Source: Opitutaceae bacterium
GTDB lineage: Bacteria; Verrucomicrobiota; Verrucomicrobiia; Opitutales; Opitutaceae
Assembly: GCA_016794625.1 (NCBI GenBank)
Contig: JAEUGY010000111.1
Span: 1-35,164, forward strand
Reading direction: 5' to 3'
Length of the DNA stretch: 35,164 nucleotides
Of this stretch, positions 1 to 35,164 are shown in pieces. A model generated the notes under the pieces. That model ran no database searches. It was given only the letters and a program-made list of their open reading frames with translations, and was not told where the DNA came from. Made by a program: the position numbers and the translations under genes. Each line of letters opens with the position of its first letter. The first letter of the stretch is position 1.

Positions 1-167
1 GGCGACTCTTTCCGGAGCGACGCCTCCAGCGCCTCCACCGCCTCCTTCGCTTCTTTCAGGCCAAAGCCCGTGATCTCACGGTACAGCTTGATCGCAGCGA
101 TCTTCTCACCCGAGAAAATGAACGCTCGTAACGCAGCCAACTTTTCTTCCGGCAACGGTGTAGTCAT
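1..167 (-). CDS. Ribosomal protein L7/L12 C-terminal-domain-like protein, 3' end outside window
   Basis: The reverse strand reads from an ATG at 167 into the left edge of the window without a stop, giving the first 55 residues. The segment ITGFGLKEAKEAVEALE matches the signature helix of the L7/L12 C-terminal domain (typically TGLGLKEAKdlVe). True L7/L12 has an N-terminal dimerisation domain and hinge before this; here the motif starts by about residue 30, so this is a stand-alone C-terminal-domain protein, a common small bacterial family of unknown role, and not rplL itself. The preceding residues (EEKLAALRAFIFSGEKIAAIKLYRE) fit the family pattern in which one helix precedes the domain. Only a weak GAG is seen upstream of the ATG. 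The C-terminus cannot be described. Confidence 0.75.
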   Translation of the reverse strand, partial: MTTPLPEEKLAALRAFIFSGEKIAAIKLYREITGFGLKEAKEAVEALEASLRKES

Positions 168-303
168 GGGAACAGGTCTCCTCGGCTTCACCGCCACCCC
201 AGCACGCTTCGCCCGCCGCAGCAACCCCGGAAGCCGCCCGAGCAAAAGACGAGAGGTCAGCGGTCAGGTTCCGAAATCCGTAACACCACTTCGGCGTTAA
301 AAG

Positions 304-331
304 TTCAGCGTTCAGCGTTCAACGTTCCATC
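304..331. repeat. Heptamer array TTCAGCG x2, TTCAACG, TTCCATC (GAACGCT on minus strand)
   Basis: Four consecutive 7-bp units beginning with TTC lie at 304, 311, 318 and 325. On the minus strand they read as GAACGCT-type heptamers. The array overlaps the 3' end of the VOC gene at 305-697 and supplies its last codons and stop. It is in the same strand sense (GAA-heptamers after a gene) as the arrays at 5755-5795, 5823-5894, 7866-7900 and 13228-13276. Confidence 0.75.
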
Positions 332-697
332 GTAGGGCTGTCCCACTCGCAGCAGATTTCCGTCGGGATCCACCACCGCAAACTCCCTCATACCCCACGG
401 TTTGTTCTCCAGGGTATCCATCCGCGGAATCCCCTGCGCCGGGAGCTGCGCGAGCGCGAACGCCCGGTGGACAGCCTCCACGTCCAGCACGCGCAGGTAG
501 CAGCCCGCCGACGACTCCGCCGGGCGGAGGTCCGGGTGGGTGAAAAAATGAAGCTCGAGCGTGCCCCGCGTCAGGATGGCGTAGCGGTAGGGATCGCCCC
601 AGATTTCACCCTCAAATCCCAAGCGTCGGTAAAACGCCACGGTGTCCTGCACCGACCGGCTGGGCAGCGTGGGGATGGCCATGTCCTGCGTTTGCAT
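305..697 (-). CDS. VOC-fold (glyoxalase/bleomycin-resistance-like) protein
   Basis: 130 residues forming a single vicinal-oxygen-chelate unit with both beta-alpha-beta-beta-beta modules: the first contains VQDTVAFYRRLGFEG (17-30) and ELHFF (48-52), the second REFAVVDPDGNLLRVG (104-119). The order and spacing match bleomycin-resistance/BLMA-type proteins, where ELHFF and the EF.V.DPDGN block line the ligand cleft. Members bind or detoxify small molecules as dimers; the substrate cannot be read from sequence, and no antibiotic resistance should be assumed. The start is the ATG at 697; an internal Met6 is an alternative. The last residues (LNAER) and the stop are encoded inside a heptamer repeat array, so the C-terminal tail is probably an accidental extension. 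The GrpB gene lies upstream on the same strand, 158 bp away. Confidence 0.85.
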   Translation of the reverse strand: MQTQDMAIPTLPSRSVQDTVAFYRRLGFEGEIWGDPYRYAILTRGTLELHFFTHPDLRPAESSAGCYLRVLDVEAVHRAFALAQLPAQGIPRMDTLENKPWGMREFAVVDPDGNLLRVGQPYDGTLNAER

Positions 698-855
698 GGG
701 GTCAAGGTGACACGATCACCGACGTTTTCGAGAAAACCTTTTCGACCTCTCCGACCCGCGAGCGGCCACGGTCGCGCCCTCCCGCCGCGCGCCGTCCACT
801 CCATGCTCCCGGATCCCACCCCGTCAGGGCCCGTGAACTCCGTCGAACGGTATCA

Positions 856-1380
856 TCACGCTGGTGACTGCGGGCGCCACGCCGCCATCGCCTGGGCTGC
901 GATTCGTTTCACCAAGGCATCCTTGCCTTCAACATAACGGGCCGGGTCCTGCGCCCAGGTCCGCGCCAACGCTTGCTTCAGTTCGCCGTACTCGCGGGCG
1001 ATCTCCGCATGCGTCCGCAGGTAGTCGCGAAAGGCGAGGTGGCGCGCCAATGCCTCATCCCCGACCGCAAAGGCATGGACGTGGTGGGTCCGCACCGGGA
1101 CCCCCTTATGAAAATAGCGTCGCCCCGGAATTCCGTTTTCCCCCCGAGGGGTGTAGCCGCCAAGGATCATCGCTCCACGGCACGCATCGAGGGACGCGAG
1201 GTCGGTCACTTCCATCAGAACGTCAATGACCGGCTTCGCCGCCAGACCGGGCACCGCGGTGCTGCCGATGTGGTGAATCGACACCACCACCGCGCCGAGC
1301 ATGCGCGACAGCCGTTCACGCTCCGTTGCAAAGTGAACGGGCCACGTCGGATCGGACTCCACCACTTCGATTGTCCTCAT
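856..1380 (-). CDS. GrpB/UPF0157 family protein
   Basis: 174 residues, the usual length for GrpB-like (UPF0157) proteins. The diagnostic block is HHIGSTAVPGLAAKPVIDVLM at about 36-56: a nucleotidyltransferase-like Gly-Ser followed by the conserved KPVIDVL. A second family segment, RRYFHKGVPVRTHHVHAF, follows near 87-104, and the LAFRDYLRTHAEIAREYGELKQALA block at about 115-139 is also typical. The same domain is fused to dephospho-CoA kinase in some actinobacteria, but free-standing copies have no established reaction. The ATG at 1380 fits the N-terminus of the family (IEVVESDPTWPVHFATER). The gene is divergent from the exported hydrolase that starts at about 1693. Confidence 0.88.
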   Translation of the reverse strand: MRTIEVVESDPTWPVHFATERERLSRMLGAVVVSIHHIGSTAVPGLAAKPVIDVLMEVTDLASLDACRGAMILGGYTPRGENGIPGRRYFHKGVPVRTHHVHAFAVGDEALARHLAFRDYLRTHAEIAREYGELKQALARTWAQDPARYVEGKDALVKRIAAQAMAAWRPQSPA

Positions 1381-1692
1381 GCCGAAACGAAGGTGACGTC
1401 GCGCAGGGCAGCAGGGGAATCTCTTTTTCCATCCGCTCCTCGTGCCGACCTAGAGAGCGACAGCTCCTGCAAGGGGCTTTCGTTTTCTGACGGAGTCACC
1501 TCGACCTTTTCGCTTTTTTTCGTGCCGCCCGCTTTCCTCGGCCGCCTTCCACATCTATCCTGCAAACGGCCCGGAGATTGCTTCTCTCCGCAGTCCCGGA
1601 TCCTCGCCCCTCGGTTCCCCCCCAGTTGCACTCCGCTCTTGCCTGATCGTTCAAGCTTGAAACAACTAACTGCACCGCTCGACGACGTTCCA
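1381..1692. other. Divergent intergenic region, no gene seen
   Basis: 312 bp between the GrpB gene (minus) and the exported S9-like gene (plus). The plus-strand frame of the downstream gene stays open through here and far into the GrpB gene, but the translation has no family features and I read it as chance in GC-rich DNA. Short T-runs (1503-1520) are the only low-GC stretches. I see no convincing promoter, repeat or RNA. Confidence 0.4.
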
Positions 1693-3972
1693 GTGCGCTT
1701 TCGCCTCCCCACCGTCCGTCTGGTCCTTGCCTGTGCTGCCGCTTTGTCCGGGATGGTGGCGCAGGGGGCGGATGCTCTTTCTGGACGCGACCCGGCCACG
1801 CTGTACCGGCCCTTCCTCGCCGAGCGGGCCACGCTCTCTCGGGATGGCCGCAAGGTGGCCTACTCGGCCCACGAGGGACGGGACCTGGTGATCGTCGTGC
1901 AAACGCTGGACCCGACGCCGTCGCGCGTGAAAATCTCAATCGAGGACGGACCCTACGCTGGCGTGGACGCCCTGGAATGGGTCACCCCGGATCGCCTGGT
2001 CCTGGCCACACGCACCCCGGTCATCCATGTGATCGACATCGGCAAGAAGTCCGTCCGCCGGGTGCTGGATTCCACCCTGTTCGAGCCGTGGTCGGCCGAC
2101 CAGCCGGTCCCGCGCCCGCCCCGTTTCCTCGGACAGGTCGCCGGTCAAACGAATGCCGTCTGGATCGAGGGCGTCTCGAGCATGGTGGCCGACGAACAGG
2201 ATCCGTTCTCGCCCCTCGCCAATCCGTTTGCGGAGAGCGAACCCAACGAGGCCACCGGCGAGGGCACCGCCACCCGCCCTCGCTCGGGTCTCGGCGGCCT
2301 GGGTAGAGGCGACGGACCAACGCGGGTCCAGGTCTCCGAGCTGGTCAAACTGGATCTCGAAACCGGACTCTGGGACTCCTACGCGAGCGTCACGGATCGC
2401 ACCGACGGCACCGTCCTCTACGATCGCACCGGCCACGCCCGCATCAAGCGCACCGGCCCGACGACCCGGCAGTCCTATTTTCACCAGTATCCGGAAACCA
2501 ACTTTTATGAACGCTGGGAGGCCTTCGAACAGTTTCTCCCCGCGGTCGCCCCGCTGCGCTTCCACCTCGCGCCCGACGTGGCCCTCGGGGAGCGCTCCTA
2601 CCCGATCGGCTTCGGTCCCGATCCGGACCTGCTGTACTATGCCTCCAACGTGGGCACCGACACCACGGGTCTTTTCGTGCTCAACCTGAAGTCACAGGCC
2701 TCCACCTGCCTCGTCCCCGCCCCCGCCGGTTTCGACTTGATCGGGCTGGACCTGGCCCGCACGCCCAACCCGTTGATCTTCGACCGGGCCACCGGCAAAT
2801 TGGCCGGTGTCCGGCACTACGAAACGGAGCTGCGCACGACGTGGCTGGACTCCACCCTGGGCGAAATCGACACCACGATCGCCTCCAAGTTTCCGGGCCG
2901 GCAGGTGCGCATCCTGGATTGGGACGACGCCCGCGCCCACGTGCTCATCCGGGTCGAGGCCTCACACGATCCGGGTCGTCTCTTCGTCTACCACCGGGCG
3001 GAGGGCCGTCTGGTGGAGTTTCTGAAGCTCGCGCCTTGGATCAATCGCCTGGAATCGCACGTCACGCGGCCTTTCGATGTGACCTCGCCGCAGGGAGTCC
3101 GCTTGACGGGACGCTTGACCCTGCCGCGCGTCACCGTCGTCGAATCGCCTCCCCTCGTGCTCTGGCTGCATGACCTCCCGGGCGAGCGCACACCGCCCGG
3201 TTTCAATCGCGACGCCCAGGCGCTGGCCGATCTCGGCATGATCATCCTGCATCTCGACGCCCACGGCACCACCGGCCTCGGTCGGCGTCACCGCGAGCCC
3301 GGCGGGCCCGAAGCGCTCGACCAGCGGGTGGTCGACCAGTGCCTGCAGGCCATCGACTGGGTGGGCACCCAGACCCGCTTTGACGCACGGCGCGTCGCGG
3401 TCATCGGCGAGGGTGTGGCTGGATACGTGGCCATGCGGCTGCTCGCGCTGCACCCGCGTCGGATCCGCGGCGCGGCCAGCATCAACGCCCCGACGCATCC
3501 GGACCAGGTCGGCCAGGTTTCAGCGACACGCCGCCAGGCCGAGCAGCGCAAGATGCGCGAAGCCCGGGCCCGCTTCTCGGAGGAAATGGAAAACTGGAAC
3601 GGCACGGGCACGCCGCCGCGGCGGCCCACTCCCCCGCACGATCCGCTGGACTGGACGCGGGAGTCGCAGATGTGGTTCCTCGCCCAAGGCAAACGCCCCG
3701 AGCCGCTGCAAAAGGACGCGGAGCGCCTCGACCGGCCGGCCCTCTTCCTGCACGACCCCGGCCATGCCGCGGTGGCGGTCGAGCCGGTGCAGTCCCTGGT
3801 CAAGGCCATGCGCAAACGCAATGACTCGGTCGACCTGAAGCCCTTGCCCGCCGATGTGCACCAACCCGATCTGCCGATCCGGATCCCGTTGCTGGTGTAC
3901 CTGCGCGATTTTCTCAACGACACCTTTTATCGCTACAAGGTGGACATCGGCGAAACCAAGGAGCGCGACTGA
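1693..3972 (+). CDS. Exported S9-type alpha/beta-hydrolase with apparently lost catalytic Ser
   Basis: 759 residues from a GTG at 1693, chosen because it gives a good signal peptide (basic RFRLPTVR, then LVLACAAALSG, cleavage near AQGADA). An ATG at 1753 would remove it. The middle (about 40-440) resembles the beta-propeller-like half of prolyl-oligopeptidase-type proteins. The C-terminal part has the S9 hydrolase layout: LVLWLHDLPGERTPPGFNRDAQALADLGMIILHLD, then DQCLQAIDWVGTQTRFDARRVAVIGEGVAGY. Where active S9 enzymes have GxSxGG, this protein has G-E-G-V-A-G, so Gly574 sits at the nucleophile. The expected Asp (usually G..D..V) falls in LHDPGHAAV with no Asp in place, while a candidate His723 (ADVHQP) remains. 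I infer a non-catalytic binding protein. It is followed after 2 bp by the next gene, so the two are surely co-transcribed. Confidence 0.75.
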   Translation: MRFRLPTVRLVLACAAALSGMVAQGADALSGRDPATLYRPFLAERATLSRDGRKVAYSAHEGRDLVIVVQTLDPTPSRVKISIEDGPYAGVDALEWVTPDRLVLATRTPVIHVIDIGKKSVRRVLDSTLFEPWSADQPVPRPPRFLGQVAGQTNAVWIEGVSSMVADEQDPFSPLANPFAESEPNEATGEGTATRPRSGLGGLGRGDGPTRVQVSELVKLDLETGLWDSYASVTDRTDGTVLYDRTGHARIKRTGPTTRQSYFHQYPETNFYERWEAFEQFLPAVAPLRFHLAPDVALGERSYPIGFGPDPDLLYYASNVGTDTTGLFVLNLKSQASTCLVPAPAGFDLIGLDLARTPNPLIFDRATGKLAGVRHYETELRTTWLDSTLGEIDTTIASKFPGRQVRILDWDDARAHVLIRVEASHDPGRLFVYHRAEGRLVEFLKLAPWINRLESHVTRPFDVTSPQGVRLTGRLTLPRVTVVESPPLVLWLHDLPGERTPPGFNRDAQALADLGMIILHLDAHGTTGLGRRHREPGGPEALDQRVVDQCLQAIDWVGTQTRFDARRVAVIGEGVAGYVAMRLLALHPRRIRGAASINAPTHPDQVGQVSATRRQAEQRKMREARARFSEEMENWNGTGTPPRRPTPPHDPLDWTRESQMWFLAQGKRPEPLQKDAERLDRPALFLHDPGHAAVAVEPVQSLVKAMRKRNDSVDLKPLPADVHQPDLPIRIPLLVYLRDFLNDTFYRYKVDIGETKERD

Positions 3973-3974
3973 CC

Positions 3975-5738
3975 ATGCCACCCTGCCGCATCCTCCGGTT
4001 GCTTTTGGCCGCCAGCCTCGGCGTCTGCTTCACGTTGGCGGCGTGGGCCCAAACTCCGGCGCCCAAGGGCGCGAAAGGGACCAAGGCGGTGGCGGAAGGC
4101 CCGGTCGTCGATCTGCCGCCCTTGATGGTCGAGGGCTCCGCCACGCCACTGCGCTGGCGGTATGTCGCCCTGCCCGGACTCGAAGTCCTGTCCGTCTGCT
4201 CCGACGGCACCACCAAGGAATTCCTGCGTCGCTACTACCGGCAGCACCAGCTGCTCTCCTGGCTCCTGCCGGAGCGGTACCAGGGACGCTCCTCGGTGCC
4301 GGATGTGTACATCCTGTTCAACGAGGAGATCCACCGCGCCAATTCGGGTGAAATCGTCAACGACATGGTCAATCGCGAGACGGACCGCAAAGAGTCGGCG
4401 GAGTCGACCGAGAAGGAGCGAAGCCGCAAAGCGCGGGAGGCGCCCCGGATCCGGTTCCTGCCGAACATGCGGCTGCTCGATGTCGATTCGACCTGCGTCT
4501 TTGTCATCGTGCGCGAGTCAGAGCAGGACACGCTCACGTTCAGCTTCACCATCGACCGGGTGGGACAACTCCTGCAGCAGCGCCTCCCGGTGCTGCCTCC
4601 CTGGCTGATCGTCGGGGTGGCCGGCGTGTACGCCCAATCGAACCTACGCGAGGACATCCTCCGCATCGATCCCGCCCTCTGGCTGAACAGGGGAGAGTCC
4701 GAGGCCTTGAGTCGCGATGCCGACCGCCCGCGTTCGATCATGCCCATTCAGGACATGCTCGCGTGGCGTCCCGGCCGGAAGGCCACGGACGCCGGGGACA
4801 TGGACAAGCTCTGGCGTTCCCAATGCACCCTGTTCGTGCGGTGGGCGATGATCGCCAACAACAGCATCCGGCGCGACGCCCTCTGGACCTTCGTCGACCG
4901 CCTGGAAAAGGAACCGCTCAGCGAGTCGCTGTTCGAGCAGTGCTTCGGGTTTGGGTATTCGGAAATGCGCGACGTGCTGAGCGACTACCTGCCCAATGCC
5001 ATCGGAGAGGAACGCACCATCTCCGAGGCCGACCCCGGGCGCCCGCCACCGATCCCGCTGCGCGACGCCACACCGGCGGAGATAGCCCGGTTGCGCGGCG
5101 ACTGGGAGCGCATGGAGATCGCCTTCGTCCGCAGAAAACTCCCCGATCTTGTGTCCAAGTACGTCGACCAGGCGCGGGCCACGCTCCGGCGGGCTTACGA
5201 CAAGGGCGAGCGCGAACCCGGTCTGATGGCGGTCATGGGCCTGACCGAGATCGATGCCGACAACCGTCTCGCCGCCATCCCCTTCCTTGAAGCCGCCGCG
5301 GCCGCCGGGGTCGTGCGGCCGCGCGTCTATTTCGAACTCGGCTTCACCCGCTACGCCGCCCTCGTGGCCCGGCAAACCGACCCCGAGCACCCGGTATTCA
5401 CCCCGCAGGAATTGGATTCGGTCCTCACCCCGCTCTGGCAGGCACACCGCCAATGGCCACCCCTGTCCTCCGTCTACACCTTGATGGCGGAAGTCTGGAC
5501 CAAGGCCAAGACCCCTCTCGGCGCCGACGAGCTGCACGTGCTCACCCGCGCCGTCGAACAGTTCCCCTACGCCACCCAGCTCGCCCTGCGCAGCGCCTAC
5601 CTCCACGCCGCCCACCGCCAGTTCGACCAGGCCCGCCGCCTCCTGGAACTCAGCCTCGACTCCACCGACGACGAGGCCAACCGCGACCTCCTCACCCAAT
5701 CCCTCACCGAGCTGAACCGGGTGACCCCGAAGCCATGA
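3975..5738 (+). CDS. Exported peptidase-MA-like/TPR protein lacking the zinc motif
   Basis: 587 residues with a signal peptide (RILRLLLAASLGVCFTLAAWAQ, cleavage about residue 26). The ATG starts 2 bp after the preceding stop. The N-terminal half (about 45-230) resembles DUF1570/peptidase-MA-like proteins: a motif PDVYILFNEE (109-118), then the turn LPPWLIVGVAGVYA (207-220), the counterpart of the family's PxWLxEGxAxxxA. In active gluzincins a HExxH precedes this turn and the Glu of WLxEG binds zinc; here the helix reads FTIDRVGQLL and the Glu is Val, so no zinc site is left. The C-terminal half (about 365-585) is helical and TPR-like, with NRDLLTQSLTELN at the end. Pairing with an equally degenerate S9-like protein suggests a secreted two-protein unit with a binding role. 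Function unknown. Confidence 0.6.
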   Translation: MPPCRILRLLLAASLGVCFTLAAWAQTPAPKGAKGTKAVAEGPVVDLPPLMVEGSATPLRWRYVALPGLEVLSVCSDGTTKEFLRRYYRQHQLLSWLLPERYQGRSSVPDVYILFNEEIHRANSGEIVNDMVNRETDRKESAESTEKERSRKAREAPRIRFLPNMRLLDVDSTCVFVIVRESEQDTLTFSFTIDRVGQLLQQRLPVLPPWLIVGVAGVYAQSNLREDILRIDPALWLNRGESEALSRDADRPRSIMPIQDMLAWRPGRKATDAGDMDKLWRSQCTLFVRWAMIANNSIRRDALWTFVDRLEKEPLSESLFEQCFGFGYSEMRDVLSDYLPNAIGEERTISEADPGRPPPIPLRDATPAEIARLRGDWERMEIAFVRRKLPDLVSKYVDQARATLRRAYDKGEREPGLMAVMGLTEIDADNRLAAIPFLEAAAAAGVVRPRVYFELGFTRYAALVARQTDPEHPVFTPQELDSVLTPLWQAHRQWPPLSSVYTLMAEVWTKAKTPLGADELHVLTRAVEQFPYATQLALRSAYLHAAHRQFDQARRLLELSLDSTDDEANRDLLTQSLTELNRVTPKP

Positions 5739-5754
5739 GCCCGATGGAAGGAAC

Positions 5755-5795
5755 GGGGAACTCTGAACGCTGAATTCTTAACGCTGAAGTGTCCG
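5755..5795 (+). repeat. Sense heptamer array GAACTCT/GAACGCT/GAATTCT/TAACGCT/GAAGTGT
   Basis: Five in-register 7-bp units lie about 20 bp after the stop of the gene at 3975-5738, in GAA orientation on that gene's strand. Their core GAACGCT is the same as in the minus-strand array at 304-331. Confidence 0.65.
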
Positions 5796-5822
5796 GACCG
5801 AACGGTCCCCGGACAAAATCCT

Positions 5823-5920
5823 TTCGCCCTTCACTCTTCGCCCTTCGAACTTCCCGCCCACAGGGCGGGCCCATTCGTCATTCGTCATTCGTCGATCCAG
5901 CCCCAAGGGGCTGGATCGAC
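5823..5920 (-). repeat. 3' composite element of the MBL gene: stem-loop, GAATGAC repeats, stem-loop, GAA heptamers
   Basis: Read in the minus sense from the MBL stop codon at 5922: a perfect 14-bp stem with 2-nt loop (5891-5920, arm GTCGATCCAGCCCC), three GAATGAC-type heptamers (5874-5894), a perfect 7-bp stem CCCGCCC/GGGCGGG with 3-nt loop (5853-5869), then GAANNNN heptamers overlapping it (5823-5857). The same order occurs after the TonB receptor gene at 13178-13294. The first stem-loop may serve as a transcript end for either of the two convergent genes, although no T-run follows it. Confidence 0.75.
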
Positions 5921-5921
5921 T

Positions 5922-6980
5922 TCAGCTTCCCCAGCTCCAGCGTTCCGCTTCCCAGCGGTAGCCAGCACCCTGGGGGAGGATGCGGCCGAGGCCGGGCCAG
6001 GGGAGGTGGAAACCATAGGTGCGGGTACGGCGCTCGCTCAGTTCGGCAAACAGTCGGCGGCGGGTCGCCACGGCCTGCTCGGGCACGTGGTCGAATTCAA
6101 TGTACCACGACGGATCAGTGAACATGAGTTGGTGATGATGGGCGACATCCATGAGGTGGACGAGCGAGTCGCGGCCATCGCGCAGGAGCAGGGTGCAGTG
6201 GCCGTCCGTGTGGCCGGGCGCGGCTTGAAAGGTCACGAGGTCTCCGAGCGGCTGGTCGCCGTCCCGGTGTAGTTGTAGATTGGGCTGCAGTACCTCAAGC
6301 GCGGCCCGGACATCGCGGATCATGGCGGGAATGTTGTCGCGACGAAACGAACGGGAGAAGTCCGGGCTCGGCCCGCGCCAGAAATCGACCTCCGCCTTCA
6401 TCACCCGAAGCGCCGCGTTGGGGAACATCGGTTTCCCCGCGTGCACAAAGCCGCCGATATGGTCGGCGTGACCATGACTGAGGATCGTCTGGGTCACCTC
6501 CTCCCGGCGGATACCAATCTCGCGCAGCCCATCGGCGACCCAGCCGATGTTGGGATTGGTGCGTACGCCGAAACCACCATCGCAGAGAATGACTTCGCGC
6601 CCACGCCGCAGCACCAGGACATTGACGTAGAGCGGAATGCCGTCGACCCGCTCGCCGCGAGCCACCAGATCCGCCTGCATCGCCTCGCGCTGCTCCGGCG
6701 GGCGCATCTTGTCGAGGCGGTCATTGAACAGCATGTGCCCGTCGCTGATCGACCACGCCTCCACCGATCCGATGAGAAACGGGTAGACAAACGGCTTGGT
6801 GTGCGACTTCGGCGGAGGCGTCGGTCCCGGCGTCGCCACAGGACGCGCCGGCGAGGCGCCCGCGGCCGGGGTGGAAGCCGGAGCGTCGGTAGCCGCGGCC
6901 ACGCGACGAGGAAGCGCCACGAGCCCCAAGGCTGCTGCCGCTGCTCCGCAAAACGTCCGTCGATTCGGGGAAGTGGACAT
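5922..6980 (-). CDS. Tat-exported MBL-fold metallo-hydrolase
   Basis: 352 residues from the ATG at 6980. The N-terminus is a twin-arginine signal (SPNRRTFCGAAAAALGLVALPRRVAAA), followed by a Pro/Ala-rich linker to about residue 60. The metallo-beta-lactamase core has the zinc-binding HGHADHIGG (169-177) after a hydrophobic strand and the later AAPGHTDGHCTLLL block, which supplies the third histidine. The family hydrolyses esters, lactones, thioesters or phosphodiesters with one or two zinc ions; the overall layout (GIPLYVNVLVLRRGREVILCDGGFG) is like quorum-quenching lactonases and glyoxalase-II relatives, but the substrate cannot be fixed. Longer upstream starts exist but would run into repeat DNA. 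The gene is convergent with 3975-5738 and is flanked by heptamer arrays in inverted orientation (5823-5894 and 7044-7192). Confidence 0.88.
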   Translation of the reverse strand: MSTSPNRRTFCGAAAAALGLVALPRRVAAATDAPASTPAAGASPARPVATPGPTPPPKSHTKPFVYPFLIGSVEAWSISDGHMLFNDRLDKMRPPEQREAMQADLVARGERVDGIPLYVNVLVLRRGREVILCDGGFGVRTNPNIGWVADGLREIGIRREEVTQTILSHGHADHIGGFVHAGKPMFPNAALRVMKAEVDFWRGPSPDFSRSFRRDNIPAMIRDVRAALEVLQPNLQLHRDGDQPLGDLVTFQAAPGHTDGHCTLLLRDGRDSLVHLMDVAHHHQLMFTDPSWYIEFDHVPEQAVATRRRLFAELSERRTRTYGFHLPWPGLGRILPQGAGYRWEAERWSWGS

Positions 6981-7030
6981 GCCTGCATGCACGCAGAACC
7001 CCGCCCCTGAAGCCAGCCCGGACCAGCGGG

Positions 7031-7192
7031 CACCGCGTGCGCGGTGAAGTGCGAAAGGCGAAGAGTGAAGAGTGAAAAGACATGTCCCTCCCTCCTCCCA
7101 TTGTAGGGCTGGCCCTCGCGGCCACGCCTGCACCGCGTGAGCGGTGAAGGGCAAAGGATGAAAAGTGAAGAGCGAACGTCGAAAGATAAGAA
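7031..7192 (+). repeat. Two stem-loop-plus-heptamer units 100 bp apart
   Basis: The stem-loop CACCGC-GTGN-GCGGTG occurs at 7031-7046 and again at 7131-7146, exactly 100 bp apart. Each runs into GAANNNN-type heptamers in register: five at 7044-7078 (GTGAAGT, GCGAAAG, GCGAAGA, GTGAAGA, GTGAAAA) and seven at 7144-7192. The intervening 50 bp are unrelated to the heptamers. The block lies upstream of the minus-strand MBL gene, so in that gene's sense it is TTC-oriented. Confidence 0.7.
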
Positions 7193-7229
7193 ATTCGGAT
7201 AGTATGTCTTGGTAGCACCCATCAGAAAT

Positions 7230-7257
7230 TCAGCGTTCAGCGTTGAGCGTTCCCCCG
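7230..7257 (+). repeat. TTCAGCG heptamers
   Basis: Units TTCAGCG, TTCAGCG, TTGAGCG and TTCCCCC follow in register from about 7230, with GTTGAGCGTTCC repeated just after. They are the same units as at 304-331, here TTC-oriented and upstream of the plus-strand VOC gene. The array leads directly into the inverted-repeat element at 7276. Confidence 0.6.
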
Positions 7258-7275
7258 CGTTGAGCGTTCCCCCCG

Positions 7276-7387
7276 CGTTGGAGGTGGCCTCGATGAGGCC
7301 GCGACGGGACCGCCTGGTCCCGCCTCCTTTGTCCGATTTCGTCCCGCGGCGCCAATCCTCGCGGCCTCGGCGAGGCCACCTCCAACG
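7276..7387. repeat. 112-bp dispersed palindromic element, copy 1 (complete)
   Basis: Two 29-bp arms in inverted orientation, 7276-7304 and 7359-7387, differ at only about two positions; the outer part reads CGTTGGAGGTGG. Each arm contains its own small stem (GGCCTC/GAGGCC), and GGGACC/GGTCCC follows the left arm. It lies between the MBL and VOC genes. Related copies lie at 9489, 10661, 11688, 13072 and 17093. No open reading frame fits inside, so if mobile it would be non-autonomous. Confidence 0.75.
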
Positions 7388-7456
7388 GAGGGACCTGTCA
7401 TTCCCGTCATCTCCGGGCTGGATTCGTCCCCGCGGCCCTCGTACGTTCTTCTCATT

Positions 7457-7840
7457 ATGGTGTTTGAACACTTCGCCTTGAATGTCCCGGACGCCCGCGC
7501 GCACGCCCGTTGGTACGTGGATCACCTTGGTTTTCGCGTGGTCCGGGAAAAGACGGATTCCCCCTTCACCCACTTCCTCGGCGACAAGACGGGCCGGGTC
7601 ATCGTGGAGCTCTACTCCAACCCCTCCGCTCCCATTCTGCCCTTTGCGCAGCTGCTGCCCCTTTGTTTCCACGTCGCCGTCATCGCCGCCGACGCCCGCG
7701 CCGAAAGGAGCCGTCTGGAAGCCGCCGGAGCGACCTTCTTTTCCGAGGACAGTTTTCCCGACGGGACCCGTCTGATCATGCTGCGCGACCCGTGGGGCGT
7801 TTCCCTCCAACTCTGCCAACGCGCCCAACCCCTCGCCTGA
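7457..7840 (+). CDS. VOC-fold (glyoxalase-like) protein
   Basis: 127 residues, a single-subunit vicinal-oxygen-chelate protein. The first module is FEHFALNVPDARAHARWYVDHLGFRVV (3-29) ending in VIVELYSNP (48-56); the second is LCFHVAVIAADARAERSRLEAAGA (69-92) followed by LIMLRDPWGVSLQLCQR (106-122). Candidate metal ligands at the canonical four positions are His5, Glu51, His72 and Gln118. This resembles lactoylglutathione lyase-like and dioxygenase-like VOC proteins; substrate unknown. The ATG at 7457 places the first beta-strand correctly. Repeats surround it: an inverted-repeat element upstream, and a stem-loop with GAATGAC heptamers 6 bp after its stop. Confidence 0.85.
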   Translation: MVFEHFALNVPDARAHARWYVDHLGFRVVREKTDSPFTHFLGDKTGRVIVELYSNPSAPILPFAQLLPLCFHVAVIAADARAERSRLEAAGATFFSEDSFPDGTRLIMLRDPWGVSLQLCQRAQPLA

Positions 7841-7846
7841 GCAGCG

Positions 7847-7900
7847 CCAGCCCCGGAGAGGGCTGGAATGACGAATGACGAATTCCGAATGACGAATGAA
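7847..7900 (+). repeat. 3' element of VOC gene: stem-loop followed by GAATGAC heptamers
   Basis: A perfect 7-bp stem CCAGCCC/GGGCTGG with a 6-nt loop (7847-7866) begins 6 bp after the stop codon, and its last base is the first base of five in-register heptamers (GAATGAC, GAATGAC, GAATTCC, GAATGAC, GAATGAA, 7866-7900). Orientation is sense to the gene just ended, as at 5874-5920 and 13228-13294. No T-run follows the stem. Confidence 0.7.
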
Positions 7901-8254
7901 TCCGGAGTTCCCAAATGTGGCCGCGGCTTTAGCCGCATTCCGTCGGTCAACGAACGCGGAACGTGTATCTTCCTCCGACTCCCCTTCCCCATGGAGGGCG
8001 CCGCTCCAACGGCGCCGTTAGCCCCATGGCCACCCCTCGCGGGCGTGCCGGCACCCTGAGCCCGTTGAAGCGGTCAAGCGTGAAGCTTGAATTCGGCGTT
8101 CAACGCTCCGTCCACCCGCCACTCCCCCGAATTTAACACAATCCCCTCCTGATAAGGGAATTGCGAATCTCCCGCCCTTGCTGGCTTAAGGATTTCCCTT
8201 AAGTAAAAGTACTCGAACCCTCTCCAGGAGAGTCGATTGAAAGGACTACCTGCC
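7901..8254. other. Intergenic region before porin, with two small stem-loops and an inverted repeat
   Basis: No gene is seen. It holds stem-loops GCGGC-TTTA-GCCGC (7923-7936) and GGCGCCG/CGGCGCC with a 6-nt loop (7997-8016), a short TTCGGCG-TTCAACG pair of heptamers near 8092-8105, and the CTTAAGG/CCTTAAG inverted repeat at 8185-8203. The last 110 bp are AT-richer than their surroundings and are the likely promoter area of the porin gene. Confidence 0.5.
8185..8203. promoter_or_regulatory. Inverted repeat CTTAAGG-N5-CCTTAAG upstream of porin
   Basis: Perfect 7-bp arms with a 5-bp spacer, 51 bp before the porin ATG in the AT-rich part of the leader. The size suits a dimeric regulator's operator. 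It does not match the Pho box (CTGTCAT repeats), so phosphate control cannot be claimed. Confidence 0.4.
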
Positions 8255-9391
8255 ATGAAACTTCCCTCGCCCTGCCACGCTCTTTGGATTGCGACGCTTC
8301 TCCCGTTCGTCTGCACCGGCGCCACCATTGAAGAACGTCTGAAGGAGCTCGAGACCAAGGTCACCCAGCTCTCGGCGGAAAACGCCGCCCTGAAAAAGCA
8401 GGTGGGTCTGAATGACAAGGGCACCGGCCCCGCGCTGGTCACGGTAGCCGGCAAGGAAAAGTCGTTGTCGATCGGCGGATACCTGCAGGTCAACGGGGAA
8501 GTCGGCGAGGCGGCCGATGCCCGCTTTCCCGCCAACGACCGTCTGCTCATTCGCCGGGCCCGGATCACCCTGAAGGGCGCGTTTGCGGAGGGATTCGATT
8601 TCGTCTTCCAGTCCGACTTCGGCAACAACTCCATCGGGGGAGTCAGCGGCTATCGGGCCCAGATCACCGACCTCGCCATCAGCTGGTCAAAGTATACGCT
8701 CGCCACCCTCACCGCCGGTCAATTCAAGACGCCGTACGGCTACGAACAACTGCTGGCCGACACCCGAACTCTCACGGTTGAGCGCTCGCTGCCCAACGAC
8801 TCGCTCACCCTCTCCCGCCAAATCGGCGCCATGCTGTCGGGCACCACCGCCGACAAGCGCCTCAGTTACGCCGCCGGCCTGTTCAACGGCAACGGCGTGA
8901 ACAACGGTGCCAACGACAACGACCAGTTTCTTTATGTGGGCCGGGTCAACGGCACGGTCCTCTCCAGCGACCGGGCCGTCGTCACCCTCGGCGCCAACGC
9001 CTTCACGACGCGCGACACCGGCGCGTTTGTCGGCACCCGCACCGGCCGCGGTCTCGATGCCCAGCTCGTCGCCGGCGCCGCCGGCCTCTATGCCGAGTGG
9101 TTCCGCACTCACTTTGACCGTAGTTCAGGGATAGATACTGATGCCGAAGGCTGGTCGATCCTCGGCAGCTGGCAGCTCGTGCCCAAGACACTGCAGGCCG
9201 TGCTCCGCTACGAAACCTACGACCCCAACCGCGCGCTGAGTGGCGATGACACGCACCTCTGGACGATCGGTGCCAACTACTTCATCAAGGGCGACGACCT
9301 CAAACTCTCGGTCAACTACCTCCTCGGCGACCCCGCCGGCCCCCTCTCCGACCAAGGCCGCCTCCTCGGCCGCTTTCAAGTCATCTTCTAG
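8255..9391 (+). CDS. Outer-membrane porin, phosphate-selective porin O/P type
   Basis: 378 residues from the ATG at 8255, preceded by AAGGA at 8241-8245. A TTG at 8237 with AGGAG before it is an alternative start. Residues 1-23 are a signal peptide, then a short coiled coil (IEERLKELETKVTQLSAENAALKKQ, 25-49) of the kind that trimerises OprO/OprP-type porins or anchors them to the envelope. The rest is an alternating beta-barrel: LSIGGYLQVNGEV, LLIRRARITLKGAFAEGFDFVFQSDFG (the RRAR..L.G....F.F..D.. block typical of the O/P family) and a terminal strand ending GRFQVIF, with the C-terminal Phe needed for barrel assembly. Anion or phosphate selectivity is only a family inference. Confidence 0.85.
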   Translation: MKLPSPCHALWIATLLPFVCTGATIEERLKELETKVTQLSAENAALKKQVGLNDKGTGPALVTVAGKEKSLSIGGYLQVNGEVGEAADARFPANDRLLIRRARITLKGAFAEGFDFVFQSDFGNNSIGGVSGYRAQITDLAISWSKYTLATLTAGQFKTPYGYEQLLADTRTLTVERSLPNDSLTLSRQIGAMLSGTTADKRLSYAAGLFNGNGVNNGANDNDQFLYVGRVNGTVLSSDRAVVTLGANAFTTRDTGAFVGTRTGRGLDAQLVAGAAGLYAEWFRTHFDRSSGIDTDAEGWSILGSWQLVPKTLQAVLRYETYDPNRALSGDDTHLWTIGANYFIKGDDLKLSVNYLLGDPAGPLSDQGRLLGRFQVIF

Positions 9392-9488
9392 GTTCTCGGT
9401 CACGCCTCGGGTGTCTGATTTCTTAAAGCGACGCCAATCCCCGCAGGGTTGGCAATCCCGCCTACACCCGGATCCGATTCCTGCTTGT

Positions 9489-9532
9489 TGTAGGCGGCCT
9501 CGATGAGACCGCGACGGGACCCACGGGTCCCA
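9489..9532 (+). repeat. Dispersed palindromic element, half copy 2
   Basis: One arm (core GGCCTCGATGAGACCGCGA, with an altered outer part) followed by the perfect stem GGGACCC-AC-GGGTCCC at 9516-9531. It lies between the convergent porin and aldo/keto reductase genes, where the GGGACCC stem could also end transcripts. Confidence 0.6.
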
Positions 9533-9556
9533 TCTCCTTTCTTCCCTCGATTCGCA

Positions 9557-10582
9557 CTACACCGGCGCGGGGTTGCGCTCGGTGAAGCCGCGTTGGTGAA
9601 AATACGGGTAGGTCAGCGGCGTCGCACTCGCCTGATCGAGGACGGCGACCTGCGCCGGGGTCAGGGACCAGCCGACCGCCCCGAGGTTCTGACGGAGCTG
9701 CTCCTCGTTACGGGCGCCAATGATGACCGTGGACACCGTGGGACGCTGCAACAGCCAGTTCAAAGCCACCTGGGGAACGGTCTTGCCCGTCTCCGCCGCC
9801 ACCGCATCGAGCGCATCCACGACCCCGTAGAGGTATTCGTCATCCACGACCGGCCCCTGCGCGATTTCTGAGTTCAATCGGCTCGTGGCCGGCTTGGGCT
9901 GCCCCCGACGCAGTTTCCCGGTCAGGCGCGCCCAGCCAAGGGGACTCCAAACCACAGTCCCCACCTTCTGGTCGAGGGCCAGTGGCATCAGCTCCCACTC
10001 AAAGCTGCGCCCGATCAGCGAATAGTAGGCCTGGTGGGCGACGTGCCGGGCCCAACCGTATTTTTCCGAGATCGCCAGCGACTTCATCAGGTGCCAGCCG
10101 GAAAAATTCGAGCAGCCGATATAGCGAATCTTCCCGGCTCGCACAAGGTCATCGAGGGTGCGCAGGGTCTCCTCGACCGGCGTCGATGCATCGAAACCGT
10201 GCAGCTGAAACAGGTCGATCCAGTCCGTCCCGAGCCGGCGCAGTGCCGCCTCGACCGAGCGAGTCAGGTGGTGCCGTGACGAGCCGACATCATTCGGTCC
10301 TTTGCCCGAACGAAATGTGGCTTTGGTGGAAATCAGGACCTGATCACGCCTGCCCGCCAGGGCCTTGCCCAGCACCTCTTCCGAACGGCCGTTCGAATAG
10401 ACATCCGCGCTGTCGAAGAGCGTAATGCCCGCATCCAGGCAGACATCGACCAGGCGTTTGGCCTCATCGACCTCCTGGCCGCCCCAGGCACGAAAAAAGT
10501 CCGTCGTGCCACCAAATGTCGCCGTGCCGAAGCTCAGCACCGGCACCTTGAGTCCCGAACCACCTAGGTATCTATAGTCCAT
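9557..10582 (-). CDS. Aldo/keto reductase
   Basis: 341 residues, the normal length of a single-domain AKR (beta/alpha)8 barrel, which reduces aldehydes or ketones with NADPH. The catalytic tetrad is in place: Asp57 and Tyr62 (LFDSADVYSNGRSEEVLGKAL), Lys87 (ISTKATF) and His128 (DLFQLHGFD). The N-terminus YRYLGGSGLKVPVLSFGTATFGG and the cofactor segments IRYIGCSNFSGW (about 154-165) and VIIGARNEEQL (286-296) are characteristic of the YajO/Tas-like (aryl-alcohol dehydrogenase-like) branch. The ATG at 10582 is the natural start. The substrate is unknown; such enzymes are often general detoxifiers. It is convergent with the porin gene. Confidence 0.93.
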   Translation of the reverse strand: MDYRYLGGSGLKVPVLSFGTATFGGTTDFFRAWGGQEVDEAKRLVDVCLDAGITLFDSADVYSNGRSEEVLGKALAGRRDQVLISTKATFRSGKGPNDVGSSRHHLTRSVEAALRRLGTDWIDLFQLHGFDASTPVEETLRTLDDLVRAGKIRYIGCSNFSGWHLMKSLAISEKYGWARHVAHQAYYSLIGRSFEWELMPLALDQKVGTVVWSPLGWARLTGKLRRGQPKPATSRLNSEIAQGPVVDDEYLYGVVDALDAVAAETGKTVPQVALNWLLQRPTVSTVIIGARNEEQLRQNLGAVGWSLTPAQVAVLDQASATPLTYPYFHQRGFTERNPAPV

Positions 10583-10991
10583 AAAGTGTCTTTACCTTGG
10601 CCCCGGAGTGCCGGAGATCCCGCCTCCAGCATCTGAACTCTCGACGCGACATCAGAACCCGCGGAGTCGGCGAACCCGCTTCCAACGGAGGCAGTGGATA
10701 AACTTGGGGCCATCGGGTCAACCCACTCGCCAGCCTCGTTCCGAGTTCGCGTCCATTCATAGTCCATTCGAGGTCGTTTCGCGATCCAAGCCGTTGCATC
10801 GGCCCATCTGGCGCACCGTTGCCGGGGTTTGCATTCGGGTCAACCGGGTGGCTTGGTTTTTGCCGCCGCCCCGCTTGAATCGTAAAATCTTGCCTCGGCG
10901 GCTGTCCTTGACCACCTCGTTAGCGCGTTTCGGCGACCTCAGGCTCCCTTCGAGCCGGCGCCACCGTCCCCCCGTCCTCGTTCTCACCCTC
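10583..10991. other. Divergent intergenic region with a degenerate dispersed-repeat copy
   Basis: No gene is recognised. Positions about 10661-10693 (CGCGGAGTCGGCGAACCC, then GCTTCCAACGGAGG) are a decayed right arm of the CCACCTCCAACG palindromic family. The 100 bp before the cytochrome ATG include a TTGACC hexamer near 10907 but no matching -10 box that I trust. The remainder is featureless. Confidence 0.4.
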
Positions 10992-11441
10992 ATGAAAAAA
11001 GTCCTGTCCTTGTTCCTCGCCCTCGCTGTTTTGACGCCGGTTCTGCCGAGTCTCCATGCCCAGGAGTCCGGCAAGAAGGAAACCGAGTTGGAAACCGCCA
11101 TGGGCAAGATGAACGGTGCCTTCCGCAAACTGCGCCGCCAGATCACCGATGCGTCAAAGAACGCCGACTCGCTCGACTTGGTCGCGAAGCTCCGCGCCGC
11201 CGCCGATGAGTCCACCAAACTGATCCCTGCTCTGGCTGCTGAAAAGCCTGAGGCCGAGCGCGCCGCGTTCGTTGCCGCCTATAAAAAGCAAATGCAGCAA
11301 TTTATGGCCAGCTTGGCCCCGCTAGAGGCGGCCCTAAAGGCCAACGATAATGCGGCAGCCGAGAAGTTTGTGACCGAGCTCGATGGCCAGAAGAAAAAGG
11401 GCCACAAGGAGTTCAAGAAGCCCGACGAAAAGAAGAGCTGA
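10992..11441 (+). CDS. Cytochrome b562-like periplasmic protein
   Basis: 149 residues from ATG 10992. A signal peptide (MKKVLSLFLALAVLTPVLPSLHA, cleavage about 23) precedes an all-helical domain of about 110 residues, the size of E. coli cytochrome b562. The first helix ELETAMGKMNGAFRKL lines up with the b562 segment DLEDNMETLNDNLKVI, placing Met37 at the heme-binding Met7. The last helix KKKGHKEFKKP lines up with RNAYHQKYR, placing His138 at the heme-binding His102. The middle LVAKLRAAADESTKLIPA also fits. Both heme ligands therefore appear to be kept, and a four-helix-bundle b-type cytochrome is likely (there is no CxxCH). Its redox partner is unknown. An intrinsic terminator follows the gene, which is probably monocistronic. 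Confidence 0.75.
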   Translation: MKKVLSLFLALAVLTPVLPSLHAQESGKKETELETAMGKMNGAFRKLRRQITDASKNADSLDLVAKLRAAADESTKLIPALAAEKPEAERAAFVAAYKKQMQQFMASLAPLEAALKANDNAAAEKFVTELDGQKKKGHKEFKKPDEKKS

Positions 11442-11480
11442 CGATCCTCCCTCCGTCGGACGGTCTTCGGGATCGTCCAG

Positions 11481-11527
11481 AGGCCGCGGACACCGCTCCA
11501 CCGGGGCGGGCGTCGCGGCCTTTTTCT
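11481..11527 (+). terminator. Rho-independent terminator of the cytochrome b562-like gene
   Basis: Stem AGGCCGCG (11481-11488) pairs with CGCGGCCT (11514-11521), followed by TTTTTCTT. A second stem, GACGATCC/GGATCGTC (11440-11447 and 11470-11477), starts at the stop codon. This is the only stem in the window that I see with a proper T-run. Confidence 0.75.
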
Positions 11528-11687
11528 TGCCGTTTTGCTAATCCGCCGTCGTTGGCTAGCCTGCGCCATGACCCTTCGTCGCCTCCCCGATTTCAAACCC
11601 ATCGAAGGGCCCACCACGCCAGTGATTGAACCACCGATCCCGCGTTCGCGCGGTGCGGTGGCTCAAGTGCGAGCCAACGAGCGTGTC

Positions 11688-11800
11688 CGTTGGAGGTGGG
11701 GTCGCCGACCCCGCGCAGATGGGCGTCGCGTGAAGAGAAGGGAAAACGGAGGCGGACCCTGGCGGGCCCGTCGCGGCCTCCCCGAGGCCACCTCCATCGG
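11688..11800. repeat. 113-bp dispersed palindromic element, copy 3
   Basis: The left arm (11688-11715) starts CGTTGGAGGTGG and then has the stem GGGGTC-GCC-GACCCC. The right arm (11771-11800) has GGCCTC-CCC-GAGGCC and ends CCACCTCCATCGG. Total length matches copy 1 (112 bp). Compared with copy 1, the left stem has changed on both sides (GGCCTC/GAGGCC to GGGGTC/GACCCC), so pairing is kept. It lies between the cytochrome gene and the J-domain gene; I see no gene in the rest of the 478-bp gap. Confidence 0.7.
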
Positions 11801-11919
11801 AACCCCTGCGGATTATCCATACCCGGTCTCTTGGTTAACGAATACATGTCGCCGCGGGATCTGTGTCCCTCCGTGGTTTGCCAACGGGTCGAATCGCTTC
11901 AACGGTCGAAAAACCTGCG

Positions 11920-13041
11920 ATGAAGTCTGAACCGCGCCGGCCCAAGGCCGCAAAATCGCCGTCCAGCGCATCCGCCCCGCGGCGGACAGCGAAGGCCCAT
12001 CCGCCGGTCCGCCCGACCGGGCCGGGCACCCTGGTCGTGGTCGACAATCGTCCGCTGCGTCACACAGCGTGGGCGGAGTACCATCGGGCGCGGAAGCGGT
12101 CTGAAAAGGCCAATGCGGACCTGCGGCGGCATGAGGATGTCGACGTGCCCGCCTTCCGGGAGTGGTTTCACCGCACGTTTCCGGTCGAAATCTCGACCTT
12201 GCGACAGATCCACGAGGAGGTGGTGCTGAAGGGGGAACAGGTGCGGCGGGTGGACTGGATGAGCGACGTCACCGGGCGCTCTCCGCAGAGTGTCTGGCGC
12301 GAGTACAAGAAAGCCGAGCAACGTCACGCGGACCGGCGGGAGGAAGAGGTCCGCACGGGTCAGTCACAACCACGGATCAAGCCGGATCCTTACAGTCAGG
12401 ATCTGTCGAAGCTACTCGACGCGTTCTTCGATGCCGAATCGAGCGACGATGCGTCCTTCGACCCGTCCGGCGGGGGCCCCGCAGGCCCGGACTCCTCCGA
12501 CCCCTGGGACAACGACACCGACCCCACGGAGGATCGCAGTACTGACCCGGACCCCACCAGCCCGGCCAGCTCCCACGCCGCGTCCGACTTCCTGCCCGCC
12601 CGCGAGATTTACCGTCGCCTGGTGCAACACCTGCATCCCGACCGCGGCGGCGAATGGACCCCCGCCCGCGAGCGACTCTGGCACGAGGTGCAGGCGGCCT
12701 GGGCGGCCCGCGATGCCGACTGGCTGGCGCGACTCGAATCGGATTGGGAAAGCGCCCACGCCACCCTCCAACCCGATTCCCCGCTCAGCCACCTGCGCCG
12801 GGCCATTCGGGAACTCGAAGCCGCCCGCCGCGACGTCGAGCGCAAGCTCCGCGCCTATCGCAAGAGTCAGGAATGGCGCTTCACCACCTCCCTGCCCCAA
12901 CGCGCCAAACTCCACCGTCACCTCAAGGCCGGCCTCGAGCACGAACTGCAGTCCATCAGCGCGTATCTCCGCCACCTCGACGAACGACTCGCTTCCTGGG
13001 ACTCCCGCCGCTCCCCCCACCGCCGAGCCAAGAAGGAGTAG
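11920..13041 (+). CDS. J-domain-like protein with internal HPD motif
   Basis: 373 residues from ATG 11920. A GTG at 11863 could add 19, and no SD is seen for either. The N-terminal 35 residues are basic and disordered (KSEPRRPKAAKS). Residues about 40-150 are charged and helical (WAEYHRARKRSEKANADLRRHEDVDVPAFREWFHRTF). An acidic Asp/Ser/Pro linker spans about 170-220, then comes a J-domain-like segment REIYRRLVQHLHPDRGGEW (228-246) with the HPD tripeptide at 239-241, followed by ERLWHEVQAAWAARDADWLARLE. A basic coiled-coil tail ends the protein. J domains stimulate the ATPase of Hsp70 partners; the placement in the second half, after a flexible linker, is unlike DnaJ. Two Hsp70-like genes lie 8 kb downstream, but a link is only a guess. 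A short relic of a paralogue lies at 16758-16807. Confidence 0.7.
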   Translation: MKSEPRRPKAAKSPSSASAPRRTAKAHPPVRPTGPGTLVVVDNRPLRHTAWAEYHRARKRSEKANADLRRHEDVDVPAFREWFHRTFPVEISTLRQIHEEVVLKGEQVRRVDWMSDVTGRSPQSVWREYKKAEQRHADRREEEVRTGQSQPRIKPDPYSQDLSKLLDAFFDAESSDDASFDPSGGGPAGPDSSDPWDNDTDPTEDRSTDPDPTSPASSHAASDFLPAREIYRRLVQHLHPDRGGEWTPARERLWHEVQAAWAARDADWLARLESDWESAHATLQPDSPLSHLRRAIRELEAARRDVERKLRAYRKSQEWRFTTSLPQRAKLHRHLKAGLEHELQSISAYLRHLDERLASWDSRRSPHRRAKKE

Positions 13042-13071
13042 CCGGAAGGTCGGCCGTCAAAGATCGGCGCC

Positions 13072-13170
13072 CGTTGGAGGTGGGGTCGCCGCCCCCGCGC
13101 GGGTTGGCCCGTGGAGCGATTCAGGCGGGACTCGAGGGTCCCGTCGCGGCCTCACCGAGGCCACCTCCAA
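13072..13170. repeat. Dispersed palindromic element, copy 4
   Basis: The left arm starts at 13072 with CGTTGGAGGTGG and GGGGTC-GCC-GCCCCC (one mismatch in the stem). The right arm, from about 13144, has GGCCTC-ACC-GAGGCC and CCACCTCCAA. A GGGACTCGAGGGTCCC stem lies before the right arm. It sits 30 bp after the J-domain gene. Confidence 0.65.
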
Positions 13171-13177
13171 CAGCCAT

Positions 13178-13294
13178 TTCGAGCTTCACGCTTCGCCCTT
13201 CGAACTTCCCGCCCACGGGGCGGGTCATTCGTCATTCGTCATTCGTCATTCGTCATTCGTCATTCGTCATTCCGCGCCCGCTCCGCGGGCGCGG
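13178..13294 (-). repeat. 3' composite element of the TonB receptor gene, with six TTCGTCA/TGACGAA units
   Basis: Read in the minus sense from the receptor's stop at 13295: a 9-bp stem CCGCGCCCG/CGGGCGCGG with 5-nt loop (13272-13294), six perfect 7-bp repeats (13228-13269, TTCGTCA on plus; GAATGAC register on minus), the stem CCCGCCC/GGGCGGG with 3-nt loop (13208-13224), then GAANNNN heptamers (13178-13212). The order is identical to 5823-5920, and the segment from TTCGCCC through CCCGCCCAC is the same there. Confidence 0.8.
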
Positions 13295-16200
13295 TCAGAA
13301 CTTCCCGTTCACGCCGAAGGAGAACTGGGCGCCGTAGTCTTCGTAGTTGGTCAGCGCGGCCCAGGACGGCGCCACGGGGCCGGACACTTCCCATTCGGTC
13401 GTGTCGTTGAGGATGTTGCGTCCGGCGACAAAGACCGAGAACCGGCGGCTCAGCTGCCAGGCGAGGTTGGCATCCAACTGCGACCGTTCGCGGATGTACT
13501 CGCGGGCGTCCGTGAACGCATTGCTGGTATCGCGCAGCTGCTTGCCCTTGTAGTTGAGCAGCACATTGCCGGAAAAGCGTCCAAAACTGAAGTTCAGCCC
13601 CATGTTGCGGCTGCGGGGCGTGTAGTTGCCAAAATCGGACGGTGTGGTCCGCGATCCTGAGAGATCGAGGTGGGTGATGTTGCCCCGCACGGTCAGGTGC
13701 TTGCCCCATTCGCCGAGCTGGCGGATATTGGCGAGCGGGAACACCACGTTCGCTTCCCAGCCCTGGATGCGCGCATCGCTGACATTGATGCGGGTGGTGT
13801 AGCGATAACCGAGGTAATCTTGCGAGAGTCCGAGCTGGTCCAGCAACCCCGCGTCCGCCGTCAACGACAGATTGGAGAAGAAGTCCTTGATGTCCTTCTT
13901 GAAGTAGTTGAACGAGATCGTGCCATTGTGCGGCAGGTAGTACTCGAGAGCGAAGTCGTAGTTCTTCGCGGTCCAGGGCTTGAGGGTGGTGTTCGAGGAC
14001 GTGATGAAGCCCGGGATGCTGCCCGAGATATTGGGATCAAAGCTGACATTGTCGGACACGCTCAGGCTGGGCACGATATCGACGATGCGCGGGCGGCCGA
14101 CCGTCTCGGCGTAGGCCGCGCGCAGCTGCAACCCATCGAAGATTTCAATCGTGGAGTGCAGGCTGGGGAAGAAATGGTCGTAGTCGCGTTCATTGTACTG
14201 GCCGCGGTACTTGTAGACCAGCGCCACATCCTCGCCGGAACCGGCGACACCGGCCTCGGGTTTGCGCACGAATGCGCCATTGACCTTGATGAGGTCGCCA
14301 TTGGCATCGCGCTGGAAGACCGCGCTGCTGTCCTGTTTGAAGCCGTAGCCCCAGTTCTCCGTCAGTTCATAACGCACGCCGCCGACGAGGCGGACGCGGT
14401 TGAAGAGGCGGGTGTCACCCATGACGTAACCGGCCGAGATGCGCTCGTACACGAGCGGGGAGCGCACCGCGATGTTGCGCAGGGTGTCGCCGACATTCGA
14501 GGGGGTGCGCACAAAGTGGGTGGGATTCGCCTTGAAGTAGTCATAGACGACGTAGGGGCTGGGCCATTGCACACCCGGCCGGCCGAAGCCAGGACTGGTC
14601 CCGGCGGCCGCGGCGTCGAGAAACGCCGCCATGCCCTCATCCCCGTTGTTCAGCACGCCGTTCGGGCCGGCGTAGGTCCAGGCGATGAGCGCGTAGTCGA
14701 TCTCGCGTTCCAGCTCGGTCGCCGACCCGCCGATGGACACGCGGACCGGGATCCGGCCAAGGTCAAAGTCGCGGCTGACCTTGCCGCGGGCCTGCACGAC
14801 GGTGTCCTCGGCCGACTGCGGTTCGCCCTGCACCTGACCCAGGTTGTAGTTCGCCAGCACCGTGGAATCGATGACGCCGCCAGTGGCGTTGAGCGTGGCG
14901 ATGGGGCCGATCGCGCCGGTTTCGTTGTCGACGCCGGAGTAGTTGACCGTGCGCACATCCCTCAGGCTCGTGCCCATGCCGCGGAAGAAGCCCTTGGCGA
15001 TGTCGCGCGCATTGCTCGCCGAGTGGGAGAAGCTCGCACCGACCTCCGCCTTCCACAATCCGCGGTCCAGATTCCACTGGCCCTTCAATGTGCGAGTCAG
15101 CCCGTGCCGCTGCTGGAAGCTGTTGCCGAGCGAGGCCGTGCCCGTGCCGGAGGCGCCGGTCGATCCGTTGATGAAGGTCTCTCCCCACGAAACTGGAGTT
15201 CCGTTCCCCACATTGTAGGTCAACGTGCGGGTGCCCTGCATCTGCTCAAAGGCGTTGGCCTCCGCCGAGAAGGAGACGGTGTGGCCGTCCAGCGGCTTCC
15301 AGTCGAACTTGATCGAGCCGGAATTGCTGGTCTGAAGGTTGGCGCCATAGCTGGTGGCGGTGGAGTTGGTCTGGGGATTCGTGACCGAAGCGCCGGACCC
15401 GCTGTACCGCCGGCCGAGGACCGCGCGGTTCTGCAGGTAATACTGGCTGTTGGTCGACAGGTTGACCACGTAGCCGAACCGGTCGTTGACGGGCTCGAGG
15501 TAGTTGAATTTAAACGACGGGCGGATCTTGTAGGTGTCGCCGCTTCCCGGCCCGGGGGTCTGCTCGAATTCGAACGCCTTTTCGTTGACCGAAAAATAGG
15601 TGGAAAAGCCGATCTGGCGACTGGGGCTCTCGAAGGCGGACCGGCTGATGAAATTCACGGCGCCGCCGAGCAGATTGGCCGCGACATCGGGGGTCGGCAG
15701 CTTGATCACCTCGATGCGGGCAATATTGTTGATGTTCGCCTGCTCAAGCACGAACTGGCGCGTGTGCGTCTGGGTATTGCTCAGCGCAGCGCTGGCCATC
15801 TGGGCGCCGTCGAAGGTGACATTGGTGTAGTTGGAGTTGAAGCCGCGCACCATGATGCCGGACAAGTTGTTGCCATCCTTCATCTCAAAGCTGATGCCGG
15901 GCAGGTGCTTCACAAACTCGCCGATGTTGCCCTGGTTGATTTCACCGAAGGCATCCGTCGACACCACCTCGCGCTTGCTCGGGGCAAACCGCTGCTCGTT
16001 GATCGCAATGGCGGCGGCGTTGTACTCGCGGTCGGCTGCGATGACAAACGGGTTCAACTCCACCACCCCGTCGGCACCGGCGTCACCACCGCGCGTCAGG
16101 ACGACATCCTGCCGCACCGTTGAACCCGCAGGAACGATGACCTTGATCTCGCGCCGCTGCAGTCCGGTGAAAAACACCTCGAGGGTCACCTCACCGGCGG

Positions 16201-16501
16201 GCAGTCCGCCCAGCCGGAACGTTCCGGTTTCATCGGTAAAAACGTCGCGCGTCGTGCCGGCCACCATGACCCGGGCGTTGCCTAGATAGAGGCCGTTCGT
16301 GCCATTGCGTACCCGGCCCTCGATTTCGCCGGAGGTGGTTTGGGCCGCTGCCTCAGCCATCGCGCCCAAACCGAGCGCCAAAGCGAGACCGAAACGGAAC
16401 GAGCGAAGGGATGCCATCGCTCCGATCAGGGACGGAAAACAGACGACGACGCGGCGAACCAGAGCCGCGATCATCAACAGGGGGGTCATGGGTGTCTTCA
16501 T
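13295..16501 (-). CDS. TonB-dependent receptor with carboxypeptidase-regulatory-like domain
   Basis: 1068 residues from ATG 16501; ATG 16417 (MASLRSFRFGLALALG) gives a tidier signal peptide and is a real alternative. After cleavage near AEAAAQ (about 54) comes a carboxypeptidase-regulatory-like domain (GEIEGRVRNGTNGLYLGNARVMVAGT, then GTFRLGGLPAGEVTLEV). The Opitutaceae-type TonB-box region ELNPFVIAADREYNAAAIA follows, then a plug (NIGEFVKHLPGISFEMKDGNNLSGIMVRGF and ARIEVIKLPTPDVAANLLGGAVNFI) and a 22-strand-type barrel ending FSFGVNGKF. It would import a ligand across the outer membrane using TonB energy. In Opitutaceae this class often serves glycans, but nothing here names the ligand. No partner enzyme lies beside it. 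Confidence 0.9.
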   Translation of the reverse strand: MKTPMTPLLMIAALVRRVVVCFPSLIGAMASLRSFRFGLALALGLGAMAEAAAQTTSGEIEGRVRNGTNGLYLGNARVMVAGTTRDVFTDETGTFRLGGLPAGEVTLEVFFTGLQRREIKVIVPAGSTVRQDVVLTRGGDAGADGVVELNPFVIAADREYNAAAIAINEQRFAPSKREVVSTDAFGEINQGNIGEFVKHLPGISFEMKDGNNLSGIMVRGFNSNYTNVTFDGAQMASAALSNTQTHTRQFVLEQANINNIARIEVIKLPTPDVAANLLGGAVNFISRSAFESPSRQIGFSTYFSVNEKAFEFEQTPGPGSGDTYKIRPSFKFNYLEPVNDRFGYVVNLSTNSQYYLQNRAVLGRRYSGSGASVTNPQTNSTATSYGANLQTSNSGSIKFDWKPLDGHTVSFSAEANAFEQMQGTRTLTYNVGNGTPVSWGETFINGSTGASGTGTASLGNSFQQRHGLTRTLKGQWNLDRGLWKAEVGASFSHSASNARDIAKGFFRGMGTSLRDVRTVNYSGVDNETGAIGPIATLNATGGVIDSTVLANYNLGQVQGEPQSAEDTVVQARGKVSRDFDLGRIPVRVSIGGSATELEREIDYALIAWTYAGPNGVLNNGDEGMAAFLDAAAAGTSPGFGRPGVQWPSPYVVYDYFKANPTHFVRTPSNVGDTLRNIAVRSPLVYERISAGYVMGDTRLFNRVRLVGGVRYELTENWGYGFKQDSSAVFQRDANGDLIKVNGAFVRKPEAGVAGSGEDVALVYKYRGQYNERDYDHFFPSLHSTIEIFDGLQLRAAYAETVGRPRIVDIVPSLSVSDNVSFDPNISGSIPGFITSSNTTLKPWTAKNYDFALEYYLPHNGTISFNYFKKDIKDFFSNLSLTADAGLLDQLGLSQDYLGYRYTTRINVSDARIQGWEANVVFPLANIRQLGEWGKHLTVRGNITHLDLSGSRTTPSDFGNYTPRSRNMGLNFSFGRFSGNVLLNYKGKQLRDTSNAFTDAREYIRERSQLDANLAWQLSRRFSVFVAGRNILNDTTEWEVSGPVAPSWAALTNYEDYGAQFSFGVNGKF

Positions 16502-16616
16502 GGTGAACAGCAGGCAGCAGGGCCAGGGGTGGCCCTTCGGGGGGTAAGGCCAGGGGGGGACGATCAGGACGTTTGAAACGAACAACGACCGGCAAGCCGA
16601 TCGGGGAGCTAAACCC

Positions 16617-16641
16617 GTTTGCCGGACTAGGGGAGGCAAAC
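16617..16641. promoter_or_regulatory. Inverted repeat GTTTGCC-N11-GGCAAAC upstream of the TonB receptor
   Basis: Perfect 7-bp arms with an 11-bp spacer, about 115 bp upstream of the receptor ATG at 16501. It is a candidate operator or a leader stem-loop. No matching regulator gene is adjacent. Confidence 0.35.
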
Positions 16642-16757
16642 AGATGGCTTCACCCTAAACCTTAGCCCGTCAGACCTCTTCCCATTTTACGCGGAGAATC
16701 CACGGGATTCTAACCTCACCCGCGGCCCCGCCCCTGGATCGATCTTCCGCAACCCCC

Positions 16758-16807
16758 GCCAAACTCCGCCGCCATCTCAAGGCCGGCGTCACGAACGAAC
16801 TGCAGTC
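16758..16807 (+). pseudogene. Relic of a J-domain-protein paralogue (C-terminal fragment)
   Basis: These 50 bp match 12904-12953, inside the J-domain gene, at 43 of 50 positions by my count without gaps. In frame they read AKLRRHLKAGVTNELQS against AKLHRHLKAGLEHELQS (residues 329-345 of the intact protein). Similarity fades on both sides and no start or stop is kept, so this is a remnant of a second copy. Confidence 0.6.
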
Positions 16808-16947
16808 GCAACGACGAGGGAGAGTCAGTGAAGCGACCCCGCCGGGACCGCCGTCCCACTCTGATTTCCCCCGGCCGGAGCGAAACGAAGCCTGCGGGCG
16901 GCCGGCCTTCCCGTGGCTTGCGTACACCGTAGCTCACTCTGAGCGCA

Positions 16948-17045
16948 GCGAAACGAAGTCTGGGGGAGGAGGCGCCTTGTTGGCTGGATCGTGCCTTTGC
17001 TGTGACTTGCCAACACGAAGCTGCAGCCCCCAGACCTCGTTTCGC
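16948..17045. repeat. Long imperfect inverted repeat (19-bp arms, 60-bp loop)
   Basis: The arm at 16948-16966 (GCGAAACGAAGTCTGGGGG) is the reverse complement of 17027-17045 with one mismatch. The loop also folds back partly (CTTGTTGGC against GCCAACACGAAG). The first 11 bases of the arm (GCGAAACGAAG) recur as a direct repeat about 70 bp upstream. It may be a small non-autonomous mobile element or a structured transcript. Confidence 0.5.
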
Positions 17046-17092
17046 GCCTTCGCGCCTCCGCGTGAGAACCGGCCGAGATGCGCTAAAGTGGC

Positions 17093-17139
17093 GGGACCGA
17101 GGGTCCCGTCGCGGCCTCAGCGAGGCCACCTCCAGCGGA
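17093..17139 (-). repeat. Dispersed palindromic element, half copy 5
   Basis: Stem GGGACC-GAG-GGTCCC (17093-17107), then GGCCTC-AGC-GAGGCC and CCACCTCCAGCGG, the right arm of the family. It lies about 65 bp before the cytochrome c ATG. Confidence 0.65.
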
Positions 17140-17203
17140 GCGTGCTTCGACCAAGGCAACGGTGCGGGGTTGCTCCCCGGAGGCGAACTCCTACGTTCCT
17201 GCC

Positions 17204-17539
17204 ATGCGACTCCGCCTGGCCTCGGTTCCCTTGCTCGTGTGTTGTCTGGTGTCCACCGTGACCGCGAACGATAGCGAGATCTTCGAAAACAACTGCGCCG
17301 CCTGCCACGGGGTCGACGGTCGGGCCCGCACTCCGCAGGGGAAAAAGCTGAAGGCACGCGATCTCAAGGAAAGCCGGCTGTCCGACGAGGACCTGCTCCG
17401 CCGGATCCGGGAAGGCTCGCGCACCCCCGCCGGCAGCTGGCTGATGCCCGCCTTCGCCGACAAGCTGACGCCGGCGGAAATCGAAGCCTCCGCCCGCCAC
17501 GCCAAAACCTTCCGCCCCGCCGAACCGAAGGCGCCCTGA
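17204..17539 (+). CDS. Small exported c-type cytochrome
   Basis: 111 residues from ATG 17204. The signal peptide is MRLRLASVPLLVCCLVSTVTA (cleavage about 21-22). One heme c site, CAACH, is at 31-35 in the family context IFENNCAACHGVDGRARTPQGKKLKARDL, and the distal axial ligand is Met81 in SWLMPAFADKLTPAEIEA, the usual MPAF motif of class I cytochromes c. The size fits a single-domain soluble electron carrier of the cytochrome c6/c555 kind, working in the periplasm. No oxidase or reductase gene is adjacent, so its partner is unknown. It is convergent with the DUF4279 gene 6 bp away. Confidence 0.9.
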   Translation: MRLRLASVPLLVCCLVSTVTANDSEIFENNCAACHGVDGRARTPQGKKLKARDLKESRLSDEDLLRRIREGSRTPAGSWLMPAFADKLTPAEIEASARHAKTFRPAEPKAP

Positions 17540-17545
17540 GTCCGC

Positions 17546-17989
17546 TCACGCGTCGCGCTTCTCCGGCGTGGGCACAAACACGTCGCAAACCCATTCGATC
17601 TCCCGCGCCGCTAGGGCTGTGAGGGTGCGGGGGAGGAGCCCAAGGCCGCGTTTCGTCTGCTCGAGAAAGAGTCCGCAGTACACGTCCACCCGATAGCGCG
17701 TTTGCACGGTCTTCCAGCGGTCCAGGTCCGGCGTCAGTCGTTCGAGGATCCACGCAATTTGCCCATCGAGGTCTGAACCGACCGAATCGGGCGCCCGCAG
17801 GCGCCAGTGAAGAAAGGGCCCGGCATCCGACTCGCAGCCCAGCAGTCGAGCCACCTCCGCCTTGTCAACGTCGCCCCCGCGTTCCCGCGGCGCCACGCGG
17901 AGCGCAACCTTGGACACGTCAAGAAATCCCGTCGCCGTCAAACTGACCACGGGATCCGCAGGTGGCACGGGGTTTGTTTCGGGGTTCAT
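17546..17989 (-). CDS. DUF4279 domain protein
   Basis: 147 residues. The whole protein fits DUF4279: an N-terminal strand SLTATGFLDVSKVALRVA, the block VDKAEVARLLGCESDAG (41-57), FLHWRLRAPDSVGSDLDGQIAWILERLTPDLDRWKTV and a second strand pair RYRVDVYCGLFLEQTKRGLGLLPRTLTALAAREIEWVCDVFV. The family is cytosolic, found in many bacteria and has no known function. It is divergent from the ABC exporter gene with 118 bp between them, and convergent with the cytochrome c gene. Confidence 0.7.
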   Translation of the reverse strand: MNPETNPVPPADPVVSLTATGFLDVSKVALRVAPRERGGDVDKAEVARLLGCESDAGPFLHWRLRAPDSVGSDLDGQIAWILERLTPDLDRWKTVQTRYRVDVYCGLFLEQTKRGLGLLPRTLTALAAREIEWVCDVFVPTPEKRDA

Positions 17990-18029
17990 GCGTTTCGGTC
18001 AGTGGAAGGGACGCACCAACGTGACACCA

Positions 18030-18062
18030 GGCGCGCGCGACACAAGCCACGGCGCGCGCGAC
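18030..18062. promoter_or_regulatory. Two direct repeats GGCGCGCGCGAC with 21-bp period
   Basis: Identical 12-mers at 18030-18041 and 18051-18062 lie on the same face of the helix (two turns apart), 46-78 bp before the ABC exporter ATG and 41-73 bp before the DUF4279 start. A shared regulator site for the divergent pair is possible; the simple GC alternation weakens the case. Confidence 0.35.
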
Positions 18063-18107
18063 GGCCCCTCTTGTCATTTTCCCGGAACGCGGTGACGGTC
18101 TGCCCCC

Positions 18108-19973
18108 ATGGCCCGCCGTTCCCCGTCCCAGGAAGACATCGCCCTCGAGCGCCTGCCCAAGGCCGCGCTCACTCGGGAGAGTGTGCGGGAGGCACTCTCG
18201 CTCGCCCGCTACCTGCGTCCATTCCGCACGCGTTTCATCGCCGGTCTGGTCACGCTGTTTTTCAGCGCGGCGCTGGGACTGTTGTTTCCCTTCCTCGCCG
18301 GCTCCCTGATTGATGCCGCGCTGCACGGGGGCACGGCGACGCTGCCCGGATTCGGACGCGTCACGCTCAATCAGGTCGCCCTGCTGCTCGCCGTTTCGGT
18401 GAGTTTGCAGGCCCTGGCCTCCTTCAACAGCGCCCTCGCGTTCAACCGGGTGGGACAAAGTGCGCTGGCCGATTTGCGACGTGATTGTTACGGGCGATTG
18501 ATCACGTTGCCCATGACCTTCTTTGGACATCGTCGGGTGGGCGAACTGACCAGCCGGGTCTCGACCGATGTCGCCCAGATCGAAGGCGCCCTGATCGACG
18601 CCTTGCCTCAACTTTGCCGGCAGGCGGTGTTTCTGACCGGGGGCATCACCTTGATCACCCTGACCTCGGGGCGCCTGACCGCGGTGATGCTCGGCACCCT
18701 GCCATTGCTCATCGCCGCGGCGGTGTTCTTTGGGCGGCGGCTGCGACGCTACTCGCGGGAAACTCAAGACCAGCTGGCCGCCACTCAGACGATTGTCGAG
18801 GAGACGTTGCAGGCGATCGCCAGCGTCAAGGCATTCGCCAACGAAGCCTTCGAGCTTGGCCGCTACGATCGCGCCAACGCGCGTGTGCTCGCCGCCGCCC
18901 TCGGCGCCGCCCGGTGGCGCGCGGTCTTCGTGGCGTTCTTCATCCTCGCCCTCTTCGGCGGCATCGTGATCGTGCTCTGGTTTGGCGCGACGCAACTGCA
19001 GAGCGGAGCCATCACGGAGGGGGAGCTGACGCGGTTCGTGCTCTACACCACGTTTGTCGCAGGTGCCATGGGCCAGGCCGCGGAGCTGTTCAGCCAGATT
19101 CAGAAAACCGTCGGCGCCACCCAACGCGTGCGCGAGTTGCTGCGTGAACCCACCGAAGCACTCACCCCGCCCGAAGCCGCCGTGGTCGCCCGGCTGCCGG
19201 CGCGTCTCCGGGGCGAGGTGGCCTTCCAAGCGGTCAGCTTCCGCTATCCCGCCCGCCCGGAAATCGCCGTGCTGCGGGAGGTCACCCTGGCCGCGCGTCC
19301 GGGCGAACGCATCGCCCTCGTCGGGCCGAGCGGCGCCGGCAAGTCGACCCTCACCGCGCTGCTGCTCCGCTTTTACGACCCTGAAAGTGGACACCTCCGC
19401 ATCGACGGACGCGATTCGCGCGACTACCCCCTGGCCTGGCTGCGGGGGCAGCTCGCGATCGTGCCGCAGGACGTGCTGCTTTTCGGCGGCACCATCGCGG
19501 AGAACATCGCCTACGGCCGGCCGGGCGCCGATCCCGCCGCGATCGCCGAGGCGGCGCGGCTCGCCAATGCCGACGATTTCATCCGCGCGTTCCCGGAGGG
19601 TTACGCCACGCTCGTCGGCGACCGCGGCATCCAGCTTTCGGGGGGACAACGGCAGCGGGTCGCGATTGCCCGCGCCATTTTGAAGAATCCCGCCATCCTC
19701 ATTCTCGACGAAGCGACCAGCTCCCTCGACAGCGAGAGTGAACGGCTCGTGCAAACCGCGCTCGAACGCCTGATGCAGGGCCGCACCACCTTCATCATCG
19801 CCCACCGGCTCGCCACCATCCGCACGGCCGATCGCATCGCCGTGCTCGAAGCCGGCCGGATCGTCGAGCTCGGCACGCACGATGAACTCTCCGCCCGTCC
19901 TGATGGCCTCTACCGCAAGCTCAGCACCCTCCAGTTCGGCCCCGCCGGGACCGAACCCCTGGCCTCCACCTGA
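18108..19973 (+). CDS. ABC exporter half-transporter (MsbA/LmrA type)
   Basis: 621 residues with an N-terminal six-helix transmembrane domain (about 35-335; first helix [26 protein letters not shown]) and a C-terminal nucleotide-binding domain. All ATPase motifs are intact: Walker [10 protein letters not shown] (406-414), signature LSGGQRQR (from 510), Walker [15 protein letters not shown] (about 528-541) and H-loop IIAHRLATI. The fused layout means it works as a homodimer or heterodimer in the inner membrane, exporting lipids, peptides or drugs; close annotation would be ATP-binding cassette subfamily B. The substrate is not readable. The ATG at 18108 is the first Met with a plausible N-terminus; no SD is seen. 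It is followed by the 372-bp region with three palindromes. Confidence 0.92.
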
Positions 19974-20132
19974 GCCACCCCAATCCCACCACCTCCCTCG
20001 ATCGCGCCCTGCCTCGTTTGGGCTCGTGCCCCTCTCTCGTGTAACCGGCGTCCACTGAAGTCGACACCAGTACCTGCCGCCGCCCCCGGATCGACCCAAC
20101 CCACACCTCCCACAACCCCGTACGCCAAACTC

Positions 20133-20157
20133 GAGTGTCATCCCCCGGATGACACTC
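20133..20157. promoter_or_regulatory. Palindrome 1 upstream of Hsp70 operon
   Basis: Perfect 11-bp arms around CCC: GAGTGTCATCC and GGATGACACTC. Its centre is about 200 bp before the DUF2760 ATG. The same 23-bp frame appears in the two sites that follow. Confidence 0.7.
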
Positions 20158-20198
20158 TCCTCCGACGGGTCGCCCCTTTCCGGCCCGACCTCGGATAG

Positions 20199-20221
20199 AC
20201 TGTCATCCGGCGGATGACACT
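20199..20221. promoter_or_regulatory. Palindrome 2 upstream of Hsp70 operon
   Basis: Arms TGTCATCC and GGATGACA around GGC, with the outer A and T also symmetric. Its centre is 65 bp from that of palindrome 1. Confidence 0.7.
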
Positions 20222-20254
20222 GACGGACGGGTAGTTGCCCGTTTTTCGGAAGGG

Positions 20255-20277
20255 AGTGTCATCGGGGGGATGACACT
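20255..20277. promoter_or_regulatory. Palindrome 3 upstream of Hsp70 operon
   Basis: Arms AGTGTCATC and GATGACACT around five G residues; its centre is 56 bp from that of palindrome 2 and it ends 68 bp before the DUF2760 ATG. The outer arms match palindrome 1 exactly while the centre differs, as expected for protein recognition of the arms. It is unlike CIRCE (TTAGCACTC-N9-GAGTGCTAA). Confidence 0.7.
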
Positions 20278-20345
20278 GGGCCGGGGGGTGTTTTTGTTTA
20301 ACGGCGTTGCCATCCGGCGGCGGGGTTGAATCGTGGGGGGCGACT

Positions 20346-21056
20346 ATGAAATCACTCCTCTATGCCTTTGGAGCGGCCCTGGCGTTGATCAATGGGGGCG
20401 TTGCCTTTCTCCCCGCGGCCGGGCTGAGCGTTCCGGTGCACATGCTGTCGGCCGTGCTCGGGATTGCGGTGCTGATGACCGTCGCCAAGGCGGCCGAGTC
20501 CAAAGCCGCCGGCCCTTCGCGCGAACCCCCCTCTTCCCGTCCGGCACCGGCGCCGGCTCCGGTGGCCGCAGCAAATCCCGTCCCTGTATCCAAACCGGTC
20601 CCGGTGGTCACCCCCGCCCCCGTTCCGACGCCGGCCCCCGCCGCTGCACCGGTACCGGCCGCGCGGGCGGAGGCCGAAGTGGTGGCCTTGCTCGCCTTGC
20701 TGCAGGACAAGGGGCGTCTGGTGGATTTTGTGCGTGAGGACATCACCGGCGCCACCGACGCCCAGGTCGGTGCCGCCGCGCGGGTCGTGCACGCGGGTTG
20801 CCGCCAGGTGCTGGCCGACTGTTTCGAAATCGCGCCCGTGCGAACCGAACCCGAATCGGGCCGCGTGGTGCTCGCCGCCGGTTACGACGCCGCCGCCCAT
20901 CGTCTGCTCGGCTCCGTGCCCGCGCAACCCCCTTACACCGGAACGCTCCTGCATCCCGGCTGGAAGGTGGTCAGCCTCAAACTTCCGCGCGTCACCGGCA
21001 CCACCGCCGAGCGCCCCTGGCCCGTTCTCGCCCCGGCCGAAGTCCAGGTCGGCTGA
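20346..21056 (+). CDS. DUF2760 membrane protein, first gene of an Hsp70-like operon
   Basis: 236 residues from ATG 20346, preceded by a run of G residues that can serve as SD. Two hydrophobic helices (about 5-25 and 30-48) anchor it in the membrane. A Pro/Ala/Val linker (about 58-108) leads to the DUF2760 domain: VVALLALLQDKGRLVDFVREDITGATDAQVGAAARVVHAGCRQVLAD, then GTLLHPGWKVVSLKLPRV and the terminal APAEVQV, all close to the family consensus as I recall it. DUF2760 genes are known to sit beside two Hsp70-like genes in many bacteria, as here, but no function has been assigned. I infer a membrane-bound partner or adaptor of the Hsp70 pair. A 133-bp gap to the next gene holds a heptamer array. 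Confidence 0.85.
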   Translation: MKSLLYAFGAALALINGGVAFLPAAGLSVPVHMLSAVLGIAVLMTVAKAAESKAAGPSREPPSSRPAPAPAPVAAANPVPVSKPVPVVTPAPVPTPAPAAAPVPAARAEAEVVALLALLQDKGRLVDFVREDITGATDAQVGAAARVVHAGCRQVLADCFEIAPVRTEPESGRVVLAAGYDAAAHRLLGSVPAQPPYTGTLLHPGWKVVSLKLPRVTGTTAERPWPVLAPAEVQVG

Positions 21057-21063
21057 GGCCTTC

Positions 21064-21188
21064 GAATCTCAAATTTGAGATTTGAGATTCCAAACCGCCG
21101 TTCACTCTTCCCTCTTCGAACTTCCCACCCTCTCCACCTTTCACGCTTCGCTGTTCACTCTTCGAACTTCGTTCTCCTCCTTTCGCCG
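21064..21188 (+). repeat. Stem-loop and TTC-heptamer arrays leading to the Hsp70 start codon
   Basis: A perfect 10-bp stem GAATCTCAAA/TTTGAGATTC with a 7-nt loop (21064-21090) follows the DUF2760 stop. Four TTC heptamers run from 21101 to 21128 (TTCACTC, TTCCCTC, TTCGAAC, TTCCCAC) and seven units from 21140 to 21188 (one degenerate), ending one base before the ATG. No SD is present, so the array is the immediate leader of the Hsp70-like gene. Confidence 0.7.
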
Positions 21189-21189
21189 C

Positions 21190-23007
21190 ATGACCACCTT
21201 TCTCGGAATTGATCTGGGTACGAGCAACTGCGCGCTGGCCACCGCCGGACCCGAGGGCGCGCCGACCTTGGAGCCGGTCACCCAGGTCGTGACGCCACAC
21301 AGTATCGGAGAACTGGATCTTCTACCTTCCGCCGTCTACTTGCCGGCTGAAGGCGAGGCGGGCGAATCCACCGCCGTGCTGCCGTGGGCGGCCACGTTGT
21401 CGACGGGCTTGCTCGGGCGGCAGGCCCGGGAGAGGGGCGCGCTGCAACCGGATCGTTTGATTCTCTCGGCGAAGAGTTGGCTGTGTCACCCGCACGTGGA
21501 CCGGCGCGGTCCTTTGCTGCCTTGGGGCAGCACGGTGGTGACGCAGAAATGGTCCCCGCTCGAAGTCTCCCGCCAGTTACTGACCCACCTGCTGGCGAGT
21601 CAGCGGCAGCGTCGCCCGGACCAGGTCTTCTCCGCCGCCACCACGGTGGTCACGGTGCCCGCCTCCTTCGACGAGGCCGCGCGCTCGCTCACCCTGGAAG
21701 CCGCGGCCCAGGCCGGGCTCGGCGAGATCACGCTGCTCGAGGAGCCGCAGGCGGCGTTCTACGCCTGGCTGGAGGGACAGGGCACGGCCTGGCGTTCGCA
21801 GGTCAAGGCCGGTGACCTTCTGCTGGTCTGCGACGTCGGCGGTGGCACGGCGGACTTCAGTCTGATCGCGGTCTCGGAGCATCAAGGCGACCTCGCGCTG
21901 GAACGCGTCGCAGTCGGGGAACATTTGCTCCTCGGCGGCGACAACATGGACCTCGCGCTCGCCCACGCCCTCGGAGAAGCCCTCGCCGCAGCCGGTACTC
22001 CAGTCGATGATACGCAGTTCCTCGCCCTGGTGCACGCCGCCCGCGCGGGCAAGGAAGCGATGCTGGGCGATGCATCCCTCACCGAGGTGCCGATTTCCGT
22101 GCCGGCGCGCGGTCGGCGTCTGGTCGCCTCCACGCTGCGCACCACCCTCACCCGGGAACAGGTCAACCGGGTGGTGTTGGACGGCTTTTTCCCGCGCACC
22201 GCGCCCACGGACCTGCCGGTCGTGCGACGGGCGGGCGGCCTGCGCGAAGCCGGCCTGCCCTACGCCGCGGATGCAGCACTTTCGAAGCATCTGGCCCGTT
22301 TTCTCACCCGGGCCCGCGCCAACGTCGAATCGTCGCCCGCTCTACTGCAGGCGGTGGGCGGTCCGGCGCGACTCGCACGCGCGTCGCTGCTGGTGCCGGA
22401 CGCCGTGCTCTTCAATGGCGGGGTGTTCAACTCCGAGGCCCTGCGTCACCGCGTGCTCGAGCTGCTCAGCGCGTGGGCGGGCTCCCCGGTGCGGGCGCTC
22501 GCCGGAGCCCGGCCTGACCACGCCGTCGCGCTCGGCGCCGCCGCCTACGCCCGGTTGCGCGCGACCGGCCACGGTGTGCGCATCAAGGCAGGCACCGCCC
22601 GGTCCTGCTACATCGGCATGGAATCCGCCACCCTCGCGGTGCCGGGGCGGCGCGCCACGACCAAGGCTCTCTGCGTGGCCCCCCAGGGCATGGAGGAGGG
22701 CACGCGGCACGCCCTGCTCGATCAGGAGTTTTTCCTCTACACGGGCGAAACCGCCGAGTTTCGCTTCTTCACCTCGGAAGCCCGCGCCGGGGACCGTCCC
22801 GGGCAGTTGCTCCCGGATGCCTCCGAGCTGGAGGAAAGCGCACGGCTGGAAGTCAACCTGCCCTCACCGGAGGGCCACGCGCCGGGAGAGGAAGTGCCGG
22901 TTCGAATGGAGGCCGTCGTGACGGAGTTGGGCAATCTCGAGCTCTACCTCGTGCACGTCGCGTCGGCCCAGCGCTGGAAGCTGGAGCTGAACGTGCGCAT
23001 GAAATAG
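21190..23007 (+). CDS. Hsp70-like protein 1 of the DUF2760 operon
   Basis: 605 residues from ATG 21190, which places the first actin-fold strand at FLGIDLGTSNCALA (4-17). An earlier in-frame ATG at 21082 would only translate repeat DNA. The nucleotide-binding domain has VPASFDEAARSLTLEAAAQAG, LLEEPQAAFYAW, phosphate-2 CDVGGGTADFSLI (214-226) and the adenosine-site FNGGVFNSEALR (408-419). It is distant from DnaK: there is no DnaK-type substrate-binding beta-sandwich and helical lid, only a shorter C-terminal region (about 480-605) with LEVNLPSPEGHAPGEEVPVRMEAVVTELGNLELYLV, which could be a reduced beta domain. The C-terminus lacks an EEVD-like tail. It is probably a cytosolic ATPase acting together with Hsp70-like protein 2, encoded 20 bp downstream, and with the DUF2760 protein. 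Confidence 0.88.
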   Translation: MTTFLGIDLGTSNCALATAGPEGAPTLEPVTQVVTPHSIGELDLLPSAVYLPAEGEAGESTAVLPWAATLSTGLLGRQARERGALQPDRLILSAKSWLCHPHVDRRGPLLPWGSTVVTQKWSPLEVSRQLLTHLLASQRQRRPDQVFSAATTVVTVPASFDEAARSLTLEAAAQAGLGEITLLEEPQAAFYAWLEGQGTAWRSQVKAGDLLLVCDVGGGTADFSLIAVSEHQGDLALERVAVGEHLLLGGDNMDLALAHALGEALAAAGTPVDDTQFLALVHAARAGKEAMLGDASLTEVPISVPARGRRLVASTLRTTLTREQVNRVVLDGFFPRTAPTDLPVVRRAGGLREAGLPYAADAALSKHLARFLTRARANVESSPALLQAVGGPARLARASLLVPDAVLFNGGVFNSEALRHRVLELLSAWAGSPVRALAGARPDHAVALGAAAYARLRATGHGVRIKAGTARSCYIGMESATLAVPGRRATTKALCVAPQGMEEGTRHALLDQEFFLYTGETAEFRFFTSEARAGDRPGQLLPDASELEESARLEVNLPSPEGHAPGEEVPVRMEAVVTELGNLELYLVHVASAQRWKLELNVRMK

Positions 23008-23027
23008 CCCGAGGACCGCGTCGCCCG

Positions 23028-25799
23028 ATGTCTCCCCGTTTTCGCATCGGTATCGACCTGGGCACGACGAACTGCGCGCTGGCCTCAATCGCGGCCGGCG
23101 ACCCGGAGGGCCGATCGGTCGTGCTGGAGATTCCCCAGCCCGAAACCGGCCATTCGACGGCGTCCGCCCTCACGCTGCCGTCCTGTCTCTACCTGCCGCC
23201 CGGAGGCGGCACCTGGATCGCCGGCCGCTGGGCCCGCGCCCGGGCGGCCGAGGTGCCGGGCCGGGTGGTGCGCTCCGCCAAGTCCTGGCTGACCCACCAC
23301 GCGGCTGACCGCCGCGCGCCGTTTCTTCCGCTCGGCTCGACCGACCTCGCCCCGGCGGAGTTGCTGAGCCCGGTCCAGGCACAGGCCCGGCTGCTCCGCG
23401 TTCTCGCGGACGCCTGGGACGCCGCGCATCCCGACGCGCCTCTCGCGCACCAGGAGGTGGCCGTGACCGTGCCGGCTTCGTTCGACCCGGTGGCCCAGCA
23501 GCTCACCCTCGAAGCCGCCGCCGCCGCCGGGTTTCCTCCTGGAACGCTGCTGTTGGAGGAACCGCAGGCTGCCTTCTACGCCTGGCGGGAAACCCAGGCC
23601 CGCCGCGCGACCCCGGGCCAGCTGGGCCACCCGGATCCGGTCTCGGACCGGGCCGGGCACGTGCTGGTGGTCGATCTCGGTGGCGGCACCACTGACTTCA
23701 GTCTCTTTTCCGTCGAGCCCCAACCGGCCGGCGCGCCACCGCACCTGCGCCGGATCGCGGTCAGCGAGCACATTCTGCTCGGAGGGGACAACCTCGACCT
23801 CGCCCTCGCCCATCACGTCGAGTCCCGTCTGCCCCGCGGCACGGAACTGCCTGCCACGGCGTTTGCCCAACTCCTCGCGCGCTGCCGCGAAATCAAGGAG
23901 GAGGCGCTCGGCCGCATTCCGACCGCATCACCGGCCGCGTCTGAACCCGAACGCAGCTGGCCGATCGCCATCGCCCGCCCCGGCGCCTCCCTGCTCACGG
24001 GCACCCTGCGGCTGGAGGTCGGCGCCCGCGAAGTCGAGCGGTTGTTGATCGAGGGTTTCTTTCCGGAAGCAAGCGCGAACGAACGTCCGCTGCGCTCCAC
24101 GGCCGGTCTGCGGGAAATGGGCCTGCCTTACGCTCGCGACCCCGCGATCACCCGGCACCTCGCGGATTTTCTGCGCGACCGTCCACCCATCGACTTCCTG
24201 CTCTGCAATGGCGGCCTGACGAAAGCCCCGGCCGTGCGCGAGCGCCTGCTGGCTCACCTCACCCACTGGCAGGGCGGCCGCCGACCGGTGCTCCTGGAAA
24301 ACACCGATCCCGATCTGGCCGTGGCTCGGGGCGCCGCGCGGTTTCTTCACCTGCGCGCCCTCGGTGACGCCACGCAGATCGAAGCCGGCGCGTCCCACAC
24401 GTACTATGTGGCGGTCGGCGAGACCTCGCTCCTCTGTGTCCTTCCGCGGGGCACGCCGCCAGAGCAGCCGGTCCAGGCGGACACCCCGGGCCTGCGAGCG
24501 CTGGTCGGCCGACCCGCCAGCTTTCCCCTCTTTCGCCATGCCCGGCGCAGTGACGATGCCGCCGGTCTCCTCGTCCCACGTGACGACAACGCGTTTCACG
24601 AACTGCCGGCCATTGAAACCGTGCTGACTCCGCCACCCGGAAAACCGCGACCCCGGGATCCCCAGGTGGCGGTGCGCCTCCGCACCACCTTGCGCTCCAC
24701 CGGTCTGCTCCGCATCGAACTGCTCTGCGCCGATGACGACCTCGGCTGGACCACCCCGTGGCCGCTGGAGTTTTCGTTGCGCCCATCACCGTCCGTCCCC
24801 GCCCCGGGTCCGGTCCCGGCCGGACCCGCGCGCGCATCGACCCCCGCCCCGGCCTCGGCGTCAACCTCAGGAGCGTTGCTCTCCCTCGCCGAAGCGGGGG
24901 CAACAGCGATGACGCGACGCTTCCGCCAGGGCACGTCCGGCAAAGACCGACTCACCGCCAACGCGGTCTTCGCCGTGGCGGAGAAGGTGCTCGCCTCCCC
25001 CCGCAGCGCCTGGAATGCCGCCCTCGTGCGCGCCCTCTGGCCGGCCTGGCTGGAGCAGGGCGCGCGCCGCGGCACGTCCCCCGAACACGAGGAAACGTGG
25101 CTCCAGGTCGCAGGATTTCTGTTACGCCCCGGTCGTGGAGTGCCGGGCGACGCGGACCGCATCGCCGCCCTCTGGCCGCTGCTCGCGGCCCCGCCCCTCG
25201 CCGCCCGCCCGGCGGTCCGCGTGCAGCGCTGGATCTGCATCCGACGCATCGCCTCCGGACTCGATCCCGCGCAGGTCCTCGCCCTTTGGGATCAAGCCGA
25301 ATCCGAGTGGCCCGCCGCTGCGGCGCCCTCCGCTGAAGTCGCACTGCTCGCCGGAGCCCTCGAAACCCTGCCCACCCCCCGCCGCGCCGACCTCGCGCTC
25401 CGCCTCGCCTCCACCTTGCGCGCGCAACCTCAGGATGGAGCCGCCTGGAAGGCCCTGGGCCGACTGTTGTCACGCGTGCTGTTCCACGCCGGCACGGATC
25501 AAGTCATTGCGCCCGACGTGGTCGTCGCCTGCTGGGAGCAACTGAAGGACACCCCCGTGCCCGAACCCGTCCGACCCGACGCCGCCCTCGCCTGGCTGCG
25601 CGCCGGACGCCGCACCGGCTTGCGCAGCCTCGATGCGCCCTCGTCCTGCCGCCACGCCATCGACAGTCTCCTGCGTGCCTGGGACGTGCCGGCGCCGCGC
25701 CGCCACCCGCTGCACGAAGTCATCCCGGTCGTGGCCGCCGAGCAGGCCGCCCTCATCGGCGAAAGCCTGCCGGGCGGCTTGAGCCTCGCCTCCGACTAG
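23028..25799 (+). CDS. Hsp70-like protein 2 with DUF3731-like C-terminal region
   Basis: 923 residues. GAGGA at 23011-23015 lies rather far upstream of the ATG at 23028. The N-terminal Hsp70-type ATPase repeats the landmarks of its neighbour: FRIGIDLGTTNCALA (4-18), VPASFDPVAQQLTLEAAAAAG, LLEEPQAAFYAW, DLGGGTTDFSLF (216-227) and LLCNGGLTKAPAVRERLL (391-408). After a beta-rich segment and a Pro/Ala linker (about 585-620), a helical region starts with FRQGTSGKDRLTANAVFAVAEKVLASPRSAWN and runs to the end. This is what I recall as DUF3731, found in such long Hsp70 relatives beside DUF2760. The two genes share REMGLPYA/REAGLPYA and likely arose by duplication. A chaperone or ATP-driven adaptor role is inferred; substrates are unknown. 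It is convergent with the GH97 gene, 26 bp away. Confidence 0.87.
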   Translation: MSPRFRIGIDLGTTNCALASIAAGDPEGRSVVLEIPQPETGHSTASALTLPSCLYLPPGGGTWIAGRWARARAAEVPGRVVRSAKSWLTHHAADRRAPFLPLGSTDLAPAELLSPVQAQARLLRVLADAWDAAHPDAPLAHQEVAVTVPASFDPVAQQLTLEAAAAAGFPPGTLLLEEPQAAFYAWRETQARRATPGQLGHPDPVSDRAGHVLVVDLGGGTTDFSLFSVEPQPAGAPPHLRRIAVSEHILLGGDNLDLALAHHVESRLPRGTELPATAFAQLLARCREIKEEALGRIPTASPAASEPERSWPIAIARPGASLLTGTLRLEVGAREVERLLIEGFFPEASANERPLRSTAGLREMGLPYARDPAITRHLADFLRDRPPIDFLLCNGGLTKAPAVRERLLAHLTHWQGGRRPVLLENTDPDLAVARGAARFLHLRALGDATQIEAGASHTYYVAVGETSLLCVLPRGTPPEQPVQADTPGLRALVGRPASFPLFRHARRSDDAAGLLVPRDDNAFHELPAIETVLTPPPGKPRPRDPQVAVRLRTTLRSTGLLRIELLCADDDLGWTTPWPLEFSLRPSPSVPAPGPVPAGPARASTPAPASASTSGALLSLAEAGATAMTRRFRQGTSGKDRLTANAVFAVAEKVLASPRSAWNAALVRALWPAWLEQGARRGTSPEHEETWLQVAGFLLRPGRGVPGDADRIAALWPLLAAPPLAARPAVRVQRWICIRRIASGLDPAQVLALWDQAESEWPAAAAPSAEVALLAGALETLPTPRRADLALRLASTLRAQPQDGAAWKALGRLLSRVLFHAGTDQVIAPDVVVACWEQLKDTPVPEPVRPDAALAWLRAGRRTGLRSLDAPSSCRHAIDSLLRAWDVPAPRRHPLHEVIPVVAAEQAALIGESLPGGLSLASD

Positions 25800-25825
25800 G
25801 TCCGCGTAAACCAAGGGACGCGCCG

Positions 25826-27694
25826 TCAGTTCTCCGGCACAAAGCGGGCGGCCAGTCCACCCGCCGGCGGCAGCGAAACGTCGAGCCCGCCGTCCGCGGT
25901 CACCGCCAGCCGCCGCGAGCGCGTGGTGGCGGGTGGATCGCCGTTCTCGTGGATCTCGGCCGTGTAACGGATTCCTGGTGACAAGAACGTCAGGGCGAGC
26001 CGTTCCCGGCGCGGCGCCGCGTCGCCCGTGATCACCCCGAGGTACCAGGCGGCGCCGTTCCGGCGGGCGATGGCCACAAAGCGGCCGATGTCGTCCGCCA
26101 CTACCCGCGTCTCGTCCCAGACCGTCGGCACATGGTCAAAAAAGCCGAGTTCGCTCTCGCCGGAGAACTGGCGGGGCTCGTCGTACCAGTACAGCAGCTG
26201 GAGCGGGCTGTAGCCGGTCACCGCCAGCGCCACCTGGTGGGCGCGGGTTGGTTTGATCCGCGGACTGTACACACAGATGGTGTAGTCCGCCGCCCCCGCG
26301 GGCAGTCGCGTGAAGGGCAGCGTGGCGTTGTGCGTGGCGGAGGGCATGTGTTCATTGCCGCGCACGCCCTCCTGCGTCAGCAAATTGGGATAAGTCCGGG
26401 AGAAGCCCGACGGGCGATAGCCGTCATGGATGTCAACCATCAGCCGGTGCTCCGCCGCCTTGCGCACGGCGTCATGCAACCAGGTCGTCCACTTCTGCGG
26501 TCCCACCTGGACAAAACCAAACTTGATCCCGGCCACGCCCCAGGAGGCGTAGAGGGGCAGAAGTTCGTCCAGCTGTCGCTCGAGGGCGCGCCGGTTGACA
26601 TAGAGAAAGACGCCGATTCCCCGGGACTTGGCGTAGGCCAGCACCGCCGGCAGGTCGAGCCCCGGGTGATTCGGCACCCCGCCGACCCGTTTGGGGTCGA
26701 GGTTCACGGCGCGGGCGTCGGCCGCGTCGTCGTACTCGTGTCCATACCAGCCCGCATCGTAGAGGATGTAGGAAAAACCGTGCGCCACCGCGAAGTCCAC
26801 GCAGGCCATCCCGCCGGGAGTGGAGAGGGTGATCTCGCGGATCGCCTTGCCCGGCCGGATCCACGAAGTGTCGGCCAGAGCGCAGGGAGCATTGAAGTTC
26901 AGCACGAGATCGTTGCGCTCCAGCAGGTGCGCCGGACGGTCGCCCACGATGATCGCACGCCACGGGGTTTCCCGCGTGCCTCCGGCTTCGATCAAGGCCG
27001 GGCTGTGCAACTCGGTCACAAGGGCGCCGGGGGACAACGACAACGGGCCCAGCCGCATCCGGGGATACCCTACCAGCGCCGCTTCCAAGAGGCAGGCGTG
27101 GCGTCCGTCGGCATACACCACGGTCAACGGCCATTCACACCCGGAACGAATCGCGCCGACGGGCACGCGGGCGTACTCCCCTTCGGTGCCATGCTCCTCG
27201 TATCCCTCCGTCCCGGCCGGAAAACGAAACTCCGTCCACTCACGCCGCAGCGTCAGCCCGCCGGTCGGAAGGGGGCCGGGAAATTCGCACCGGACCGCCG
27301 CCCCTTCATCGTAGGCACGCGCCACCACCACCAGCTGCAGACCCGTCGCACGCTGCCGCACCGCCACGCGCACCTCGCGGTGCGCATCCAGCACGGTGCT
27401 GCGTTCGCCGTAGACCGGCCGCCACGTCTCGCGATGCTCGCTCTCGGACTGTGACACCCAGTCGAAACCGGAGTCGAGGTTGGGCCCCTGCGCGAGGGAG
27501 AACCCGAGCCGCGACTCCTCGAGCACCGGACGGCCCCGGTCGGAGACGCGGTAGCGGAGTCCACCTTCACCCGTGACCGTCAGGGTCACCTCAACCGTCC
27601 CGCCAGGCGAACGGACCGCGGCGGACCGCTCGGCGGCCAGGCTGGCTGTGCCCATGAGCATGAGCAGCAGGAGGAGAAGGCGGAGCCGGACCAT
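25826..27694 (-). CDS. GH97 family glycoside hydrolase (SusB-like), variant catalytic residues
   Basis: 622 residues with a signal peptide (MVRLRLLLLLLMLMGTASLA). GH97 order is complete: N-terminal beta-sandwich (about 25-275), TIM barrel with ILYDAGWYG (310-318) and SWGVAGIKFGFVQVG, then LMVDIHDGYRPSGFSRTYPNLLTQEGVRGNEH (418-449), TLPFTRLPAGAADYT, and a C-terminal beta domain. GH97 enzymes release glucose or galactose from alpha-glycosides. Retaining members use an Asp in IKVDF; here the residue is Gly393 (IKFGF), as in inverting SusB. SusB's two base Glu residues correspond to Asn367 and Asp424, and its acid Glu to Glu448 (alignment by eye against remembered SusB sequence). The active site is therefore SusB-like but altered. 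The gene follows the TonB receptor gene by 24 bp, forming one operon. Confidence 0.87.
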   Translation of the reverse strand: MVRLRLLLLLLMLMGTASLAAERSAAVRSPGGTVEVTLTVTGEGGLRYRVSDRGRPVLEESRLGFSLAQGPNLDSGFDWVSQSESEHRETWRPVYGERSTVLDAHREVRVAVRQRATGLQLVVVARAYDEGAAVRCEFPGPLPTGGLTLRREWTEFRFPAGTEGYEEHGTEGEYARVPVGAIRSGCEWPLTVVYADGRHACLLEAALVGYPRMRLGPLSLSPGALVTELHSPALIEAGGTRETPWRAIIVGDRPAHLLERNDLVLNFNAPCALADTSWIRPGKAIREITLSTPGGMACVDFAVAHGFSYILYDAGWYGHEYDDAADARAVNLDPKRVGGVPNHPGLDLPAVLAYAKSRGIGVFLYVNRRALERQLDELLPLYASWGVAGIKFGFVQVGPQKWTTWLHDAVRKAAEHRLMVDIHDGYRPSGFSRTYPNLLTQEGVRGNEHMPSATHNATLPFTRLPAGAADYTICVYSPRIKPTRAHQVALAVTGYSPLQLLYWYDEPRQFSGESELGFFDHVPTVWDETRVVADDIGRFVAIARRNGAAWYLGVITGDAAPRRERLALTFLSPGIRYTAEIHENGDPPATTRSRRLAVTADGGLDVSLPPAGGLAARFVPEN

Positions 27695-27718
27695 GAAGCG
27701 CGTGCGTCCGTGGCGGGG

Positions 27719-30445
27719 TTAGAACTCGAGCCCCACCGAACCGAGCCACTGGCGCGGCTGCGCGAAGGTGTCGCGATCGGCACGATACACCTCGTCTGTC
27801 AGGTTCCGGACGACAAAGCTGAAGGTGGTCGTACGACCGAAGACCTTGGTGCGATAGCTCGTGTTGGCGTCCCAGCGCCGCCACGCCTCCGACCACCGCA
27901 GGTTGTCGCCCTCGCGCCGGGCGCCCATGTAGACCACGCTCAGGCCGCTGGCGAAACCCTTGAGCGGACCGCGGGAGAATTCGTAGCGCACGTAGGCGTT
28001 GCCCGACCACTTGGCCGCGTTCGGGGTCCGCCGTCCGAGCAGCGAGAACGGGGCGTTCGGTCCGGCGTTGGCCGCGAAGGTCGTCGCCAGCGGGGTGGCC
28101 AGCGTGGTGGCGTTGACCGCGACAATCTCGGTCTTGTTGTAAAGTCCGCCACCGCCGATCTGCAGTTCACGCACGGGCCGCAGGTAGAAATCCACGTCGA
28201 CGCCGCGGGCCCGTTCGGCCCCGCTCAGGTCGAGGAAACCCACGGCGCTGTCCGGATCACCCGAACCCTTGGCGCGCGAGACATTTTTCTTGTCGATGAC
28301 ATAGTAGGCCACGTTGACCATCGCCCGATTCCGGAACAGGTCCGTCTTCACCCCATACTCAAAACTCTGGCCGAACTCGGGCTCGAGCAGTTCGCCCCAG
28401 GGCTTCGAGTTGAGATCCGGGGCGGGCAGGCCGTCCTGCTGATAGCGGGTGAGCAGCGTGGTTTCGCGTGCGGCGGTGCGGCCTGGCTGAAACGTCACGC
28501 GCGGGTTCACGGATTGGCTGAAGAGCACGTAGACGGACACCGGATCGGTCACCCGGTAGGACACGCCCCCCTGAGGCGTCGCCCGGGTGCGGGCGCCCTC
28601 GATCGAGCTGGTGACCACCCCGTCAAAGGTGATGGGATTGATTCCGGGATTCTTGGTGCTGTTGCGGGCGGTGACGTCGTCGTAGCGGCCACCGATCGCC
28701 AGACGTCCGCGGTTGTCGTGGAATGTTGCGGACCAGTTCGCGTAAAAGGAATTGCTCGTGAAGCGCTGGTCGTTGTTGGACCCATTGCTGGTGAACCGGT
28801 CGAGGGGCAGCACGTTCCGCGCGGCATAGGCGTCGCGCGCCGCGGTCGAGGCCGGGCTGTAGACGTTGTAGAAGTAGTCGATGATGTTGGGCACGGTCGT
28901 GGTCGTGCCAGGGATGGTGTACAGGGTCGTGCCGGCGACCCCCAGGGCGGGATCGCGGACCATCGTGCTGTTGTTTTCCCAGACGCGGTCCTCGTTGTGC
29001 TCAAACCCCGTCAGCAGCGTGTTTTGAAAAGGACCAAACCGGAAACGGGTGACCAGGTCGACCTGGCCGTTGACGCGCATCTCGCGCCGGTTGTTGCCGA
29101 TCCAGTTGACGCGCCGCCAGCCGCTCACCCCGGGCGTGTAGGCGAGAGTCGAAACCGAAGGCGAGTACACGTAGGGCACTCCGTCGAGCAGGCGCGTGTC
29201 GGACAGCGGATCCACGCCGGTGCTGGGCACACCATTGCGTCCGATCAGGCCGTAGGAACGCTGCGCCTCGGGGAAGGGATCCCCGCGGGTGTTGTCGACG
29301 TTCCAGCTGTTGAACCCACCGAGCGCGGCGATGGTGGGATTGGTCTGCGTCCACGGATTGATCAGCCCGGTGCCTCCTTCCCGGATACTGGCGCGGGCCC
29401 TCCGGTGGTAGGCAAAGTTGAAGCGCAAATCCATTTTCGAGTTCAGACGCTGCGTCGCCTCCAGTTCCCAGACCAGCGGGCGGTAGTCGCGGTAGGACGA
29501 CGGACTGTCCTTCATGAAGCCGGGCCCCAGATCGCGCACCCACTGCGGATTGTCGACTGGGTCGAGACCGTTGAATGGAATGAAGTAGGCGGGATCGCCC
29601 CCGCGGTTGATCGCGCCGGTCGGTTTCAGCGGCAGGCCCTCGGCCGGGCGGATGTTGTCATGCGTGCGGCTGAAACGCACGACGACGCTGGTGCCGGCGA
29701 AGGGTTTCCACTGCAGCATCGGGGCCACCGCCAGACGATCCAGGCTGCGCTGACGCTCGCCCTTGTCCACCGTGTAGTAGGTGGCGCCCAGCCGGAAATT
29801 GAAGGTCTTGGCGGCGTTGAGCGGACCGGTGGTGTCGAGTTCCGATCGGAAGAGGTTCTCGCTGCCGGCGCTGATCCGCACCGTAGTGCGGCGGGTCGGC
29901 GACGGGTTCTTGGTGATGTAGTTGATCACGCCTCCAGGCTGGGTCTGTCCGTAGAGCAGGGCGGCCGGCCCTTTGAGGGTCTCGACGCGGGCGATCGATG
30001 TCATGTCCGGCGTGGTCAGGCCGCGCACGCCGTTGCGCATCGCCGCGGAGCTGTCGAATCCTCGGATGTTCACCTGCGGGATGAACTCATTGAACGTACG
30101 GGCGGCACCAGGAATGACGTCGAGCACCTGCTCCAGGTCAAAGAGCGCGCGGTCGATCATGAGCTGTTCGTTGACCACGTTCATCTGCATGGGCAGGTCG
30201 CGGATGGCGACGTTTGTGCGGGTGGCCCCGAGCGTGTTCGCGGCCTGGTAACCGTCATCGCGCTCCGACGTGACTTCAAACGGAGAGAGCTCCACCGACT
30301 CATCCGGAATCACCGCCTTGGAAGGCGTGGCGCCGGCAGTGGCCTGGGCGCGGAGGGAGACGGAGGTCAACAGGACCAGCGCGGAGGCGGCCAGGAGGAA
30401 TCCTGGGCAGACCGGCCGCGGACGGGAGGAAGGATGTACGTTCAT
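27719..30445 (-). CDS. TonB-dependent receptor, upstream partner of GH97
   Basis: 908 residues from ATG 30445, chosen because the signal peptide (FLLAASALVLLTSVSLRAQA, cleavage about 34) starts close after it; an ATG at 30571 would add 42 residues without family features. The Opitutaceae-type segment VELSPFEVTSERDDGYQAANTL (51-72) stands where the TonB box is expected. The plug reads IRDLPMQMNVVNEQLM, DLEQVLDVIPGA and VNIRGFDSSAAMRNGVRG, then IARVETLKGPAALLYGQTQPGGVINYITKNP, followed by a 22-strand barrel ending in QWLGSVGLEF with terminal Phe. The plug is of the siderophore-receptor-like type, but its placement in an operon with a GH97 enzyme beside a LacI regulator points to an alpha-linked saccharide as ligand. 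Confidence 0.9.
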   Translation of the reverse strand: MNVHPSSRPRPVCPGFLLAASALVLLTSVSLRAQATAGATPSKAVIPDESVELSPFEVTSERDDGYQAANTLGATRTNVAIRDLPMQMNVVNEQLMIDRALFDLEQVLDVIPGAARTFNEFIPQVNIRGFDSSAAMRNGVRGLTTPDMTSIARVETLKGPAALLYGQTQPGGVINYITKNPSPTRRTTVRISAGSENLFRSELDTTGPLNAAKTFNFRLGATYYTVDKGERQRSLDRLAVAPMLQWKPFAGTSVVVRFSRTHDNIRPAEGLPLKPTGAINRGGDPAYFIPFNGLDPVDNPQWVRDLGPGFMKDSPSSYRDYRPLVWELEATQRLNSKMDLRFNFAYHRRARASIREGGTGLINPWTQTNPTIAALGGFNSWNVDNTRGDPFPEAQRSYGLIGRNGVPSTGVDPLSDTRLLDGVPYVYSPSVSTLAYTPGVSGWRRVNWIGNNRREMRVNGQVDLVTRFRFGPFQNTLLTGFEHNEDRVWENNSTMVRDPALGVAGTTLYTIPGTTTTVPNIIDYFYNVYSPASTAARDAYAARNVLPLDRFTSNGSNNDQRFTSNSFYANWSATFHDNRGRLAIGGRYDDVTARNSTKNPGINPITFDGVVTSSIEGARTRATPQGGVSYRVTDPVSVYVLFSQSVNPRVTFQPGRTAARETTLLTRYQQDGLPAPDLNSKPWGELLEPEFGQSFEYGVKTDLFRNRAMVNVAYYVIDKKNVSRAKGSGDPDSAVGFLDLSGAERARGVDVDFYLRPVRELQIGGGGLYNKTEIVAVNATTLATPLATTFAANAGPNAPFSLLGRRTPNAAKWSGNAYVRYEFSRGPLKGFASGLSVVYMGARREGDNLRWSEAWRRWDANTSYRTKVFGRTTTFSFVVRNLTDEVYRADRDTFAQPRQWLGSVGLEF

Positions 30446-30638
30446 ACGAGGGTAGGCGGACCGCTGAATCAGGGGAGGTCCAGGGAGGGGGCCCTGGTGG
30501 GATATCGGGGTTGATGTCTCTCCGCTCGGCGGACGGGTCGCAGATTGACAGAGACCTCCAATGACCGGCAAAAGAGATCTCAGTTAATCGCATAACCTAA
30601 CCGGCCCGCGGACCGCACCGCCACGCCCCCCTCCCCCG
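30446..30638. promoter_or_regulatory. Divergent promoter region with LacI-type operator candidate
   Basis: 193 bp between the receptor operon (minus) and the LacI-family gene (plus). The 14-bp GTTAATCGCATAAC at 30583-30596 is a partial palindrome, GTTA-NN-CG-NN-TAAC, centred on CG as LacI/GalR operators normally are. A TTGACA hexamer lies at 30545-30550 on the plus strand without a clear -10. The arrangement suits a regulator controlling both the operon and itself. Confidence 0.5.
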
Positions 30639-31700
30639 ATGCCCACCTCACGCCGGCCGGCCAACCTCCGCCAGAAGGACATCGCCCGACTCGCGGGCGT
30701 GAGCGCCGCCACGGTGTCGCTTGCGCTGGCGCACCATGCGCGAATCCCGGCGGAGACGCGAAACCGGATCGAGGCGCTCGCGACGCGCCACGGGTACCGG
30801 CTCGACCAGGCGGCCCGCACCCTGCAGTCGCGCCGTCAGCGTCGGGGTCACCGGGAAAGCGTGGGCGTCATCACTTACTTTCCCGAGGATTGGAGCGAGC
30901 AGCCCAAACGATGGTCGCTGGGATTGACGGCGCACCTCGACCAGCTGGGTTATGGCCTCGACGTGTTCCGCCACCCGACCACTCCCGCGGCATGGAGGAC
31001 GTTGTCCCGCTCCCTGCTCGCGCGCGGCATCCGCGGCGTGATCCTCCACTGCCGCAATGACGATCCGTACCACTACCCGCTGCCGTGGGATCGCCTCGCT
31101 ACCGTGGCCTGGTCGGGGGCGGTGACGACCTCGTTTTCCCCGAACCTTGCGGCCGCACACTTTGAGGACAACTTCCGCGTCGCCCAGGTGATCAGCAGTC
31201 GAGGCTACCGCCAGCCCGCCTTGATCCGTTTCGGCCCCGACCTGCCCGCGTTGACCGGCGGCCTGCTGGCCGGCTTTTCCGCGCACCTGCCCAAGGCGCA
31301 GGTGCGCATTTGGGAAAACAACCGGTGGACCCCCGAGGCGCTCCTCCGGTGGATCCGCGACAACGGCGTCGATGTCCTCTGCGGCACCCTCGTGCCCTCC
31401 TTCCTCTCCACCCTCCTTCAGGCGGGCATCCGGGTTCCCGAGGACATCGCCATCTGCTCCGCCGACGTCGACAGCCAACGGGTCGACGACACCACCCCTG
31501 GGTCCAAAGCACCCCGGCTGTCGGGCCTCAAGCAGGCCCGCCTGCGCGGCTACCGCCTTTGCGCCGATCTCCTGCATGCCCGCCTCTGCCGCAATGACTA
31601 CGGTCGAAGTGCGGACGGCGTCCACATCACGCTCCGGGGCACCTGGCAGGAAGGGGACACGCTTCCCTCGCTGGTTGCGACCCGGTCAAAAACACTTTAG
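30639..31700 (+). CDS. LacI-family transcriptional regulator
   Basis: 353 residues, the length normal for LacI/GalR repressors. The helix-turn-helix is at 10-32 (LRQKDIARLAGVSAATVSLALAH), followed by the hinge-helix region (RIPAETRNRIEALATRHGYRLDQAARTLQSRR). The periplasmic-binding-protein-like ligand domain spans about 75-345 with VGVITYF, ARGIRGVILHCRNDD, GYRQPALIRFGPDLPALTGGLLAGF and IRVPEDIAICSADV; the last is the usual IPEDIAVIGFDD site in a changed form (CSADV). The spacing and the divergent TonB-GH97 operon indicate that it senses a sugar released or imported by that operon. The likely operator is at 30583-30596. No SD is seen before the ATG. Confidence 0.9.
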   Translation: MPTSRRPANLRQKDIARLAGVSAATVSLALAHHARIPAETRNRIEALATRHGYRLDQAARTLQSRRQRRGHRESVGVITYFPEDWSEQPKRWSLGLTAHLDQLGYGLDVFRHPTTPAAWRTLSRSLLARGIRGVILHCRNDDPYHYPLPWDRLATVAWSGAVTTSFSPNLAAAHFEDNFRVAQVISSRGYRQPALIRFGPDLPALTGGLLAGFSAHLPKAQVRIWENNRWTPEALLRWIRDNGVDVLCGTLVPSFLSTLLQAGIRVPEDIAICSADVDSQRVDDTTPGSKAPRLSGLKQARLRGYRLCADLLHARLCRNDYGRSADGVHITLRGTWQEGDTLPSLVATRSKTL

Positions 31701-31768
31701 GTACTCATTATCAGTACTTTAAACAGAATCATTGCCTTGATGCGAGCGAGCCTGCTTTGTTGAGGGGT

Positions 31769-33559
31769 ATGTCCGTTGATCCCTCCTCACCCGCGCCCGT
31801 TCCGAGCGACTTTATCCGTGACATTGTCGCGGCCGACGTCGCAGCCGGGAAGTACGCGAAGATCGTGACCCGATTCCCGCCGGAACCCAATGGGTACCTG
31901 CACATCGGCCACGCCAAGTCGATCTGCCTGAATTTCGGCATCGCGCGGGAGCAAAACGGACAATGCAACCTGCGTTTCGACGATACCAATCCCGTCAAGG
32001 AGGATGTCGAGTATGTTGACTCCATCATCCGCGACGTGCGCTGGCTGATCGCCGGCTGGGCGGACTCGTGCCTCGGTTTCAAGCCGCGGGGCGGAAAGCC
32101 CGTGCCGGTCATCAGCAATGGGCAGCCCGACTCCTACATCGGACCGGTGTCACCGGAATCCCCCGACACGGAGCCCTTCTTCGCGAGCGACTACTTTGAC
32201 GCGCTCTACGACTACGCGCTGACGCTCATCCGCAACGGTGATGCCTATGTCTGCGATCTCTCCGCCAAGGAGACCGACGAGTACCGCGGCGCACCCGATC
32301 AACCCGGTCGCGATTCCCCCTGGCGCGGACGCTCGGTGGCGGAGAACCTCGATCTCTTCCAGCGCATGCGCCGGGGCGAGTTTCCCGACGGGGCCCGTTC
32401 CCTCCGGGCGAAGATCGACATGACGTCGCCCAATGTGTGGCTGCGCGATCCCCTCCTCTACCGGATCCGCCACGTGCCGCATCATCACGCCGGCAACGCG
32501 TGGTGCATTTATCCGCTTTACGACTACGCCCACTGCCTGAGCGACTACCTCGAAGGGATCACCCACAGCATTTGCACGCTGGAGTTTGTCGACCACCGGC
32601 CGCTCTACGACTGGATCCTCGAGAAGCTGCGGCTGCCCCGGGCCCTCCCCCACCAGTACGAATTCGCCAAGCTGGTGCCGGGGTACACGCTCGTCTCCAA
32701 ACGCAAGCTGCTCCATCTCGTCACCCAGGGCATTGTCTCCGGCTGGGACGACCCGCGCATGCCCACCCTCTCCGGCCTGCGTCGGCGCGGCGTGCCCGCG
32801 AGCGCGCTCCGGCGGTTCGTCACGAGTGTCGGGGTGACCAAGTATGACAGCGTCACGGACATCGCCCTTTTCGAGCACGCGGTGCGCGACGAGCTGAACG
32901 TGTCGTCGGAACGCCGCCTCGCCGTGTTGCGCCCGATCAAGGTCGTGCTGACCAACCTGGCCCCGGGCGAAGTGGTCACGTGCGAGGCGACAAACAACCC
33001 CCAGTCCGAAACCCCGACCTCCCGGCCGGTGGACCTGACCCGCGAGGTTTACATCGACGCCGATGATTTCGCCGAGGTGCCGCCGCCGAAGTACTTCCGC
33101 CTGAAGCCGGGCGGCGAAGTGCGGCTCAAATACGCGTGCATCATCAAGCTCGACGAGATCGTCAAGGACGCGACCGGTGCGTTGGTCGAGCTGCGCTGCA
33201 CCGCGGATCTCACGACCCGCTCGGGCCAGCCCAACGCGGATCGCAAGGTCAAGGGCACGATTCACTGGGTCAGCGCCACCACCTGCGTGGACGCCGAAGT
33301 GCGGCTGTACGACCGGCTGTTTTCGGTGGCCGAACCGGCGCGCGAGGAAGACTTCCTGCGCGTGATCAATCCCAAGTCGCTGGAAAGCGTGACGGCCAAA
33401 GTCGAGCGGTCGCTGGCCGGACTCGCGGGCGGCGTCTGCCACCAGTTTGAACGGCTGGGTTACTTCACGACCGATCCGGAAGACAGCCGTCCGGACCGAC
33501 TCGTCTTCAACCGTACGATCACGCTGAAGGACGCCTGGACGGCGCCCGGCGGAAAGTAG
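31769..33559 (+). CDS. glnS: Glutaminyl-tRNA synthetase
   Basis: 596 residues from ATG 31769, directly preceded by GAGGGG; attaches glutamine to tRNA-Gln in the cytosol. Class I signatures: TRFPPEPNGYLHIGHAKSICLNFG (34-57, HIGH at 45-48) and YTLVSKRKLL (306-315), the KMSKS loop with Val309 in place of the usual Met. LRFDDTNPVKEDVEYVDSI, the tRNA-binding CIYPLYDYAHCLSDYLEGITHSICTLEF and the GWDDPRMPTLSGLRRRG block are textbook GlnRS, and the C-terminal anticodon-binding beta-barrels (about 350-590) are complete. Compared with E. coli GlnRS there is an insertion of about 30-40 residues (about 96-137, with PRGGKPVPVISNGQPDSYIGP) between VRWL and the SDYF motif. Having glnS suggests direct Gln-tRNA formation, although Gat genes elsewhere cannot be excluded. 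Confidence 0.97.
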   Translation: MSVDPSSPAPVPSDFIRDIVAADVAAGKYAKIVTRFPPEPNGYLHIGHAKSICLNFGIAREQNGQCNLRFDDTNPVKEDVEYVDSIIRDVRWLIAGWADSCLGFKPRGGKPVPVISNGQPDSYIGPVSPESPDTEPFFASDYFDALYDYALTLIRNGDAYVCDLSAKETDEYRGAPDQPGRDSPWRGRSVAENLDLFQRMRRGEFPDGARSLRAKIDMTSPNVWLRDPLLYRIRHVPHHHAGNAWCIYPLYDYAHCLSDYLEGITHSICTLEFVDHRPLYDWILEKLRLPRALPHQYEFAKLVPGYTLVSKRKLLHLVTQGIVSGWDDPRMPTLSGLRRRGVPASALRRFVTSVGVTKYDSVTDIALFEHAVRDELNVSSERRLAVLRPIKVVLTNLAPGEVVTCEATNNPQSETPTSRPVDLTREVYIDADDFAEVPPPKYFRLKPGGEVRLKYACIIKLDEIVKDATGALVELRCTADLTTRSGQPNADRKVKGTIHWVSATTCVDAEVRLYDRLFSVAEPAREEDFLRVINPKSLESVTAKVERSLAGLAGGVCHQFERLGYFTTDPEDSRPDRLVFNRTITLKDAWTAPGGK

Positions 33560-33598
33560 TCCACCCGCCCGGCTCCAGCCGGGCGACACGAGCTGCGC

Positions 33599-33832
33599 TC
33601 AGCTTCGGGCGCAGCTCAATTCACCAAGCGTGCGACCGCTGGCGCGCTCCACTTCCACGGCCACCCAGCGCAGGGATTGGCCCCAGCTTTGCGTCACGCC
33701 CCAGGCGCCCGGCCCGGAGCCATTGCGATCCGACAGCAACTGCTCCACGCGTGAACGGTCGGTTTCCGTCTCCTTGGGGGTCACTCGAAATCCATCGCGG
33801 TTGACAGCGTAAAGGTGGAAGAGGGTTTTCAT
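33599..33832 (-). CDS. Small protein of unknown family
   Basis: 77 residues from ATG 33832. I do not recognise it. It has a beta-rich opening (MKTLFHLYAVNRDGFRVTPKETETD), a short helix (RSRVEQLLSDR), then WGVTQSWGQSLRWVAVEVERA. The absence of a signal peptide and the mixed charge suggest a small soluble cytosolic protein. The frame stays open further upstream to 33922, but those residues look random. The MKTLFHLY start reads naturally, yet no SD precedes it. It is convergent with glnS, 39 bp away. It could be spurious. Confidence 0.5.
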   Translation of the reverse strand: MKTLFHLYAVNRDGFRVTPKETETDRSRVEQLLSDRNGSGPGAWGVTQSWGQSLRWVAVEVERASGRTLGELSCARS

Positions 33833-34069
33833 GGTTCGAAGCAGCCGGACATTCGGTTCTCCAGAAGCCACTTGGCCTCCGGCGGGTGAGAGAACAGTGG
33901 CCGTCGGCCCGCGACCGGACAATGACTTTCAGATCGGCACTTTCACGTAAGCGCATGTACGTGTTGCCACCACCTGCGCTGTCCACCCGCCCCCTAAAAA
34001 AACCTGGTCTGGGCGGATCGGTAGAAGTCCCGGATCCCTTTTCCCACTACACCCGCCGGTGCCTCCGCG

Positions 34070-34495
34070 TCAGACGTGTGCGATCCACTGTCGGACCAAC
34101 TCCTGGAGGGCGACGGCCTTGGACTTGACGTCCTTGAGTCCCGCAAAGGTCACCCTTGCACGATCCTTGGCCAGCCACTGCAGCACGTGCTCAGGATCCT
34201 CGATGCGACGGGCGAAGTCGGGCAGGTCCCGGACTTTGGCTCCGAGATGCAGGATCAAGCCGACGCCTGCTTTATCCCTCAGGTGAGTGGTGGCAAACCA
34301 CTCGGTGGTGCGAAAGCTGGGGGCGTTCCACTTGATGCCCTCGGTGATGGAGGCGTGGGCGCCTCTCACCACCCGGCGAAGCTCCTCGATCGCATCCTTG
34401 TGGGCGTGCTCCAGCGCGGCGAGGAAGGCATCCACTTCGGCACCCGGATCGTTCGCCGCTGATTGACGGCTGGGTTTTACACGGGACGAGGGCAT
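34070..34495 (-). CDS. DUF1801 (YdhG-like) protein
   Basis: 141 residues. After a basic leader (about 1-18) the DUF1801 fold is clear: VDAFLAALEHAHKDAIEELRRVVRGAHASITEGIKWNAPSFRTTEWFAT (21-69), where the IxEGIKWNAPSF motif is the family hallmark, then GVGLILHLGAKV (78-89), a helix, and AVALQELVRQWIAHV at the end. The domain is shared with iron-chaperone frataxin-like YdhG proteins and is common as a small stress-type protein, but no biochemical role is established for this branch. The ATG at 34495 matches the family N-terminus. There is no operon partner; both sides are intergenic, 237 and 270 bp. Confidence 0.85.
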   Translation of the reverse strand: MPSSRVKPSRQSAANDPGAEVDAFLAALEHAHKDAIEELRRVVRGAHASITEGIKWNAPSFRTTEWFATTHLRDKAGVGLILHLGAKVRDLPDFARRIEDPEHVLQWLAKDRARVTFAGLKDVKSKAVALQELVRQWIAHV

Positions 34496-34765
34496 GGGGG
34501 ATGAGCGGTGGAAATAGGAGCAGAAAGCACCCGTTCTAGGTCGGGTTGTCCGTGGAATAAATCATCGGGCCAAGCCGGAACCGGCCTTGCCGTCGGATCG
34601 GGTTCAGATTGAATCCTGCCATTTGCATCGCATCGGGCAACGGAATTTCCGTTCCCGTCCTGCTCCACCTGACTCTCGTCGCATTTCCATCGTCACCACG
34701 CCCGCGGAAGACGTCTCTCCGTCGTTCCCGCTCTTCGAGTCCCAACCCTTTCCTCCTTCCTCGCC

Positions 34766-35164
34766 ATGGCCAATCGTCGCACGCGCTCCCGTTCCCGCTC
34801 CCCCCGTCTTTCCCGCCACCTCCGACTCGAGACCCTTGAACAGCGCCAGCTGCTCGCGACGATAGTCGCCGGCTCCGGCACGGAGGTCGCCTCCAACATT
34901 TCGCTCAACGGTGGAATCTACGACCAGATCCTCCTCACCGGCAACACCATCACCGTGGCCGCGGATCCGGGCGAGGTGGTACGCGTGTCGTTTCTGGATC
35001 GGGGCGGGGACATTGTGCAGGCGGAATTCGGGGGCAAGGGCACGATGACGGTCTCGCTGGAAGACGTGCGGACCGCCGGCACCGCCGGGTACCTGAACAA
35101 AAACCCGGACCAGTTTCTCAACGGTCAAAAGATCAACTACATCCAGGGGCTGGCCAGCGTCACC
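34766..35164 (+). CDS. LEPR-XLL-type exported protein, 3' end outside window
   Basis: Open from ATG 34766 to the right edge, 133 residues seen. The N-terminus (MANRRTRSRSRSPRLSRHL, then RLETLEQRQLLATIVAG, 20-36) has the LEPR-XLL pattern (RxExLExRxLLA), a leader found on large, often repetitive surface proteins of Planctomycetes and Verrucomicrobiota. What follows is beta-rich and Gly-rich (GGIYDQILLTGNTITVAADPGEVVRVSFLDRGGDIVQAEFGGKGTMTVSL), consistent with a secreted or cell-surface protein. The rest lies outside the window, so size and function cannot be given. No SD is seen; the 270-bp upstream gap shows no other gene. Confidence 0.75.
   Translation, partial: MANRRTRSRSRSPRLSRHLRLETLEQRQLLATIVAGSGTEVASNISLNGGIYDQILLTGNTITVAADPGEVVRVSFLDRGGDIVQAEFGGKGTMTVSLEDVRTAGTAGYLNKNPDQFLNGQKINYIQGLASVT

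Follow-up and report, generated by a model that had tools for sequence, protein, structure and literature searches.

The window, i.e., the complete analyzed stretch of 35,164 nucleotides from an Opitutaceae bacterium, carries an MBL-fold gene, a VOC (glyoxalase-fold) gene and a TonB receptor gene, names that were supported by Pfam. At all three gene ends a perfect stem-loop starts 0, 1 or 6 nt past the stop codon and is followed by GAATGAC heptamers in the sense of the gene (Table 1). This is the arrangement described in the original prediction, and it was confirmed at 3/3 sites, as was the continuation into a CCCGCCC/GGGCGGG stem and GAANNNN heptamers at the MBL and TonB sites; in the window sequence the VOC site, unlike these two, has no second stem. 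The first MBL stem consists of a core, CCAGCCCC/GGGGCTGG, that is extended outward. The MBL element and the C cassette at 5750-5788 are arranged tail-to-tail. The further copy at 7031-7080 is not at a stop; it is located 5' of the MBL-fold gene, which is encoded on the other strand.

Table 1. Gene ends, stem-loops and heptamer cassettes in the window.
Feature	Position	Strand	Description
C cassette	5750-5788	+	in sense, 3' of plus-strand gene 3975-5738
MBL G cassette	5822-5853	-	GAAGTTC GAAGGGC GAAGAGT GAAGGGC GAAA (GAANNNN heptamers)
MBL second stem-loop	5853-5869	-	CCCGCCC/GGGCGGG
MBL T cassette	5872-5893	-	GAATGAC units
MBL first stem-loop	5891-5920	-	GTCGATCCAGCCCCTTGGGGCTGGATCGAC; 13-bp perfect stem, 4-nt loop, 1 nt past stop
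MBL-fold gene stop	5922-5924	-	
Further stem and G cassette	7031-7080	+	stem CACCGC/GCGGTG
VOC gene stop	ends 7840	+	
VOC stem-loop	7847-7866	+	CCAGCCC-CGGAGA-GGGCTGG; 6 nt past stop
VOC T cassette	7866-7899	+	GAATGAC GAATGAC GAATTCC GAATGAC GAATGA
TonB G cassette	13177-13208	-	GAAGTTC GAAGGGC GAAGCGT GAAGCTC GAAA
TonB second stem-loop	13208-13224	-	CCCGCCC/GGGCGGG
TonB T cassette	13224-13272	-	seven GAATGAC units
TonB stem-loop	13272-13294	-	10-bp perfect stem, loop GGA; 0 nt past stop
TonB receptor gene stop	13295-13297	-	

The heptamer tails fall into three cassette classes, T (GAATGAC), G and C, which can succeed one another within one element; in G and C cassettes the order of the units recurs between copies. 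Runs of at least four GAA units were found 102 times at a period of 7, and the remaining periods in the range of 4 to 12 gave 0 or 1 each; 94 of the 102 runs were intergenic. A perfect stem was present at the start of 58 of these runs, and in 55 of the 58 its final base was the first G of the run. Arrays without a C immediately before them had a G there in 31/31 cases. The 144 junctions of the T and G classes comprised 88 perfect stems, 7 stems with one or two mismatches and 49 stemless cases. Mismatch types, used as a wobble test for selection at the RNA level, gave very small counts (1 G.T versus 2 A.C). Stem sequences were diverse, with 44 distinct left arms among 95, and many belonged to the recurring families CACCGC, CCAGCCC and CCCGCCC. 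None of 19 C cassettes had a stem, yet this class is placed like T and G, so that the stem alone cannot explain the placement. A G cassette followed within 90 nt after 12 of 46 GAATGAC arrays, in 8 of the 12 preceded by a perfect stem of at least 6 bp; the complete four-part order is a minority form among the GAATGAC arrays.

The original prediction held that these repeats are not random, and all controls against chance agreed with it. Allowing at most one mismatch, GAATGACGAATGA matched 10 times in the window versus 0.02 expected, and the 14-mer GAATGACGAATGAC had 124 matches in the genome versus 0 for its reversed control. Perfect stems were found at 58/102 GAA run starts, versus 177/4080 random intergenic anchors and 135/4080 matched GG or GAA anchors. 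A total of 47 GAATGAC arrays was obtained for the genome of the window, of which 46, containing 114 of the 124 14-mer matches, were analyzed. The 47th (C126, L277), with the remaining 10 matches, is stemless, antisense to both neighbors and, by eye, has its tail 46 nt from a stop; it stands outside the orientation, placement and G-cassette counts. Genes were called with a codon-usage script. A generic system of 3' hairpins was considered and rejected, as perfect stems of at least 7 bp starting at most 12 nt past a stop were found in only 28 of 709 genes. Twelve of the 28 continue into heptamers; 6 of the 28 are located in 20 stretches not picked for arrays, and heptamers followed at 0/6. Stop-spanning stems of at least 8 bp without subsequent GAA heptamers occurred in 3/418 and 3/291 genes. 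One of the 3/418 (L178) continues into C-like units.

The orientation relative to genes was more complex than the consistent position and orientation noted at the three sites. T arrays at most 40 nt from a stop were in sense 18 times and antisense 3 times in the genome of the window (two-sided p-value of 0.0015), and 10 times versus once in the sister genome G001, where the two sets overlap by at least 4 common places. Including all three classes at a limit of 45 nt, the ratios were 36 to 4 and 11 to 0, respectively, the former including 9 to 0 for the stemless C class. The hairpin side was closer to a gene than the tail side in 39/45 arrays, and a start at most 40 nt away on the tail side was found for one array, versus 18 arrays whose hairpin side had a stop. 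Tail-to-tail gaps, 5.7 of 37 kb background gap DNA, hold 13 of 42 merged arrays. This sense bias is partly built in, because GAATGAC read forward contains a stop in all three frames and reversed none, and for 7 of the 18 sense arrays near stops the element itself supplies the called stop. Counting only stops outside the element, 10 to 12 sense arrays stood against 3; the range is set by L159, whose stop sits in a degenerate unit, and L167, which has an other-frame TAG just before the hairpin. In same-direction gaps T arrays were evenly distributed, 12 sense versus 12 antisense (the antisense 47th array not counted), and in 20/46 arrays the hairpin side faces an opposite-strand gene, i.e., a gene start. 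Thus the genome-wide preference for sense orientation after stops, on which the original prediction was to be judged, was obtained only in part: it holds near stops, while same-direction gaps are even and many arrays face gene starts. A role at transcript ends, also proposed there, was not borne out as a general one, with 47 arrays per 6.4-Mb genome, half of the same-direction T copies antisense and no T-run behind the three window stem-loops; a general transcript-end element is not supported by the placement counts.

Comparison with related genomes revealed both empty and shared sites. At the MBL-fold gene end of G001, G004, G005 and G006 the 420 nt compared lacked both a GAATGAC array and such a stem; in G001 a C cassette was present together with its inverted partner. 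Likewise, the element was absent from the L167 gene end in G001 within the 110 nt compared. Since these orthologous gene ends lack the element, it was acquired. For the TonB receptor it was absent in ten relatives compared; with 50 to 53% identity for the best, these are too remote to provide clean empty sites. Ten pairs of gene ends carry the element in both G000 and G001; at L154/L197 the arrays lie in one gap in different order, so that the gene end and not the place is shared. Tail length differs (12 versus 3 units at L151/L194), and so does the stem. Paired changes were seen by eye from C:G to T:A at L151/L194 and L179/L193 and from G:C to T:A at L168/L184, while at L156/L188 the entire stem was replaced between G000 and G001. 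One-sided breaks, also judged by eye, were found at three shared places (L168/L184, L169/L198, L157/L196). Hence some copies are absent from the same gene ends in relatives, and others are common to two species with differing tail and stem.

Two genes point to the source of the stem. The fold-back at the L153 gene, CGATCATCCGCAATC-TTT-GATTGCGGATGATCG, has a whole arm that is an inverted copy of the old gene end; a stop-spanning stem of more than 6 bp was absent in 12/12 readable relatives. At the L148 gene near relatives share the outer left-arm CGTGTGA; only G000 and G001 have the right arm, and no stop-spanning stem of more than 5 bp was present in the other 12 readable relatives. In both genes the left arm (whole in L153, outer part in L148) is the former end of the gene, and its new inverted copy, the right arm, was absent in 12/12 readable relatives for each. 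L179 was dropped as a fold-back case, as both arms are partly present in the coding sequence of relatives. At L154 the left arm corresponds to conserved RAR codons in G012, at the protein level only, which is suggestive. Two genes underlie the case for a fold-back origin, and the recurring stem families may simply have been carried along.

On balance, we lean toward a lineage-specific, dispersed mosaic repeat of the REP/BIME-like type, in which fold-back template-switch stems are joined to a heptamer tail and whose copies would then become 3' UTR. The three sites of the window would be copies of it, each a GC-rich perfect hairpin ending on the first G of a GAANNNN tail. Fold-back template switching in the course of DNA synthesis would generate the stems and keep them perfect; they would be joined to the dispersed tail at the single common G, and slippage would alter the tail length. 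Copies would be retained mainly where genes end; between divergent genes, where they would hit promoters, fewer would persist. Past a stop the element would be transcribed as 3' UTR, and by analogy with E. coli REPs a hairpin 0-6 nt past the stop may stall ribosomes or block 3' exonucleases. Such an effect would be a side effect or a single-gene trait and not a genome-wide 3' signal. The distance of 0-6 nt at the window sites would fit the limit of 15 nt for REP-type translational control; 446 of 4,072 E. coli REPs are reported to lie within 15 nt past a stop (PMC12306157).

Considerably less probable is a selected 3' UTR signal, in which the stem and single-stranded GAA heptamers bind a protein, stabilize the transcript or terminate it, so that position, sense and stem are maintained by selection. 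It would account for the 36 to 4 sense ratio near stops, which includes the stemless C class, and is consistent with the predicted RNA folds at the three window sites (z of -4.0, -1.4 and -3.3), which leave the GAATGAC units mostly unpaired. The paired stem changes between species also speak for it, but template switching predicts them as well. Against it stand the low copy number per genome, the half of the same-direction T copies in antisense, the orthologous genes that manage without the element, the lack of a T-run, the hallmark of intrinsic terminators, after each of the three window stem-loops, and the lack of any match to Rfam models up to E 1 in window positions 5500-13500.

Mobilization of a REP/BIME element by a RAYT-type Y1 transposase, with the heptamers within the cassette, appears unlikely. 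Profile matches to Y1_Tnp above the cut-off were obtained at four loci of the genome, one of which (L208) is flanked by TTGGAGGTGG REPs. These matches, the GGAGGTGG REPs around one of them and the high enrichment of GTAG repeats reported for O. terrae (Verrucomicrobia; PMC3733652) are in favor of such mobilization. However, 0/4 loci (2.3 to 3.2 kb each) contained a heptamer cassette, so none of the four enzymes is linked to the element, and a transposase flanked by the same repeat, as in RAYT systems of the GTAG type, was not found for it. Moreover, the stems differ by site and share no conserved unpaired tag before the left arm: the commonest 4-mer preceded 8/87 stems, GTAG or GGAG lay at most 6 nt before 5/87, and CGTC directly before 0/87. 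Read backwards, the T tail contains CGTC in each unit, though not directly at the stem.

Ordinary simple-sequence repeats, i.e., heptamers grown by slippage next to chance hairpins at GC-rich gene ends, are more doubtful still. Heptamer repeats are already known (PMC4679880, PMC4692102) and, according to one report, over-represented across many genomes of bacteria (PMC4692102), and three-unit GAATGAC arrays were present in at least 116 stretches of many phyla. Nevertheless, by the same stem test a stem accompanied 12/17 arrays of at least three units here versus 2/121 among the matches listed from elsewhere, and the exact stem-run register, the recurring unit order of G and C cassettes and the low stem rate at matched anchors argue against this explanation. 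Among the matches listed from other phyla, the sense to antisense ratio was 36 to 9 including stops inside arrays; with natural stops only it was 20 to 11 (p-value of 0.15), no clear sense bias. Of these listed matches 19 further stops came from the array itself, and 34/121 arrays were inside a called ORF. We give a very low probability to a template-directed enzyme (reverse transcriptase/telomerase-like) that works on folded-back 3' ends of genes or mRNAs, copies the gene end into a perfect hairpin and, aligned by one terminal G, adds GAANNNN heptamers, the product re-entering the chromosome; if true, it would explain sense bias, stop position, gene-copied stem and stem-tail register together. 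Least probable are intrinsic terminators beside which repeats chanced to insert, as suggested by the hairpins immediately past stops and the excess in tail-to-tail gaps, given that the window stems lack a T-run and the orthologous ends compared lack the hairpin.

The lineage-specific REP/BIME-like repeat remains our preferred reading. To our knowledge, heptamer repeats have no accepted origin. In this lineage, heptamers and hairpins are linked in exact register, and they often stand at gene ends in the sense of the gene. As one genus offers filled and empty sites and two gene-copied stems, the origin of heptamer repeats and of perfect transcript-end hairpins becomes testable.

The exact repeat string, in three spellings, had no occurrence in the literature texts searched. 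Like REP, BIME and REPIN sequences of E. coli, Pseudomonas and Opitutus, the element is palindromic, short, dispersed, intergenic and multi-copy and forms mosaics; in contrast to them, its stem is variable in sequence and derives in part from the site, its GAANNNN tail is in register with the stem, and no RAYT was found beside it. With the heptamer tandem repeats of the STRR and TAACTGA type it shares the form of an intergenic 7-nt array. STRR heptamer arrays of heterocystous cyanobacteria contain embedded SDR hairpins, with a unit that differs from the one found here. The TAACTGA heptamers described for Beggiatoaceae, Cyanobacteria and Bacteroidetes likewise form short, strand-biased intergenic arrays in distant phyla; in the BOGUAY genome the majority are reported to be forward-oriented and directly ahead of start codons (PMC4679880), a placement not shared by the arrays in the genome of the window, which favor stops and have a hairpin. 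The GGGAATC arrays of Xanthomonas and GGGGA(C/T)T arrays of Nostoc are intergenic heptamers as well, described as of the G-quadruplex type (PMC4692102), while the stem-tail register belongs to the element here. Template-switch hairpins, reported for RNA genes, have perfect stems made and repaired by reverse-complement copying (PMC8794818), as we propose here; in two genes one arm was found to be newly copied, in inverted form, from adjacent ancestral sequence, and the repeat tail is the feature of the present element.

After the stops of three unrelated genes of the window, the original prediction had placed a perfect stem-loop running into GAATGAC heptamers, each in the sense of the gene just ended. 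This description was borne out, with the stems beginning directly behind or a few nucleotides after the stops (see table).

Coordinates of the elements and neighboring repeat features
Feature	Location	Observation
MBL-fold hydrolase gene (Pfam)	window, stop 5922	stem 1 nt after stop
Glyoxalase-fold protein gene (Pfam; VOC)	window, stop 7840	stem 6 nt after stop
TonB-dependent receptor gene (Pfam)	window, stop 13295	stem 0 nt after stop
Convergent-gene gap	window 5739-5921	taken up by heptamer cassettes from either side, each sense to its own gene
REP family with TTGGAGGTGG	window 7277-7390, 9487-9540, 11687-11802, 13071-13172, 17088-17140	dispersed
Hairpin family AGTGTCATC/GATGACACT	window 20134-20277	
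AGTGTCATC/GATGACACT-type stem	L229, near minus-strand 3628	20 bp, across a called gene's stop
Isocitrate/isopropylmalate dehydrogenase family gene	before L153:13985	G cassette at gene end
GAATGAC array	L099, near 3401 (Planctomycetes MAG)	adjoins tRNA-like sequence (by eye)

In the window's genome, G000 (6.45 Mb, 127 contigs), 124 copies of GAATGACGAATGAC were found versus 0 of the reversed control. The stretches around the listed matches held 46 GAATGAC (T) arrays of 2 to 14 units each, accounting for 114 of the 124; the remaining 10 formed a single array on contig C126, which was left out of the 46-array, stem and placement counts. Runs of four or more GAA units with period 7 numbered 102, every other period from 4 to 12 giving 0 or 1. 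Three cassette classes were distinguished: T (GAATGAC, GAATTCC), G (GAAGTGC, GAAGTTC, GAAGAGT, GAAGGGC) and C (GAACGTT, GAACGCT, GAATTTT). A perfect stem of at least 6 bp ended at the run start in 30/36 T, 28/44 G, 0/19 C and 0/3 other runs, compared to 177/4080 random intergenic anchors and 135/4080 anchors at GG or GAA, and the first G of the run was the final base of the stem in 55 of 58 cases. With short arrays included, 29 of all 46 T arrays carried a stem of at least 6 bp and 33 one of at least 5 bp. For T and G together, 144 junctions were scored in G000 and in G001, a sister genome of the same genus: 88 had a perfect stem, 7 a stem with one or two mismatches and 49 no stem; GGA and GGG were the most frequent loops (11 each). 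A small Y1-transposase (RAYT-like) gene elsewhere (L208) has TTGGAGGTGG REPs on both sides.

Placement was scored against genes called with our own codon-usage script, merged arrays being those of the same gap and strand counted once. A gene lay closer to the stem side than to the tail in 39/45 G000 arrays (merged 36/42, p 3e-6) and in 13/16 merged G001 arrays. Stops within 40 nt of a T array were found 18 times on the stem side versus 3 on the tail side (G001, 10 to 1), starts 4 times and once; with the three classes pooled, the near-stop sense bias was 36 to 4 in G000 and 11 to 0 in G001. Same-direction gaps held 12 sense and 12 antisense T arrays in G000, 6 and 3 in G001. Of the merged G000 T arrays, 13 lay in tail-to-tail and 5 in head-to-head gaps; in a background of 20 stretches selected independently of arrays, these gap types account for 5.7 kb and 10.8 kb of the 37 kb between genes. 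The C class was in tail-to-tail gaps in 14/18 cases. G-class heads had starts within 45 nt in 6 G000 and 4 G001 cases. Part of the sense bias is built in by the element's own stops, as a T array read forward has stops in every frame and the called stop lay inside the element in 7/18 near-stop cases of G000.

Three-unit GAATGAC arrays occurred in at least 116 stretches from many phyla. A junction stem was present in 2 of 121 arrays read in 115 of the matches listed (excluding L125, where the sequence around the array is that of G001 contig C342) versus 12/17 G000 arrays of three or more units; thus the heptamer is widespread and its union with the stem was seen in G000 and G001. GAATGACGAATGAC itself occurred in 9/57 genomes searched, G000 among them, with more than 11 matches in G000 and G001 only. 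In six stretches from several phyla (L044, L053, L067, L075, L144, L146) a second, inverted array comes after the GAATGAC array, and such a gap could fold on itself.

G000 and G001 share T cassettes at ten gene ends (upstream flank identity 74 to 87%). By eye, tail lengths differed there, stems showed paired changes at three places and one-sided breaks at three, the entire stem was replaced at L156/L188 and absent from both genomes at L163/L195, and cassette order differed at L154/L197. The L154 gene has three different ends in G000, G001 and the relative G012, the element supplying the last residues in the first two; no element was present at the counterpart of the L167 gene in G001. Downstream of the MBL-fold gene, G001 carries a C cassette with its inverted partner, and no heptamer element was found there in the relatives G004, G005 and G006. 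Since contigs of G001 break off at or near elements (L197, L198, L199 and L282), its copy number may be underestimated.

In two genes the right arm of the stem is, wholly (L153) or in its outer part (L148), an inverted copy of the gene end. The L153 gene terminates in CGATCATCCGCAATCTTTGA, behind which come TTGCGGATGATCG and a G cassette; a stop-spanning stem of more than 6 bp was found in 0 of 12 readable relatives (13 with fetched locus), and the G001 contig ends at this locus. The ATP-grasp gene of L148 ends in CGTGTGA in G000 and G001, and near relatives share this terminus at the protein level and, for the most part, in their DNA too. Solely G000 and G001 carry the right arm TCACACG, which leads into AAATGAC and heptamers; it was missing from all 12 other relatives. 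In G014, a further genome of the family, sense heptamers directly at the stop, then a hairpin and then inverted heptamers were observed behind a relative of this gene (L307). Template switching with fold-back, as described in PMC8794818, yields an arm that is an inverted copy of neighboring sequence. It would produce exactly the L153 and L148 pattern, and would also explain perfect-or-absent stems and paired changes without selection at the RNA level.

No description of the stem-heptamer union was recognized in literature on heptamer repeats, REPs, template switching and Verrucomicrobia (titles and abstract openings, mainly of open-access papers). For E. coli REPs at most 15 nt from the stop, a passage of PMC12306157, citing earlier work, gives ribosome stalling with mRNA cleavage as possible. 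The window stems, 0 to 6 nt after the stop, fall inside this range, and by analogy REP-like ribosome stalling would be the likeliest effect on the three window genes.
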